A stretch of DNA of 64,000 nt from Lysobacter sp. (GTDB lineage Bacteria; Pseudomonadota; Gammaproteobacteria; Xanthomonadales; Xanthomonadaceae), in assembly GCA_008015835.1 (NCBI GenBank), contig SSGH01000006.1, positions 124,001-188,000 of the forward strand, written 5' to 3'. Made by a program: the position numbers and the translations under genes. The notes below the pieces were generated by a model. The model made no database searches and was not told where the DNA came from. It was given only the letters and a program-made list of their open reading frames with translations. Below, piece by piece: positions 1-64,000 of the stretch (position 1 is its first letter; every line of letters begins with the position of its first letter).

Positions 1-1560
1 GAACAGCGGCTGGATGTCGTCGTACCAGGTCGGCGCCTCGGGCACGGGTTTGCCGCTGAAGGCCAGCACGCTGACGTAGTTCAACGGGTTCGACAAATAG
101 CCCGGCGGCTGGTGCGCCAGACGATAGGCCACGCCGTACAACTGCCCGGCGATGTAGCCGCGCGGCGTGCCCGGGCCTTCGTCGCTCATGCGCAACTCCA
201 CCTTCGCGCGGCCGTCGGGATCGGTGCGCACGCAATTGCGGAACGAGAATGCGTCGGCGGGCGTGGCGATATCGGGAATCGCGGCATCCGGGCGCGTCGG
301 CGGGGTCATCGTCGCGCCGCCGCCGGAGCCGCCCATCAAGCCCTGCGTCGGTGTGAGCAGGATGTCGGTCTCGGCCATCGGTCGGCCGAAACGGCTCGCG
401 CGCAGTTCCAGCGCGCCGCATTCGCCCGGGTCCAGACGGAACACGAATTGATCGGCGCGCACGTATTGCCCGTCGAGCGTTTCCTGCAGCAGTACGTTGA
501 ACGAAGCCGAGCCGGCGATCGGCGTGAGCAGCACCAAGGGCCGCTCGCGCAGCAGCTCGGCCGCCTCGCGTCGGTCGCTCAGGTCGAAATCCTGCACGCC
601 TGCGGTCTGCGTGTACCAGTTGGGATCGCGATACGGCACTTCGCCGACGATGGCGACCTGCGGCGGCGCCACCGACGCCAGCGTCGCCGGCACGTTCTCG
701 CGCAGCACGCCCACCAGCACGCGGCCGATGTCTTGCAGCCCGCTGTTGGCGTCTTCGATCGGGAACGTATTGCCAAGATCCAGGCTCAGCACGCGCGCGT
801 CGGGGTCGAATCGCCCCTGCACGTTGTAGACGCCACCGGCCGGCACCATCAGCGAGGCGGTGGTGTCGGCGACCATCTGCCGGCCGAACACATAATGCTT
901 CGGCTCGCCGCGACGGTAAGGACCGATGCTGCCGACCACGTGGCCCATCGTGTAGCGCGGGATCGTCGAATCGCGGCCGTAACCGAAGACGTTGAAGCAG
1001 ATCGAGAGCATGCCGTCGTCGCTGCGCTCGCGCAGCGCGCGCAACAGCCGCGAATCCAAATGCTCGGCCCATTGCGTGGCGTCCAGGACCGATTGGTAAT
1101 TCGCGGCGAGCTGTTGATCGCGCGGCACGCCTGTCTGCTGGCGTTTCCACAAGTTGCAGAACGGCCCGGGCACGTATTCGCCGCTCATCGCTTCCTGGCG
1201 TGCGGCGTCGAGCAAGCGCACCTGCATGCCCCAGATTTCCGAAACCATCTGCTGCTGCGGGTCCAGATCGACCAACTTGCCCGGCGCGCGCCGGTCCGCG
1301 TTCTCCACCGACATGCCGATCGCCGGGTCTTGGCTGGGATCGGTCAAGGCCACGCCGTCCAGCATGCCACCGGTGACCACGCAATCGAGGAAGCGATAAA
1401 CGCCGGTGCCCTCCGGGTTCCAACTGCCGTTTTGGTTGAGCTGCTGATATTCCGGCACGAACGACGCGTTCTGAAACGTGCGCACATCGTTGTTGATGGT
1501 CGAAACGTCGGCCTGGAACCAGCCCGCGAAATGCAACCGCGGCGAATCGAGATAACTCAT
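1..1560 (-). CDS. VioB-like conserved protein, C-terminus beyond the window
   Basis: The frame is open for 520 codons and runs off the left edge, so the C-terminus is missing. The start at 1560 is fixed by a perfect AGGAGG box about 7 nt upstream. There is no signal peptide. The N-terminus (MSYLDSPRLHFAGWFQADVS) resembles the opening of VioB/RebD-type proteins, which begin with a similar DFPRIHFRGW-like stretch; those make an imine dimer in bisindole biosynthesis. That is family resemblance only, and no partner oxidase is present. The last visible residues (TWYDDIQPLF) resemble the start of the small protein at 5748-5978. It is the last gene of the leftward set beginning at 5312, 61 bp after its neighbour. 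Function unknown. Confidence 0.6.
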   Translation of the reverse strand, partial: MSYLDSPRLHFAGWFQADVSTINNDVRTFQNASFVPEYQQLNQNGSWNPEGTGVYRFLDCVVTGGMLDGVALTDPSQDPAIGMSVENADRRAPGKLVDLDPQQQMVSEIWGMQVRLLDAARQEAMSGEYVPGPFCNLWKRQQTGVPRDQQLAANYQSVLDATQWAEHLDSRLLRALRERSDDGMLSICFNVFGYGRDSTIPRYTMGHVVGSIGPYRRGEPKHYVFGRQMVADTTASLMVPAGGVYNVQGRFDPDARVLSLDLGNTFPIEDANSGLQDIGRVLVGVLRENVPATLASVAPPQVAIVGEVPYRDPNWYTQTAGVQDFDLSDRREAAELLRERPLVLLTPIAGSASFNVLLQETLDGQYVRADQFVFRLDPGECGALELRASRFGRPMAETDILLTPTQGLMGGSGGGATMTPPTRPDAAIPDIATPADAFSFRNCVRTDPDGRAKVELRMSDEGPGTPRGYIAGQLYGVAYRLAHQPPGYLSNPLNYVSVLAFSGKPVPEAPTWYDDIQPLF

Positions 1561-1621
1561 CGGAAACCTCCTGTTGCGTGGAGTACGGCCTATCGCGCGA
1601 CGATGCGCATCGGCGAACGCC

Positions 1622-2629
1622 TCAGCGGCGCACGTCGGGATTCATGTCCGACCAACTGGCGCCGGCGGGCGTTGACTGCGCGTCGCCCAAGCCTTCGCGT
1701 TTGTTCGGGCAATCGCTCTCGAACAGACAGCACCACTCGGGCTCGGCCGGGCACATCTGCGCCACTTGGTCCCAGGTGTGCGCCGGGTCGGGTTTTTGTT
1801 CGCGGAAGCTGCTGTAGTTCTGGCTGACGATCGGCGCGTTCGGCGGATCGGTCGGCGAACCGGAGAAATAGAACGACTGCGGATGACGGTACGGTACGGC
1901 GTCGGGATTCGTCGGGTCGTCCGAGGTCGCATCGCGCCAGAACGCGTAGCCGAACAGGATTTTCTGCGGGCCGACTTCGCGGGCGTAGGCTTGGATCGCG
2001 CCGCCCAGGTGCGCGCTGCGCGCGGCGTCGTAAGGCAGGTGCTTAATGAAATCGCGGCGCGGCGGATGGTTCTTCGGCGAGAACTTGCAGCACTGCGGCG
2101 TACCCGCCGGGCGGTCGGCGTAGCGCAGGAAATACGCTTTGTTGCCGAGCGACACGAAGGCGCAACTGAAGTTGTTCGCCGAGGGAAAAATCGGCAGACA
2201 GTATTTGTCGTAGTACTCCATCATCGCGCCTTCGCCGTCGCGGTCTTTCGGCACGTACGCGGAGTCGTAATACGTCGCGCCGTACGACACTTGATAGTCG
2301 TCCGGCGTCAGCCCAGCGGGCGGCGAGGCGTAGGGCGGCGGGAATTGGTCGTAGTTCTTGAACACCCGGTACATCGTCCAGGTGCTGACCCACCACTTCG
2401 GATAGATCGGATCGGTGGGTTCGCCGGCCTTGCGCTTGTGGATGCAGCGCTCGGGCGGGCGGCAGCCCAGGTCGTTGTGCACGCCGCCGGTGTAATAGGT
2501 GTGGCGCTCGGCGGGCGTTTGTTCGCGAGTGCGCTCGGCGGCGACGGCGGCGCAGGTCCAAACGGCGAGCGCGACGACGGCGATGCGGGCGAACGCGAAG
2601 AACGACGGCGAACGAGGCGAGACGGTCAT
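1622..2629 (-). CDS. Cys-rich secreted protein of unknown function
   Basis: 335 residues. The start at 2629 has a strong AGGAGGTC ribosome site and gives a typical Sec signal peptide (hydrophobic core AFARIAVVALAVWTCAAVAA, cleavage near AVAA). The mature part is rich in Cys (GCRPPERC, PQCCKF, EWCCLFESDC) and in Trp, Tyr and Pro, which suggests a disulphide-bonded periplasmic or extracellular protein. I recognise no catalytic motif or named domain. Its start overlaps the stop of the VTT-domain gene by four bases (ATGA), so the two are translationally coupled. Confidence 0.75.
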   Translation of the reverse strand: MTVSPRSPSFFAFARIAVVALAVWTCAAVAAERTREQTPAERHTYYTGGVHNDLGCRPPERCIHKRKAGEPTDPIYPKWWVSTWTMYRVFKNYDQFPPPYASPPAGLTPDDYQVSYGATYYDSAYVPKDRDGEGAMMEYYDKYCLPIFPSANNFSCAFVSLGNKAYFLRYADRPAGTPQCCKFSPKNHPPRRDFIKHLPYDAARSAHLGGAIQAYAREVGPQKILFGYAFWRDATSDDPTNPDAVPYRHPQSFYFSGSPTDPPNAPIVSQNYSSFREQKPDPAHTWDQVAQMCPAEPEWCCLFESDCPNKREGLGDAQSTPAGASWSDMNPDVRR

Positions 2630-3345
2630 GGGACCTCCTGGTCGGCGGAAAGGGATACGTCGGACGAGGCCGACGACGACACACGACGCAGCGCGATGCG
2701 ATGCAGCCACCAACTCGCCGCGGGTAAAGCCAGCAGCACGGCGAACGTCGCCGCCGCACCCGGCGCGCGCGTGCCGAGCCATGCGCTGCCGCCGTAGAGC
2801 GCGCCGAGCGCGAGCGACGCCAAGGCCGCATGCGCCAGCGCGCGCCACGGCGGCAAGCGCCAGACGCCGGCGAGCACCGCGCTCACCTCGGCCAGCACCG
2901 GCAGCGGACGCGCCAGCACAATCCACCACTCGGCCTGGGCGCGCGCGCGATCGCGCACGCGATCCCACAGGTCCGCGCCGATCCAACGCCGCAGCATCGG
3001 TTCCGGCAAGACACGGCCGAGGCCATAGCCGGTGGCGAACGACAAAAATCCGCCGAACGCGACCGCCGCACCGCCCGCGACCGGGCCGAGCGCCCAGCAC
3101 AGCGCCACCGCGACCACGCTGCTGGGAATCGGCAGCAACACATCGACCACCAACAGCGCGACGCCGACGATCGCGAACCCTACGAGACCGTCGCGCGACT
3201 GCAGCCACAGCGGCGCCGCGCGTTCCAGGTCATCGCCCCACAGCGCGAACGGCACCAGCACGCAGGCCGTGAGCGCGACCGCCATCGCGCACAAGCGCCA
3301 TGCGGACGCCATCGTCGGCATCGTCGCGTCGCGCGTCGCGTTCAT
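2626..3345 (-). CDS. VTT/SNARE-associated (DedA/TVP38-like) membrane protein
   Basis: 239 residues with about five hydrophobic segments. The central part (LLPIPSSVVAV, then GPVAGGAAVAFGGFLSFATG and YGLGRVLPE) follows the VTT/SNARE-associated pattern: Pro-rich re-entrant loop, Gly-rich helix, then a GR motif. This family includes DedA and TMEM41/TVP38 proteins, several of which flip or transport lipids such as undecaprenyl phosphate. Both ends overlap the neighbouring genes by four bases (ATGA with the TonB receptor upstream and with the secreted protein downstream), so it belongs to one transcript. Substrate cannot be deduced. Confidence 0.8.
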   Translation of the reverse strand: MNATRDATMPTMASAWRLCAMAVALTACVLVPFALWGDDLERAAPLWLQSRDGLVGFAIVGVALLVVDVLLPIPSSVVAVALCWALGPVAGGAAVAFGGFLSFATGYGLGRVLPEPMLRRWIGADLWDRVRDRARAQAEWWIVLARPLPVLAEVSAVLAGVWRLPPWRALAHAALASLALGALYGGSAWLGTRAPGAAATFAVLLALPAASWWLHRIALRRVSSSASSDVSLSADQEVP

Positions 3346-5312
3346 GGGAACCGCCACTGCATCGAAACCCGCACACGACGCCCGCCGGTGCGGTTGCCGA
3401 TCGTCTCTTCGACGTCGCGATCGAGCGCGTCGTCGACCGCAAGCCGCACATCGACGGGACCGAGCGTTTGTCGCAGCGAAAGATCCAGCGTGGTCGCCGC
3501 CGCGAGCCAACGGTCGCCGGTGGGAATCGACGAATCGAAACGGCGGCTCAGGTGCCGCAGCGACGCGCCGAATTCGCGCCCAACGCCGATCGGCCAAGCG
3601 CCGGTCGCCGCCAACTGCAGACGCGGACGATGGCGCAATTCGACGCCGCCGACCGGATCGCGCACGCGCATCCACGCGCCTTCGACGCGCAGGCGACCGT
3701 CGCCGAACACGGGCCGCTCGGCGCGCCACTCGACACCGTCGGATTCGATCCGCGCGCGATTCACCAACCGCGGCGGCGGCCCGGACTCGAAATCGATCAG
3801 ATCGCGATACCGCGCGGCGAACAGCGTCACGCGCATCGACCAGCCATTCATCGACCCGTCGTTCATCGACCCGTCGTTCGCCGCCGCGTCGTGCGCATAG
3901 AACAGCTCGCCGTGCGAAGCGCGCTCGGCGCGCAGCGCGGCATCGCCCACCAACGGGTGACCGAGCGCGTAAAAACTCGGCCGCTTCTCGCTGCGCGCGA
4001 TCGACGCGCCCCAACGCCCGCGGCCGTCGGCCAGCGTGCGCTGTAGCGACAGCATCGGATGCGTCGCGGCGTCGCCGTCGGAACGCTCGTAGCGCAGCCC
4101 GCCCTGCAGCGTCCACGCGTCCGAACGCCAACGCGCCTCGGCGAAGACGCTGTCGGTGCGCCGACGCAGTTCGAAGGACGCCGGCAACAGGAATCCGCCG
4201 AAGTCGATCGCGCTGTCGTAGCGCCCACGTTCGCGCGCGTGCGACCCGCCGGCGGTGAGCATCCACGCCTCTCCGAAACCGCGCCGCCAAATCGCCTGAT
4301 AGTCGTCGCGCCGATACTCGCTGCGGCTCTCGATCGGCGGCAAACCGAACGGATCGCGCAGCCCCGGCGCCACGCCCGGCGAGGCCTCATCGCCGCGACG
4401 CGACACCGTAGTCCCCTGCGCCTGCCACTGCCCGCTCGCGGCGTCCGCATCCCAGCGCAGCGAGAATTGGCGAGTGTCGCCGCGCCGCGATTCCAGCGTT
4501 CGCGCCTGCGCATAGCGCGCGCCGCCGCTGTCGTCGGGAAACCCGAGCGCATCGCTATCCGCGTAGCGCGCGGTCGCTTCGATGCGCGCGGTCGCGCCGA
4601 TGTCCTGCGCCCAGCCGCCGTTGACGCTGCGCGTGCGCTGGAACGCATCGCGGCGATCGCCTTCTTCGCGCTGCGCCGCGTTCGCCCAGACGCTGTCGCT
4701 GCGCCACGCGCCCAACGCGCCGCGCAGCCCGTCGCCGCCCGCGTACGCGCCGAAGGCGTCGCCGCGGCGGCGCGTGAAGATGTGGATCGAGCCGGCCATC
4801 GCTTCGGCGTTCGCCACGCTGGCGTTGCCGCGCACGATTTCGATGCGCTCGATGTCGTCCACCGCGAGCGCGTTGAGATCGACCGCGCTTCCGCGCGAGG
4901 ACAGCGGGTCGTTTTGACGCACGCGATCGACGAGGATCACGACGTGGCTGGGATCGGCGCCGCGCAGATACAGCGCGCCGAAGCCGCCGCTGCGCGGGCC
5001 GCGGTCGTTGACCAACCCCGCCTGCGAGGCGAGAACATCGGCCACGCTCAGCCCGCGCATCGCGTCGAGGTTTTCGCGGCGCAGCACGGTGATGTGTTGG
5101 CTCGCCGCCGCGGGCGCGGTCGGCAGCGCGCTGGCGGTGACTTCGATGCGATCGAGCGTGCGCTCGGGCGTACGATCGAGCGCGTCTTGCGCGGCGATCG
5201 TGTCGGGGGGCGCTTCGGCCGCCGCAGCTTCGAGGCTAAGAGCCGTTGCGCATGCGATCAACAGCGAAGCCAACGCCGTCGCGCGCCGCACGGCAGACGC
5301 GGGCGCAACCAT
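3342..5312 (-). CDS. TonB-dependent outer-membrane receptor (BtuB-like size)
   Basis: 656 residues from the ATG at 5312, chosen because it gives a clean signal peptide ending near EAAAAEA; a longer reading would put an Arg-rich non-signal extension in front. The plug domain shows VADVLASQAGL, LYLRGADPSHVVILVDRVRQND and IERIEIVRGNAS, the usual plug signatures, followed by a barrel with alternating strands ending in SMQWRFP. Size and plug are close to BtuB and small catecholate receptors. A Fur-like palindrome lies about 210 bp upstream, which would fit iron control. It overlaps the VTT gene by four bases. Ligand unknown. Confidence 0.88.
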   Translation of the reverse strand: MVAPASAVRRATALASLLIACATALSLEAAAAEAPPDTIAAQDALDRTPERTLDRIEVTASALPTAPAAASQHITVLRRENLDAMRGLSVADVLASQAGLVNDRGPRSGGFGALYLRGADPSHVVILVDRVRQNDPLSSRGSAVDLNALAVDDIERIEIVRGNASVANAEAMAGSIHIFTRRRGDAFGAYAGGDGLRGALGAWRSDSVWANAAQREEGDRRDAFQRTRSVNGGWAQDIGATARIEATARYADSDALGFPDDSGGARYAQARTLESRRGDTRQFSLRWDADAASGQWQAQGTTVSRRGDEASPGVAPGLRDPFGLPPIESRSEYRRDDYQAIWRRGFGEAWMLTAGGSHARERGRYDSAIDFGGFLLPASFELRRRTDSVFAEARWRSDAWTLQGGLRYERSDGDAATHPMLSLQRTLADGRGRWGASIARSEKRPSFYALGHPLVGDAALRAERASHGELFYAHDAAANDGSMNDGSMNGWSMRVTLFAARYRDLIDFESGPPPRLVNRARIESDGVEWRAERPVFGDGRLRVEGAWMRVRDPVGGVELRHRPRLQLAATGAWPIGVGREFGASLRHLSRRFDSSIPTGDRWLAAATTLDLSLRQTLGPVDVRLAVDDALDRDVEETIGNRTGGRRVRVSMQWRFP

Positions 5313-5747
5313 CGAATTCGAAACGAACGGAGGCGAATGCGTGGACTGCGCTCGGCGCGCGAACTCCCGCGGCGCGGCGTCGCTGCGTCGTCGGTGCGTC
5401 CTGCCCGGCCCCTGCCCCATCGGTGCGTCCTTCGCCGCGCATCGTGCGCGGCCGCGTCATCGCGTCGTTCCATCCGCATCCCGCGAACCGCCGGAATGCC
5501 CCCTATCGCAATCGCTGCGCCGCATACTGGTACTCATTCGCAACTCCCGTCAAGCCTTCGCCGATGAGCGACCCGTGTCGCTTCGCGATGAGAGGTCCAC
5601 GATCCCTTCGGCGATTCATGCCGCGTATCGACAGCGCGAGACCGATACGGCGCCGGCCGCACGGATCGAACGCGGTGTAGATGAGCGATCGGACGGTAGA
5701 TCGCGACGAAGAACGACGACGCGCCGCACGGCGCGCCCGAACGATCC
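5313..5747. other. Intergenic region upstream of the TonB receptor
   Basis: 435 bp without a convincing gene on either strand. It holds the Fur-like palindrome at 5521-5541. I searched it for a cobalamin riboswitch B12 box, expected before many BtuB-like genes, and found none. Confidence 0.5.
5521..5541 (-). promoter_or_regulatory. Fur-box-like palindrome
   Basis: On the minus strand the sequence GCGAATGAGTACCAGTATG matches the classical 19-bp Fur consensus at about 12 of 19 positions, including the ATGA half-site and the CA-TAT half. It lies upstream of the TonB receptor in the right orientation to control it. This is a motif match only. Confidence 0.35.
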
Positions 5748-5978
5748 TCAGGCCGGAAAGTCCTGACGCATCCAGGTCGCGAACAGTTCGACTTGCTCGG
5801 GCGTCAACGACGGGTACGGCGGCGGCGGCATGTTGCCGCTGCGGATGCGCGCGAAGATCGGCTTGGCGTGGGCCTTCACGTCCTCGTACTTGGCCAGATC
5901 CATGCTCCACAGCATGCCGGCGCGATACAGCTTGAACAGCGGCGCGATATCGCGCTCGAACGAAACCTCGTCGGCCAT
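5748..5978 (-). CDS. Small conserved protein with DIAPLF and MPPPPYP motifs
   Basis: 76 residues, no signal peptide or membrane segment. The opening SFERDIAPLFKLYRAGM and the Pro-rich RSGNMPPPPYPSLTPEQVE are distinctive. The DIAPLF portion resembles the end of the visible part of the protein at 1-1560 (DDIQPLF), and in both the motif is likely to start a helical module. It is isolated on its strand, about 435 bp upstream of the TonB receptor start and 95 bp downstream of the phosphatase gene, so it could be the last gene of the 8655-to-5748 leftward group. Function unknown. Confidence 0.65.
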   Translation of the reverse strand: MADEVSFERDIAPLFKLYRAGMLWSMDLAKYEDVKAHAKPIFARIRSGNMPPPPYPSLTPEQVELFATWMRQDFPA

Positions 5979-6073
5979 CCCTGAAGCTCCCCGGTGGCGA
6001 ACGCAACGTTGCCGCGGTCGCGGCCCCCAGCGGTGCGTTTCGACCGCGATCTTCCGGGCAGCGCCCGGGTCGG

Positions 6074-6931
6074 TCAAGCCGCGCGGCGCTCGGGGGAGCC
6101 CGACGCTGCGTCCGCCGAGGCGCTCGTCGCCGCATGAGCGGCTTTCGGCGGCAATTCCGCCAACGCATCGCCATGCTGCGACAACAAGCGCAGCGTCCCG
6201 TCCGCCTCCTCGACGAACGCCGTGAGGCTTTCCACCCAATCGCCGTCGTTGGCGTAGATCAGACCATCGCGCACGCACAGCGCGGCGCGATGGATATGCC
6301 CGCAAACGATGCCGTCCAAGCCGCGTCGCCGCGCCGCGTCCACGCTGGCTTGCGTATAGCGTTCGATGTAGCGCTCGGCCGCGCCGCTGCGCCGTTTGAG
6401 GAATTCGGCCAACGACCAGTAGCGCAGACCAAGACGCTGACGCACGACGTTGAGCGCGCGGTTGCCGCCGAGAATGCGGTCGTACACCCAGTCGCCGACT
6501 TTCTCCTGCAAATTGCCGAACTGGGTGATGGCGTCGAATTCGTCGCCGTGCACGACCAACAAACGTCGGCCATCGAGCGTGCGATGGATCGCGCGACGCC
6601 GCACGCGCATCGCCGGCAGCGCCAAACCGCAAACCCGCCGGATCGGACGATCGTGATTGCCCGGGATGTAGACGATCTCGGTGCGTTTGCGGCGCAGGCC
6701 GTGCAAGGTCTCCACCACGCGCCGCTCGTCCGCCCCCCAACGCGCGCGACGCGAGGCCATCCACCACAGATCGACGATGTCGCCCACCAGATACAACCGA
6801 TCGCAATCCAGCTCGGCTAAGAACCGCGCCAGTTCCGCGGCGTGGCAGTACGACGAGCCCAGATGCAGATCGGAAAGAAAGACCGCCCGCCGCCGCTTCC
6901 CACGGCCAACGGCAGGATCGGTCGAAACCAT
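6074..6931 (-). CDS. LpxH-like UDP-2,3-diacylglucosamine diphosphatase family metallophosphatase
   Basis: 285 residues. All calcineurin-type metal-binding blocks are present in order: SDLHLGS near the N-terminus, GDIVDLWW, PGNHDR, VVHGDEFD and CGHIHRA. The spacing and the GDEFD box fit the UDP-2,3-diacylglucosamine diphosphatase/LpxH-type family, which hydrolyses the lipid A precursor to lipid X at the inner-membrane face. Because the canonical LpxH (about 240 residues) may be elsewhere in the genome, this could be a paralogue with another lipid substrate. Its ATG shares one base with the stop of the acyltransferase gene upstream, so the two are coupled. The Ala-rich tail is unusual. Confidence 0.8.
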   Translation of the reverse strand: MVSTDPAVGRGKRRRAVFLSDLHLGSSYCHAAELARFLAELDCDRLYLVGDIVDLWWMASRRARWGADERRVVETLHGLRRKRTEIVYIPGNHDRPIRRVCGLALPAMRVRRRAIHRTLDGRRLLVVHGDEFDAITQFGNLQEKVGDWVYDRILGGNRALNVVRQRLGLRYWSLAEFLKRRSGAAERYIERYTQASVDAARRRGLDGIVCGHIHRAALCVRDGLIYANDGDWVESLTAFVEEADGTLRLLSQHGDALAELPPKAAHAATSASADAASGSPERRAA

Positions 6932-8655
6932 CACGCTTCCGCGCCGCGCGGCTGCAGATACCGCTGCCGCTTTTTCGGCAGCACGCGCCGCAGATCGACT
7001 TCGATCAAGCCATCGATGCTGTCGCTGAACGCGGGATCCACGCCGAAGGCGAGAAATCGCGCGCCGCCGGGTTCGCACAGCTCGGTGTACTGCTTGTACA
7101 GCACCGGCACGGCGGCGCCGTGCGCGGCGAGATTGGCTTTGAGCACGTCGAACGCGGTGTCGGCGTCGAGTTCGCCGAAACACGGCGGGGCGGCGAAATA
7201 ACGGAACGGCCGCAGCGAGGCCGCCACGCGATCGTCGCAGCCGTAGTAACGCGCGTAGTACGCGACCAATTGTTCGCGCGCGGGCAGCGGCAATGCCGCG
7301 CTGATCGACACCGCCCCGAACAGATAACGCACCTGCGGATAGCGACGCAGATAAGCGCCGATGCCCTGCCACAGATAATCCAGACTGCGGCTGCCCCAGT
7401 ACTCCGGCGACACGAAACTGCGCCCCAACTCCATGCCTTCGGCGATGCGCGGCACCGCTTCGTCGGCGTAGCGGAAGAGCGACGCGGTGTAGAGCCCGGC
7501 CAAGCCGTAACGCGCCAAGACCTGCGCCCCCAGCGCAACGCGATACGCGCCCGCGATGCGCCCCGCGGCCGCGTCCCAGACCAAAATGTGGCGATAGTGC
7601 GGGTCGTAATCGTCCAAATCGCGACTGCGCCCAGTGCCCTCGCCCACCGCGCGAAACGTGATCTCGCGCAAGCGCCCGATTTCGAGCAACAACGGCGCGT
7701 CCGCCTCCAAGCGCGCCAGCCGAATTTCCTTGCCGTCGCCGGTCTTACCGAGCAATTCGGTCTGGGCGATGCCGACGATCAACTCGGCATGACCGATCGG
7801 CGGCGCGATCGCCTCGGGCGTCGGGGCGGCGCCGGGCGCCGTGCCCGCTCCACGTCCGCGATGTCGCCCCAGCGCCTCGACCTTCGCGCGCACTTCGCGC
7901 AGCACGGCCTCGGCATCGGCTTGCGCGTCCAGCCGAAACGCGGTGCCGAAATGCACCTGCAGCGGCCGCCGGCTGCGCGCGAACATCTCGCGCGGCAGCA
8001 GCGCGGTGGCCGCCGGCTTGTACACGGCGGAAGCGCCGTAGAACAACGCGGAATTGCGCGCCCGAATGCGCGCGGGCAACACCGGCGTATCGGTCTTGCG
8101 CGCGAAACGCACGAACCCGCTGCGCCAACGCCCGTCGCGCACTCCCGTCAGGCCTAAGCGCGAGACTTCGCCCGCGGGGAACACGATCACGCATTCCTCC
8201 GCCTCCAGCGCGCGCTCGATCGCGCGCAAGCTGTCAGGACTGGGTCGCCCGCCCAGAATGCGGATCGGCAACATCAGCGCCGCCAACGGCTCGATCGCGG
8301 CCAGCACGTCGTTCGCGACGATCTTCACGTCGCGGCGCACTCGTCCCACCGCTTCCAGCAGCACGAGGGCATCCAGCGCCCCGGACGGATGGTTGGCGAC
8401 GATCAGCAAGCGCCCGGCGGCGGGAACGCCGGCCAACGCCTGCGCGTCCACACGAGAGTCCACGCCGAGATGGGCCAGGGCCGCACGCAGAAAGTCGAAG
8501 GCCCGCAAATCCCCGTGGACGTTCAGGAACGATTCGATCTCCGGCAGTCGCGACCAGCGTCCGATCGCGCCGACCAGTCGTCGCGTCAACCGCGCGCGCC
8601 GCCCCCGGAACCATTGCGGATAACGACGTTGAAGTTGGTCTTCGAGCGCACGCAT
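6931..8655 (-). CDS. OlsF-like bifunctional acyltransferase (PlsC domain plus GNAT domain)
   Basis: 574 residues with two domains. The N-terminal half is a PlsC-type acyltransferase: the NHPSGALD active-site block (His89, Asp95) and the VFPAGEVSR acceptor block near residue 160. The C-terminal half (about 290-560) is an OlsB/N-acyltransferase-like GNAT domain with ELGRSFVSPEYWGSRSLDYLW. This order matches OlsF, which makes phosphorus-free ornithine lipids by N- then O-acylation of ornithine. The adjoining lipid phosphatase supports a membrane-lipid role. The ATG at 8655 is chosen from the domain boundary; its ribosome site is weak. Haemolysin-like acyltransferases of unknown substrate are the alternative. 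Confidence 0.75.
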   Translation of the reverse strand: MRALEDQLQRRYPQWFRGRRARLTRRLVGAIGRWSRLPEIESFLNVHGDLRAFDFLRAALAHLGVDSRVDAQALAGVPAAGRLLIVANHPSGALDALVLLEAVGRVRRDVKIVANDVLAAIEPLAALMLPIRILGGRPSPDSLRAIERALEAEECVIVFPAGEVSRLGLTGVRDGRWRSGFVRFARKTDTPVLPARIRARNSALFYGASAVYKPAATALLPREMFARSRRPLQVHFGTAFRLDAQADAEAVLREVRAKVEALGRHRGRGAGTAPGAAPTPEAIAPPIGHAELIVGIAQTELLGKTGDGKEIRLARLEADAPLLLEIGRLREITFRAVGEGTGRSRDLDDYDPHYRHILVWDAAAGRIAGAYRVALGAQVLARYGLAGLYTASLFRYADEAVPRIAEGMELGRSFVSPEYWGSRSLDYLWQGIGAYLRRYPQVRYLFGAVSISAALPLPAREQLVAYYARYYGCDDRVAASLRPFRYFAAPPCFGELDADTAFDVLKANLAAHGAAVPVLYKQYTELCEPGGARFLAFGVDPAFSDSIDGLIEVDLRRVLPKKRQRYLQPRGAEA

Positions 8656-8901
8656 CGCGGTATCGGCCCTTTGCGGACCCCGGCGGCCCGCGTTGGCCGG
8701 CAGCCTGAGGGACAGCGGCGACACGCGCGTGGCGTTTCGACGGCATTTGGATGACACTGCCGACGCCCGCGCATGCCCCGCCGAGCGGTCATGCAAACGC
8801 CGCCCCCGGTGTGTATGATGCGCGCCCATCTTTTCATCCCGATTAAGGGATAAGGCAGCGCTGGCTTCATCGGCGTCGCCGCGCCACATGGATGTGCCGC
8901 C

Positions 8902-8999
8902 CGCGAATCGATCGCGCAAGCGATTGATTCGCGAGGGCAAGCACGAACTTGGTTCGGGCTTGCGACCGTCGGAAACATGCAGGAAGCATGTTCCCGACG
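8902..8999 (+). promoter_or_regulatory. metK 5' leader with three consecutive strong hairpins
   Basis: Hairpin 1 (8902-8933) is a 14-bp stem with a single G-U pair and a GCAA tetraloop. Hairpin 2 (8937-8963) pairs GCAAGC/GCTTGC and CGAAC/GTTCG around a TTG loop with one A-G mismatch. Hairpin 3 (8967-8999) is a 14-pair stem with one mismatch and an AGGAA loop. They follow each other with 3 nt between them and end 30 nt before the metK start. Such a leader suggests RNA-level control of SAM synthetase. I do not recognise the fold of a known SAM riboswitch class. Confidence 0.65.
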
Positions 9000-9029
9000 T
9001 TGTGATAAACCCTCAACCCATAGGAAGCA

Positions 9030-10262
9030 ATGCCGATGTCCAGCTATCTCTTCACCTCCGAATCGGTGTCCGAAGGCCATCCGGACAAGATCGCGGACCA
9101 GATTTCCGACGCCGTGCTCGACGCCATCCTGGCCCAGGACAAGCGCGCGCGCGTCGCCTGCGAAACCTTGGTGAAGACCGGCGCCGCCATCGTGGCCGGC
9201 GAAGTCACCACCAGCGCGTGGGTGGACATCGAATCGCTGGCCCGCAAGGTCATCAACGACATCGGCTACGACAACTCGAACGTCGGCTTCGACGGCCACA
9301 CCTGCGCCATCATCAACATGCTGGGCAAGCAGTCGCCGGACATCGCCGCGGGCGTGGACGGCACCAGCAAGAAGGCGAAGAAGCCGGAAGAACAAGGCGC
9401 GGGCGACCAAGGCCTGATGTTCGGCTACGCCTGCAACGAAGCCCCGGAATTCATGCCGGCGCCGATCTATTACTCGCATCGCTTGGTCGAGCAGCAGGCC
9501 AAGGTGCGCAAGAACGGCAAACTGAAGTGGCTGCGCCCCGACGCCAAGTCGCAGGTCACGCTGCGCTACGACGGCAACAGCATCGTCGGCCTCGACGCCG
9601 TGGTGCTGTCCACGCAGCACGACCCGGGCATCAAGCACAAAGAACTGACCGAGGGCGTCTACGAGACCATCCTCAAGCCGGTGCTGCCGAAGAAGTGGCT
9701 GGAGAAGCTGCCGAAGAACAAAGTCCACATCAACCCGACCGGCATCTTCGTGATCGGCGGCCCGGTGGGCGATTGCGGCCTGACCGGCCGCAAGATCATC
9801 GTCGACAGCTACGGCGGCATGGCCCGCCACGGCGGCGGCGCGTTCTCGGGCAAAGACCCGTCGAAGGTCGACCGCAGCGCCGCCTACGCCGCGCGCTACG
9901 TGGCGAAGAACATCGTCGCCGCGGGTCTCGCCGACAAATGCGAAGTGCAAGTCAGCTACGCCATCGGCGTGGCCGAACCCACCAGCATCTCGGTCACCAC
10001 CTTCGGCACCGGCAAGATCGCCGACGAACAGATCGAAGCGCTGATCCGCAAGCACTTCGACCTGCGCCCGTACGGCATCGTGAAAATGCTGGACCTGATC
10101 CACCCGATCTACCAAGCCACCGCCGCCTACGGCCACTTCGGCCGCAAGCCGCACGAAGTGAACTACACCGACGCCGCCGGCAAGGCCCAGAAGGCCACCG
10201 CGTTCTCGTGGGAAAAGACCGACAAGGCCGAAGAACTGCGCAAGGCCGCGAAGCTGAAGTGA
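9030..10262 (+). CDS. metK: S-adenosylmethionine synthetase
   Basis: 410 residues, slightly longer than the 384 of E. coli. It makes S-adenosylmethionine from methionine and ATP in the cytoplasm. The N-terminus [18 protein letters not shown], the [12 protein letters not shown] signature and the [16 protein letters not shown] loop identify it without doubt. A second ATG (9036) immediately follows and could be the true start. The gene is monocistronic, with a structured leader before it and an intrinsic terminator at 10311. Confidence 0.98.
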
Positions 10263-10563
10263 TCCTGTAGGCGCGCCGGCAGGCGCGACCGACGCGATTA
10301 TCGCCAGAAGACGAAGGGCACCGAGAGGCGCCCTTCGTTGTTTTTGTCCACGCGAAAGCGTGCGGCCTCGCAACGATTCGCCTCACTCGCTCTCGCACCG
10401 TTTTCTCGCCCCAAGGAGAACGAAATCGATCGCTGCACGACAATGCGAGCGTTGAATCTCGACGCTCCCGCCGGGTCGAAGGCCCGGCCTACCGCGTTCA
10501 TTCATCGATTCTACGAGTAGCGATAGGACGCTTCAGGAACAGGTCCGCACCTGATCAGCCTTC
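10263..10563. other. Intergenic region after metK
   Basis: About 300 bp between convergent metK and the nucleotidyltransferase gene. It holds the metK terminator and a degenerate REP-like stretch (10264-10302, CTGTAGGCGCGCC ... GATTATCGCC) that resembles the REP copy at 42786. No gene seen. Confidence 0.5.
10311..10345 (+). terminator. Rho-independent terminator of metK
   Basis: Perfect 9-bp stem ACGAAGGGC/GCCCTTCGT (10311-10319 with 10330-10338) followed by TGTTTTT. Confidence 0.88.
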
Positions 10564-11376
10564 CTACCTCGCACTTCGATGCCTCCGTTCGCACTCGTGC
10601 GCGTATCCCTCGGACATCCGCTTACGCAGATGCGGCCATTGTTTTTCCCAGAAGGCCGAGGATTCGATGCGCCAAGCCGGAATCGCGTCGGCGAGGTGGA
10701 TGCCGTACCGCTCCGCGTTCTTCTTCGCCGCGTCTTCGGACGCATACGCGACGACTCGCCGAATCGCGTCGAAGACCGCTCGCTCGCGCGCATCGGCGTC
10801 GAGATCGGGACGGACCTGGATCGCGTCGATCCTGCGTTCCAGATAGGCGCGGGCGACGTCGATCGCGAGCCGGTACTGCAGTGAACCGATCGCATCTTGT
10901 TTTTCCGGCAACTTGTGCAGATTCGCGTTCCGGCTCTGCAGCACGTGGACAGGGTGCAACACGCGGAGCGTCCCGTTCTCGCCCGGCAATCGAACTTCGA
11001 CCGCGTGCTTCTCCACCTCGGCGCGATCGATGCCGACGACCTGTTGGATCAAGTCCACGTTGTAGATGCGGTCGTCGTCCGCGGGCGCGATGGCGCTGCC
11101 GATCAACGCGGACAAGGATTCGATGCGTTCGAGATGGCGACGCCCGCCGATGGCGCGCGCGAACCTCGTTAGCGGTGCGACGTTGGCGGCATCGATCGCG
11201 AAGAAATCGACGTCGCGAGAAATGGCCGGTTCGACGCCGTCCGGCTGATGAATGCCGAAGACCGCCATCCAATACGCCAACGCCTGCCCACCCACCAGCA
11301 CGACATCGGGCGTCGCGCTGTCGAGCACCCGTCGAATCATGTCGGCGGGCATGAAGGCTTCGTTGTCCCGGCTCAC
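10564..11376 (-). CDS. AbiEii/AbiGii-like nucleotidyltransferase, probable toxin
   Basis: 270 residues. The VLVGGQALAYW block and the SRDVDFFAID block supply the Gly-rich loop and the two catalytic acidic residues of the nucleotidyltransferase fold found in AbiEii/AbiGii-type toxins (MenT-like enzymes add nucleotides to tRNA). The start is a GTG at 11376 that overlaps the stop of the upstream gene by four bases (GTGA). The gene order, antitoxin first, and the coupling fit a toxin-antitoxin pair. The exact target is unknown. Confidence 0.78.
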   Translation of the reverse strand: MSRDNEAFMPADMIRRVLDSATPDVVLVGGQALAYWMAVFGIHQPDGVEPAISRDVDFFAIDAANVAPLTRFARAIGGRRHLERIESLSALIGSAIAPADDDRIYNVDLIQQVVGIDRAEVEKHAVEVRLPGENGTLRVLHPVHVLQSRNANLHKLPEKQDAIGSLQYRLAIDVARAYLERRIDAIQVRPDLDADARERAVFDAIRRVVAYASEDAAKKNAERYGIHLADAIPAWRIESSAFWEKQWPHLRKRMSEGYAHECERRHRSAR

Positions 11377-11669
11377 GGGTCTTCGTCCTTGAAGACGGGC
11401 TCGCTCGCGCTGGCCAGCGCGCGGGGAATGAAGAAGGTGTACTCGGCCGAGCGCTGCCCCTGCAGGACATCGCGAATATCGAGCCGACGCGTCGCCTCGA
11501 CGTGCGCCTCCAGCGCGCCGACGAGCCGCTCGTTCGCACCGCGGTGCTCGGCCGCCATGCCCAGCTTGGCCCAGTACTCGACCTGCTGCGCCAGGCTGCG
11601 GTGCTGCAGCGCGGCCTCCGAAAGCGCCAGGTCGTAAAGGGTGTCGGAGATGCGGATGTTTTTAGCCAT
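11373..11669 (-). CDS. ParD-like antitoxin
   Basis: 98 residues from the ATG at 11669. The N-terminal KNIRISDTLYDLALSEAA then HRSLAQQVEYWAKLG matches the ParD-like ribbon-helix-helix antitoxin family, in which the SLAQQVEYWA helix is characteristic. An upstream in-frame ATG exists but would put an unrelated Cys-rich stretch before the DNA-binding strand. It is coupled to the nucleotidyltransferase by a 4-bp overlap. Repeats of TGTGGCA at its start codon suggest autorepression. Confidence 0.78.
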   Translation of the reverse strand: MAKNIRISDTLYDLALSEAALQHRSLAQQVEYWAKLGMAAEHRGANERLVGALEAHVEATRRLDIRDVLQGQRSAEYTFFIPRALASASEPVFKDEDP

Positions 11670-11695
11670 GTGGCATCGTGTGGCGATTTGCCACA
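11669..11695 (-). promoter_or_regulatory. Putative antitoxin operator
   Basis: TGTGGCA at 11669-11675, a near copy TGTGGCG at 11679-11685 and the inverted copy TGCCACA at 11689-11695. They sit on the antitoxin start codon, as expected for an RHH-protein autoregulatory site. Confidence 0.5.
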
Positions 11696-11873
11696 TTTTG
11701 CAAGCCATGGCCTCGAACGACTCCTGAGTCGGCTTCTCGGCCTTTCTAATCAATGGGATAGGGTCTTACCAGCGGGATTGCGAAGCGGCACCCTGGGCGA
11801 TCGAACGGCTTTGGTTCGAGGCCTCCGCTCTGCCACCGGCCGAATACGTCCGCTTGCCGCGAACGGGGTTTCC

Positions 11874-11891
11874 CGCCGCGGTTCCGCGGCG
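11874..11891. repeat. Short perfect inverted repeat after the AAA+ gene
   Basis: CGCCGCG-GTTC-CGCGGCG forms a 7-bp stem with a tetraloop just 3' of the AAA+ stop. It could act as a weak terminator; there is no T run. Confidence 0.3.
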
Positions 11892-11902
11892 ACCGCTTGG
11901 TG

Positions 11903-13546
11903 TTACCCGAGCGAGGCGCTGCCCGACGTATTCCCGCCCAACAAGCGCAGATTGAGCCCATCGCGTTCGCCGAGCATCTCGTCAAGCACATCGCCGAGAT
12001 CGTCGGCCGCGATATGCCCGGCATGTCCGGCGAAGATCGATTGCTGCGCGAGCCTTCGCGCGATTTCCTTGATGAAGGCGGCGCTGACGCCCTCGGTGCG
12101 CGCGACCAAATCGGCCGCGACGTCCGCATCGATGCGCAGTCCATGACCGTACAGACGGAGCAAGCGCTCGCGGCAATCGGCGTCGGGCACGGGCACTTCG
12201 ATGGCGTGATCGATCCGCCCGGGCCGCTGAATCAGAGCGGCCTCCAAGGTCTGCGGCCGATTCGTGGTCATGACGACGAACAGATCGGCGTCCGATTTCA
12301 GGCCGTCCAATTCGTTGAGCAAGCGATTGAGCATGACTTCATCGCAGGCGGACGCCATCGTGTCGCGTTGGCGCGCGATCAAGTCGGCGTCCTCGATCAC
12401 CAGGATCGACGGCGCGAACAGCCGCGCCAGACGGAAATACGTGCCGATCATGCCGACCTGCTCGGCGGTGACCAGAAAGGTCGTGTGGTCGCGCAAACGC
12501 TCGGCCAAGTAGCGGATGGTGTGCGTTTTGCCCGTGCCCGGAGGGCCGTAGAGCAGCACGCCCTTTTTGCCCGACTGCCCCAACGCCTTGAGCGCATCGC
12601 GCTGCGCCGCGAACCCGATGATGTGGCGGTCGAGCGCGCGCTTGACGGCGTCGGGAAGGATCAACTCGTCCTCCGACACCGGCGTGCGGAAATGCACGGT
12701 CAACGCATTCGCGGCGGTGCCGCGGTAGGTCTCGCTCGCTTCCAGCGACAGCACTTTGCCGCGATAGCTGCGCCCTTTCGCGACGGCCGCCTCGATCGCT
12801 TCGAGCATCGCCCCCGTACGCGCCGCGGCCGCCTCGCCCGGCGGCGACAGAATCTCCACGTTCAACTGCGGCATTTGCGCGAAATCGGCGCCCGTATTCA
12901 CCCAGACCGCCAGCGGCGCGTCGGGATCGTCGATCAACGACAGGGCATTGGTCGCCAACCGCACCGGCCGGCCTTCGCCGATGTCGATGTCCTCGTACTG
13001 GATCGCGCCGATCAGCTTGGCGTGATCGCGTTCGGACACCAGCGTCGCCATATCGGACGCGTCGTAGCGATGGCTCGAATGAATGCCGACTCGGCGCGCG
13101 GTCGCCGTCAAGGCGTCCAACGCGAGTTGCACGTCGACGCGCAGATAAGCCGGGAAATCGCGGCGTACGATGACCAAGCTATCGGCGGGCCAATCGCCGA
13201 AGATCTCGTTCAACACCTGATGCGCCTTGCGCGCCGGCCGCGCCGCTGCGGGCGCGGGTTGCGCAATCTCCTCGTCCTCCAACGTCGCGCGCAAACACGC
13301 GCATCCGTACTGCGGCGCCAGCCGCATCATTTCCGCATGCACCGTGCGCGCGATATCCTGCGTCCAAGGCCCGAGTTTCGCGCTGCCGTTGCGATCGATA
13401 TGCCGCGCCCACGCCAGTGCGTTGTCCTGTCCGAAACCGATACAGCGGCGCAACAGTTCGGTGACGCCTTCGAACGACGCATCGTCGTGATCGTAGACGG
13501 TGATGTAGGTGTCCTGGGTCCAGCCTGGCGTCTCTTTCATGCGCAT
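11903..13546 (-). CDS. AAA+ ATPase with N-terminal ClpS-like domain
   Basis: 547 residues. The C-terminal AAA module is complete: Walker A GPPGTGKT (334-341), Walker B ILVIEDAD (381-388), sensor TTNR (427-430) and the RPGRID arginine-finger region (441-446), of the Vps4/FtsH/BCS1-like class. Residues about 11-92 resemble ClpS: VYDHDD aligns with the VNDD N-degron-binding strand, and HIDRNG then PWTQDIART with the HVHREG and YTREIAET segments. The ClpS His that contacts the N-degron appears to be Asp51. The middle (130-290) is unassigned. No peptidase domain is present. It probably remodels or feeds proteins to a partner. Flanked by a tandem repeat array; not in an operon. Start uncertain between 13546 and 13540. 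Confidence 0.75.
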   Translation of the reverse strand: MRMKETPGWTQDTYITVYDHDDASFEGVTELLRRCIGFGQDNALAWARHIDRNGSAKLGPWTQDIARTVHAEMMRLAPQYGCACLRATLEDEEIAQPAPAAARPARKAHQVLNEIFGDWPADSLVIVRRDFPAYLRVDVQLALDALTATARRVGIHSSHRYDASDMATLVSERDHAKLIGAIQYEDIDIGEGRPVRLATNALSLIDDPDAPLAVWVNTGADFAQMPQLNVEILSPPGEAAAARTGAMLEAIEAAVAKGRSYRGKVLSLEASETYRGTAANALTVHFRTPVSEDELILPDAVKRALDRHIIGFAAQRDALKALGQSGKKGVLLYGPPGTGKTHTIRYLAERLRDHTTFLVTAEQVGMIGTYFRLARLFAPSILVIEDADLIARQRDTMASACDEVMLNRLLNELDGLKSDADLFVVMTTNRPQTLEAALIQRPGRIDHAIEVPVPDADCRERLLRLYGHGLRIDADVAADLVARTEGVSAAFIKEIARRLAQQSIFAGHAGHIAADDLGDVLDEMLGERDGLNLRLLGGNTSGSASLG

Positions 13547-13633
13547 TCGGAATCGGGAAGTGCTTCGATTCTAGACCCGTCGGCAGCAGGCGCGGGAATC
13601 GACGTTCGGGATCGCTCTCGGCTCTCTGCGGAC

Positions 13634-14019
13634 GCGCGAGGCAATGCCTCGCGGGCGCCTCGCTTCGAAAAAAGAACGTCGCCTTCCTTGGCGCGACTCT
13701 ACGGAACTCGTTTCGTCCGGTCCGTACATCCCTGTGCGGGCATTCGCCGACGTGCGAGGCAGTGCCTCGCGTGCGCGTCGCTTCGAAAAAAAGAATGTCG
13801 CCGTCCTTGGCGCGACTCTACGAAACTCGTTTCGTCCGGCCCGTACATCCCTGTGCGTGCATTCGCCGACGCGCGAGGCAATGCCTCGCGAGCGCGTCGG
13901 CTTCGAAAAATGGATGTCGCCGTCCTTGGCGCGACTCTACGGAACTCGTTTCGCCCGGCCCGCACATCCCTGTGCGGGCATTCGCCGACGCGCGAGGCAG
14001 TGCCTCGCGAGCGCGTCGG
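13634..14019. repeat. Tandem array of a 118-119 bp unit with internal palindrome
   Basis: Palindromes of the form GCGAGGCA-R-TGCCTCGC begin at 13636, 13754, 13873 and 13992, giving three full units of 118-119 bp and a terminal half unit. Between them each unit carries TTCGAAAAA, CTTGGCGCGACTCTACG, AACTCGTTTCG and CATCCCTGTGCG. Copies are about 90% identical. The array fills the space between the AAA+ gene and the DUF3228 gene. Short peptides readable in it are not genes. Confidence 0.9.
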
Positions 14020-14020
14020 C

Positions 14021-14578
14021 TCATCCCCTCCATCCCGCGTGGCGTTCCCAGAATTCGACGCTGCGGCGATACGCTTCGCGGTCGATCTGTACGCCGGAGC
14101 CGCCTTCTTCCACGCCCAGCGCGTTGCGCATGATCGTGATCGGCGTCATCGGGGTTTCTTCGGGCGTCATCGTGTAGAGGCAGCCGACCACGCCCCAGTC
14201 GGCGTCGACCGGGGTGCCTTCCTTCGCCATTTGCGCGCGGTCGTACAGAATCGCGATCAGATACGCCGCGACCGGCGGCTCCACATCCTCGAACCAACGC
14301 ACCAGCACCGGCAGTTCGTTGCTGTTGCGCGCTTCGTACGCGCTGCGCAGTTGGCGACGATTGAACTCGTCGATCGGGATGGTCATGCACCGCGTCGAGG
14401 TCCAATTGCGGTGCACGTGCAATTTGCAGAACGGCGCGTAGCCGTCGAGCACGGCGACGGGCGTTTCCTCGTTGAGGCGACGCACGAATTGTTCCGGCGT
14501 GCAGTCCTGAATGGTGTTGCGACGCGGTTCGGCGGGAAACAGACGGGGACGCGCGAATTCGGTGAGGACGATGGACAT
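14021..14578 (-). CDS. DUF3228 family protein
   Basis: 185 residues, cytoplasmic. The opening VLTEFARPRLFPAEP, the CKLHVHRNWT block and the end EAYRRSVEFWERHA match the DUF3228 family, small conserved proteins of unknown function. The stop lies at the edge of the tandem repeat array. It stands alone: the TonB receptor gene in front, on the same strand, ends about 120 bp away. Confidence 0.75.
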   Translation of the reverse strand: MSIVLTEFARPRLFPAEPRRNTIQDCTPEQFVRRLNEETPVAVLDGYAPFCKLHVHRNWTSTRCMTIPIDEFNRRQLRSAYEARNSNELPVLVRWFEDVEPPVAAYLIAILYDRAQMAKEGTPVDADWGVVGCLYTMTPEETPMTPITIMRNALGVEEGGSGVQIDREAYRRSVEFWERHAGWRG

Positions 14579-14698
14579 CGCGAAGACCGGTGACGGAATC
14601 GGCGCAGTCTAAACCAGTCCGGTCGCGCGCCCATCGCGGCGCGATGCGACTCTAGTCGTACCGACATCGCGCGAAGGTCGGGCCTCGACGCCTCCTGC

Positions 14699-16960
14699 TC
14701 ACCAATCGAACGACACCGACAACGACGCGCTGCGTCCCGGGCGCGTGTAGAAATCGAGATCGGTCGCGGCGGCGGCGACGCCGCGCACCGTCGTCCAATC
14801 CCAATACCGGCGATCGATCGCATTCTGCAGCGCGAGGTTCACGCGCATCGCCGGCAGCGGGCGCCACCACGCGTACACGTCCAACAGCGCGTGCCCCGGC
14901 GCGTGGAACAGCGGTCCGGCGCTTTCGTCCAGCGCGGATTGCCGCGCCACACCGGTCGCGACCACTTCGACGCCCCAATGCGATGCGGGCGGTTCCCAGC
15001 TCGCGCCGAACACGGCTTTCGCGGGCGCGACGCTGTTGAGCGGCGCATCGCGGACCAGATCGCGTCCGCGCGCCCATGCGCCAGCGACGCGGAATTCCCA
15101 AGACGGCGCCAATGCGGGCGTCCACGCGGCCTCGGCTTCGACGCCTTCGATGCGCGCGCGCGCGCGATTCACCGATTGGAACACCAAGGCGCCGCTCGTC
15201 GGATCGATACCCAGATTCGCGCGCGAGTCGATCAAGTCGCGGTAACGGTTGCGATACGCCGACACATCGACTCGCAGGCCTTCGCCGCGCCAGCGCCAAC
15301 CCGCTTCGAGGCCATGACTGGCTTCGGAACGCAGATCCGGATTCGGCCGCACCTCGTAGTTCAGCAAAGTCAACGACAGACCGATGTTCACGTCGCCGAA
15401 CGGCGGCGCGCGAAACCCGCGCGCGTATTGCGCGTAGACGGTGGAACGCTCGCTCGGCTGCCAGCGCAGCCCCAGCTTCGGCGTCCACGCCTCGCGCTGA
15501 AGATCGACGACGCGCGCGTTCGGGTAATCCTCGCGGAACATCGCATCGGCCCGCGCATCGAGTTCGTAGCGTTCCCAACGCAACCCGGGCACCATCGCGA
15601 AACCGGCGCCGATGCCGATCTCGTCCTGCCAGAACACGCCGGTCTCGCGCGCGACGCTGTTGGGGAAGTCGCGCACCGGGAAACGTTCGCCCAACACGAC
15701 ATCGCTGCTCGCGCCGGTCGACAAGTTGATCTCGCTGCCGTCGCGCATGCCCTCGAACGCGGTGCGCGACCATTCGACGCCGAACACATGACGATGACGG
15801 AACGTGTCGCCGGCATCGCCGCGGCGCAGTTCGCCCAGCCACTTGACGCCGCGATTGCCCTGCTCCAACGAGAACCTGCGCAGACGCAGCGACGGGAAAC
15901 GCGTGGTGCGGTCGGCGAGGCGCGTCTGCGCCGTATCCTGTGTGGTGTCGTTGCGTTGCGCGTAGAGCAGCAGTTCGGCGCGATCGAGCCACGACGACGC
16001 GGGCGACCACTCGGCGGCCAGACTCGCGCGGTCGCGCCGATAGCGATCGTCGCCGCGCAGATCGGTGGTGGTGGAGAAGCGCCCCGGACCGAAGCGCAGC
16101 GAACGCACATCGGTCCGCGCGCGGCCCTCGCCGCGGTCGAACGTCGCCACCCAGCGACCGAAGCGCGCGCCGTCCCAGGCGACTTTCGCGAGCACGCCAT
16201 CGCGACGCGCGTCGAGCGGGTTAGCCGGATGCGTATCGGACCGGTTCTCCGTCGCATGGCCGTCGCGACGCGACGCGAACAGCAGCGCCTCGAAGCGTTC
16301 GCCGCCGCGTCCGGCCAACGCGACCGACCGGCTCATGCTGTCGTCGCGGCCGGAGGCGGCCCAACGCACGCCGAAGCGCTGCGCGTCGTCGCTCAGCGCG
16401 AGCAGATCGGCCGGCGAACGCGTGCGGTACGCGACTACGCCGGCCAGCGCATCGCTGCCGTACAGCGTCGACGCCGGCCCGCGCAGAATTTCCACGCCCT
16501 GCACCGCGTCCAATTCGACCAGATCGCGACCGGCGGCGGCGAATTGACCGACGCTGAAGGCCTCCGCCACCGGTACTCCGTCGATTTCCATGCCCACGCG
16601 ATTGCCGTCGAGTCCGCGGATCGAAAATCCTTGCCAACCGAAGCGCGCACTGTCGCCCAGCGCGTCGATGCCGGGTTCGTAACGCACCATGTCGGCGATG
16701 TTCTGCGCATGCCGACGCTCCAACTGCGCGCGATCGATCGCGACCACGCGACCGACCACACGAGCGGCGGACTCCGGCGCTTTGCTCGCGATCACGACGA
16801 TGCGATCCAAGGTTTGCGCATCGTTCGCATCGGCGGCGACGGCCGCATCGTCGCCCGCATGCGCGGACGCGGCGCTCAGCGCGAGCGCGATGGCGACAGC
16901 GAGCAGCGACGGCGAACGTGCGCGACGAACGCGCGTGCGGCGGAAATCGCGAGCGGTCAT
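14699..16960 (-). CDS. TonB-dependent haem/haemoglobin-type receptor
   Basis: 753 residues from the ATG at 16960, which gives an Arg-rich n-region and a hydrophobic core ending SAASAHA; an ATG at 16981 is also possible. The plug has IADMVRYEPGID and SIRGLDGNRVGMEIDGVP, typical of haemoglobin/transferrin/lactoferrin receptors. The barrel carries FRAPPF and RPNPDLRSE, the FRAP/NPDL motifs of haem receptors, and ends in a terminal aromatic (SVSFDW). It would import haem or haem-protein iron through TonB. It is divergent from the haem-cd1 nitrite reductase, sharing a 217-bp intergenic space with an FNR/DNR-like palindrome. Confidence 0.88.
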   Translation of the reverse strand: MTARDFRRTRVRRARSPSLLAVAIALALSAASAHAGDDAAVAADANDAQTLDRIVVIASKAPESAARVVGRVVAIDRAQLERRHAQNIADMVRYEPGIDALGDSARFGWQGFSIRGLDGNRVGMEIDGVPVAEAFSVGQFAAAGRDLVELDAVQGVEILRGPASTLYGSDALAGVVAYRTRSPADLLALSDDAQRFGVRWAASGRDDSMSRSVALAGRGGERFEALLFASRRDGHATENRSDTHPANPLDARRDGVLAKVAWDGARFGRWVATFDRGEGRARTDVRSLRFGPGRFSTTTDLRGDDRYRRDRASLAAEWSPASSWLDRAELLLYAQRNDTTQDTAQTRLADRTTRFPSLRLRRFSLEQGNRGVKWLGELRRGDAGDTFRHRHVFGVEWSRTAFEGMRDGSEINLSTGASSDVVLGERFPVRDFPNSVARETGVFWQDEIGIGAGFAMVPGLRWERYELDARADAMFREDYPNARVVDLQREAWTPKLGLRWQPSERSTVYAQYARGFRAPPFGDVNIGLSLTLLNYEVRPNPDLRSEASHGLEAGWRWRGEGLRVDVSAYRNRYRDLIDSRANLGIDPTSGALVFQSVNRARARIEGVEAEAAWTPALAPSWEFRVAGAWARGRDLVRDAPLNSVAPAKAVFGASWEPPASHWGVEVVATGVARQSALDESAGPLFHAPGHALLDVYAWWRPLPAMRVNLALQNAIDRRYWDWTTVRGVAAAATDLDFYTRPGRSASLSVSFDW

Positions 16961-17035
16961 GGCGGGCTCTCGAGCGGACATGGCGCGAGTGTAAGAACAG
17001 CCGCGCGGGGCTTCGAGCGCGAACTGCGACCGGCT

Positions 17036-17047
17036 TGACTTAAGTCA
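17036..17047. promoter_or_regulatory. FNR/DNR-like palindrome
   Basis: TGACTTAAGTCA is a perfect 12-bp palindrome inside TTGACTTAAGTCAT, close to the TTGAT-N4-ATCAA box used by FNR, ANR and DNR. It lies 130 bp before nirS and 76 bp before the receptor, in the only shared promoter region. Confidence 0.5.
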
Positions 17048-17138
17048 TGCGCATACGAAAAGGCCCCTCGGACAATCCTCCCCAACCGACGACGCGCCGC
17101 CGGCTTCGCACCGATCGGCGCCGCATCGCCCGGCTTGA

Positions 17139-19271
<2,133 letters not shown>

Positions 19272-19299
19272 AGGCGCGACGCCGCCATGTCGGTGCGAA

Positions 19300-19329
19300 G
19301 AACGGCCCGGGCGCGATCCCGGGCCGTTC
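19300..19329 (+). terminator. Perfect 12-bp hairpin after nirS
   Basis: GAACGGCCCGGG/CCCGGGCCGTTC around a CGCGAT loop, 28 bp after the nirS stop. There is no T run, so termination may be inefficient or the hairpin may protect the 3' end. Confidence 0.65.
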
Positions 19330-19408
19330 CCGTATCGGGTCGCCGGTCTCGGTCTTCACGTTCATCGCGATAAAGAGATATGATGCGGCATCGCGACAGG
19401 ACGCCGTT

Positions 19409-20233
19409 ATGACCGCTGTTTCCTTCGAGTTCTATCCGCCCAAGACCGACGAGCAGCGCGCGCAGCTCGACCGCACCGCGGCGAAGTTGAAATCGCATGG
19501 GCCGGACTACGTGTCCTGCACCTTCGGCGCCGGCGGCTCCACGCTCAGCTATACCTCCGAAACCGTTCGGCACCTCAAGCAGGAACACGGCCTCGAAGCC
19601 GCGCCGCATCTGTCGTGCATGGGCGGCAGCCGCGAGGAAATCCGCGAACTGTTGCGGCTATACCGCGCCCTGGGCTGCAAGCGCATCGTCGCGCTGCGCG
19701 GCGACCTGCCGTCGGGCATGGCGCGCATGGGCGATCTGCGCTACGGCTCGGATCTGGTGGCCTTCATCCGCGCCGAGCACGGCGATTTCTTCAAGATCGA
19801 AGTCGGCTGCTACCCCGAGACCCACCCGCAAGCCGAAGACGCGCTGGCCGATCTGCGCCATTTCAAAACGAAAATGGACGCCGGCGCCGATGCGGCGATC
19901 ACCCAGTATTTCTACAACGCCGACGCGTATTTCCGGTTCGTCGACGACGCGCGCAAGCTCGGCGTGGACGCGCCGATCGTGCCGGGCATCATGCCGATCT
20001 CGAACTTCAGCCAACTCAAGCGTTTCTCCGACGCCTGCGGCGCGGAAATCCCGCGCTGGGTCGCCAAGCGCATGCAGGCCTTCGGCGACGACGCCGACGC
20101 GATCCGCGAATTCGCCGCCGACATGGTCGCGGCGATGTGCGCGCGCTTGATCGCCGGCGGCGCGCCCGGATTGCATTTCTACACCCTGAATTTGGCCAAA
20201 CCGACGCAATCGGTGTTGTCCCGATTGGGCTGA
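19409..20233 (+). CDS. metF: Methylenetetrahydrofolate reductase
   Basis: 274 residues. It reduces 5,10-methylene-THF to 5-methyl-THF for methionine synthesis, with FAD. Recognised by SFEFYPPKTDEQRAQL at the N-terminus, TFGAGGSTL, RGDLPSG, the KIEVGCYPETHP segment and PGIMPISNFSQLKRF, and by GAPGLHFYTLN near the end. The ATG at 19409 begins the family's conserved first strand; the frame is open farther upstream but without conserved sequence. metK is 9 kb away. Confidence 0.97.
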   Translation: MTAVSFEFYPPKTDEQRAQLDRTAAKLKSHGPDYVSCTFGAGGSTLSYTSETVRHLKQEHGLEAAPHLSCMGGSREEIRELLRLYRALGCKRIVALRGDLPSGMARMGDLRYGSDLVAFIRAEHGDFFKIEVGCYPETHPQAEDALADLRHFKTKMDAGADAAITQYFYNADAYFRFVDDARKLGVDAPIVPGIMPISNFSQLKRFSDACGAEIPRWVAKRMQAFGDDADAIREFAADMVAAMCARLIAGGAPGLHFYTLNLAKPTQSVLSRLG

Positions 20234-20285
20234 ACGCGACGGGTCGGCGGATGCCGACCGAAGGCGCAACTGCTACCCTGCGCGG

Positions 20286-20993
20286 ATGACGCGTTCGCCC
20301 TCTTCGTCGCCCTCTTCGTCGCCCTCTTCGTCGCCCTCTTCGTCGCCCTCTTCGTCGCTATTTCGGCTGTTCGTATTCGCGCTGGCGTCGGCCTGGCTGT
20401 GGCCCGGCGCGGCGCAGGCGCAGGTGAACCGCTGCACCACCGACAGCGGCGCGGAAATCTATACCGACAAACCCTGCGCGGCGATCGGCGCCAACGACCG
20501 TCTGCCGCGCGGCGCGGCGATTCAAGGCACCGGGCCGCGACGTCTGGGCTGCGCGCGCAGCGTGCAGGACTTGATCTACGAAATCACCGCCGCGGTCGAT
20601 CAACACGACATCAATCGATTGGGCGCGGTGTACCACTGGGTCGGCATCGGCGACGAAAGCGGCAGCCGCATCCTCGACCGTCTGCAAGCGATCGTCGATC
20701 GTCCGCTGGTGGACATCGTCGCCATCCGCAGCGCGCCGCGCGAGGAATCCTATTTCCCCGATACTCCGCCGCCCGCGGAAACGACGTCATCCGCAGCCGC
20801 TGACGCGGGGGCGTCGACAAGTGCATCAACCGGCGACGCGGAAACGCCGCCGCAGCCGAGGCGCGCGCGCGGCGGCGGTCTGGTCGGTCTGCGTCTCGAA
20901 CAAACCTTGCGCAACAGCGCCACGCCGTCGCGCACGGTGTTCGGTTTGCGCCGTCATTTCGATTGCTGGTGGATCGTCCTGTCGTCGCCGTGA
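20286..20993 (+). CDS. Secreted DUF4124-like protein with Ser-Pro repeat before the signal peptide
   Basis: 235 residues. After the start come five copies of SPSS-type tetrapeptides encoded by a 12-bp microsatellite, then a signal peptide core (LFVFALASAWLWPGAAQAQ). The mature N-terminus VNRCTTDSGAEIYTDKPC follows the DUF4124 pattern (a small domain with two Cys and T-D-P-C). The middle has a helical stretch and a Ser/Thr/Ala-rich linker, and the end (TVFGLRRHFDCWWIVL) is unassigned. Its start lies 52 bp after metF. Function unknown. Confidence 0.7.
   Translation: MTRSPSSSPSSSPSSSPSSSPSSSLFRLFVFALASAWLWPGAAQAQVNRCTTDSGAEIYTDKPCAAIGANDRLPRGAAIQGTGPRRLGCARSVQDLIYEITAAVDQHDINRLGAVYHWVGIGDESGSRILDRLQAIVDRPLVDIVAIRSAPREESYFPDTPPPAETTSSAAADAGASTSASTGDAETPPQPRRARGGGLVGLRLEQTLRNSATPSRTVFGLRRHFDCWWIVLSSP
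20294..20353 (+). repeat. 12-bp microsatellite, five perfect copies
   Basis: TCGCCCTCTTCG repeated five times without mismatch inside the 5' end of the DUF4124-like gene. Copy changes add or remove four residues and keep the frame. Confidence 0.93.
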
Positions 20994-21289
20994 CCGATAC
21001 GTTCTCGCGGTGATTCGCGGCGCGTCCAATCCGGTTCTCGATTTTACTTGCGACGCACGTCGTTCATTTTTCTCGTCTTTCGTGATGCGCGACCGTAAAA
21101 AGCGCGCATCGGTGCGCATTCATGAGCGCGATTCGCAGCGCCACTTGCGTCGCACCCGCGCGCGCAGGACGATGCGTGAAGGGGAAGGGTCCGAGCGATC
21201 ATCTCAGCGTCCGGACATTGCGCCTTTGGGGGCACCCATCGCTCGGACGTCGCAATGGATTGGACATCGCAGACAAGGGAGAATGTCGT

Positions 21290-22528
21290 ATGAAACGTTC
21301 CACGTTGTTCACCGCGCTCGGCATCGTCGCCATCGCGGGCGCCGCCACGTTCGCATCGCAAGCCGCGCGCCAACCGTTGTTCGCGCCCGCCGCGCAAACC
21401 GCCCGCATCGCCGACGCCAGCTACAGCGCACTGGCCGACGATCGCGCGACGGTCGGCCTGCAATTGGTGCAGGCCGATGCCAGTCAAATCGCCGATACCA
21501 CCGACAGCCTGCAACTCACGATCGGCGGCGGTGATCTGGTCGCGCGAAAAACCTCGTTCGTCCGCAACCCGGACGGCACGCAAGTGTGGCAAGGCCAACT
21601 CGGCAAGGACGCAGGCGTGTTCGGTCGGCTCGCGAACCGGATCGGCGGCGAAATCGAGAACGACCCGAACAATTCGGTCATCATCGTCCGCAACGGCGAC
21701 AAATTGACCGGCACGCTGCGCGTCGATGGCGATCTGTACGCGTTGCGTCCGCTGCGTTCCGGCGGCCACGCCATCGCGCGCATCGACGAATCGCGGATGC
21801 CGGCGGATCACCCGGCCGAATACGCGCTGCTGCCGAAAATCCAGATGCCGCAATCGATCAGTACGAAAGCGATCAGCACCATCCGCGTGATGGTGGTGTC
21901 CACGCAATCGGCCGCCGCCGCCAGCGGCGACATCGTCGGCCTGGTCAATCTCGCCGTCGCCGAATCCAACACCGGTTACGCCAACAGTGGTGTGGAGATC
22001 AACCTGCAACTCGCCGGCAGTTACACCACGACCTACGTCGAATCCGGCAGCTTCAGCACCGATCTCACGCGCTTCCGCGGCACGACGGACGGGTACATGG
22101 ATTCCTACCATGCCACCCGCAACACGGTCGCGGCCGACGTGATGATGCTGTTGATCAACAACGCATCATCCTGCGGCCTGGCTTCGGGCATCGGCTCCAC
22201 CGCCGCCACCGCGTTCGCGGTCGCGCACTACGGCTGCGCCACCGGCTACTACTCGTTCGCGCATGAAATCGGTCATCTGCAATCGGCGCGTCACGATATC
22301 GCCACCGACCCGACGCTCACGCCGTACGCCTACGGCCATGGTTTCCGTTCGCCGACCAACGCCTGGCGTACGATCATGGCCTACAACTGCACCACCGGCT
22401 GCCCGCGCATCAATTATTGGTCCAACCCGGCCAAAACCTACTTGGGGCAGGCCATGGGCAATACCACACGCGCCCACAATCAGCGCGTGTTGAACAACAC
22501 CAAAGCCACGATCGCCGCGTACCGCTGA
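21290..22528 (+). CDS. Secreted zinc metalloprotease of the metzincin clan (reprolysin-like)
   Basis: 412 residues. The ATG at 21290 follows AAGGGAGA and begins a signal peptide (LFTALGIVAIAGAATFAS). Residues 30-190 look like a propeptide. The catalytic block is HEIGHLQSARHD (His325, Glu326, His329, His335), with the Met-turn TIMAY at 362-366, as in M12-type metzincins. Cys295/316 and Cys367/371 may form disulphides. It is presumably secreted and activated by propeptide removal. The gene is single, with an intrinsic terminator at 22558. Confidence 0.85.
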   Translation: MKRSTLFTALGIVAIAGAATFASQAARQPLFAPAAQTARIADASYSALADDRATVGLQLVQADASQIADTTDSLQLTIGGGDLVARKTSFVRNPDGTQVWQGQLGKDAGVFGRLANRIGGEIENDPNNSVIIVRNGDKLTGTLRVDGDLYALRPLRSGGHAIARIDESRMPADHPAEYALLPKIQMPQSISTKAISTIRVMVVSTQSAAAASGDIVGLVNLAVAESNTGYANSGVEINLQLAGSYTTTYVESGSFSTDLTRFRGTTDGYMDSYHATRNTVAADVMMLLINNASSCGLASGIGSTAATAFAVAHYGCATGYYSFAHEIGHLQSARHDIATDPTLTPYAYGHGFRSPTNAWRTIMAYNCTTGCPRINYWSNPAKTYLGQAMGNTTRAHNQRVLNNTKATIAAYR

Positions 22529-22557
22529 CTCCGGCGCGCGTCGCAATCGCAACATGG

Positions 22558-22579
22558 GACGGGGCCGCAAGGCCCCGTC
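22558..22579 (+). terminator. Terminator hairpin after the metalloprotease gene
   Basis: GACGGGGCC-GCAA-GGCCCCGTC, a 9-bp stem with a GCAA tetraloop, then TTCGTT. Confidence 0.7.
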
Positions 22580-22651
22580 TTCGTTCGCGGCCCGCCGTCG
22601 ACCGCCGGCCCTACGGTAAACTACGGGCCTTATCGACGAAGGCGGACCGCC

Positions 22652-23569
22652 ATGACGCAGCGTTATCCCGAATGGATCTGGCACAACGGCAGCATCAAGC
22701 CCTGGGCGGAAGCGACCACGCACGTGATGGCGCACGTCGTCCATTACGGTTCGTCGGTGTTCGAGGGCATCCGCTGCTACGACACCCCGAGCGGCCCGGC
22801 GATCTTCCGTCTCACCGATCACAACCGGCGCCTGTTCGCGTCGGCGAAGATCTACGACATGGCGATGCCGTACTCGCTGGACGAGATCAACGCCGCCTGC
22901 CGCGACGTGCTGAAAGCCAACGACTTCACCACCGATTATCTGCGTCCGGTCGCCTACCGCGGGCTGGGCGGGTTCGGTCTGTCGGCCGACACCCCCACCG
23001 ACATGGCCGTGGCGACCTGGAAAATGGGCCAATACCTCGGCGCCAGCGTGCTGGAAGCGGGCATCGATGCCTGCGTCTCCAGTTGGCAGCGTTTCGCCCC
23101 GAACACCATTCCGGCCGGCGCGAAAGCCGGCGGCAATTATCTCTCCGGCCAACTCGTCGCCCGCGAAGCGCGTCGCCTCGGCTTCGGCGAAGGCATCGCG
23201 CTCGCTTCGACCGGCCTACTCAGCGAAGGCGCGGGCGAAAACCTGTTCCTCGTCTTCGGCAACGAACTGCACACCACCCCGGTCAGCGCCGCACTGCTCA
23301 ACGGCATCACCCGCAACACCATCATCACCCTCGCCCGCGACGCCGGCTTCCAGGTCGTCGAACGCGACCTCCCGCGCGAATACCTCTACCTCTGCGACGA
23401 ACTCTTCATGTGCGGCACCGCCGCCGAAATCACCCCGATCCGCTCCGTCGACGCCCGCCAAATCGGCGCCGGCAAACCCGGCCCGGTGACCCGCCGTCTG
23501 CAGGAATTGTTCTTCGGGCTGTTCGACGGCAAGACGCCGGATCGTTATGGGTGGTTGGAGCGGGTGTGA
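22652..23569 (+). CDS. ilvE: Branched-chain amino acid aminotransferase
   Basis: 305 residues, class IV PLP enzyme that makes Leu, Ile and Val from their 2-oxo acids. The catalytic Lys158 lies in PAGAKAGGNY, and HYGSSVFEGIRCY, LRPVAYRG and EGAGENLFLV are the family's substrate and PLP-phosphate loops. Length is as in E. coli IlvE. It is a single gene between the metalloprotease and the convergent sensor kinase. Confidence 0.95.
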   Translation: MTQRYPEWIWHNGSIKPWAEATTHVMAHVVHYGSSVFEGIRCYDTPSGPAIFRLTDHNRRLFASAKIYDMAMPYSLDEINAACRDVLKANDFTTDYLRPVAYRGLGGFGLSADTPTDMAVATWKMGQYLGASVLEAGIDACVSSWQRFAPNTIPAGAKAGGNYLSGQLVAREARRLGFGEGIALASTGLLSEGAGENLFLVFGNELHTTPVSAALLNGITRNTIITLARDAGFQVVERDLPREYLYLCDELFMCGTAAEITPIRSVDARQIGAGKPGPVTRRLQELFFGLFDGKTPDRYGWLERV

Positions 23570-23624
23570 GCCTCGCAGTCATTCCGGTGAATCTCGCGAT
23601 ATTGTTATAGGCACCGCGCCGTCG

Positions 23625-24962
23625 TTACGCTCCCGGCGCGAATTTCAACTTCGCCACCACCCCCCGCTCCGCGCCCGGCATGATCCGCACTTCCCAGCCG
23701 TAGAGCGCGCAGAGGCGGCGTACGATGGACAGGCCGATGCCGCCGCCTTGCGTGTGTTCGGCGTGGCTGCCGCGATACCCGCGTTCGAACAGGCGCGCGG
23801 CGTCTTCGGCGCTGAGGCCGGGGCCGGTGTCGATCACATCAACGGTGCGGTCGTGCAGCCGCACGGTGACCGAGCCTTCTTGCGTGTACTTCACGGCGTT
23901 GCCGATCAGATTGTTCAAGGCCACGACGACCGCCGACTCCGGCGCATCGACGACGAGCGCAGTCGGGCCGCGATCGAGCGCTAATTGGATCGGTTTGCCG
24001 CCGAGTTGGCCGCGGTGCGCGTCGAGCAATTGTTCGGCGATCTTGCCCACGTCGGCGGCGCCGTGGCCGCGCTCGTTGCGCGAGAGCAGCAGCAACGCGC
24101 TGATCAAGTCCGTGCATTGCTGTTCCGCGCGCTGCACGCGCTGCAGACGCGAGCGGGTTTTCTCGTCGATGTCGGGCTTATTCAACATCAATTCGACCGC
24201 GCCGCGGATCACCGCGAGCGGCGTGCGCAATTCGTGGCTGACGTCGGCGTTGAATTCGCGGTCGCGCTTGACCACTTCGGTCAACCGCGCGGAATAGTCG
24301 TCGAGCGCTTTCGCCAATTCGCCCACTTCGTCCTCGGCGAAATGCGAGGCCAGCGCTTCGGGTTCGGCGCTGCGGCCGGACCGACGCAGACGCTGCGCCA
24401 ATTCCGTCACCGGGCTCATCACGCGCGCCGCGGCCCACCAACCGACCAACAGCGACAGCAGCGTGAAGACGAACACGCTCAGCATCAGCGCGCGATTCAA
24501 ACGCGCCTTGCTCTCGCGCTCCTCGGCGATGTCGTAGGCGAGGAAGAACCAATACTCGGGGTCTTTGCGCACCGCGAGTTTATAGACGCGCTGCGCGCCG
24601 GTCTGCGGGTCGGTTTCGGCGATCTCGTGCACGCCGTTGGGCAGGTCGTGCCAGGCCTCGGGTACGCGATCGGTTTTGCGCTTGCTGAACAAGCGGCCTT
24701 GGATCTTCTCGAACTGAATACCGAGCGCGTTCGGGTCGCGATAGAAACCTTCGGCGAAGGCGTCGTTGTTCTTGGTCAGCGCCGCGGCGATCACCTGATT
24801 CTCGACGCGGTTGCGCAAGTAAACCGTGCTGGCCGCGATCAGCGAGGTCAGCCCCAAACCGAGCAGAAAGAACGACAGGATGATGCGGCTGCGCAGGCGC
24901 CGCCGATAGGTGATGCGCTTACGCCGCGGACGCGCGGGCGACGACGGCTCAGCTTGAGACAT
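23625..24962 (-). CDS. Sensor histidine kinase
   Basis: 445 residues. Two membrane segments (about 27-49 and 158-180) enclose a periplasmic region of about 105 residues. A HAMP stretch (AARVMSPVTELAQRL) follows. The phosphoacceptor is His243 in VSHELRTPLAVI. The ATPase domain has NNLIGNAVKY (N box), DTGPGLS (G1) and GGGIGLSIV (G2). It overlaps the response regulator gene by 14 bp, so the pair is cotranscribed with the regulator first. The signal is unknown. Confidence 0.93.
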   Translation of the reverse strand: MSQAEPSSPARPRRKRITYRRRLRSRIILSFFLLGLGLTSLIAASTVYLRNRVENQVIAAALTKNNDAFAEGFYRDPNALGIQFEKIQGRLFSKRKTDRVPEAWHDLPNGVHEIAETDPQTGAQRVYKLAVRKDPEYWFFLAYDIAEERESKARLNRALMLSVFVFTLLSLLVGWWAAARVMSPVTELAQRLRRSGRSAEPEALASHFAEDEVGELAKALDDYSARLTEVVKRDREFNADVSHELRTPLAVIRGAVELMLNKPDIDEKTRSRLQRVQRAEQQCTDLISALLLLSRNERGHGAADVGKIAEQLLDAHRGQLGGKPIQLALDRGPTALVVDAPESAVVVALNNLIGNAVKYTQEGSVTVRLHDRTVDVIDTGPGLSAEDAARLFERGYRGSHAEHTQGGGIGLSIVRRLCALYGWEVRIMPGAERGVVAKLKFAPGA

Positions 24963-25632
24963 CGGGCGCGGCGATGCGGTAACCGATGCCGTGACGGGTT
25001 TGGATCAGCGGCGCGTCGAACGGTTTATCGACCACCGCGCGCAGGCCGTGGATATGGACGCGCAGGCTGTCGGAATCGGGCAATTCCTCGCCCCAGACGC
25101 GGGTCTCCAATTCCTGTCGCGTCACCACCGCGGGCGAAGCTTCCATCAACGCCTGCAGAATCTTCAGCGCGGTCGGATTGAGCTGCAGCAGCTTGCCCTG
25201 TCGACGCACTTCCAAAGTGTCGAGGTTGTATTCCAGATCGCCGACGTCCAACACTCGGGTTTGCGCGCCGCGGCCGCGCCGCGCCAGCGCGTTCAAACGC
25301 ACTTCCACTTCCTGCAGCGCGAACGGTTTGATCAGGTAATCGTCGGCGCCCGAATCGAAGCCGGCGATCTTGTTGTCCAGGCTGTCGCGCGCGGTGAGCA
25401 TCAACACCGGCGTCTGCTTGCGCGCTTCGGCGCGGAGTTTGCGGCAGACCTCCAGGCCGTCCATGCCGGGCAGGTTCAAATCCAGCACGATCGCGTCGAA
25501 GTCGTGGACGATCGCCAAATGCAGGCCGGTGATCCCGTCGGCGGCGAAGTCCACGGTATGGCCGCGGTCTTCGAGATAGTCGCCCAGATTGGCGGCGATG
25601 TCCTGGTTGTCTTCGATCACAAGAATGCGCAT
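24949..25632 (-). CDS. OmpR/PhoP-family response regulator
   Basis: 227 residues. Receiver domain with acidic pocket (IEDN), phosphoacceptor Asp51 in VLDLNLPGMDG, the switch Thr/Lys in LTARD and KPF; then a winged-helix DNA-binding domain with LNPTALKILQALM and the terminal RHGIGYRI hairpin. It is partner to the overlapping kinase downstream. The start at 25632 is the standard one for the first receiver strand. Confidence 0.95.
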   Translation of the reverse strand: MRILVIEDNQDIAANLGDYLEDRGHTVDFAADGITGLHLAIVHDFDAIVLDLNLPGMDGLEVCRKLRAEARKQTPVLMLTARDSLDNKIAGFDSGADDYLIKPFALQEVEVRLNALARRGRGAQTRVLDVGDLEYNLDTLEVRRQGKLLQLNPTALKILQALMEASPAVVTRQELETRVWGEELPDSDSLRVHIHGLRAVVDKPFDAPLIQTRHGIGYRIAAPDVSS

Positions 25633-26174
25633 GGAGAGAGATGTCCTGAAAATCGGTTCTCGGAGGTCATGCTGTGACCGGGAGAAATCCGGCCGGTTCC
25701 CCGGCCCGCGGCAGCATCCGCGACGGATCGTGGCGATTATGCAAAGGAACGCCGCCCGCGTCAGCGTCGGCGTTCGCTTCGCGGCCGGGCGAAGCGCGGA
25801 ACGCACGCGAAGCGACGGTGCGGCACGGGATCGCGTGTCGACAAAAAGCGGCCCGAGCGACGCGAATCGCCCGGGCCGAATCATTGGGTATTACCCCGAT
25901 TACCGGTTCTGCAGGGTCCTGACGAGGGATGGATCGGCAGAGATCGGCCCGAACACGCTACGACGCGCGCGATTAAAGGCGCGTTAAAGGCGCATGACAG
26001 CGAGGCCCCGGCGATGCCGCTATCGATTCGAAAGGCGAAGAAAGCCGCACAATCAGTGCTGAAAGCTGCTAAATAACCGAAGTTAGCGGGCGCCGACCGT
26101 TCGGCGCATCGCTGCAACGGAGCATTTCGGGGGCGGACGGCCGGGTTGCCAGCAAAGCCTGACGAAAGCGCGCT
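25633..26174. other. Intergenic region between rimK and the response regulator
   Basis: 542 bp. It holds a minus-strand intrinsic terminator (25843-25878) about 300 bp after the end of rimK. I see no convincing coding frame. The terminator's distance from rimK leaves room for a long 3' UTR or a small RNA at about 25880-26170. Confidence 0.45.
25843..25878 (-). terminator. Rho-independent terminator, minus strand
   Basis: On the minus strand CGGCCCG-G-GCGA pairs with TCGC-T-CGGGCCG around TTCGCG, followed by CTTTTTG. Confidence 0.7.
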
Positions 26175-27047
26175 TTAAACGCCTTTAGCTGCGTATTCGA
26201 TGATTTTGCCTGCGACATCGACGCCCGTCGCCGCTTCGATGCCTTCCAACCCCGGCGAGGAGTTGACCTCCAGCACCAGTGGCCCGCGCTGGGCGCGGAT
26301 GAGGTCGACTCCGGCCACGCCCAGGCCCAGTACTTGGGCCGCGCGCACCGCGATCGCGCGCTCGTCGTCGCTCGGCGCGACCGCCTCGGCGGTGCCGCCG
26401 CGATGCAGATTCGAACGGAAATCGCCTTTCGGCGCCTGCCGGCGCATCGCCGCCACCACCGAATCGCCGACCACGAAGCAGCGCACATCGGCGCCCTCGG
26501 CCTCGGCGATGAACTCTTGCACCAAGAAGTTGGCGTACAGCCCGCGCAGGGCCTCGACCACGCTGCGCGAGGCCGACGGCTTCTCGGTCAGAATCACGCC
26601 CGCGCCCTGCGCGCTCTCGTTGAGCTTGATGACGTGCGGCGGCGGGCCGAGCATCGACAGCAGGTCGGACGTGTCGTCCGGGTTGTCGCCGAACACGGTC
26701 GCTGGCATGCCGATGCCCTGGGCCGCGAGCAACTGATGCGCCCGCAACTTGTCGCGCGCGCTGGCGATCGCCTGCGACGGGTTGAGCGTGCGGCAGCCCA
26801 TCAACTCGAACTGATGCAGCACCGCCACGCCGTAGCGCGTGATCGACGCGCCGATCCGCGGAATCACCGCGTCGTAACCGGCCAGCGGCTTGCCCTTGTA
26901 ATGCATATCGAAACCGTCGGACGCGATCCGCATGTAGCAGCGCAGCGGATCGAGCACCCGCGCGCTATGTCCGCGTACCCGCGCGGCTTCGATCAACCGA
27001 CGCGTCGAATACAGTTTGCTGTTGCGGGACAAGATGGCGAGCTTCAT
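26175..27047 (-). CDS. rimK: RimK-type alpha-L-glutamate ligase
   Basis: 290 residues, ATP-grasp enzyme. In E. coli RimK adds glutamates to the C-terminus of ribosomal protein S6. Recognised by [18 protein letters not shown], the [11 protein letters not shown] block, [13 protein letters not shown] (ATP-binding loop), [17 protein letters not shown] and the metal-binding [14 protein letters not shown]. The stop is followed by a long untranslated stretch. A tRNA gene lies 184 bp upstream on the same strand. Confidence 0.93.
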
Positions 27048-27231
27048 ACGGCGCTCCGGGCGCGAACGGCGGCGATAGCCTGCCGCAAACATGATGACAG
27101 TTCCCGCACGCGATGCGGGCGATCGCGTACCCGCGAACCGTAGGCGAATGCGCTGCGCATCGAACGCGCATCGACGACGTCGAAGCCGCGAAAAAACGAA
27201 ACGGCGGCCACGCGGGCCGCCGTTGGGAGTT

Positions 27232-27305
27232 TGGAGCGGGTGATGGGAATCGAACCCACGTTAGCAGCTTGGGAAGCTGCAGTTCTACCATTGAACTACA
27301 CCCGC
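27232..27305 (-). tRNA. tRNA-Gly (anticodon CCC)
   Basis: 74 nt including an encoded CCA. Acceptor GCGGGTG/CACCCGC, discriminator T, D arm with TAGTTCAATGGTAGA, anticodon stem GCAGC/GCTGC with loop TTCCCAA (anticodon CCC), and T arm GTGGG-TTCGATT-CCCAT. All parts fold canonically. Confidence 0.96.
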
Positions 27306-27339
27306 GTGGCCGAGCAGTGTAGCCGCAGGGCGCGGACAA

Positions 27340-27371
27340 GAAAACAGCCGGGCTCTCGCGAGCCCGGCTGT
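27340..27371 (-). terminator. Terminator of the esterase gene
   Basis: Perfect 12-bp stem ACAGCCGGGCTC/GAGCCCGGCTGT with a 4-nt loop; on the minus strand it is followed by TTTTCTTG. It separates the esterase from the tRNA gene. Confidence 0.88.
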
Positions 27372-27411
27372 CGTTCGATCGCGTTTCGAACGGCGCGAAG
27401 GCCGTCGCCGA

Positions 27412-29253
27412 TCAGAAGCTCTTGCCGAAGGTGGCGAAGAGCGCCGCGTCGGTGCCGTCGGTTTGGCCGATGGTCGCGGTCAGGCCGACGTTGGCGTCCA
27501 GACCGAACAGTTCGGTGCGGGCGCCGAGGACGGCGGTGGCGTAGCTATCGTCGAACTGCAGGCCCGGAACGGCGTATTCGGGCGTGCCGACGACGGTCAG
27601 CGAACGCGCGAAGGCCTCTTCCGCGTAGTCTTCGAACTCGCGGTCGTAGGTGAACTTCGCGTACGGCTTCATGTGATCGCTCAGTTCGAACGTGGCCTGC
27701 CAACCGATGCTGCCGATCAGCGAATCGAAGTTCTGGTCCGGGTAGGCCAGCGCGGTCGACTGCGTCGGGTTGCTTTCGGTGTAGCCGTCGACGTCGATGC
27801 GCTGCGCGAGCACGCTGACCACCGGGCCGTGCTTGACCGAGCCTTCGCCGAACTGCATGCCGGCGTTTACGCCGAAGCTGAGGTTGGTGCCATCGGGCGA
27901 ACCGGAGTGGGTGCGCTTCACCGGGCCGAGCCACACGTCGCGATCGACGTCGTAACCGACTTGGCTATAGCTCAACTGGCCGTTGACCCACGTCTTCTCG
28001 CCGTACCAAGCGACGAAACCGCCGAGGGTGCCTTCGCTCTGGTCGAATTCGCCAGCGTTGTTGCCGTAGTCGTAGGTGTTGCGGCCCAGGCCGCCGAAGG
28101 CGCCGAACACGAAATTGCCGCGGGTCCAATCGACGCCGCCGGTGAGGGCCGGGCCCATGCTGTCGTACAGATTGCCTTGGTCGTAGGTCTGCACGTCGAC
28201 GCGGGTGTCCACCCACCAGCGCGTGCCGTCGCCTTCGGGCTTACCGCCGAGGTGGTTAGCGACGCGGTCGGCGCGGGCGCGACCGACGACGGCGGTGGCG
28301 TGCGGCAGCGCGGCGATCTGACGCGGCGCTTCCAGCACCGACACCGCGTACTGCGAGAGGATCTGGTGCGCGCGGCTGGTCGGGTGCACGCCGTCGGCGA
28401 ACAGATAGGTGTTCGGCGCATCCGGCGTGACGTAGCTGGTCGGGTTGCAGGTGAGCGAGTTCGCGGTGATCTGCGGCTGGCAGGCGGTGCCGGTCGTGTT
28501 GGTGAAGCCGAACGCGGCGGCGTTCGCGCTGACTTCGCGAATCAGCGTGAAGGTATCGAGCGGAATCACCCGCAGGCCGTTGCTGCCGAGCGCGCTGAAC
28601 AGCGCATTGTTGTAGTTCGTGGCGAGCGCGGTGCCGTTGGCCTGCGCGGCCGCGCCCAGGGCGCGGAAGGCCGGGGTGAGGCCGAGATCGGGCACGGTGG
28701 CGACCAGGATGTAGCGGGCACCGGCGTTGCGCAGGCTACCGACGACGCCGACTTCCGATGCGACCGCACCGGCGATCGTGGTGGTCGGGTCGGCGCCGGC
28801 GTTGGTGATCGCGAACAGATCGTTCGCGCCGCCCCACACCGAGTACAGCGCACGCGCATCGGCGCGGCCGCCGTTCGCGGTGAGGTAGTTGTTGGTCTGC
28901 GTGGCCAACGACGGGATCGGACCCAGCGCACCGGTGGTGTTGATGCCGACGCGCGCGCCGCCCGCGGCGTAGTTGGTGCCGATCTGGCCGTTGCCGTTCG
29001 GCGAGGCGCCGGTGCCGTAGTAATCGGCGAGGTACTGCGACCAGACGAACCCCGGGTTCGTGGTGAACTGACCGGTCACCGGCCGCACGCTGGCGGGCAG
29101 CAACGGGCGGAAGAAGCCGCCGTCGGTCAAGCTGTCGCCGAAAAACACGGTCTGCGTGTACGGGCCGCCGGCGAACGCCGGTGCGGCCGTCAAGGCGAGC
29201 GCCACGGCGAGAACACTACGCATGGGCCGCTTGGCCCGCGAAGACAACGTCAT
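27412..29253 (-). CDS. GDSL-type autotransporter esterase (EstA-like)
   Basis: 613 residues. The ATG at 29253 has a very strong GGAGGGGG site. Signal peptide 1-28. The GDSL hydrolase passenger has FFGDSLTDGG (Ser41), the YSVWGGANDL block (oxyanion Asn) and ADGVHPTSRAH (Asp287, His290). From about residue 345 to the end is a 12-strand-type autotransporter barrel finishing in Phe (TFGKSF). EstA-like enzymes stay anchored at the cell surface and hydrolyse lipids and short esters. A terminator lies directly after the gene. Confidence 0.93.
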   Translation of the reverse strand: MTLSSRAKRPMRSVLAVALALTAAPAFAGGPYTQTVFFGDSLTDGGFFRPLLPASVRPVTGQFTTNPGFVWSQYLADYYGTGASPNGNGQIGTNYAAGGARVGINTTGALGPIPSLATQTNNYLTANGGRADARALYSVWGGANDLFAITNAGADPTTTIAGAVASEVGVVGSLRNAGARYILVATVPDLGLTPAFRALGAAAQANGTALATNYNNALFSALGSNGLRVIPLDTFTLIREVSANAAAFGFTNTTGTACQPQITANSLTCNPTSYVTPDAPNTYLFADGVHPTSRAHQILSQYAVSVLEAPRQIAALPHATAVVGRARADRVANHLGGKPEGDGTRWWVDTRVDVQTYDQGNLYDSMGPALTGGVDWTRGNFVFGAFGGLGRNTYDYGNNAGEFDQSEGTLGGFVAWYGEKTWVNGQLSYSQVGYDVDRDVWLGPVKRTHSGSPDGTNLSFGVNAGMQFGEGSVKHGPVVSVLAQRIDVDGYTESNPTQSTALAYPDQNFDSLIGSIGWQATFELSDHMKPYAKFTYDREFEDYAEEAFARSLTVVGTPEYAVPGLQFDDSYATAVLGARTELFGLDANVGLTATIGQTDGTDAALFATFGKSF

Positions 29254-29482
29254 ACCCCCTCCAAAAATGTGTGAGTCGAATGCGATGGCCCTCTGGGCCT
29301 GTTGGTGTACGTCTCCAGCCAGCCATGGCATACGCCCCCGAATGGCGGCGCCGGATCGTGGCGGCATGGTTTCACGATCCCCGCAGGGACTCAAGTGCGA
29401 ATTAACGCTTTTTTCGCAAATTCGGCGGCCGGCGAGCTCACAGCGCTGGGCATCGCCGCGAGGCCGGGCGACAATTCCGGCC

Positions 29483-29686
29483 ATGCGACTCCAACTGAAC
29501 GGCGAAGCCCTCGCCCTGACCGACGACCCGCTCACCATCGCCGACCTGTTGGCGCGCCAGGGCCTCGCCCAACGGCGCGTGGCCGTGGAGGTGAACGGCG
29601 AGATCGTCCCGCGCGGGCGGCATGCGGAGCATCGTCTGCAGGAAGGCGATATCGTCGAGATCGTTCATGCGCTGGGCGGTGGGTGA
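29483..29686 (+). CDS. thiS: Sulphur carrier protein ThiS
   Basis: 67 residues, ubiquitin-like fold, ending in the required Gly-Gly (ALGGG). Its C-terminal thiocarboxylate gives sulphur to ThiG for the thiamine thiazole. AVEVNGEIVPR and GDIVEIVHALGGG are typical. Normally adjacent to thiG; here 577 bp of repeats lie between. Confidence 0.93.
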   Translation: MRLQLNGEALALTDDPLTIADLLARQGLAQRRVAVEVNGEIVPRGRHAEHRLQEGDIVEIVHALGGG

Positions 29687-29721
29687 GCATCGGCGCTTGC
29701 GCGGCACTGCCGCGCGCCGAT

Positions 29722-29972
29722 GCGAACGCCCGGCCACGGATGGCCGGGCCGGACAGTCCAAAGCCTTGTAGTCCCGCCATGGACGGCAAGCAACATTTTG
29801 CGAAACCGCCCGATGCCCTATCGGCATCGGCTGCGGGCGCGAACGCCCGGCCACGGATGGCCGGGCCGGACAGTCCGAAGCCTTGCGGTCCCGGCATGGA
29901 CGGCAACCAACATTTTCCGAAACCGCCCGATGGCCTATCGCCATCGGCTGCTTGCCCGAACGCCCGGCCGGC
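29722..29972. repeat. Tandem repeat, 117-bp unit, two copies and a fragment
   Basis: GAACGCCCGGCC recurs at about 29722, 29839 and 29956, with the intervening GGACAGTCC-AAGCCTTG, CATGGACGGCAA-CAACATTTT and GAAACCGCCCGATG shared. Within the thiS-thiG gap. Confidence 0.88.
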
Positions 29973-29983
29973 CCGCCTCAGCT

Positions 29984-30205
29984 AATGAGAGTCCTGATCG
30001 TTCGAGCCGCGCCCGCGGCCGATATACCCACCCGCATCCTCATCGGGCCTTCCGGCCCTCCCACAAAGCCTTGCGCTGTTCGGCCGGTATTCCCACATCT
30101 CAATCGGGCCGGCCAGCCTCAGCAATGAGAGGCCCGATCGTTCGAGCCGCGCCCGCGGCCGATATACCCACCCGCATCCTCATCGGGCCTTCCGGCCCTC
30201 CCACA
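29984..30205. repeat. Direct repeat, two copies at 140-bp period
   Basis: From 29984 and from 30124 the same 90-odd bases recur almost without change (AATGAGAG-CC-GATCGTTCGAGCC ... CATCGGGCCTTCCGGCCCTC). Adjacent to but different from the 117-bp repeat. Confidence 0.9.
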
Positions 30206-30256
30206 AAACCTTGCGGCGCTTCTCGCTTCGATAGCGCCACGAATAATCGGCGATAA

Positions 30257-31567
<1,311 letters not shown>

Positions 31568-31568
<1 letters not shown>

Positions 31569-32296
31569 TGGCGATGGCGCCCGATCACGTCCGCGACCAA
31601 CCGTTCACCGTCGAAGCGGGCCAACGCAAGATCCGCAGCTTCGTGCTGCGCCAGGGCCGTTTCAGCCCGGCGCAACAGCGCGCCTTCGACGAGCTGTGGC
31701 CGCGCTTCGGGCTCGACTACATCGGCGAGCCGCGCGATTTCGACGCGGCGTTCGGTCGCGCCGCGCCGCGCGTGGTCGAAATCGGGTTCGGCAACGGCGA
31801 TGCGCTGCGCTACGCCGCGCAGCACGACCGCGCGCGCGATTACATCGGTATCGAGGTGCATGCGCCGGGCGTCGGTCGCTTGTTGAATGCGTTGGCCGAC
31901 GACGGCAGCGATCACGTCCGCGTGTATCGGCACGACGCGGTGGAAGTGCTGGAGCGCGAGATCGCCGACGGCAGTCTCGACGAAATCCGTATCTACTTCC
32001 CCGACCCCTGGCACAAGAAACGCCATAACAAGCGTCGATTGGTGCAACCGGCGTTCGCGGCGCTGTTGACGCGGAAACTGCGCGTCGGCGGGCGCTTGCA
32101 TCTGGCGACGGATTGGCGGGACTATGCCGAGCAGATGTGGGACGTGCTCGACGCCACCGAAGGGCTACGCAATCGCGCCGGCGCGCGCGGCGATGTGCCG
32201 CGGCCCGAATGGCGCCCGCAAACGCATTTCGAAACCCGCGGCCAAAAACTCGGGCACGGCGTCTGGGATCTGCTCTACGACCGAGTCGCGCCATGA
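31568..32296 (+). CDS. trmB: tRNA (guanine-N7-)-methyltransferase
   Basis: 242 residues. It methylates G46 of tRNA using SAM. Motifs [12 protein letters not shown] (SAM site), [30 protein letters not shown] (the family signature) and [15 protein letters not shown] are all present. The ATG at 31568 abuts the antitoxin stop (TGATG); an in-frame GTG at 31565 and an ATG at 31574 are alternatives. In related genomes trmB directly follows thiG. Confidence 0.95.
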
Positions 32297-32325
32297 CCCC
32301 CGCCGCCGCCCACTGACGCCTCGGC

Positions 32326-34167
32326 ATGGAGAACGCGCTCACGCTCACCGGCGATATGCAGCTCGTGCTCGGGCTGACGGTGTTGACGATGCTGCTGTTC
32401 CTGTTCGAGCGCCTGCGCGCGGACGTGGTGGCCTTGGTGGTGTTGGTGCTGCTCGGCCTGACCGGCTTGGTCGCGCCCGAAGATCTGTTCAACGGTTTTT
32501 CCGGTAACGCGGTCATCAGCCTGATCGCCACCATGATCCTCGGCGCGGGCCTGGACCGCACCGGCGCGCTCAATCGTCTCGCGGCGTGGCTGCTGCGCCG
32601 CGCGCACGGCGTCGAGCGGCGCTTGCTGCTGCTCACCTCCGCCATCGCCGGCATCAATTCGTCGGTGATGCAAAACCCGTCGGTGATGGCGCTGTACTTG
32701 CCGGTGGCCTCGCGCTTGTCGTCGCGCACGGGTTTGCCGCTGTCGCGCCTGCTGATGCCGATCGCGGTCGCTATCATGATGGGCGGCGGCTTGACCATGG
32801 TCGGCAACTCGCCGCTGATTCTGCTCAACGATTTATTGGTCTCGGCCAACGCCAACTTGCCCTCGGGTCTGACCACGCTCAAGCCGCTGCCGATGTTCGC
32901 GCCGTTGCCGATCGGCATCGCGCTCTTGGTCGCGGGCTTGGCGTATTTCCATTTCTTCGGCGAGAAGCGCCTCGGCGACGAGGATTACGACAAAGGCGTC
33001 ACGCCCGCGCGTACCCAAAGCTATTTCGCCAGCGTGTACGGCATCGACGGCGACGTCTACGAATTGACCGTGAGCGCGGACAGCCCGCTGGTCGGCATGT
33101 CGCTGGGCGAAGCCGAAAGCCTGCACGACGCGCCGCTGATCCTGGCCCTGAAAACCGGCAACGAATCGCGCTTGGTGCCGCCGGGCGACGCGCGCATCTG
33201 GGTCGGCAGCGTGCTCGGCGTGATGGGGCCGCGGCAAACCATCGCCGACTTCGCGCAAAATCGCTTCCTGCGCATGAGCAGCCGGCTGCGCGAGTTCGCC
33301 GATCTGTTCAATCCCAGCCGCGCCGGCATTTCCGAAGCGGTGATTCCGCCGACCTCCACCTTCATCGGCAAGACCGCCACGCAGTTGCAACTGCGCAAGC
33401 GCTACAACCTGCGCCTGCTCGCGATCAATCGCGACAAACAGGTGCTGCGCGAGAACGTGCGCGAAGTGCCGCTGCGCGCCGGCGACATGCTGGTGCTGCA
33501 CAGCGTGTGGCAGGACTTGGGGCAAGCCGCCAGCGCCCGCGACTTCGTCACCGTCACCGATTACCCGAAAGCCGAACAGCGCCCGCACAAGCTGAAGATC
33601 GCGATGACGATCTTCGCGATCACCATGTTGATCGCGCTGTCCTCGCGCATCCCCACCTCGGTCGCGCTGATGACCGGCGTCGCCGGCATGCTGATCACCG
33701 GCGTGCTCAAGATGGACGAAGCCTACGCGGCCATCAACTGGAAAACCGTGTTCCTGATGGCGTGTTTGATTCCGCTGGGCTGGGCGATGGATTCCAGCGG
33801 CGCGGCCGCTTGGGTCGCCGCGCACAGCGTGGACCGTTTGCCCGAGGGCACGCCGGTATGGCTGCTGGAGATCGCCCTGGGCCTGCTGACCACCGCGTTT
33901 TCGCTGGTCATCAGCCATGTCGGCGCGACCATCGTGATGGTGCCGATCGCCATCAACCTCGCGCTCGCCGCCGGCGGCAACCCTTCGGCCTTCGCGCTGA
34001 TCATCGCGCTGTCGGCGTCGAACAATTTCATGACCGCGTCCAACCCGGTGATCGCGATGATCACCGGCCCGGCCGGCTACTCCGCCAAAGAACTGTGGCG
34101 GGTCGGCGCACCGATCAGCCTGATGTACACCGGCATCGTGGTGCTGATCGTCAACCTGATGTTCTGA
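32326..34167 (+). CDS. SLC13/CitT-type permease with two TrkA-C domains
   Basis: 613 residues. About eleven membrane segments are split by a soluble insert (about 215-410) that holds two RCK/TrkA-C-like domains (VYELTVSADSPLVGMSLGEAES and PPTSTFIGKTATQLQLRKRY). SLC13-like signatures are SSVMQNPSVMALYLPVA and the C-terminal SASNNFMTASNPVIAMITGPAGYS. This family carries di- and tricarboxylates or sulphate with Na+. TrkA-C inserts usually bind ligands. It lies 29 bp after trmB, perhaps as the end of the thiG transcript. Confidence 0.88.
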   Translation: MENALTLTGDMQLVLGLTVLTMLLFLFERLRADVVALVVLVLLGLTGLVAPEDLFNGFSGNAVISLIATMILGAGLDRTGALNRLAAWLLRRAHGVERRLLLLTSAIAGINSSVMQNPSVMALYLPVASRLSSRTGLPLSRLLMPIAVAIMMGGGLTMVGNSPLILLNDLLVSANANLPSGLTTLKPLPMFAPLPIGIALLVAGLAYFHFFGEKRLGDEDYDKGVTPARTQSYFASVYGIDGDVYELTVSADSPLVGMSLGEAESLHDAPLILALKTGNESRLVPPGDARIWVGSVLGVMGPRQTIADFAQNRFLRMSSRLREFADLFNPSRAGISEAVIPPTSTFIGKTATQLQLRKRYNLRLLAINRDKQVLRENVREVPLRAGDMLVLHSVWQDLGQAASARDFVTVTDYPKAEQRPHKLKIAMTIFAITMLIALSSRIPTSVALMTGVAGMLITGVLKMDEAYAAINWKTVFLMACLIPLGWAMDSSGAAAWVAAHSVDRLPEGTPVWLLEIALGLLTTAFSLVISHVGATIVMVPIAINLALAAGGNPSAFALIIALSASNNFMTASNPVIAMITGPAGYSAKELWRVGAPISLMYTGIVVLIVNLMF

Positions 34168-34397
34168 TCCGCGGCGCGGCATTCGGCCCGGCCGCCGACT
34201 GGCCGATTCGTTCCCCGCATTGCGTTGTTCGATCTACGGCCGGCTGCGGGTAGCGCGCGGGGGCGTCGAGCGCCGCGAAGACGCATCCGCACCAGCATCC
34301 TCCGGACAGACCTCGCCAGGACGGCGCACCGATCGCAGGCAGCGGTTTCGGCCGTCGTCTCCGCAGACCGTATTTCCCACTCCCAACCGAGGTTTCC

Positions 34398-34889
34398 ATG
34401 GACCAGTCCGTGCATTCCGATCGCGCCGAGGACATCGGCAAACGCGTGCTGAAGCTCGTCGAGAACGTCCGCAGCGCGGACGACATCGCGCCGTCGCGCA
34501 TCGAACAGCTCACCGGCATCAAAGTCGAGTTCAATCCCGACGACGTCAACGAATACGGCTTCGGCGGCCAGCTCACCGACGCCTGGGCCTACAACCTCGT
34601 CTCCCTGCCCGACGGCAGCGGCGCGAAACCCTCGCGGCTCATGTTCTCCTTCGACGACGAAAGCCGCGCCAACGCCGACATGGCGCCGATCTGCGCGCTG
34701 GACTTCGACGCCTACGCCGAAGCGCTCGCCGCCGCCGGTTACCGGGTCACGCCCTCGCCGGGCAAGCACGGGCAAGTCTCGCTGTGGGACTTCACCCGCG
34801 ACGACGTGACCGTGCAGGTGTACGTGCGCGGCGAGAACGACGATAAGGCGGACCACGCCTGCGTCTCCAAACTCATCATCAACGCCTGA
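34398..34889 (+). CDS. Candidate immunity protein for the downstream effector
   Basis: 163 residues, acidic, with no signal peptide or membrane helix, so cytoplasmic. The start has a GAGG site (ACCGAGGTTTCC). I recognise no named domain; the C-terminal half (ALDFDAYAEALAAAGYRVTPSP ... VTVQVYVRGEN) looks like an alpha/beta fold. It stands 11 bp before the zincin-XVIPCD gene, the usual place of the immunity gene for Xanthomonadaceae type IV secretion effectors. Known immunity proteins of peptidoglycan-directed effectors are periplasmic lipoproteins; this one is not, so a cytoplasmic target is more likely. Confidence 0.6.
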   Translation: MDQSVHSDRAEDIGKRVLKLVENVRSADDIAPSRIEQLTGIKVEFNPDDVNEYGFGGQLTDAWAYNLVSLPDGSGAKPSRLMFSFDDESRANADMAPICALDFDAYAEALAAAGYRVTPSPGKHGQVSLWDFTRDDVTVQVYVRGENDDKADHACVSKLIINA

Positions 34890-34900
34890 GGGACATCGAC

Positions 34901-36256
34901 ATGGCCGCCGTACCCGAAGACGTTCTGAAAAAAATGGCCGCGGAGAAAAAAGCCGCGGAAACCAAACTCGATAAGATCCTCACCGCGTTCGAGAAAGCGA
35001 ACGACACCCAATTCAGCACGCCCGGCAAGAATTTGCGCGAGCTGCTCGAAAAATCGCCGGACCTGAAAGCGCGCGTGCTCGATTCCGTCGCGAAAGGGCA
35101 TCTGGAGAAGTTCGAAATGCTGCCGCGCGGCGCGAATGCGGGTGGCACCTACAGCAGCGACAGCAAAGCCATCGAACTGCCGCCCGCCGAGCTGAAGAAA
35201 GCGGGCAAGGACACCGCCGCCGCCGCCGAGCTCATCTTCGTGATGGGCCACGAAATCCAGCACTCGTTCAACAGCACCGTTGCGGACAAGGCCAGCACCG
35301 ATTTCGTCAAGGACGTCGAACGCATCGCCAAAACGCCCGGGCCGCACGATTACACCGCAGCGGTGAAAACGCTGATCCAAGCCAACCGCGACGACGAAGC
35401 CAGCGCCCACATCGGCGGCTTCAACGCCATCGCCTCGAAGGTGATGAAGACCAAGCCGGAAGCGGGATTGAAGGAGCTCTACAACGCCGCGCCTGGCCGC
35501 ATGGGCGATTTCATCGACCGCAGCGGCCGGTCGCCGAATTTCACTTACGCCCTGAAACCGGGCCTGACGCTCGAAGCCGACAATACGCTCAAGGCGACGC
35601 CCGAGAACGTGAAGGCGATGGGCAAGCACTACTTCGACCAACCGCCGAGCTCAGCGCGCCTGGGCGCGAAGGGCAATCAGGATTACCCGAACTACTACGG
35701 CGAATGGGCGGTCAACGTCATTCAAGAGACCGAGAAACAAGCGCTGGCCGCCGCGAAGAAAGCCGACCCGAAAGCCGTCGCGCCGGAAGTGAAGATCAAT
35801 ATGGCCGAGATCGGCCTGAAGCCGGCCCTGCTCGACACCACGCTGAAGTACACCGACACCAGCCCGAAGAAACCGATCGAACCCGCGAAAGAAGCGGCGC
35901 AAGCGGTCGGTAGCGCCGTGTCGGAGGTCTACGCGCAAGCGACGCGCTCGATCGAGAAGATCGTCGGCGACCTCGGCCTGAAAAACGAAACCGAAAAACT
36001 CAACGTCGCCGCCGCCGCCGCCGCGCAAGCGATGAAAGCCGGCATGGAACGCATCGACGGCGCGCTGGCGGGCAAGCTCGGCCAAGTCTTCATGTACCAA
36101 GGCGACCCCGCCAGCGAACACGCCGACCGCATTTCGGTGGACGTCAACAAAGCCAAACAACAACCCGCCGAACAATCGCTGGCGACGGCGGCCGCGGAAC
36201 AACCGGTCGCGGGCGTGCAACAACCGCAGCCGCAGGTGAAGGGGCCGAATCTTTAG
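34901..36256 (+). CDS. Predicted type IV secretion antibacterial effector: zincin domain plus XVIPCD-like tail
   Basis: 451 residues, no signal peptide. The N-terminal helix is Lys-rich. The zinc-binding block is FVMGHEIQHSFN (His117, Glu118, His121), and NRDDEASAHIGGF (Glu166 or His170) supplies a plausible third ligand, as in gluzincins. Residues about 330-430 resemble the XVIPCD that sends effectors to the Xanthomonas-type T4SS: GMERIDGALAG, then QVFMYQGDPASEHADRISVD and a QPAEQSLA end, matching the usual F-V-QGDP ... VD ... P-EQS pattern. A Gln/Pro tail follows. Start has GAGGGAC before it. The upstream gene is the candidate immunity factor. No T4SS genes are in the window. Confidence 0.72.
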   Translation: MAAVPEDVLKKMAAEKKAAETKLDKILTAFEKANDTQFSTPGKNLRELLEKSPDLKARVLDSVAKGHLEKFEMLPRGANAGGTYSSDSKAIELPPAELKKAGKDTAAAAELIFVMGHEIQHSFNSTVADKASTDFVKDVERIAKTPGPHDYTAAVKTLIQANRDDEASAHIGGFNAIASKVMKTKPEAGLKELYNAAPGRMGDFIDRSGRSPNFTYALKPGLTLEADNTLKATPENVKAMGKHYFDQPPSSARLGAKGNQDYPNYYGEWAVNVIQETEKQALAAAKKADPKAVAPEVKINMAEIGLKPALLDTTLKYTDTSPKKPIEPAKEAAQAVGSAVSEVYAQATRSIEKIVGDLGLKNETEKLNVAAAAAAQAMKAGMERIDGALAGKLGQVFMYQGDPASEHADRISVDVNKAKQQPAEQSLATAAAEQPVAGVQQPQPQVKGPNL

Positions 36257-36560
36257 TTGGTTGCGTGGCTTGTGGTCATGAAAGCCCTGCAGCGATGTGG
36301 GGCGTTTTTTGTTGGGGGTGCAGACGAGGTGGGGTTTTGTGTGTTCGGGGTGTATGCGCGGCGATAAAAGATGTCGGGTTATGTGGACGGTCTAACTTGC
36401 CGGCCCTGGTCTTTTCTCGCTCGCATCCAATAGGGAAAAACGATTGTTTTCTGTGGGATTTCGGGTTGACTCTCGGTGCTGGCGCGTGGCAGGTTACTGG
36501 CTGTACCCCGGTTTGGGGTCTGCCAGATAGTTTGGCATCTAGAAACAGGGGCTGAAACAA
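36257..36560. other. AT-shifted intergenic region before the first cassette gene
   Basis: 304 bp. Base composition drops sharply after 36256. It contains GTCTAAC (36389-36395), a possible half of an attC, but no GTTRRRY partner that I could accept, so the left border of the cassette array is unplaced. No gene seen. Confidence 0.45.
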
Positions 36561-37079
36561 ATGGACATCAAATCGAACCACGGGCAACCGCTATCATCAA
36601 TAGAAAGCTCAATGCTTGTTGATTTATTTATGCATTGGGATACAAGAGTTTCACAGCAAGAAACATTATATGTGGCGATATCAGTGGCGCCAATCGCTGT
36701 TCTCGCCACAACATGGAATGAAGCAGATGCATCACTTATTGCAATACTTTCTTTTGCTTCCTTGTCAGCCTATGCATTTCATCTTTTTATTATCAGGCGG
36801 ATTGCTGTTTTTCAGGACAACATATTTTCAGAGCTGCGAGAAAAAAGATTTCTAGACTGGGACGCCATTGTAAGCGACCAAAGCAGAAGAATTGGCGTCA
36901 GGCGGTTACGTCTTCTTGGTCTCAACATGCTATCCATAATTTGGTCTTTCTCATTATTCGTAAAAGCGGATCAGTCAGTCCTTAGGAATATATCTACAAT
37001 GATCCTAGCAGTAACCTTAATTTTTCCTCCTCTTTTTATCGTCATTTACCTGTGGCGAGAAACCCCGCCCGTGAATTAG
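36561..37079 (+). CDS. Cassette-borne membrane protein of unknown function
   Basis: 172 residues with three or four membrane segments (about 38-52, 58-78, 120-138, 144-165) and a charged cytoplasmic loop (REKRFLDWDAIVSDQSRRIGVRRL). Codon use is AT-rich (many AAA, ATA, TTA codons), unlike the rest of the window. Its stop TAG lies 8 bp before a canonical attC-like site, the normal position of a gene in an integron cassette. I recognise no family. Confidence 0.75.
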   Translation: MDIKSNHGQPLSSIESSMLVDLFMHWDTRVSQQETLYVAISVAPIAVLATTWNEADASLIAILSFASLSAYAFHLFIIRRIAVFQDNIFSELREKRFLDWDAIVSDQSRRIGVRRLRLLGLNMLSIIWSFSLFVKADQSVLRNISTMILAVTLIFPPLFIVIYLWRETPPVN

Positions 37080-37083
37080 CTGC

Positions 37084-37141
37084 GCCCAACAATTCATTCA
37101 AGCCGACCCCGCATCGGGGCGGCTAAAATCAAGCGTTAGGC
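37084..37141. repeat. attC-like integron recombination site
   Basis: 58 bp. R'' is GCCCAAC (37084-37090) and R' is GTTAGGC (37135-37141), complementary except for one base and matching RYYYAAC/GTTRRRY. Between them AAGCCG-CCCC pairs with GGGG-GGCT around GCATC, and TTCAAGC/TCAAGC flank. Fits the structure of attC sites. Confidence 0.82.
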
Positions 37142-37191
37142 TCGTTAGATAGTGGTTCGTTGTAATTCAACCAGAAAAAGGAGCAAAAATC

Positions 37192-37455
37192 GTGATTGAT
37201 CAACTAAAAGAGCGAATCCGTTCCTGCCTCAGAGATGCAGATGAGGCCTATGAGGACGAAAAAAAATTATCACGCCTCGCGTTCAATTCTGGCGGCAGTG
37301 AAGAGGTCCGATATAAAGCGATGCGGAATCAGATGTCAAACAAAAGGGATTCTCTTCTCGCAGAGGCAGACGAACTCATGTTAAAGCTGCAGGAGCATGG
37401 TATTGAGACGTTTGTAGAGCAAGATAGTGTTACCGTCAGATTTTATACACGCTAG
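37192..37455 (+). CDS. Small coiled-coil-like cassette protein
   Basis: 87 residues from a GTG at 37192 with a good AAAAAGGAGC ribosome site. Almost entirely charged helix (DADEAYEDEKKLSRLAF; NKRDSLLAEADELMLKLQ), then a short beta end (VTVRFYTR). AT-rich codons. It follows the attC at 37084 by 50 bp and so is the second cassette gene. No known family. Confidence 0.7.
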   Translation: MIDQLKERIRSCLRDADEAYEDEKKLSRLAFNSGGSEEVRYKAMRNQMSNKRDSLLAEADELMLKLQEHGIETFVEQDSVTVRFYTR

Positions 37456-37533
37456 TGCCCGGCCGCTTGGAGCATCTGAGATTATTTTCTAGAATTTCAA
37501 TGGCTTCAATAATGAGAATACTTATATCCAAAA

Positions 37534-37633
37534 GGCCGTAAGGCGCATAAGCGAAGCGTCATGCGCCGCTTTTTTGGCATGTGGCGCTGGCTGTTCCGGC
37601 GCATGACGCCTTCGGCTTATGCGCCCTACGGCG
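37534..37633. repeat. Imperfect inverted repeat, about 34-bp arms (MITE-like)
   Basis: GCCGTAAGGCGCATAAGCG ... GTCATGCGCCG (37534-37568) pairs with CGGCGCATGACGCC ... CTTATGCGCCCTACGGC (37597-37633). The arms differ by a few bases and a small bulge. The left arm is followed by CTTTTTTGG, so it can also terminate transcription of the cassette gene. Its right end abuts the next attC-like site. Confidence 0.85.
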
Positions 37634-37746
37634 CTAACATCATTCAAGCTGACGCCGTCTCGTGACTTCGTTGAAAGTTCGGCCTGCGGGCGAAATACTG
37701 GCTCCAAACTGCCGCGATCGGCGCGGCTTAACTCAAGCAATAGGCG
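37632..37746. repeat. Degenerate long attC-like site
   Basis: Begins with GCTAACATCATTCAAGC, similar to the AAC-AATTCATTCAAGC of the first site, and ends with GCGGCTTAACTCAAGCAATAGGCG, similar to GCGGCTAAAATCAAGCGTTAGGC. About 114 bp long; the terminal core GTTAGGC has become AATAGGC, so recombination may be impaired. Confidence 0.6.
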
Positions 37747-37758
37747 GCAGACCACACC

Positions 37759-38355
37759 ATGCTCGAACGATTCGCTGTCAGTATCGCCGCATCCACAATT
37801 CTCGCGATCTTGGGGAAGTTGGGCCTTCTCTACTACAGTGCGCAGGGGGCTGGCAGGGACTGGCTTGACGAAGCTGTCTTACAGTCGGATCTAGTAGTGC
37901 TCCTGCTGGCGCTGTTCTTGATCTTCTTGCGCGGCAAGATGATGCACGATGATGCCGCCTTCTTCGGTGACTTGGCCAAGGTGGGCCAACCGGTTTTCAA
38001 GAGGGACAAAGTATCCATGCGCTTGATTCGACTTGGGCTTTTCTTAGGGTACACATCCTGGCTATTGTGGGCACCAGCGATCTACTTTCTAGAGAGGCCG
38101 CGACGATTCGCCGCATTCTTTGTAGCGAGCATAGTTCTTTCAACGATCTGGCTTGTCATCGACATCGTTACACGAGTGAAGATTGATTGGCGAAGAGCGT
38201 TTTGGGTTATTCCCAACATCTGCTATGCACTTCTTGCTGCTCTCATGCTGGTAGAAGGTTGGTCAACCATTGCAGCGCTGGGTCTCATTGCAGTTCTTGT
38301 CGTGGACTGGCTGGTGTCTGACCCTACCACGGGCCATTTCGGCGCTGCCGCCTAA
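37759..38355 (+). CDS. Cassette-borne polytopic membrane protein
   Basis: 198 residues with about six membrane segments (10-28, 45-60, 90-112, 118-138, 150-167, 170-187). The first loop (RGKMMHDDAAFFGDLAKVGQPVF) is cytoplasmic and charged. Its stop TAA lies inside the RYYYAAC-like GCCTAAC of a third attC-like end, as in integron cassettes. GC content lies between the AT-rich cassettes and the host. Family not recognised. Confidence 0.75.
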   Translation: MLERFAVSIAASTILAILGKLGLLYYSAQGAGRDWLDEAVLQSDLVVLLLALFLIFLRGKMMHDDAAFFGDLAKVGQPVFKRDKVSMRLIRLGLFLGYTSWLLWAPAIYFLERPRRFAAFFVASIVLSTIWLVIDIVTRVKIDWRRAFWVIPNICYALLAALMLVEGWSTIAALGLIAVLVVDWLVSDPTTGHFGAAA

Positions 38356-38376
38356 CCTCTCGTTCAAGCGGCGACG
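38350..38376. repeat. Left half of a third attC-like site
   Basis: GCCTAAC (38350-38356) followed by CTCTCGTTCAAGCGGCG, the same layout as the two other sites. No right half with GTTRRRY was found before the direct repeats at 38398, so this site is truncated. Confidence 0.5.
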
Positions 38377-38397
38377 CGCTACGGCAGCTGATCCGGT

Positions 38398-38503
38398 GAA
38401 GACCGGGACACCCACAATTCCACAACGACAGAAATCAATCTCTCATTTAGAAGAAGACCAGGACACCCACAATTCCACAACGACAGAAATCAATCTCTCA
38501 TTT
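38398..38503. repeat. 51-bp direct repeat, two copies, with GGACACCCAC core
   Basis: 38398-38448 and 38453-38503 are identical except for one base (GAAGACC-GGACACCCACAA... to ...CAATCTCTCATTT). They lie between the cassette array and the transposase gene. Confidence 0.95.
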
Positions 38504-38593
38504 CACCGCTCACCCCCCCGAACAAACATCTCGCCACAAATCCCTCGCCCACGCGCCATCCTCCCTCACGGGCGGCGCATACCCTTCTTCTGT

Positions 38594-39550
38594 TCAATCC
38601 AGCAACGTCGCCAACCGGACGCCTTTGAGCCACCGCTGTCCGATCCGTTCGGCCAAGGCGATCAGATCCTGCGCCGAACCGGCGGCGCGCGCCCAGCCGC
38701 TCCCGAACGCAGCCACTCGCATCGCCCAACGATGCGCGCTTCGATCGATGACCGAAAGAACGGCGGGCGCGTTCTCCGCGATCCGGCCGCGCTTTCCCGG
38801 CGCGAGCGTTCGTCCGGTCCAGTCGAGCAGTTGCAAATAATCCGCGGCGCTCAGGCCGACATTCGGACGTAGGTTGCCGGCGATCGGGCGCAGAGGTTCC
38901 GCGAGCGCTGCGGGCTGCGAACGCGCGTCGACGATTCGTTGCGCGGCGCTCGTATGCGCAGAGGTTTCCAGTCGAACGACGATTCCTGCGCGGATCGGGT
39001 TGAGATCGACGTATGCCATCGCGGCGAGCAGCGAACGTTCGTCGCACAGCGCTTGGCACTTATAGCGCCCTTCCCAGAACCGCCCTTTACAACCGTCCTC
39101 GCGATTGGCTCGGCGAGCGATGGGTTCGACGAGACAGCGCATCAGCCACGACAGACTGCCCAGTCGGCGACGGACGACATCGAGCCGTACCGGGTCGGCC
39201 AGCAAGCGCTGGCGCTTCTCTTGCGCGGCGGCTTCATCGCTCGTTCTCGGCGGGAACAGACGCAGCCATCGATCCGCGACATCGTCGTCGTTCCACATCG
39301 ATGCGGTTTGTGGATCGAGGCTGAGCACAAGATGCAGGTGATTGCTCATCACCGCATACGCATGCACGGATACCGCGAAGCACGTCGCGACCAGACGAAT
39401 GCGGGTCTCGATCCATTCCTTGCGATGCTCGAAGTTGCGCCCGGAATAATCGTCGGCGCCGCAGAGAAACGCGCGACGCACGCATCGTTGGACGCAATGG
39501 TATGCGCCGGCGACGTTCGGAGGAGCGATCTGCGCACGGGGTCGGGTCAT
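38594..39550 (-). CDS. REP-associated tyrosine transposase (RAYT, IS200/IS605-like)
   Basis: 318 residues from the ATG at 39550; a TTG 24 bp further upstream is unlikely. N-terminal Y1_Tnp domain: GAYHCVQRCVRRAFLCG, the HUH motif in SNHLHLVLS, and AYVDLNPIRAG with the following basic region; catalytic Tyr lies in that last segment or in the WEGRYKCQAL block. The C-terminal 130 residues are the extension seen in Xanthomonadaceae members. Such enzymes nick REP hairpins and are normally single copy. GGACACCCAC repeats lie on both sides. Confidence 0.88.
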   Translation of the reverse strand: MTRPRAQIAPPNVAGAYHCVQRCVRRAFLCGADDYSGRNFEHRKEWIETRIRLVATCFAVSVHAYAVMSNHLHLVLSLDPQTASMWNDDDVADRWLRLFPPRTSDEAAAQEKRQRLLADPVRLDVVRRRLGSLSWLMRCLVEPIARRANREDGCKGRFWEGRYKCQALCDERSLLAAMAYVDLNPIRAGIVVRLETSAHTSAAQRIVDARSQPAALAEPLRPIAGNLRPNVGLSAADYLQLLDWTGRTLAPGKRGRIAENAPAVLSVIDRSAHRWAMRVAAFGSGWARAAGSAQDLIALAERIGQRWLKGVRLATLLD

Positions 39551-39574
39551 CGGCGCAGCATCGCATTGGCTCAA

Positions 39575-39712
39575 GCGAAAGGATGTCAGATATTTCCACG
39601 TTGAGGTGTCGGAAAAGTCTGATTCGTGGGTGTCCTCGCTTTTCCTTCCGGATTTATGGATGTCCTCGCCTTTTCCTCGCGCGCTGTCGAGTGCAATCGC
39701 AGGACAACTCGC
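39575..39712. repeat. GTGGGTGTCC-type repeats between the transposase and trpE
   Basis: GTGGGTGTCCTCGCTTTTCC (39627-39646) and GGATGTCCTCGCCTTTTCC (39658-39676) are two degenerate copies, in the opposite orientation to the GGGACACCCA copies at 38404 and 43352. Confidence 0.7.
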
Positions 39713-41200
39713 TCACAACCCTTTCGCGGCCTGCTCCACCGCGCGGAACAGCGCGCGGCCCTTGTTCATCGTCTCTTCCCATTCTTTTTCGGGGTCGGAG
39801 TCGTAGACGATGCCGGCGCCGGCCTGCACGTGCAGTTTGCCGTCTTGGATCACGGCGGTGCGGATCGCGATGGCGGTGTCGGCGTCGCCGTGCCAGCCGA
39901 TGTAACCGATGCTGCCGGCGTACACATTCCGCTTGACCGGCTCCAATTCGCGGATCACTTCCAAGGCGCGGATTTTCGGCGCGCCGCTCACGGTGCCGGC
40001 GGGAAACGTGGCGCGCAGCACGTCGGCGTAGGTCAGGCCATCCTTCAGACGCCCGGTCACTTCGCTGACGATGTGCATGACGTGGCTGTAGCGTTCGATC
40101 ACGAAGCGGTCGCCGACGTCGACGCTGCCGGCTTCGCTGACGCGACCGACGTCGTTGCGGCCGAGATCGATCAGCATCAGATGCTCGGCGCGCTCTTTCG
40201 GGTCCGCCAACAATTCGGCTTCCAGCACGAGGTCGTCTTCGTGCGTGCGGCCGCGCGGGCGGGTGGCGGCGATCGGGCGCACGGTGACGCGACCGTCCTG
40301 CAGCCGCACCAGGATTTCGGGCGACGAGCCCACCACTTGGGTGTCCCCGACATCGAGAAAATACATGTAAGGCGACGGGTTCAGCGCGCGCAGCGCGCGA
40401 TACACGTCCACCGGGCGGGCGCGGAACGGCACGCTCAGGCGTTGGCTCAGCACGACTTGGAAAATATCGCCGGCGCGAATGTAGTCCTTGGATTTTTCCA
40501 CCGCGGCGATAAAGCCCTCGCGGGTGAAACCGGAGACGAAATCGCTTTCGCTCAAACCGGCGGAATCGAGCGTCTCCGGGTACCCGGCGCCGCCTTGGCG
40601 CAAACGATACGTCAATTCGTCGAGACGGCGATTCGCGTGCGCCCATGCGCGCGGCTCGCGCGGGTCGGCGTGCACCACCAGATACAAGCGGCCCTTCAAA
40701 TTGTCGAACACCGCCACTTCGCGGCTGTCCATCAGCAGGATGTCGGGCGTGCCCAACTCATCGCGATAGTCCGGATGCAGCGCGCTGCCGCGCAGCCGCG
40801 GTTCGATGTACTGGATGCACTCGAATCCGAACCAGCCGACCAAGCCGCCGGTGAACCCGGGCAGATCGGGGCAGCGCGCGACCCGCTGCGCGGCGCGCAG
40901 GCGCTCCACTTCGGCGAGCGGGTCTTCGACGACGCGGCTTTCGATGAGATCGCCCAGTTCGGTGACGAACAAGGTGTGGCCGGCGAAGGCGTACACGCGA
41001 TGCGCGGGCAGGCCGATGATGGAATAGCGGCCGAAGCGCTCGCCGCCTTCCACGGACTCGAACAAATAGGTGTTCGGGCCGTCGGCGAGTTTGAGATAGA
41101 CCGACAGCGGCGTGTCGAGGTCGGACAGCACCTCGCGCACGATCGGAACGAGGGTGTGGCCGTCGGCGGCGCACTGCTGGAATTGTTCGAACGAAATCAC
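39713..41200 (-). CDS. trpE: Anthranilate synthase component I
   Basis: 495 residues. It makes anthranilate from chorismate, the first step to tryptophan. [19 protein letters not shown] is the tryptophan-binding N-terminal segment. The catalytic domain has [60 protein letters not shown] and [12 protein letters not shown]. The start is a GTG at 41200 (ISFEQFQQC), with AGGACG before it; close relatives begin in the same way. The partner trpG is not in the window and would lie beyond the transposase region, which may have inserted after trpE. Confidence 0.96.
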
Positions 41201-41526
41201 GCGGGACGTCCTGAAGAAAATGCGGGCGGAGGAAGGGACGGACTCAGCCGCGCCATCGCCTCGTCGTCCCCTTGGCCGGGCCGGCGTGGGCGCCGGTCCA
41301 CCGATCTGCGTTCGCGGATGCGTTCATGCGCCCATGCTAGCGATTTCCCCCTCGGCGCGCACCCGCGACGGCGTCCCGCCATCGCGACGACATCCGCATG
41401 TCATCGCGGCGTCACGCGATGCCGGGAGAATTAAAGACCATCGCAGGGACGACGGACGGAAGCAGGACCGCTTCCACTTTTCCCGGAACGGCGCCGCAAG
41501 GCGCCGTTCTTTTTTGGAATCCGACG
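41201..41526. other. Intergenic region between the hydrolase gene and trpE
   Basis: 326 bp. It holds a plus-strand hairpin and terminator pair (41458-41515), in the wrong orientation for trpE attenuation. No gene seen. Confidence 0.5.
41458..41515 (+). ncRNA. Candidate small RNA 3' end: hairpin plus intrinsic terminator
   Basis: GGAAGC-AGGACC-GCTTCC (41458-41475), then an unpaired ACTTTTCCC, then the terminator GAACGGCGCC-GCAA-GGCGCCGTTC-TTTTTT (41486-41515). No plus-strand gene lies upstream within the gap, so the terminator probably ends a small RNA that starts after about 41300. Promoter not identified. Confidence 0.45.
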
Positions 41527-42090
41527 TCAATCTCGGGCGCGCAACCTCTCGAGCAGCGCATAGCCGTCCGGCCATGCGCCATGACCGCTGTCGGTGTTGA
41601 TATGGCCCGCGTCGTGCAGGACCACGCAGTCGGCGCCCCACGCCTGCGCGTGACGGCGCGACCACTCGAGCGCGGCGTACGGATCGCGATCGCTCGCGAC
41701 CACGATGGCGCGAAACGGCATCGCCGCCGTCGGCACGGGATCGAAGCCGGTCGGACCCGCCGGGTAATTCGGGCCCAGCGGGTCGCTGGGGGCGACGATC
41801 AATGCGCCGGCCACGCGCGCGATCTGCGCGGGCGCGGCGTCGCGCAGCCAATGCGCGACCAAGATCGCCCCGGTGCTGTGCCCTGCGAGGACGACCGGCT
41901 CGGACCGCTCGGCGAGCGCATCCTCGAGCATGCGCACCCAGTCGTCGCGCACGGGCGCGTCCCAATCGCGCTGGCGTACGCGGCGAATGCCGGGATCGTG
42001 GGCCTCCCACAGGCTTTGCCAGTGCGCCGGGCCGGAATCGCCGAGGCCAGGCAGCATCAACACTTCGTGCTTCCGCGTCGCGTCGCGCAC
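41527..42090 (-). CDS. RBBP9/YdeN-type serine hydrolase
   Basis: 187 residues from a GTG at 42090, two bases after the rpe stop. Alpha/beta hydrolase with PGLGDSGPAHWQ, the nucleophile Ser in VLAGHSTGAI, the acid in SDRDPYA and the His in HDAGHINTDSGHG, all characteristic of RBBP9/YdeN. Substrate unknown. Translationally coupled to rpe. Confidence 0.88.
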   Translation of the reverse strand: MRDATRKHEVLMLPGLGDSGPAHWQSLWEAHDPGIRRVRQRDWDAPVRDDWVRMLEDALAERSEPVVLAGHSTGAILVAHWLRDAAPAQIARVAGALIVAPSDPLGPNYPAGPTGFDPVPTAAMPFRAIVVASDRDPYAALEWSRRHAQAWGADCVVLHDAGHINTDSGHGAWPDGYALLERLRARD

Positions 42091-42092
42091 CG

Positions 42093-42776
42093 TCAGCGCA
42101 CCGCCGCGACTGCGGCCTTCATCGCCGCGACCACGGCCCGGTAATCGGCGTGACCGAAAATCGCCGAACCGGCGACGAAGGTGTCGGCGCCGGCCTTCGC
42201 GATCTCCGCGATGTTGTCCACCTTCACGCCGCCGTCGATTTCGAGGCGAATGACCTTGCCGGTGCGCGCGGTGGCGGCATCGATGCGTTGACGCACGACG
42301 CGCAGCTTCTCCAGCGCGGAAGGAATGAAACTCTGGCCGCCGAAGCCCGGGTTCACCGACATCAGCAGCACCAGATCCAGTTCGTCGAGCACGTAATCCA
42401 GCGCCTCGACCGGCGTGGCCGGGTTGAGCACGAGACCGGCTTGGCAGCCGCTGGATTTGATCAATTGGATCGTGCGATGGACGTGCCGACTGGCTTCGGG
42501 ATGGAAGCTGATCAGCGAAGCCCCGGCCTTGGCGAAGTCCGGCACGATGCGATCGACCGGTTCCACCATCAGATGCACGTCGATCGGCGCGGTCACGCCG
42601 TGCTTGCGCAGCGCCTCGCAGACCAGCGGGCCGATGGTGAGATTGGGCACGTAATGGTTGTCCATCACGTCGAAATGCACCCAATCGGCGCCCGCGGCGA
42701 GGACGTTGTCGACCTCTTCGCCGAGCTTGGCGAAATTCGCCGACAGGATGGACGGAGCGATGACGGTGGGTTGCAT
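42093..42776 (-). CDS. rpe: Ribulose-phosphate 3-epimerase
   Basis: 227 residues. It interconverts ribulose 5-phosphate and xylulose 5-phosphate in the pentose phosphate pathway. [56 protein letters not shown] and [11 protein letters not shown] are the conserved metal and phosphate loops. The start at 42776 (MQPTVIAPS) is preferred over an upstream reading that passes into the REP element. Leads the rpe-hydrolase pair. Confidence 0.97.
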
Positions 42777-42785
42777 GAGGTCGGC

Positions 42786-42909
42786 TGTAGGAGCGGCGCA
42801 GGCCGCGATTATCGCCAATCGAGGCCGCCGTAGGAGCGGCGCAAGCCGCGACCGGAAAGACGGGACCGGAAAGACGGGATGCGTTGTCGCGGCTTGCGCC
42901 GCTCCTACG
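42786..42909. repeat. REP/BIME cluster, three GTAGGAGCGGCGCAAGCCGCGA copies
   Basis: Copies at 42786-42808 and 42829-42852 in direct orientation and 42886-42909 inverted. The second and third are perfect 24-bp inverted repeats separated by a 33-bp spacer that itself carries CGGAAAGACGGGA twice. The palindromic core GCGGC-GCAA-GCCGC is the common Xanthomonadaceae REP. Confidence 0.93.
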
Positions 42910-42926
42910 CGTGATCGCTCGACCCG

Positions 42927-43259
42927 TCAGCGCGGTTTGCGCAGATCGCGGATGCGGTCGTAGGCGGCATTGATCTCGCTAGCCCGCTTTTCGGCCTGCT
43001 CGCGCAGTTCCTCGGCCACGCCCATCAGTTTGTCGGGGTGGTACTGCGAAATCAGCCGGCGGTAGGCCTGCTCGATTTCGGCGTCGGTCGCATCCTCCAG
43101 CACGCCGAGCACGCGATAGGGCGTATCGCGCTTGCTCTTGAACCAGTCGGCGTCGAACGCGTGCCCGATCAACAAGCCGATCAGCCCGCCGCCCGGGTGG
43201 CGAAACAGCAGCCAGCCCGCGATGAACCCGAAAAATTTGCCGTACCAGCGTTGTTTCAT
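42927..43259 (-). CDS. Short membrane-anchored J-domain protein (DjlA-like)
   Basis: 110 residues. An N-terminal hydrophobic Gly-rich segment (FFGFIAGWLLFRHPGGGLIGLLIGHA) is followed by a J domain with YRVLGVLEDATDAEIEQAYRRL and the HPD tripeptide in SQYHPDKL. This is a DjlA without its middle domain, a form common in Xanthomonadaceae. It would recruit DnaK to the inner membrane. Confidence 0.85.
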   Translation of the reverse strand: MKQRWYGKFFGFIAGWLLFRHPGGGLIGLLIGHAFDADWFKSKRDTPYRVLGVLEDATDAEIEQAYRRLISQYHPDKLMGVAEELREQAEKRASEINAAYDRIRDLRKPR

Positions 43260-43582
43260 GGCGCAGAGTGTACCCGAGGCGGTTGGGTGGGCTTGGGGGC
43301 GGCAAGTTTCAGGGATGGAGGTTGAGGTTTGGGGATGGAGGTTTGGGGTTTGGGGACACCCATTTTTGAGGAGGTTTGGGGACACCCATTTTTGGGACGC
43401 GGGAAGTTTGTTGCTCATCTCATCTTGGGACACCCACTTATGGCATTGCCGGGACATTCCCGGCGCACATTCCCGGGACATTCCCGGGACACCCACTTCT
43501 CCAACGAGCGCCCCTACCTCACGACGGGCGTCCGCGTCCCGTTGGCCGTACACTGGCCCGCCCGCTTCCCGCACCGTTGCGC
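43260..43582. repeat. Cluster of GGGACACCCA repeats between the J-domain gene and purC
   Basis: GGGGACACCCATTTTTG at 43352 and again at 43378, GGGACACCCACTT at 43428 and GGGACACCCACTTCT at 43487, with CCGGGACATTCCCGG palindromes between (43450-43488). The first two lie 26 bp apart amid GGTTTGGGG tracts. The 51-bp repeats at 38398 share the core. Confidence 0.85.
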
Positions 43583-44512
43583 ATGGCGACCACTCTGCTT
43601 CACGCCGATCTGCCCGGACTGCCGCTGCGTCATCGCGGCAAGGTTCGCGATGTGTTCGATCTGCCGGCCGATACGCTGCCCGCCGACGCTCGCGACGCCG
43701 GCCCGCTGCTGTTGATCGTGGCCACCGACCGGCTCAGTGCCTTCGACGTGGTGTTGCCCGACCCGATCCCCGGCAAGGGCGAGATGCTCTGCCAAATCAG
43801 CAACTTCTGGTTCGAGAAGACCGCGCACCTGCTGCCGAACCACTTGACCGGCATTGAGGTCGCTCGCGTGTTGCCGGCCGGCGCGGATGCCGCGCTGTAC
43901 GCCCAACGCACGGTGGTGACCCGCAAACTCAAGCCGGTGCCGGTGGAAGCCATCGCCCGCGGCTATCTGATCGGCAGCGGCTGGAAGGACTACCAACGCA
44001 CCGGCCGGGTCAGCGGCATCGCCTTGCCCAACGGCCTGCGCCAAGCCGAAAAACTGCCGGAACCGATCTTCACGCCCTCCACCAAAGCCGCGGTGGGCGA
44101 TCACGACGAGAACATCGATTTCGACACGATGGTGAAGACCGTCGGCGCCGAACTGGCCGAGCAGGTGCGCGACGCGACCCTGCGCCTGTACCGCTACGCC
44201 GCCGACTACGCCGCCGCGCGCGGCATTCTGCTGGCGGACACGAAGTTCGAATTCGGCACCGACGCCGACGGCCGTCTGTACGTGATGGACGAAATGCTGA
44301 CGCCGGATTCCTCGCGCTACTGGCCGGCCGACGAGTACGCCGTCGGCGCCAGCCCGCCGAGCTACGACAAACAATTCGTCCGCGACTATCTGGAAACGCT
44401 GGACTGGAACAAAACCGCGCCCGGCCCGCATCTGCCCGCCGAGGTCATCGAACGCACCCGCGCGAAATACGCCGAGGCGCTGATGCGCTTGGCGGGCATT
44501 TCGGTGGATTGA
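43583..44512 (+). CDS. purC: SAICAR synthetase (long form)
   Basis: 309 residues; the E. coli enzyme has 237. It joins CAIR with aspartate in purine synthesis. [63 protein letters not shown] and LADTKFEFG with [13 protein letters not shown] are the diagnostic blocks. The extra length belongs to the yeast-type subfamily usual in Xanthomonadaceae. The ATG at 43583 precedes the first conserved strand. Confidence 0.97.
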
Positions 44513-44555
44513 AGCGCCGTTCTCGCGCGTCGGATCGCAATCAGGAGGGCATCGC

Positions 44556-45053
44556 ATGTCGGAACCAAACCCTTACGCCCCGCCGAATGCGGCCGTTGCC
44601 GATCATGTCGACGCCGAGACGGCGCCGCCTCTTTGGAACCCGACCGCCGCAGGAAGTTGGAGCATTTTGTTCAGCCCGATCTTCGGCGCTTACCTGCATA
44701 TGCAGAACTGGAAAGCGCTGGGTGAGCCGGCGCAGGCGGCCAAGTCCAAGCGGTGGCTCATCGCGAGCATCGTCTTCATCGTCGTGATGGGAGCCTCCTC
44801 GCTGTTCATACCCGAATCCGAAGGCTGGGATGCCCTCGCCAGAGTCGGCGGCTTCGTGCTGTTGATCGTCTGGTACTACGCCATGGGCAAATCGCAGCAA
44901 ACCTACGTCGCCGCGCGCTTCGGGAAGAACTACCCGCGTCGCGGTTGGGCGATTCCCATCGCCGTGGCGTTCGGTGCATTCATCCTCTATTTCCTGCTCT
45001 TCGTCCTCGTGGGCGCGGCGCTGATCGCGACGGGCGTGTTGCCCGAGATGTGA
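44556..45053 (+). CDS. Small membrane protein with N-terminal NPYAPP motif
   Basis: 165 residues with a strong ribosome site (AGGAGGGC). The N-terminus EPNPYAPPNA is a signature of several small bacterial membrane proteins. Three or four membrane segments (about 32-45, 68-85, 93-110, 130-158). Resembles the GYF-less DUF families of uncharacterised membrane proteins; I cannot name it. Single gene after purC. Confidence 0.75.
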   Translation: MSEPNPYAPPNAAVADHVDAETAPPLWNPTAAGSWSILFSPIFGAYLHMQNWKALGEPAQAAKSKRWLIASIVFIVVMGASSLFIPESEGWDALARVGGFVLLIVWYYAMGKSQQTYVAARFGKNYPRRGWAIPIAVAFGAFILYFLLFVLVGAALIATGVLPEM

Positions 45054-45150
45054 GACCCCGGAAGAGCGCATAGACTTGCATGGTCTCGACCGGCGAAAAC
45101 GGCTCGAATCCGACGCCGACACCATCCACAACGACCGCGGGAGCATGACG

Positions 45151-45648
45151 ATGAACGCGACTACGGAACTGCCTCTGTCCACCGAACGCCCCATCGACCG
45201 CTGGTTCTCGAAATACTCCGGCGATCATCAGAACGGCACGAATCAAACGATTCACTTCATCGCGGTGCCGACGATTCTGTGGACCGTGACCGCGATGCTG
45301 TGGTGCATTCCGGTGCCGGGCACATGGTTCCAGCCCGGCGCGTGGTGCGCGCTGGCGATGTTCGCGGCGTGGATGTTCTATTACCGCGCCTCGCGCAAGA
45401 TCGGCCTGGGGATGCTCGCGGTGTTCGTGGGCATGTCGTGGTTCAACCGCTGGCTGTACGGCGCCATCGGGCCGATGGCGATGCTGCAACTGGCCGCGGC
45501 CGTGTTCGTGGCGGCCTGGATCGCGCAGTTCGTCGGCCACAAGATCGAAGGCAAAAAGCCCAGCTTCTTCACCGACGTGGTGTATCTGCTGATCGGCCCG
45601 GCGTGGGTGCTGGGTAAGGTCTATCGCGCATTCGGTTGGAAGTTCTGA
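45151..45648 (+). CDS. Mpo1/DUF962 family membrane protein
   Basis: 165 residues; the ATG at 45151 is 7 nt from a GGGAG site, better spaced than the ATG at 45145. WFSKYSGDHQNGTNQTIHFIAVPT at the N-terminus and AQFVGHKIEGKKPSFFTDVVYLLIGPAWVLGK at the C-terminus match Mpo1/YGL010w. The yeast protein is an Fe-dependent dioxygenase for 2-hydroxy fatty acids; the conserved His residues (DHQN, HFIAVP, GHKIEG) are present. Four membrane helices. Confidence 0.9.
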   Translation: MNATTELPLSTERPIDRWFSKYSGDHQNGTNQTIHFIAVPTILWTVTAMLWCIPVPGTWFQPGAWCALAMFAAWMFYYRASRKIGLGMLAVFVGMSWFNRWLYGAIGPMAMLQLAAAVFVAAWIAQFVGHKIEGKKPSFFTDVVYLLIGPAWVLGKVYRAFGWKF

Positions 45649-46021
45649 ACGATGCGATGCGATGCCGGCTTCGATCCGGCATCGCTACCAGCGCTCTTCG
45701 CCGCTCTCGCTTCCAACGCTCGCGACACCAGCGGCTGTTAAGGAAGGCCAATCACTTGGGTGATTGATCCGCGAGCGCGTCATTCATGGCGCGCGGAACC
45801 TCTGAATTGTTCAGAGGTTCCTTAACGCTCAGGGCGCATTGCGTTGCGAATTCGGCGGCCCGGTGCGAGGCGCGGGCGGCTTGAACGCGGAATATCGCGC
45901 GACACGGCCAGCGATCGAAATTTCCGATGCGGGAGGGCCGAACTGGCCGCTTTCGCGAAAAACTCCCGTGACCTGATTACGTCGCCTCGCTCCGAAGGCG
46001 CGAAATCCAAGGGAGGAATCC
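45649..46021. other. Intergenic region before the lipoprotein array
   Basis: 373 bp without a gene. It contains the hairpin element at 45737-45827 and presumably the promoter of the first array gene, which has a strong GGGAGGA ribosome site at 46010-46016. Confidence 0.5.
45737..45827. repeat. Nested and mutually exclusive hairpins
   Basis: Hairpin CAATCAC-TTG-GGTGATTG (45749-45766) and a perfect 12-bp stem GGAACCTCTGAA-TTG-TTCAGAGGTTCC (45795-45821). An outer pair GTTAAGGAA (45737-45745) and TTCCTTAAC (45819-45827) overlaps the right arm of the second stem, so the outer and inner pairings exclude each other. Confidence 0.75.
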
Positions 46022-46831
46022 ATGCATTCGTTCCATCGAACCGTTTTTCGATACGTCGCGATCGCATCCTGCGCCGCGATCGTCGCCAATGGCTGCACGC
46101 TTCCGCGCGAAGCGATCCAGCACCTCGGTACCGTCACGCCCGCGCAATACTGTCCGGGCGATACCGTTCGCGCCAGTTTCGACCTTCTCGGTACCGACAC
46201 CTGTCGCGACGCGGCGTTGTGCGACACGCTGTTCCCGACCGTGAACATCAGCAGCACGCCGACGGCGTTCGCGGCACGAGACATCCGCAATTACGTCGGG
46301 GGCGTCGATTTCGTTGCCACCACGGACAGCGTGACCGTGCGCTTCGACGCGGATCGCGACGCGGTGATCGTGCCGACGACGCGCCTGGACGATGCGGGCA
46401 ACCCGATCACCGTCTCGAAAAAGTTCAGGCGGCCGCATATCACCACGATCAATCGCATCACCGGAAGCATCGAATCGGAATTGCTGTTCGAAGGCACCTG
46501 CGCCGGTGGCTTGCCCGCGCATATGCCCGCCGAACTCCTGTCGCCGACAATGTCGCCGAATCTGCGCCTGACCGATCTGTGCAATACCAACAGCATGGCG
46601 GTCACCGTCACCCTCAGCGGGGGCGCGCCGGGCACGCCTTACCCCCCGCAAACGCTCGCGCCTGGTCAGTGCCTCAACACGATGATGCCCGGTGTCCCCG
46701 ATGGAGTCGATAGGTCCACCCGCGTTGATATCCGATCTGAGAACATCGCTGTGGGAGTGTATTGCACCGCCGTCGATTCGAGCGACCAGCCCCCCCCGCT
46801 ACGCCTGCTCGCGCGCAAGACCTGCGGCTGA
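46022..46831 (+). CDS. Array gene A1: 8-Cys outer-membrane lipoprotein
   Basis: 269 residues. Lipoprotein signal with lipobox VANGC (Cys25); +2 is Thr, so outer-membrane sorting is expected. The mature part has eight more Cys in a fixed pattern shared with four paralogues downstream: QYCPGDTV, TDTC, ALCD, EGTCAGG, LTDLCN, PGQCLNT, VYCTA and a C-terminal KTCG. Likely a beta-rich, disulphide-bonded fold. No named domain. Strong GGGAGGA site. First gene of the array, 98 bp before B1. Confidence 0.82.
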   Translation: MHSFHRTVFRYVAIASCAAIVANGCTLPREAIQHLGTVTPAQYCPGDTVRASFDLLGTDTCRDAALCDTLFPTVNISSTPTAFAARDIRNYVGGVDFVATTDSVTVRFDADRDAVIVPTTRLDDAGNPITVSKKFRRPHITTINRITGSIESELLFEGTCAGGLPAHMPAELLSPTMSPNLRLTDLCNTNSMAVTVTLSGGAPGTPYPPQTLAPGQCLNTMMPGVPDGVDRSTRVDIRSENIAVGVYCTAVDSSDQPPPLRLLARKTCG

Positions 46832-46929
46832 TCGCAGAGTTCGCATCGCTCATTCTTATCGCGACCGCGACCATTCCGACGGTGCACGCGCCCGTCGCGG
46901 TTCGACGCATCACGACCCGGGAATTTCGT

Positions 46930-47562
46930 ATGAACATCATTCGTTTGTTGTGTTTGCTCGCGACGCTGGTCGCGACCGCCGCGCCCAGCGCATCCGTCGT
47001 CGCGCAAGTATCCGCAGTGGATCAATTGCGGATCTACGACAAGACCACGTACAGCGGCCGCCTGACGGAGCGGGTATCGTTGTACGACGCGCCGAATCCG
47101 AAGACCGGCGTTTACCCCGCGCCGGAGCAATACTCCGCCGATGTGCTGTTCGAGCGCCCCGACCGGTTCAAGCTGGTCCTCGGAGCCGGCAGCGGCAGCG
47201 AATACCGTGCTGTCGCCGATGCCGGCATTGTGCGCTGGAAGGATCTCGCCAGCGGACTGTCCGGAAAGGATACGGCGGAGCAGGTCGTCGACCCGTTGGC
47301 GATGGCGCTGATGGCGACAGCGGGCGAATTGAGCCTGTTCGCGCCGCCGAAAGCGCTGCCGACGCCCAAAGGCAGCGACGTCAGCGGCGCGCATCTGGTG
47401 CCCAAGACCTACGGTAGCGGGGTGGAAAGCGCGACCGCGTGGTTCAGAGGTGGGCAGCCCATCGGTTTCGAGTTCCGCCTGCGCGACGGACGTCGGGTCT
47501 TCGTGTCGGTACTATCGTTCGCGCAGAATGTGCCGACCAAGCCCAGCGACTTCCTGCTCTGA
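46930..47562 (+). CDS. Array gene B1: secreted LolA/DUF2092-like protein
   Basis: 210 residues with a Sec signal peptide ending ASVVAQ, no lipobox. The mature protein has DQLRIYDKTTYSG, the FERPDRFKLVL strand pair typical of LolA/DUF2092-like lipid-binding folds, a long helix (DPLAMALMATAGELSLFAP) and GFEFRLRDGRRVFVSVLSF before the ending NVPTKPSDFLL. It has no conserved Cys. By fold it may be a periplasmic carrier or chaperone for a lipid or lipoprotein, perhaps for its A neighbours; this is inference. Confidence 0.8.
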   Translation: MNIIRLLCLLATLVATAAPSASVVAQVSAVDQLRIYDKTTYSGRLTERVSLYDAPNPKTGVYPAPEQYSADVLFERPDRFKLVLGAGSGSEYRAVADAGIVRWKDLASGLSGKDTAEQVVDPLAMALMATAGELSLFAPPKALPTPKGSDVSGAHLVPKTYGSGVESATAWFRGGQPIGFEFRLRDGRRVFVSVLSFAQNVPTKPSDFLL

Positions 47563-47714
47563 TCCAACGACATCGCTGAGGCCGACGCGGGCGCATTGCG
47601 GACATCGGGCGATCGAGGATCGACTCGACTGTCCTGTTCGCGGGCGCGCTTGCGTTTGCCTTGGCACACACCGCCCGCGCACACGGACCTGCGCCTTCGC
47701 CTCGGGAGACCGCG

Positions 47715-48524
47715 ATGTCCTTTCACCGCAATCTTTTGTTCCGTTCGACCATGCTGTGCGTCTGCAGCGCTATCGTGGCGACCGGTTGTCTGTTGGATCG
47801 CAGGCCGCTCGCCAACTGGCCGAAACTGGAGCCGGCGCTGTTCTGTCCGGGCGATACGGTCACGGCGTCGTACGACTTCCTCACCCCGGAAACCTGCCCG
47901 GCCGATGCGAGCTGCAGCAGCTTTTTCCCGACGGTTCGGATGAACAGCACGCCGACGGCGTTTCCGGCGCGCACCACCACCAATTTCGTCGATAGCGTGA
48001 CCTTCACGCCGCCAGGGGACAGCGTCACCGTCGCCTTCGATATCGATCGCGACACCGTCACCGTCCCGACCGCGCGCTTCGACGGCGGCACGCGCATTTT
48101 CGTCGCGCGCACCCAATTGGTCGACGCGACGCGCGTCACGCGACGCCTGATCGGCACCGACAATCAGGTCTTGCCGCATCCCGGCGAATGCGCCGGCGGC
48201 ATCGCGAACTATTCGCCGATCGAAGTACCGGGGTTCCCGCGGTTGTCCACGCGGGTGCGTCTGGAGGAGTTCTCCAACGAAAACAGTTTTCCGGTGCGTT
48301 ATATCGTCAGCGGCAGCGTACCCGGCGAGGTCTTCGATTCGATGCTCATGCCTGGGCAGCGCGTCCTGACCACCATGCCCGGCGTGCCGGCCAGCATCGC
48401 CGAAGCGCGCTCGATCGAAGCGATTCCGCTGATCGCGCAGATGTGTACGCCCGGCAGCGGCGCGACGGATCCGGAACCGCAACCGCCGCCGCTCCGCACC
48501 GGCGTTCGCATGGGCTGTCGCTGA
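47715..48524 (+). CDS. Array gene A2: lipoprotein lacking two of the eight conserved Cys
   Basis: 269 residues, lipobox VATGC (Cys25), +2 Leu. It keeps LFCPGD, PETC, ASCSSFF, GECAGG, AQMC and the terminal MGCR, but LTDLCN has become LEEFSN and PGQCL has become PGQRVL. The two lost Cys are absent together, so in the paralogues they probably bond to each other. Otherwise colinear with A1 (FPTVRMNSTPTAFPA, MPGVPAS). Lies 152 bp after B1. Confidence 0.82.
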   Translation: MSFHRNLLFRSTMLCVCSAIVATGCLLDRRPLANWPKLEPALFCPGDTVTASYDFLTPETCPADASCSSFFPTVRMNSTPTAFPARTTTNFVDSVTFTPPGDSVTVAFDIDRDTVTVPTARFDGGTRIFVARTQLVDATRVTRRLIGTDNQVLPHPGECAGGIANYSPIEVPGFPRLSTRVRLEEFSNENSFPVRYIVSGSVPGEVFDSMLMPGQRVLTTMPGVPASIAEARSIEAIPLIAQMCTPGSGATDPEPQPPPLRTGVRMGCR

Positions 48525-48625
48525 TCGCGCATCGCTCCCGCAGCGAACGTGCGGTCGCGCATTCGCGCGCCCGCGTTCGCGCCATCCACGATACGGCGCC
48601 GCGCGCGCCTTTCGAGAGGTACAGA

Positions 48626-49252
48626 ATGAAGATCTCCCGCTGCTTTTCCGCGCTCTTGGCCGCGTCGTTGACGCTGTACGCCACGGTGCCGACGTTCGCC
48701 GCCGGCCCCGCCGTCGATCGTCTCAAGTATTTCGACGGTACTACGTCTACCGCCTGGTTCGATGGCCAAGCGAAACTGTACGCCGCGCCCGTCAAAGGCA
48801 ATTACGGCACCCCGCAGCGCTATCGCGCGCAACTGCTGTTCGCGCGGCCGGATCGTTTTCGTTTGATGCTGCGCCCCGGCGCGAAGAACGAATACCGCGC
48901 CGTCGGCAACGCCGGTAGCGTGCAGTGGCTCGATCTCGGCACTGGATTCTCCGGCCAAGGCAAAGCCCTCGATTACGTCGACCCGGCCGCGTTGGATCTA
49001 TTGAGAACGGTCGGCGAACTCTGGCGATTCGCGCCGTCGAAGGAACTCCCCGCCGCCGACAAGGGCAATCTGCGCGGTGCGGTGCTGGTGCCGAAGAGCT
49101 TCGACAGTCGCGTCAAGCGCGCAGTCGTGTGGTTCCGCAACGATCAACCCTACAGTTTCGATTTCGAATTCGTCGACGGCCGCAAGCTGCAGTTCACCGT
49201 GTCGAGCTTCAAGCAAAACGTACCGACAAAACCGAGCGATTTCCAACTCTGA
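48626..49252 (+). CDS. Array gene B2: secreted LolA/DUF2092-like protein
   Basis: 208 residues, signal peptide ending PTFAAG. Shares with B1 and B4 the RPDRFRLMLRPGAKNEYRAV block, SVQWLDLGTGFSG, and the ending NVPTKPSDFQL. The KYFDGTTSTAWFDGQAKLY segment differs most. It is followed by a strong terminator at 49338, so the A1-B1-A2-B2 set is probably one transcript. Confidence 0.8.
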   Translation: MKISRCFSALLAASLTLYATVPTFAAGPAVDRLKYFDGTTSTAWFDGQAKLYAAPVKGNYGTPQRYRAQLLFARPDRFRLMLRPGAKNEYRAVGNAGSVQWLDLGTGFSGQGKALDYVDPAALDLLRTVGELWRFAPSKELPAADKGNLRGAVLVPKSFDSRVKRAVVWFRNDQPYSFDFEFVDGRKLQFTVSSFKQNVPTKPSDFQL

Positions 49253-49337
49253 GCTTCGAGGAAGTTTCGTTTGCCGCGAAAGACGAGAAATCGCGGCGAA
49301 GACACGAGCGAATCGCGAAAAACGCATCGAGACACGA

Positions 49338-49368
49338 CGAGCCGGCGCAACGCCGGCTCGCTTTTTTT
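49338..49368 (+). terminator. Intrinsic terminator after B2
   Basis: CGAGCCGGC-GCAAC-GCCGGCTCG (9-bp stem) followed by CTTTTTTT. It ends the first four-gene set of the array. Confidence 0.92.
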
Positions 49369-49502
49369 GCGTCCCGACGAACGCGACGCGAAATGTGTCC
49401 GTTGCGTTTTCGGTTTTCCGTGACTTTGATCGGACCCCGAATATCGTTCGTCGCGCATCACGCATCGCGTATCGAGCGACAGTCGCCAAAAAGGAAATCT
49501 CG

Positions 49503-50276
49503 ATGAATCCCTTCCGAACGCTTGCCAAACCCATTCTCTCGTTGCTCGCTGCCGGCGTGCTGCTGACCAACGGCTGCGCGCTTCCGCATGCGCAACTGCG
49601 CTATTCCAAGGCAGAGCCGGCGTACTACTGCCCGGGCGATACGATCCAGACCAGTTACGACCTCGGTACCTGCACGGCGCACTCGGGGATTACCTGCGAA
49701 TCGCGTACGCCGACCGTCACCCTGACCACGACATCGGCGGCGCTCCCCTCGCAGACCTTCACCGCGTTCGCCGGCAACGCCAGCTTCACGCCGAACGAAT
49801 CGCAAGTCGATGTCACCTACACGGTGACGCCGAAAAATCCGATGTACCCCTTCGTCACCAGCAGCGGCGAGAACAGAATCAGCGGCGAGTTCGAGCCCGA
49901 AACGACGAAGCTCGCCCTTATCAACGGCGAAGCCCAGGTCACGTTGTGGCACAACGGCATCTGCAACGGCCGCATCCCAGCGAATGCGCCGTCGCAGATT
50001 CCCACGACGCCTCAGGTGTCGGCGCGCGCACGCGCGCAACGCATCTGCAATGCCAATCCGGTCCGGATCATGGTCGATGTGGTCGGCCCACCGGGCGGCG
50101 GGAGCGCGTCCGGCTCGCTCGCGCCCGGCGAATGCCTGGCGCTGCCGCCGGGCAGCGAAGGCGGTACCGTCAGCGTTTCCGGGCCCATTCCGGTCGGTGC
50201 GCAGTGTCTTGCGACCCAAACGACCGCGCCCGCGCCCGAATTGCGCACCCAGGTCGCATACAACTGCGTGGAATAA
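49503..50276 (+). CDS. Array gene A3: 8-Cys outer-membrane lipoprotein, divergent copy
   Basis: 257 residues, lipobox LTNGC (Cys25), +2 Ala. The Cys pattern is kept (YYCPGDT, LGTC, ITCES, NGICNG, QRICN, PGECLA, AQCLA, YNCV) but the sequence between is the least similar of the five, with a shorter middle. It stands alone: a terminator before it, and a hairpin (50361-50382) and 451 bp without a gene after it. Its B partner seems to be missing. Confidence 0.78.
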   Translation: MNPFRTLAKPILSLLAAGVLLTNGCALPHAQLRYSKAEPAYYCPGDTIQTSYDLGTCTAHSGITCESRTPTVTLTTTSAALPSQTFTAFAGNASFTPNESQVDVTYTVTPKNPMYPFVTSSGENRISGEFEPETTKLALINGEAQVTLWHNGICNGRIPANAPSQIPTTPQVSARARAQRICNANPVRIMVDVVGPPGGGSASGSLAPGECLALPPGSEGGTVSVSGPIPVGAQCLATQTTAPAPELRTQVAYNCVE

Positions 50277-50727
50277 GACAGCGTCCTCGTCGCGAGGCTC
50301 CGCTGGACGCACCGAACGGCGCGAATTCCATCCGCACATAGCGCATGCAGTCGCACGCAACGAACCGACGCCTGTCGGTTCGTGTTCTGCGCACCGTTGC
50401 GCGTTCCGGAATCCGCTCTCGTCATCATGCGATGCGTATCGTCGAGATCGATGGCCTGAGTGAACGTCGAAACAACATGCCGACCGCATCGGCGGCGCTC
50501 CGAATGCGGATCGGACTCGGCACATCGTTCGATCGAGCGCCGCGCATCGTCGCGGAGGTGTCCTCCCGCTTTCGGTTCCCGCGTATCAGTGCTTCGAGTC
50601 CGATCTCATTCGGTCGCCGCCATTCGACCGCTGCGATTGAGTCTCCTCGACACAATCGTCGCGACTCATTCTTCTGGCGATTCCGCACGGCGTCGCATCG
50701 CCGCATTCATCCCACAGGGGCAATCGC
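50277..50727. other. Gap in the array where a B gene would be expected
   Basis: 451 bp. A perfect hairpin CGAACCGAC-GCCT-GTCGGTTCG (50361-50382) followed by TGTTCT could terminate A3. I found no trace of the B family motifs (PDRFRL, NVPTKP) in any frame. Confidence 0.5.
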
Positions 50728-51531
50728 ATGCATTTTTCGCAAAACCGTTGGTTCCGTTACGTCGCGGTCGGTATCTGTTTGGCCGTGGTCGCCAGCGGCT
50801 GCATCATTCGACGCGGGGATCTCGCAGCGAGCTACACAGAACTGGCGCCTGCGCAGTACTGCCCTGCCGATGCGATGACCGCCTCTTACGATTTGCTGGG
50901 CACCGATGTCTGTCCCACCGGCGTGGACTGCGCGCCGTTCTTCCCAACGGTGGCGATCGACAGCGCACCGATCGCGTTTCCCGCGCAATCGATCGCGAAC
51001 TATGTCGGCCGCGTGAATTTCACCGCACCGGATGCGGACCAATTCGCGGTGACGTTCAATCCCGATCGCGACAGCGTGCTGATTCCCACCGCCGAGACGA
51101 CACCGGACGGTCGCGTCTTTCTGCAGCGCAGCAGCCCCGATCAGAGCAGGATCGCCAGGCGCGTCTCCTCCATCGACCAGGAACTGGTGCATGGCGGCAT
51201 GTGCGCGGGAAGCGCACCGGTCAACAGCGCGCAACCGCTGCCCGGAATGCCGCAATTCTCGCCGAATCTGCGGCTCACCGATCTGTGCAACGTCAACGCG
51301 GCCACGGTGATCGTCACGTTGTCCGGCGGTTCGGACGGTTCGACGTTCACGCAGATGCTCGCGCCCGGCCAATGCCTCGCATCGATGCCCGGCGTGCCCG
51401 CCAGCACCGAGAGCGCACGCATCGTCGAAGTACGGCCTCTCTCGGCGGCGCCCGGCACGCTCTGCAGCGCGACCGGACCGAACACGCCGCCGCCCCCGCT
51501 ACGCACACGGGTGCGGATGCAATGCCGCTGA
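50728..51531 (+). CDS. Array gene A4: 8-Cys outer-membrane lipoprotein
   Basis: 267 residues, lipobox VASGC (Cys25), +2 Ile. All eight Cys are present (QYCPAD, TDVC, VDCAPFF, GGMCAGS, LTDLCN, PGQCLAS, TLCSA, MQCR). Closest to A1 by the shared ASYDLLGTDVC, FSPNLRLTDLCN and VTLSGG segments. Begins the second transcriptional set with B4 and A5 (gaps of 55 and 59 bp). Confidence 0.82.
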   Translation: MHFSQNRWFRYVAVGICLAVVASGCIIRRGDLAASYTELAPAQYCPADAMTASYDLLGTDVCPTGVDCAPFFPTVAIDSAPIAFPAQSIANYVGRVNFTAPDADQFAVTFNPDRDSVLIPTAETTPDGRVFLQRSSPDQSRIARRVSSIDQELVHGGMCAGSAPVNSAQPLPGMPQFSPNLRLTDLCNVNAATVIVTLSGGSDGSTFTQMLAPGQCLASMPGVPASTESARIVEVRPLSAAPGTLCSATGPNTPPPPLRTRVRMQCR

Positions 51532-51586
51532 GCGACCAGAACGCAGACAACACGAACGATCTTTCCACTTTCAAAGGGACGCCACC

Positions 51587-52219
51587 ATGAACCGTATCCG
51601 CCCGCTCGCCTGCTTCGCACTCGCATTGACGCTATCGCTCGGCACCGCGTTCTCCGCGCAGGCCGCTTCCGCGAGCGATCTGCTTCGCCATTACGACAAA
51701 ACCACCTACAGCGGCGCGCTCGATGTTTACGTCGATCTGTACGCCGCGCCGGACAAAAACGGCAAGGTCGGCGCGCCGCAGCGCTATCCCGCCAAACTGC
51801 TGTTCGAACGCCCGGATCGCTTCCGGCTCGTGCTGCGTCCCGGCGCCAAGAACGAATTCCGTGCGGTGAGCGAGGCCGGGATCGTGCGTTGGCTCGATCT
51901 GGCGACGGGTTTCTCGGGCAAGGAAGAAGCCGACAAGGTGACCGACCCGCTCGCCCTCGCGCTGCTCGGTACCGCCGGCGAATTGCTGCGTTTCAGCGCG
52001 GCGAAAGATCTGCCCGTCAGCAAGAACGCCAAGCTCAGCGGCGCGCGGTTCGATCCCAACGCCTACGGCAGCGGCGTGGAAAGCGGGTTGGCCTGGTTCG
52101 ACAGCGACGGCCAGCCGGTCGGCTTCGAATTCAACATGACCGATCGCAGCCGTGTCTTCGTTGCTGTGATGTCGTTCGCGCAAAACGTACCGACCAAACC
52201 CGACGATTTCCAACTTTGA
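51587..52219 (+). CDS. Array gene B4: secreted LolA/DUF2092-like protein
   Basis: 210 residues, signal peptide ending FSAQAA. RHYDKTTYSGALDVYVDLYAAP, LLFERPDRFRLVLRPGAKNEF, IVRWLDLATGFSGKE, the helix DPLALALLGTAGELLRF, then YGSGVES-LAWF and the ending NVPTKPDDFQL. Close to B1 and B2 over its full length. No Cys in the mature part. Confidence 0.8.
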   Translation: MNRIRPLACFALALTLSLGTAFSAQAASASDLLRHYDKTTYSGALDVYVDLYAAPDKNGKVGAPQRYPAKLLFERPDRFRLVLRPGAKNEFRAVSEAGIVRWLDLATGFSGKEEADKVTDPLALALLGTAGELLRFSAAKDLPVSKNAKLSGARFDPNAYGSGVESGLAWFDSDGQPVGFEFNMTDRSRVFVAVMSFAQNVPTKPDDFQL

Positions 52220-52278
52220 CCTTCGCGCGCCGTGGATGCGATCCGCGGCGCGTTCGATATGCACGGAGGCCCATTTCC

Positions 52279-53097
52279 ATGTCCTTCACGAGATTCGCTT
52301 CTCGCAGCGTGTTGGCGCTCATCGCCGGCGGCGTCCTGCTGACCGACGGCTGCGTGCTGTTCTCCCGAATCACCTTCACGCCGAGCGAGCCGCTCGGGAG
52401 CGTGTCCCCTCGGCTGTATTGCCCGGGCGACGGCGTCACCGCGAGCTTCGATCTGCTGCGCGATACTCCGTGCGTGTCGCGCCCGGGGCTCGACTGCGCG
52501 GCATTGGCGCCCACGATCGACATCGCCAGTTCGCCGACCGAATTCGCGCCGCAACGCATCGTCGATTTTCGCGGGCGCGTCGATTTCACGCCCGCTTCCG
52601 GCAGCGTCAACGTGACCTTCACACCGGCGCTCCGATCGTACGTGGAATATCCGTCCGGGCCGGCGAGCGGAACCGACTTTACCCGGCGCCGCTTCACCGC
52701 GAACACGATCGCCGCAAGCCGCGTCGATGGCGACGTGATGCGGCAAGTGGAACACGGCGGTATGTGCGCCGGCTCCGCACCTACCCACGCCGACGGCGTG
52801 GTGCCGGGTCCGCCTGAACTGTCCGCGAGCCTGCGCCTGCGCCGGATCTGCAACAGCAGCGCGACGCAAATCATCCTCAGCGTTCCGGGCTTGCCGGGCG
52901 AGATGATCGAACGCAGCCTCGCGCCCGGACAGTGTTTCCTCGCGAGCGAACCCGGCGTCCCGCCGGATGTCGCCGCGCTGCGCACGTACAGCGTGCGCGC
53001 AGCGGTGTTGGACCCGAATGCGCGATGCAGCGCAATCGAAGACAGGACGCCGCCGACACCGTTACGCACGACGGTTTGGATGGGCTGCGGCATGTGA
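52279..53097 (+). CDS. Array gene A5: 8-Cys outer-membrane lipoprotein
   Basis: 272 residues, lipobox LTDGC (Cys25), +2 Val. Cys pattern LYCPGD, DTPC, LDCAAL, GGMCAGS, RRICN, PGQCF, ARCSA, MGCGM. Like A3 its signal peptide reads GGVLLT-GC. Last gene of the array; the SDR gene is convergent 40 bp after it. Confidence 0.82.
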   Translation: MSFTRFASRSVLALIAGGVLLTDGCVLFSRITFTPSEPLGSVSPRLYCPGDGVTASFDLLRDTPCVSRPGLDCAALAPTIDIASSPTEFAPQRIVDFRGRVDFTPASGSVNVTFTPALRSYVEYPSGPASGTDFTRRRFTANTIAASRVDGDVMRQVEHGGMCAGSAPTHADGVVPGPPELSASLRLRRICNSSATQIILSVPGLPGEMIERSLAPGQCFLASEPGVPPDVAALRTYSVRAAVLDPNARCSAIEDRTPPTPLRTTVWMGCGM

Positions 53098-53137
53098 GCG
53101 GGACGGTCGCATCGCGGTCGGCGCCTCGACATCGCGC

Positions 53138-54004
53138 TCACTCGCCGGCTAACGGAAACATTCCCGGGGCCGGTCGGAACCCGCGTGGCGCGTAGCCGAA
53201 ATCGCGCTGCGCATCGCTCGCGTCGAACACCAGATCGCTGCGCATGCGCGCGACCGCGGCTTCGTTGAAATCCAGCGCGTATCCGGCGGCATGCGCCAGC
53301 GCCAACAGCGCATTGAAGAACGGCGACGGCACTTCGTGCAGTTTCGGCGGCGGCGTCATCGCCTGCAGCACGCGCGCCACCATCTCGCGATACTCCACCG
53401 TTTCGCCGCCGGGCAAGGCATAGGCGCGGCCGAAGCTGGCCTCCGCGTCGAGGCAACGAAACGCCGCATCCGCCAAGTCGCGCACATGCACCGGCTGACG
53501 CAGACCGCGCGCATCGCGCGGCAGTACGACGCGGCCGAACCGGCGCGCGACCTCGGCGATGCGGGTGAGGTTGCGATCGCGGCCCGCACCGTAGATCAGC
53601 GTCGGCCGCAGCACGGTCGCCGCAGCGTTACGCGCGCTCGCGGTCTCGAACACCAGACGCTCGCCCTCGCGCAGACGCGCGGCGAGTTCGCGTTCGTCGG
53701 CGTCGGCGGAGCCGCGCTTGACGTCGATGCTGGTCGAACCGAACGCGACCACGCGCGGGCAGCGCAGCGGCGTCGCCGCGTACCAGCGCGCGAACACATC
53801 CAGCGGCCCGCAACTGATCATGGCGTCGGCATCGTTGGGCAAGCCGCGCACGCCGGAGAAATCGCCTTGCAGCCAATGCAGGCCGGGCTGATCCGCCTGC
53901 GGTTCGCGCGACACCGCGTACACGCGCCATTCGTCGTCGCGCAACAGATCGAGCAAGGGCAAACCGATTTGACCGCTAGCGCCGAACACGAGCGCGGTCT
54001 TCAT
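53138..54004 (-). CDS. Atypical short-chain dehydrogenase/NAD-dependent epimerase family protein
   Basis: 288 residues. Rossmann fold with GASGQIGLPLLDLL (nucleotide loop), FGSTSIDVKRG, then RPTLIYGAGRDRNL and YALPGGETVEYREM. The usual YxxxK is not obvious, as in atypical SDRs. It overlaps the end of nhaD by four bases (ATGA), so it is translated with it. Role unknown. Confidence 0.82.
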   Translation of the reverse strand: MKTALVFGASGQIGLPLLDLLRDDEWRVYAVSREPQADQPGLHWLQGDFSGVRGLPNDADAMISCGPLDVFARWYAATPLRCPRVVAFGSTSIDVKRGSADADERELAARLREGERLVFETASARNAAATVLRPTLIYGAGRDRNLTRIAEVARRFGRVVLPRDARGLRQPVHVRDLADAAFRCLDAEASFGRAYALPGGETVEYREMVARVLQAMTPPPKLHEVPSPFFNALLALAHAAGYALDFNEAAVARMRSDLVFDASDAQRDFGYAPRGFRPAPGMFPLAGE

Positions 54005-55509
54005 GCGAAATACCGCGCGTTGATCGCGAAGTGCGTCGCGATGCTGGCCGCATAGCCGAGCGCGATCGCCCAGGTCCACTTCAAATGGCTGAAGAACGTG
54101 TATTGCCCGCGCGCCTGCCCCATCAACGCGACGCCCGCGGCCGAGCCGATCGACAACAGACTGCCGCCGACGCCCGCGGTGAGCGTGACCAGCAGCCACT
54201 GTCCGACGCTCATCTCGGGATTCATCTGCAGCACCGCGACCATCATCGGGATGTTGTCGAGCACCGACGAAATCAGACCGATCAGGATGTTCGCGCGGGT
54301 CGGGCCGAGTTCGCCGTAGAACCACTGCGAACCGAGCGCGAGATAACCGCAAAAACCCAACGCGCCGACGCACATGATCACGCCGAAGAAAAACAGCAGC
54401 GTGTCCCATTCGGCGCGCGCGACCTGTTCGTAGCTGTCGAATGCATCGATATCGCCCGGCGCGCCTTGACGGTCGAACTCTTCCGCCTCCACGCGCAGCG
54501 CGGTGCGCGACAGCCGCCAACCGTAGAGCTTCAACAGCGCGAGACCGGTCATCATGCCCATGAACGGCGGCAGATGCAGGAACTGATGGAAGCCCACGGC
54601 CAAGAGGATCGTGATGACGAACAGCGCGACGATGGTCGTCGCGCCGCGCTTCATCGTCGCCGTCTCCTGCCGCGGCGGCGGCGCGCCCTTGGGCAAGGCC
54701 ACGTGCATGCATAGCGCCGGCACGCACCAATTCACCAACGACGGCAGAAACAGCGCGAAAAACGCGCCGAATTCGACCAAACCGCGCTGCCACACCATCA
54801 GCGTGGTGATGTCCCCGAACGGACTGAACGCGCCGCCCGCGTTGGCGGCGACCACGATATTGATGCAGGCTATCGCCACGAACTTCGGTTCGTCGCGCCC
54901 GACCGCCAGTACCACCGCGCACATGACCAGCGCGGTGGTGAGATTGTCGATCAGCGGCGATAGGCAGAACGCGGCGAGCCCGGTCGCCCAGAACAGCGCG
55001 CGATAACTCAAGGCGCGACGCGTCAGCCGCGCGCGTAAGGCTTCGAACAGGCCGCGCTCGCTCATCGCGTTGACGTAGGTCATCGCCGCGAGCAAGAACA
55101 GCAGCAGTTCCCCGAATTCCAGTAAATAATCGCGAACCGCGCGATGCGCGAGCTCGGCTTGGCCCTGGGTCGAAGACACGAGCGCCAGCAATGCCCAAAT
55201 CGCGCCCGCCGCGAGCATCACCGGCTGCGATTTGCGCAGATGCGTGTATTCCTCGACGATCACCAGCGCATACGCCGACACGAACAGCGCGACCGCCGCG
55301 TACCCGGCCCAATGCGCGGTCAAATCGAGCCCCGCTTCGGATGCGTAAGCGGACGGCGCGAACGCGAGCGCCGCCAACGCGGCCCTCAGCGCAGCGACTT
55401 TGCCGCGTGGGCGGACACGATGCGCGCCGGAACCATGCGCGCGCGCGGCGCGCGACGCGCCGACGCGCGTCGCCGTCGTCTCGCGCATCGCGAAAAGGCC
55501 CTGCGTCAT
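54001..55509 (-). CDS. nhaD: NhaD-type Na+/H+ antiporter
   Basis: 502 residues from the ATG at 55509, with GGGAG nine bases before it; a later ATG at 55488 lacks a site. About twelve membrane segments. Family motifs: IVEEYTHLRKSQPVM, CLSPLIDNLTTALVM, NIVVAANAGGAFSPFGDITTLMVW and SSVLDNIPMMVAVLQMNPE, with the paired Asp of the transport core. It expels Na+ at alkaline pH. Operon with the SDR gene, and part of a run of three antiporters. Confidence 0.92.
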   Translation of the reverse strand: MTQGLFAMRETTATRVGASRAARAHGSGAHRVRPRGKVAALRAALAALAFAPSAYASEAGLDLTAHWAGYAAVALFVSAYALVIVEEYTHLRKSQPVMLAAGAIWALLALVSSTQGQAELAHRAVRDYLLEFGELLLFLLAAMTYVNAMSERGLFEALRARLTRRALSYRALFWATGLAAFCLSPLIDNLTTALVMCAVVLAVGRDEPKFVAIACINIVVAANAGGAFSPFGDITTLMVWQRGLVEFGAFFALFLPSLVNWCVPALCMHVALPKGAPPPRQETATMKRGATTIVALFVITILLAVGFHQFLHLPPFMGMMTGLALLKLYGWRLSRTALRVEAEEFDRQGAPGDIDAFDSYEQVARAEWDTLLFFFGVIMCVGALGFCGYLALGSQWFYGELGPTRANILIGLISSVLDNIPMMVAVLQMNPEMSVGQWLLVTLTAGVGGSLLSIGSAAGVALMGQARGQYTFFSHLKWTWAIALGYAASIATHFAINARYFA

Positions 55510-55581
55510 CGGCCGAACTCCCGTCTCGTCGAGCGATGCAGTGTAGCGGCGCACGGCGCGTTTGGGACGCGCGCGTTACGC

Positions 55582-56841
55582 TCAGCGCGCGGCCGGAGCA
55601 TCCGAAGACGCCGACGCGCGCGGCAGCGCGACCCGCAGCCACAGATAGCCCGCCACCGCGGCGATCACCGATGCGCTCAACACGCCCAACACGCTGGCGC
55701 GCGCCAAGGCCGGATCCTGTTCGAACGCCAGCGACGCGATGAACAGACTCATGGTGAAACCGATGCCGCACAGCAGGCCCAAGCCGACGATCGATTTGAA
55801 CGAGAGTTGGTCGTCGAACCGCGCCCAACCGGCGACGTGCGCGAGCAGCGCCGCCGACACCACGCCGATCGGTTTGCCCAGCACCAACCCCAGCGCGATG
55901 CCGAGCGGCACCGGCGCCAACGCATCGGACAAGCGCATGCCGGCGAGCGACAACCCCGCGTTCGCGAACGCGAACACCGGCAGAATGCCGTACGCCACCC
56001 AGCGATGCAGCGCATGCTCCAAATGCTCCAACGGCGAGTGCTCCACTTCGTCGTCGATGTCGTTATGCCGATCGACGTGCGGGATCATCATCCCGGTGGC
56101 GACGCCCGCCAGCGTCGCATGCACGCCGGATTTGAGCACGAACACCCACATCACGGCGCCGAGCAGCAGATACGGCGTCAAGGCGCGCACGCCCAGCCGA
56201 TTCATCGCGAACATGATCGCCAATGCGATGCCGGCGCCGGTCAACGCCATCGTGGACAATTCGCTGGTGTAGAACACCGCGATGATGACGATCGCGGCCA
56301 AATCGTCGAGCACGGCGATGGTGGAGAGCAGCAGCTTCATCGCGATCGGCGCGCGCGAGCCCAGCAGCGACAGAATGCCGAGCGCGAACGCGATGTCGGT
56401 GGCCGCGGGAATCGCCCAGCCGCGCATCGCCGCCGCGTCGCCGCGGTTGATCGCGGCGTAGATCAGCGCCGGAGCGGCGACGCCGGCCGCGGCGCACAGC
56501 AGCGGCTGCACGAGCTGCGCGCGGCTGGACAATTGGCCGCTCAGCACTTCGCGCTTGATCTCCAGCGCGACCAACAGGAAGAAAATCGCCATCAAGCCGT
56601 CGTTGATCCACAGCAGCAGCGGCTTGGCCAGATCGAGCGCGCCGACGCGCACCTGCACGGGCAATCCGCGGAACTGCTCGTACAGCGCGTCCCACGGCGA
56701 ATTCGCCAGCAGCATCGCCAGCACCGCCGCGCCGATCAGCAGGATGCCGCCAGCCGCTTCCATTCGGAAGAAGTCCTGCAGCGCGCGCGCGGCGCGCGCG
56801 CCGATGCCGGGAAAAGAAGGAGAAGGCGGGGATGTCGTCAT
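55582..56841 (-). CDS. nhaA: NhaA-type Na+/H+ antiporter
   Basis: 419 residues, twelve membrane segments. LLLWINDGLMAIFFLLVALEIKRE, the WAIPAATDIAFALGILSLLG segment and the ion-binding Asp pair in STIAVLDDLAAIVIIA match E. coli NhaA Asp163/Asp164. It exchanges 2 H+ for 1 Na+. A run of acidic and His residues (HNDIDDEVEHSPLEHLEH) lies in a cytoplasmic loop. The next gene downstream is nhaD on the same strand, 72 bp away. Confidence 0.95.
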   Translation of the reverse strand: MTTSPPSPSFPGIGARAARALQDFFRMEAAGGILLIGAAVLAMLLANSPWDALYEQFRGLPVQVRVGALDLAKPLLLWINDGLMAIFFLLVALEIKREVLSGQLSSRAQLVQPLLCAAAGVAAPALIYAAINRGDAAAMRGWAIPAATDIAFALGILSLLGSRAPIAMKLLLSTIAVLDDLAAIVIIAVFYTSELSTMALTGAGIALAIMFAMNRLGVRALTPYLLLGAVMWVFVLKSGVHATLAGVATGMMIPHVDRHNDIDDEVEHSPLEHLEHALHRWVAYGILPVFAFANAGLSLAGMRLSDALAPVPLGIALGLVLGKPIGVVSAALLAHVAGWARFDDQLSFKSIVGLGLLCGIGFTMSLFIASLAFEQDPALARASVLGVLSASVIAAVAGYLWLRVALPRASASSDAPAAR

Positions 56842-56954
56842 CGCGTGGTGATCGTCTCGGAAAGCGGGCGCGTCGAGGCCTACGGCGGCGTTCTTCGGCT
56901 CGATTGCGATCGTCGTCCGCGCATTGCGCTGCGCGGACGCGGGAGGCTAGCGCA

Positions 56955-57899
56955 TCAGCCTATCAACGCGAATTCGAACGCGAGCCAAGCGACGAGCGCG
57001 AGCACCAGCACCGCGCCTTCGCCGCGACTGATGTGCAGATCGCGGCGAAGCATCGGGTACAGCAACAGGCTGAACGCGAGCGCGGCCGGCAATTCGAAGC
57101 GCACGAACGACGCGGGAATCGGCAGATCGCGCAGCGCGGCCATGCCGCCGAGGATCGCGAGCAGGTTGAACAGACTCGACCCGACGACGTGACCGGCGAC
57201 GATGTCGCCCTGTCCGCGGCGCGCGGCGATGGCGGCGGTGACGACTTCCGGCAAGGCGGTGCCGATCGCGACGATGGTCAAGCCCGTGAGCAGCGGCGTC
57301 ATGCCCAGCGCTTGCCCCAACACGGGCGCGTGCTTCACCACGTAATACGCGCCGTAGTACAGCGCCACCGCGCCGATCGCGAAGCGCAGCGCATTGCGAC
57401 CGAGGCCGTCGTTGGTCGACTCGTACTCGGCCAATTCTTGCTTGACCTCGGGGCTTTCGCTGCGGCTGCGCATCATCGCGAACGCCACCACGGCGACGAA
57501 CGCGACGAGGAACACGATGCCTTCGATCCGCGAGAGCACGCCGTCGTAGCCCAATGCGACGGTCGCGATGGTGCCGACCATCAAGCACAGCAGCAGCGGC
57601 GACAGCGCGCGCCAGCGGATCGTCAGCGGCGCCACCAGCGCCGCGACGCCGAGAGTCAGGCCGAAATTGACGATGTTGCTGCCCACCGCATTGCCGAGCG
57701 CGAGATTCTGGCTGCCGGTGAAGTACGCGCGCGTGTTGACCGCGAGTTCGGGAATGGAGGTGGCGAAGGCGACCAGGAACATGCCGGTCGCGAACGGCGA
57801 GAGTTTGAAGCGCTGCGCCAGTCCCGACGCGGCTTTCACGATCGAATCGCCGCCGAGCAGCAGCAACAGCAAACCGAACAGCAGACTGAGCGTCGTCAT
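56955..57899 (-). CDS. Calcium/sodium antiporter (CaxA/YrbG-like)
   Basis: 314 residues, ten membrane segments in two inverted halves. Each half has its alpha repeat: ATSIPELAVNTRAYF ... GNAVGSNIVN and GTALPEVVTAAIAARRG ... GHVVGSSLFN. K+-independent CaCA family. Followed by nhaA after 113 bp on the same strand. Confidence 0.93.
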   Translation of the reverse strand: MTTLSLLFGLLLLLLGGDSIVKAASGLAQRFKLSPFATGMFLVAFATSIPELAVNTRAYFTGSQNLALGNAVGSNIVNFGLTLGVAALVAPLTIRWRALSPLLLCLMVGTIATVALGYDGVLSRIEGIVFLVAFVAVVAFAMMRSRSESPEVKQELAEYESTNDGLGRNALRFAIGAVALYYGAYYVVKHAPVLGQALGMTPLLTGLTIVAIGTALPEVVTAAIAARRGQGDIVAGHVVGSSLFNLLAILGGMAALRDLPIPASFVRFELPAALAFSLLLYPMLRRDLHISRGEGAVLVLALVAWLAFEFALIG

Positions 57900-57955
57900 C
57901 TCGCCACCTCATCCGTCGCGCCGCGCGGCGCCGATGCGGTGGATTCTATGTCAGC

Positions 57956-57978
57956 GCGCCGGGCTTGGCACCCGGCGC
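57956..57978 (-). terminator. Hairpin after hmgA
   Basis: GCGCCGGG-CTTGGCA-CCCGGCGC, 8-bp perfect stem between the hmgA stop and the antiporter gene. No T run. Confidence 0.5.
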
Positions 57979-58004
57979 ACGGCGACGCGGGCCGAGGCCG
58001 GCGC

Positions 58005-59312
58005 TCAGCCCTTCGCGAAATGCCGCTGCAGGCCCGCCCAGCAGCGCGGGTAATCGCGCTGGCGGTGCGCCGCCGACACGGCCTGCGCGGTCGGGCGAAT
58101 CACGGCGCGGCTTTCGAACATGAAGGCCATCGTGCCCTCGATGTAATCGGGCTTGGACGTGTCGGCGTTGGTGGCCTTCTCGAACGTCGCCGCATCCGGG
58201 CCGTGGCCGGTCATGCAGTTGTGCAAGGAGCAACCGCCCGGCGCGAAACCGTCGGCTTTGGCGTCGTACACGCCGTGCACCAAGCCCATGAACTCGCTGG
58301 CGATGTTGCGATGAAACCACGGCGGGCGGAAGGTGTCGCGCATCGCCAAAATGCGCGGCGGGAAGATCACGAAATCCAAATTGCCCACGCCCGGCGAATC
58401 CGTCGGCGAGGTCAGCACCAGGAAGATGCTGGGATCGGGATGGTCGTAGCTGATCGAGCCGATGGTGTTGAAGCGGCGCAGATCGTATTTGTACGGCGCG
58501 TGGTTGCCGTGCCAGCCGACCACGTCGAGCGGCGAATGATCGAGGCTCGCGCGCCACAGATGGCCTTGGAATTTCGCGATCAACTCGAAGTCGTCTTCGA
58601 GATCCTCGTAGGCCGCGTTCGGCGTGAGGAAATCGCGCGGATTGGCGAGGCCGTTGCTGCCGATCGGCCCGAGGTCCGGGATGCGCAAGAACGCGCCGAA
58701 GTTCTCGCACACGTAACCGCGCGCGACGCCGTCGGGAAGCGAGACGCGGAAACGAATACCACGCGGAATCACCGCGATCTCCTGCGGTTCGATCTCGAGC
58801 ACGCCCAGTTCGGTGTCGATCTTGAGCCGGCCTTGCTGCGGCACGATCAGCATTTCGCCGTCCGCGTTGTAGAAATAGCGACCGTCCATATCGCGATTGG
58901 CGGCATACAGATGCACGCCGATGCCGCCCGCGGCCGCAGGCGACCCGTTGCCGGCCATCGTGAATAAGCCGTCCACGAAATCGACGCGCGCCGCGCTGGC
59001 GTCGGTGCCCGGCATCGGCAGCGGGCTCCAGCGCAATTGATCCGGCGTGACCGGGCCGGCGCCGAAATCGTTGTGGAATTCCGGCTGCGCATACGGCATG
59101 AATTCGCCGTGCATCACGCCGGGACGGATGCGGTACATCCAGGTGCGTCGATTCTGATGCCGCGGCGCGGTGAACGCGGTGCCGTTGATTTGCTCCGCGT
59201 ACAGCCCGTGCGCGACGCGTTGCGGCGAATTGCGGCCTTCCGGCAGCGTACCCGCGAGCGCTTCGCTCGCGAATTCGTTGCCGAAGCCGGATTGGTAGCC
59301 GTTCGATTTCAT
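58005..59312 (-). CDS. hmgA: Homogentisate 1,2-dioxygenase
   Basis: 435 residues. It opens the ring of homogentisate to maleylacetoacetate with Fe(II) and O2, in tyrosine breakdown. The metal ligands are His334 and Glu340 ([13 protein letters not shown]) and His370 (CMTGHGPD), one residue away from the human numbering. [10 protein letters not shown] at the start and FCV-like [12 protein letters not shown] are conserved. The ATG at 59312 has a GAGGGG site. Downstream of hppD on the same strand with an inverted repeat between. Confidence 0.96.
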
Positions 59313-59324
59313 ATCCAACCCCTC

Positions 59325-59396
59325 ATAGGGTGCGCCTAGGCGCAACGCATTGGCTGATGTGGCGTGAAGTGCTCGGTGCGCCTAGGCGCACCCTAT
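59325..59396. repeat. 72-bp element with perfect 20-bp inverted ends
   Basis: ATAGGGTGCGCCTAGGCGCA (59325-59344) and its exact reverse complement (59377-59396). Each arm contains the self-complementary TGCGCCTAGGCGCA. It sits in the 96-bp gap between hppD and hmgA. Confidence 0.93.
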
Positions 59397-59408
59397 TCGA
59401 TCGCGACT

Positions 59409-60497
59409 TCACAGCACCCCGCGGCGCATCTGGTCGCGTTCGATGCTCTCGAACAGCGCCTTGAAATTGCCCTCGCCGAAGCCTTCGTTGCCCTTGCGCT
59501 GGATGATCTCGAAGAAGATCGGCCCGATCGCGTTCTGAGTGAAGATCTGCAGCAACTTGCGCTGCGAATCGCCCGGATCGGCGTCGATGAGGATTTTGTT
59601 CTTCGCCAGCCGCGGCAGATCTTCGCCGTGGCCCGGCACGCGCTGATCCACCACTTCGAAATAGGTCTCCGGCGTGTCGAGGAATTGGATGCCGTTGGCG
59701 CGCATCGCCTCCACCGTTTCGTAGATATCGTCGGTGAAGCAGGCGATGTGCTGAATGCCTTCGCCGTTGTACTGCTGCAGATATTCGTTGATCTGCGATT
59801 TCGGGTCGGAGGATTCGTTGAGCGGAATGCGCACGATGCCGTCCGGCGCGGTCATCGCTTTCGACAGCAGGCCGGTCTTCGCGCCCTTGATATCGAAGTA
59901 GCGGATTTCGCGGAAGTTGAACAGGCGCTCGTAATAGTCCGACCACTTCGCCATGTTGCCGAAATAGAGGTTATGGGTGAGGTGATCGATGAAGGTCAGG
60001 CCCAAACCCTTCGGCATCATCTCCGCGCCCGGCAGCCATTCGTAATCGGGGTCGTGGATCGTGCCTTTGTCGTCGTAGCGATCGACGATGTACAGCATGC
60101 AGCCGCCGATGCCTTCGATCACCGGCGCGGCCACGGCCTTGGTCAGTTCGAGGGGACCGATCGGCGTGGCGCCGTTCTTCAGCGCCTGCACGCGCACCCA
60201 TTCGGCCAATTTATTGACGCGGATCGCGAAGCCGCAGGCGCAGGGGCCGTGCTTGGCCGCGAAATCGGCGGCGAAGGAATCGGGATCTTCGTTGATCAGA
60301 AACGTGCAATCGCCTTGGCGATAGGTGCTGATCGCGCGGGTCTTGTGGCGCGCGACCTTCACGAAGCCCAGACGACGGAAATAGTCGTGCAATTGTTCGG
60401 CATGACCGGCCGGGGCGGCGAATTCGACGAACTCGAAGCCGTCGATCCCCATCGGGTTCTCGAAGGTGACCAACGACGATGCGGGCTGTGCGCTCAT
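59409..60497 (-). CDS. hppD: 4-Hydroxyphenylpyruvate dioxygenase
   Basis: 362 residues. It converts 4-hydroxyphenylpyruvate to homogentisate. Iron ligands His172 (IDHLTHNLYFG), His250 (GEGIQHIACFTDD) and Glu330 (GPIFFEIIQRKG). NPMGIDGFEFVEFA at the start is typical. The ATG at 60497 follows AGGAG. First gene of the tyrosine-degradation pair, divergent from the MarR gene with an operator-like palindrome between. Confidence 0.97.
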   Translation of the reverse strand: MSAQPASSLVTFENPMGIDGFEFVEFAAPAGHAEQLHDYFRRLGFVKVARHKTRAISTYRQGDCTFLINEDPDSFAADFAAKHGPCACGFAIRVNKLAEWVRVQALKNGATPIGPLELTKAVAAPVIEGIGGCMLYIVDRYDDKGTIHDPDYEWLPGAEMMPKGLGLTFIDHLTHNLYFGNMAKWSDYYERLFNFREIRYFDIKGAKTGLLSKAMTAPDGIVRIPLNESSDPKSQINEYLQQYNGEGIQHIACFTDDIYETVEAMRANGIQFLDTPETYFEVVDQRVPGHGEDLPRLAKNKILIDADPGDSQRKLLQIFTQNAIGPIFFEIIQRKGNEGFGEGNFKALFESIERDQMRRGVL

Positions 60498-60575
60498 GGC
60501 GGAACTCCTGAATGACGAGACCCGCAGCGCACGGCGCAACGCCGTGGCTTGCTTGGGCCGAGGCCGAGGAATATA

Positions 60576-60589
60576 GTTTCAGGTGAAAC
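60576..60589. promoter_or_regulatory. Palindromic operator between hppD and the MarR gene
   Basis: GTTTCAGGTGAAAC is a perfect palindrome in the 109-bp divergent promoter. Its AT-rich flanks (ATATA before, CAATTG after) fit a MarR-family binding site, probably for the adjacent regulator. Confidence 0.6.
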
Positions 60590-60606
60590 CAATTGCAAGC
60601 CACGCC

Positions 60607-61185
60607 ATGTCCGCCCGCGGCTCACACCCCTCCACCGCCCGCCTTTCCGCCGCCCGTTCGAGCGCCGCGCGCCAGAAAGCCGCGCCCGCCGAGACATCGC
60701 CGCAGAGCGCACGCCACGTCGCGCCGTCCGAGCATCGCGCGCTGGATCTCGAACGTTTTCTGCCGTATCGGCTGAGCGTGCTGTCCAATCGGGTCAGCCA
60801 GAGCATCGCCCAGGGCTACGCCGAGCGCTTCGGAATCGGCATCACCGAATGGCGCGTGATCGCGGTGCTGGGGCGCGATACCGAGCTGTCGGCCAACGAA
60901 GTGGCCGAGCGCACGGCGATGGATAAAGTCGCGGTGAGCCGCGCGGTGGCGCGCCTGTTGGAGCGCGGCTTGCTGCAGCGCGACACCCACGGCGACGACC
61001 GCCGACGTTCGGTCCTGGCGTTGAGCGAGGCCGGGTACGCCGTCTACGACGAGGTGGTGCCCGTAGCGCGCGCCTACGAACAGCGCTTGCTCGCGCCGCT
61101 GGACGACGCCGAGCGCGCGATGCTGGACGGTTTACTGACGAAACTCGCGGCGGCGACGAAAACCTTAAGCGCCGACGACGCTTGA
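60607..61185 (+). CDS. MarR-family regulator of the homogentisate pathway
   Basis: 192 residues from the ATG at 60607; a GTG at 60583 falls inside the operator palindrome and is unlikely. A 45-residue basic Ala-rich N-terminal tail precedes a winged-helix MarR domain: ITEWRVIAVLGRDTELSANEVAERTAMDKVAVSRAVARLLERGLL and the wing DTHGDDRRRSVLALSEAG. Divergent to hppD; related regulators (HpdR/HmgR type) control this pathway by sensing an intermediate. Confidence 0.88.
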   Translation: MSARGSHPSTARLSAARSSAARQKAAPAETSPQSARHVAPSEHRALDLERFLPYRLSVLSNRVSQSIAQGYAERFGIGITEWRVIAVLGRDTELSANEVAERTAMDKVAVSRAVARLLERGLLQRDTHGDDRRRSVLALSEAGYAVYDEVVPVARAYEQRLLAPLDDAERAMLDGLLTKLAAATKTLSADDA

Positions 61186-61204
61186 CGCGTCGTGGTTCAG
61201 GGCC

Positions 61205-61636
61205 TTATCCCAACCAGCCGCGCTTTCGCGCGCGACGCGCGTACCAGACGAGAAAGATCGAGAAGACCAGCACCATCGCCGGCATCGCGAGCCCGCCGGG
61301 ACCGTACACGGCGTAGCTATCGACGATGAAGAACGCGTGGACCATCTGCACCACCACGCCGACGAACGACAGCGCCAAGACCGGCACCGCCAGCCGGCTG
61401 CGCAACAACAACATCAGGCATCCCGCCGCGCCGCCGAAGACCGCGACGGCGAACGCCGCGGTCGCCCAAGCCGAACGGGTCCGCAACAGCGCGCGCTGCG
61501 CCTCGGGCATCGCGCCCAGCGCCTCGGCGCTCATCGTCGCCTCCTGCACGTAGGCCATCACGCCCAGCAGATTCCACGCCAGCAGCAAACCCGAAACGAT
61601 CCAGAACCACTTAGACGGACGATGCGACGCCTGCAT
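61205..61636 (-). CDS. Small four-helix membrane protein
   Basis: 143 residues with four hydrophobic segments (about 11-29, 56-77, 81-103, 115-133) and a basic C-terminus (ARRARKRGWLG). One acidic helix after the first segment (MSAEALGAMPEAQRALL). Uncharacterised family. The MarR gene is convergent 19 bp away. Confidence 0.75.
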   Translation of the reverse strand: MQASHRPSKWFWIVSGLLLAWNLLGVMAYVQEATMSAEALGAMPEAQRALLRTRSAWATAAFAVAVFGGAAGCLMLLLRSRLAVPVLALSFVGVVVQMVHAFFIVDSYAVYGPGGLAMPAMVLVFSIFLVWYARRARKRGWLG

Positions 61637-61794
61637 GACACCCCCTCGACGTGATACCGATGCCCGGCGACGCGCCTCCCCGCGCGTCGCGGCGACCCAT
61701 CATACGCCGCCGGTTCCGGCGCGCGCGCATCGCTTCGAGGACGATCCGATCGCCCCCGACCCGTCAGCATCGGGCAGTCGAGGCCTCAAGCGAA

Positions 61795-61824
61795 CGCCGC
61801 GCCCGCGCGAACGCGGGCGCGGCG
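61795..61824 (-). terminator. Hairpin after the POT transporter
   Basis: CGCCGCGCCCGCG-CGAA-CGCGGGCGCGGCG, a perfect 13-bp stem with a tetraloop, six bases after the transporter stop. No T run. Confidence 0.6.
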
Positions 61825-61830
61825 ACGCGA

Positions 61831-63336
61831 TCACTTCACGCCGTGCATCAACTTCTGGATCAGCGGCGCGATCAAGAACAACAGCACGCCGAAACCGATC
61901 AACGACCAGAACCCGAAGGTGTAGCCGGACAGCGCCGATGCGGTGGTCATGCCGCCCTCGCCGCTGACGTGACCGGCGAAAATGCCCGACAAGTTGTTGC
62001 CGATGCCGGTCGACAGGAACCAACCGCCCATGCCGAAACCGACGAGACGCATCGGCGCGAGCTTGGTGACCATCGACAGCCCGATCGGCGACAGGCACAG
62101 CTCGCCGATGGATTGAATCCAGTACACCGCGAACAGCGTCCAGAACGGAATCTTCAGCGTCGCCGGATCGACCATCGACGACAGCGCGACCATCAGCAGC
62201 AGGAAGGCCAAGCCGTTGAACAGCAGACCCAGGCCGAATTTGCGCGGGATCGACGGGTTCCAGCGCCCCATCTTCACCCAGATCCAGGCGATGACCGGCG
62301 CGAGCAGGATGATCGCGACGGAGTTGACGCTTTGGAACCACGCGGTGGGGAACGTCCAGCCGCCCAAATCGCGATTGACGATGTTGTCGGCGAGGAAGGT
62401 GAACGAGCTGCCGGCTTGTTCGAAGAACATCCAGAACAGGATGTTGAACGCGAAGATGATCAGCATCGCGATGACTTTGTCGCGCGCCACCGGGCCGTTG
62501 CGGATACCTTCGATCAGCAGCATCACCGCGAGCAGCACGAACATCACGGTGAGGATGAGCTGCAGCGTCTGCGCGCCCAGCGCGAGCAGGAAGTACACCA
62601 CCGGCACCACGCAGGCCGCGCCGATCGCGACGATCGCGACGCGGGCGAGGCTTTCGCCGCCGACCGGCGGCGCGCCGATGCCTTTGAGCTGGCCGCGGCC
62701 GAGCCAGAACCAGAAGGTGCTGATCAGCATGCCGATGGCGGCGGCGATGAACACCACTTTGTAGGCCGGCATCGTCTCGGTGCCGAACACTTTCTCGGCG
62801 AGGATTTGGGTCAGGATCGGCGCGACGAACGCGCCGGCGTTGATGCCCATGTAGAAGATGGTGAACCCGGAGTCGCGGCGCTCGTCGCCTTGCGCGTAGA
62901 TCTTGCCGACGACGGTCGAGATGATCGGCTTGAACAGGCCGTTGCCGACGACGATGGTGGCGAGACCGAGTTTGAACACGTCCTGGTTGGGAATGCTCAC
63001 CAGGAACAAACCGATCGCCATGATCACCGCGCCGATCAGAATCGAACGCTGATACCCGATGTAGCGGTCGGCGACGTAACCGCCGAAGATCGCGCCGGCA
63101 TAGACCAAGGCGAGGTAGGAGCCGTAGATCAAACCGGCCGGGGCCTGACCGGACGCGTCGCCGTTATAGAACTGGGCGACGATGTAGAGCACCAAGGCCC
63201 AACGGATGCCGTAGAACGCGAAGCGTTCCCAGAATTCCGCCATGAACAGCATCCACAGCGGTTTGGGATGCCCCAAGACTTGTGCGAATTCGGGCAACGC
63301 GGTCGGTGAATCGGAAGAAGTCGTGGCTCCGCTCAT
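61831..63336 (-). CDS. POT/PTR2 family proton-coupled peptide transporter
   Basis: 501 residues, about fourteen membrane segments. Contains the POT signature EFWERFAFYGIRWAL (ExxERFxxY proton site), the PTR2 motif region FTIFYMGINAGAFVAP and the GIGNNLSGIFAG helix. Takes up di- and tripeptides with H+. The start at 63336 is followed by the usual short hydrophilic N-terminus. Single gene. Confidence 0.93.
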   Translation of the reverse strand: MSGATTSSDSPTALPEFAQVLGHPKPLWMLFMAEFWERFAFYGIRWALVLYIVAQFYNGDASGQAPAGLIYGSYLALVYAGAIFGGYVADRYIGYQRSILIGAVIMAIGLFLVSIPNQDVFKLGLATIVVGNGLFKPIISTVVGKIYAQGDERRDSGFTIFYMGINAGAFVAPILTQILAEKVFGTETMPAYKVVFIAAAIGMLISTFWFWLGRGQLKGIGAPPVGGESLARVAIVAIGAACVVPVVYFLLALGAQTLQLILTVMFVLLAVMLLIEGIRNGPVARDKVIAMLIIFAFNILFWMFFEQAGSSFTFLADNIVNRDLGGWTFPTAWFQSVNSVAIILLAPVIAWIWVKMGRWNPSIPRKFGLGLLFNGLAFLLLMVALSSMVDPATLKIPFWTLFAVYWIQSIGELCLSPIGLSMVTKLAPMRLVGFGMGGWFLSTGIGNNLSGIFAGHVSGEGGMTTASALSGYTFGFWSLIGFGVLLFLIAPLIQKLMHGVK

Positions 63337-63483
63337 GCGGGGTCTCTCTCTGGAAATAAAAGGGTTGCGCGAAGGCGTTCGAACCGTCGCACCGGGCGCT
63401 CGGTCGCGGGCGGAGGATGACCGACCCGCCGCGGGGCGTCAAACCGGGCGCGGCGCGTGGTGCGCCGCACCATCGACCGACGT

Positions 63484-64000
63484 TCAGGCTTGCGGAGGAA
63501 GATACCGCGCATCGTCGAAGGTGGCGCACCACTGCGGGCGATACACCACGATCAGCACGATCGCGCCGCCGGTCATGAAGCCTTCGCCGAACATCATCGG
63601 CAAGGTCGCGGCCAAATAGGCGGCGGACGCGGACTCGTCCAACGCGTAGGCGACGGCGGCTTTCGCCAGATCGCAGGCGGCGATGGCCGCCCCGCCGCCG
63701 AGGAAGCCGCGGACCATCACGTAGACGAACACGTTCGGCGGCAATCGCCGTTCGATGCCGACGGCGACCGCGTGCGCGACCGCCACCGGCAGGGCGCCGC
63801 AGATCAGAAAATCCGGCGCCCAGCCGTACCAAGCGCTGCCCATCGCCCATGCGGCGAGGCTGGCGACGGCCAAGGTCCACAGCGCGAAGCGCGGACCGAA
63901 CATCAGGGTCGACAGCGCCGCGCCGATGAAATGCAGGCGCACGCCCACCAGCGCATCGGCGTTGAAGAAGCGCAGCCCGCAAAACACCGCCGTGGCGATC
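63484..64000 (-). CDS. CbiM-like energy-coupling factor permease, N-terminus beyond the window
   Basis: 172 codons read from the right edge to the stop at 63484; the frame is open at the edge, so the start is outside. Five or six membrane segments. LRFFNADALVGVRLHFIGAALSTLMFGPRFALW and FMTGGAIVLIVVYRP resemble the Pseudomonas/Xanthomonas ECF-type permeases related to CbiM (cobalt/nickel). Metal ligands would be in the missing N-terminus. Confidence 0.65.
   Translation of the reverse strand, partial: IATAVFCGLRFFNADALVGVRLHFIGAALSTLMFGPRFALWTLAVASLAAWAMGSAWYGWAPDFLICGALPVAVAHAVAVGIERRLPPNVFVYVMVRGFLGGGAAIAACDLAKAAVAYALDESASAAYLAATLPMMFGEGFMTGGAIVLIVVYRPQWCATFDDARYLPPQA

Follow-up and report, generated by a model that had tools for sequence, protein, structure and literature searches.

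What would a bacterium do with eight consecutive genes that belong to only two families? The question is raised by an array in a Lysobacter sp. contig, lying in what we call the window (the whole stretch of DNA analysed, 64,000 nucleotides), where five genes for Cys-rich predicted lipoproteins (family A) and three genes of a second family (B) stand in the order A-B-A-B-A-A-B-A (Table 1). This organisation, first described in a sequence-only reading, is confirmed by the open reading frames and by their mutual similarity inside the genome. With A4 as query the remaining four A are recovered at E values of 4.9e-61 to 3.8e-30, and with B4 both other B at 3.6e-68 and 5.7e-56; at E<=1 this genome showed no further A or B copies except for one weak A match of 62 residues (E 0.045). 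The copies have diverged, the window A being 28-44% identical to the first A and the B 46-57% identical to the first B. LolA is usually described as the general carrier of outer-membrane lipoproteins, and the reading that we tentatively prefer, while giving it somewhat less than an even chance, is that the locus is a dedicated lipoprotein-plus-carrier module, with B a private LolA-type carrier and A its client or outer-membrane partner.

Table 1. Genes and other features of the array and its borders (positions in the window)
Feature	Position	Strand	Description
Mpo1-like membrane protein (PF06127)	45145-45648	+	upstream flank
A1	46022-46831	+	269 aa predicted lipoprotein; lipobox-like Cys25, N at −2; ten Cys in total
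B1	46930-47562	+	210 aa LolA-fold family protein; signal-peptide-like start (by eye)
A2	47715-48524	+	269 aa predicted lipoprotein; LCN and PGQC each without their conserved Cys
B2	48626-49252	+	208 aa; NCBIfam LolA match E 4.5e-5, under the curated cut-off
Terminator-like hairpin	49338-49360	+	10 pairs and a T run, 3' of B2
A3	49503-50276	+	257 aa predicted lipoprotein; subgroup A-II; N at −2
A4	50728-51531	+	267 aa predicted lipoprotein; source of the A structure model
B4	51587-52219	+	210 aa; source of the B structure model; LolA fold (Foldseek)
A5	52279-53097	+	272 aa predicted lipoprotein; subgroup A-II; D at −2
NAD-dependent epimerase family (PF01370)	53138-54004	-	flank, convergent with the array

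Predicted lipoproteins of family A

In all five window A the lipobox-like Cys is residue 25 and the next residue is T, L, A, I or V and never Asp, as the sequence-only reading had it. Across the family all 29 A have the GC of the lipobox-like site within residues 22-25, and none has Asp at +2, as would befit outer-membrane sorting if the +2 rule is assumed to hold in this genus. The PROSITE-type lipobox pattern is fitted by 15 of the 29; the other 14 carry N or D at −2 (in the window A1, A3 and A5), which we take to lie outside that pattern. The lipobox-like site and its lack of Asp at +2 make exposure of A at the cell surface no more than possible.

Besides the lipobox Cys, six are invariant in the 28 aligned A (C45, C62, C68, C159, C246 and C266 in A4 numbering). 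The Cys pattern earlier said to be common to every A is mostly kept, with exceptions in A2, which has FSN for LCN and PGQR for PGQC, and in A4, which has CPAD and not CPGD. The Cys of LCN and PGQC (C187 and C216 in A4 numbering) are jointly absent from exactly three of the 28, those of the A2 type, and this joint absence suggests that the two may be disulfide bonded to each other.

The structure model of A (from A4) is of good confidence (pLDDT 82.5) and mostly beta. Against the PDB, Foldseek gave it no match at E<=0.001, the best being an Ena2A fibre (2.7e-3, TMq 0.21), and neither LolA nor LolB is among the best 50 PDB matches listed, which argues against placing A with LolB. A viral structure library returned three matches at E<=0.001, all to uncharacterised or unnamed proteins with TMq at most 0.27. 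A PDB sequence search with A gave nothing at E<=1, and the 28 A found only weak and mutually unrelated matches in Pfam and NCBIfam (best E 0.058 and 0.019). The Pfam, NCBIfam and PDB searches thus put A in no characterised family, where such a match would have spoken against the earlier reading, and A is a predicted lipoprotein family without a model in the libraries searched.

Family B has a LolA-type predicted fold

B1, B2 and B4 are proteins of about 210 aa with an N-terminus that by eye resembles a signal peptide, and all three terminate in NVPTKP[SD]DF[LQ]L, as had been claimed. The alignments used for structure prediction contained nine of 18 aligned B and 14 of 28 aligned A. The B structure model (from B4) has a pLDDT of 67.4, with the N-terminal helix and the helices in the lid position of low confidence (block means about 40-55), and shows with moderate confidence the LolA superfamily fold, a half-barrel of antiparallel strands with an N-terminal helix and a helical lid. 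Its Foldseek match to P. aeruginosa LolA (E 1.2e-8, prob 1.00, TMt 0.62) is one of a series, since LolA entries make up the first 23 of 58 matches at E<=0.001 (in complexes such as 8orn and 7arm the LolA chain is presumed) and include structures from P. aeruginosa, P. gingivalis, E. coli and X. campestris.

The other matches of the model include a DUF1329 protein (E 6.8e-6), LprG (E 2.5e-4) and, at rank 50, MucB (6in9_A, E 3.4e-4). The last of these would fit B being a periplasmic sensor or quality control protein akin to RseB/MucB, which would sense A, or the lipid of A, left undelivered, but the LolA matches of the model are far stronger, B is a single domain of 210 aa and a sigma or anti-sigma gene was not seen among the flank proteins scanned, and so we consider a sensor very improbable.

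At the level of family models the likeness to LolA is slight. In Pfam and in NCBIfam alike, three of the 18 B matched LolA models at E<=0.1; B2 stays below the curated cut-offs of TIGR00547 (23 against 112 bits) and PF03548 (15.5 against 23.6), and B1 and B4 have no LolA-model match at E<=1 in either library. An hhalign comparison of B with the LolA of its own genome was not significant (0.2%, E 0.26), and a PDB sequence search with B gave a single match, to CupB2, at E 0.72. DUF2092 matched none of B1, B2 and B4 at E<=1 and none of the 18 B at E<=0.1, and a DUF2092 identity is rejected. The original description of B as LolA/DUF2092-like therefore survives in its first half, through the predicted fold and with a weak LolA sequence match in B2 alone of the window copies, and fails in its second.

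The housekeeping LolA of the genome lies on another contig (E 4.6e-45), and B is therefore extra to it. Within the RPDRF motif of B an Arg (R75) is invariant in 18 of 18; by eye it sits where E. coli LolA has Arg43. The LolA of this genome reads SAPRLF at the RPDRF position. Since, moreover, X. campestris LolA is reported to carry a Thr at that Arg position (PMC10368991), R75 is no mark of membership.

A and B occur together and side by side

Profile searches placed A in 10 of 198 genomes of a family sample and B in the identical ten, and both in the identical 10 of 11 genomes of a genus sample, so that B was not found mostly without A, a result that would have refuted the earlier reading. In an order sample A was seen in 3 of 348 genomes and B in 4, the fourth being a 36-residue partial match in G306 (E 4.3e-4), a genome without A, which was excluded from the B counts. 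In a class sample searched for B only, one of 369 genomes, the own genome, was positive. Genomes recur between these samples, and in all searches but those of the own genome and the genus no more than 7-15 candidates per genome were scored, so that remote homologues may be missed. Left out before the counts were L056, a duplicate of L048 (G156), and secondary fragment matches within two ORFs. Named matches among GTDB contigs were Lysobacter sp. PRO5, Lysobacter sp. SJ66 (two contigs) and a Lysobacteraceae bacterium, all of them MAGs.

In the 14 loci each of the 19 B has an A immediately upstream of it, at a gap of 34-147 bp. None of the 13 genomes, some of them fragmented assemblies, has fewer A than B copies, a ratio that would fit clients served by a carrier. 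The architectures outside the window are A-A-B-A-B (G156), A-B-A-A-B (G460), A-A-B and A-B on two contigs (G461), A-B-A-B (G089), A-A-A-B (G061), A-A-B (G013, G115 and G189) and A-B (G459), of which those of G460, G461 and G061 may be cut by contig ends; the other genus (G015, G062 and G190) has A-B. In the window A5 has no B behind it, and its clade mates in G156 and G089 each have one.

Histories of adjacent A and B run largely in parallel

Distances among adjacent A and B correlate with r 0.67 for the 16 pairs of the genus and r 0.587 for all 19 pairs, values that none of 5000 free shuffles reached in either case. When B were swapped only within genomes (five genomes with several pairs), a re-pairing that keeps relatedness fixed, the true pairing was the best of 96 (mean 0.22, next 0.627). 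The trees show the same in parallel groups: the A2 type goes with the B2 type in three genomes, the first A of G089 and G459 with the first B of each, and the A-II of G156 and G089 with the second B of each. The A4 type occurs in six genomes and stands immediately before a B in five of these, an A-II intervening in G061; the six B of these genomes cluster, with weak support, together with those of G115 and G189. Since in G061, G115 and G189 the A adjoining such a B is of type A-II, the match of the A and B trees is strong and not perfect. The simplest history is that an A-B pair was duplicated in one genus. Silent cassettes for antigenic variation are rejected, the A being 28-44% identical to the first and falling into old subtypes common to several species.

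Chromosomal place and loss of the array

In nine other loci, from both genera, the array is bracketed by an EamA gene (PF00892) and an epimerase gene (PF01370), and a tenth locus (G061) stops before the epimerase. A mobile island is rejected as the main account on this constant place and on the lack of any match to B4 or A4 at E<=0.01 among 72,556 plasmid records. An Mpo1-like gene lies beyond EamA in nine of the ten other loci, Mpo1-like, PurC and NhaA genes are found further out in most array loci, and a gene of NhaD type, matching CitMHS in Pfam, occurs in the window and at four other array loci. The flank families scanned were SAICAR synthetase, Mpo1-like, EamA, epimerase, CitMHS, Na+/H+ antiporter and DnaJ, and in the scanned flanks no additional LolCDE, LolB, RND exporter or ABC exporter was seen beside the array. 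Two peculiarities of the window itself are that an EamA-type gene is absent at 45649-46021, though present immediately upstream of the array in all ten other loci, and that a DnaJ-domain ORF (PF00226, 42927-43574, minus strand) has an N-terminal part of short repeated stretches, its true start perhaps lying further in.

One genome of the same genus (G137) has the Mpo1-like, EamA, epimerase and NhaA genes but no A or B, its EamA and epimerase matches being separated by 31 bases (L096, 2400-2650). A flank-gene tree groups it with G115 and G189 (support 100), both A-A-B, and this position amid array carriers points to a clean loss of the whole array, and hence to the array being dispensable. For the tree an NhaA match was found in 8 of 20 genomes searched, six of which were examined and five included, G040, where an EamA match was not found, staying out. 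The tree, whose root is uncertain, does not unite the two A-B genera, so that old losses may lie behind the distribution, or a transfer into this one place. In genera without A and B (G012, G052 and G008) EamA is kept near NhaA. At the same place in another genus (L099, 11400-12300) there is a small ORF, on the strand opposite EamA, with a signal-peptide-like start and unlike A or B.

The joint loss of A and B in G137 counts in favour of a private carrier. That a whole array could be lost is also in line with A and B acting in parallel in one envelope function without touching, their segment having been duplicated for dosage or niche adaptation, and duplication of the unit would explain pairing and parallel divergence without contact. 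Adjacency in all 19 B, across two genera and with never a lone B, despite the divergence of the copies, argues against this, and we hold it unlikely. Nonetheless duplication and loss as one segment would yield pairing, parallel trees and joint loss without any A-B contact, and all the genetic evidence can follow from linkage, which is the main weakness of the proposal that B carries A.

Comparison with known LolA-like systems

With LolA (PF03548, TIGR00547) B shares the predicted fold, a signal-peptide-like N-terminus without lipobox (by eye) and, in B2, a C-terminal stretch that LolA models align. Unlike LolA, it scores under the curated cut-offs and is multi-copy beside lipoprotein genes, the canonical LolA being elsewhere in the genome. 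The LolA2-LolB2 pair within the flexirubin operon of Flavobacterium likewise adds to the housekeeping LolA a LolA-fold protein tied to one locus, and the authors of its report regard such specialisation of LolA/LolB-like proteins to a pathway, if so, as the first example known to them (PMC11885536). LolA3 of P. gingivalis is another LolA-fold protein beyond the housekeeping one, and selective LolA-LolB pairing is reported for that species (PMC13103446). In these systems a LolB-like protein or a pigment pathway is the partner, whereas A is a predicted lipoprotein in tandem copies that belongs to no family in the libraries searched and whose model found no LolA fold. In aryl polyene clusters a LolA-like protein is clustered with a predicted lipoprotein, the clusters having ApeL as a predicted LolA-like chaperone, ApeN as a LolB-like protein, an RND transporter and lipid synthesis enzymes (PMC8253772), whereas neither such enzymes nor an RND transporter are present in the scanned A-B flanks. 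In Borrelia a seven-gene cluster restricted to one genus (BBJ23-29) has a second LolA-like protein, BBJ28, proposed as such in its report, together with its own ABC transporter and an Omp85 protein (PMC13078400); neither of the latter two was seen in the scanned flanks of the A-B locus. A monoterpene-growth protein is also reported to belong to the LolA superfamily (PMC6394551).

The aryl polyene and flexirubin loci would favour B shuttling another lipid or hydrophobic compound over the periplasm with A as its receiver or displayer at the outer membrane, that is, a lipid relay and not a sorting route. LprG and the DUF1329 protein among the B matches and the Mpo1-like neighbour, of a 2-hydroxy fatty acid enzyme family, point the same way. 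However, the scanned flanks are without a lipid synthesis cluster, RND or ABC exporter, and several flank genes are found at this location in genomes lacking A and B too, and a relay seems to us rather doubtful.

A search of the open-access literature listed no paper on the A-B pair. The assertion that no system of this form is described needs narrowing, since LolA-like proteins tied to one locus are already known or suspected (aryl polyene, flexirubin, BBJ28); what is new here is a LolA-fold protein paired with a tandem lipoprotein family.

How a private carrier might work

If B is indeed a carrier of A, then A would be secreted, lipidated at Cys25 and, since Asp is absent at +2, routed to the outer membrane, its Cys-rich and mostly beta domain probably stabilised by disulfides. 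B would be a soluble periplasmic LolA-type half-barrel with a cavity that may hold acyl chains, and its most likely job would be to take or hold the lipid anchor of the adjoining A for delivery to the outer membrane, alongside the housekeeping LolA. The earlier proposal that B carries A keeps its footing in the two families, their strict pairing and the LolA-type fold, and loses the DUF2092 likeness. Against it stand the lack of a LolA-model match in most B, the non-significant hhalign comparison with the own LolA, the moderate confidence of the B model, the 14 of 29 A that are off consensus at −2, the imperfect A-B pairing and the absence of an extra LolCDE, LolB or RND exporter from the scanned flanks, and by analogy the LolA-like proteins of other special clusters may carry other lipids. 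That each B carries only the adjoining A type, carrier and client having duplicated and diverged together in parallel to the general Lol pathway and possibly on to the cell surface, is somewhat doubtful. If true, it would tie a LolA-fold protein to one lipoprotein family and make client specificity and its determinants directly testable.

Transcription and coding of the array

Two transcripts had been proposed, A1 to B2 and A4 to A5. The strong hairpin after B2, the best of 12 terminator-like sites of all strengths against 6.9 expected, agrees with an end there. No sigma-70-type site was found, so that the idea of two transcripts rests on the gaps and the terminator, and with gaps of 250 and 451 bp around it A3 might form a separate unit. 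Across 12 orthologue pairs chosen for computation dN/dS was 0.07-0.51, showing purifying selection on these pairs, and the A and B sense frames thus look coding despite the long antisense ORFs that overlap them. The latter, on the minus strand opposite A and B genes at 47409-48482 (357 aa) and 49458-50525 (355 aa), are probably a codon effect of high GC.
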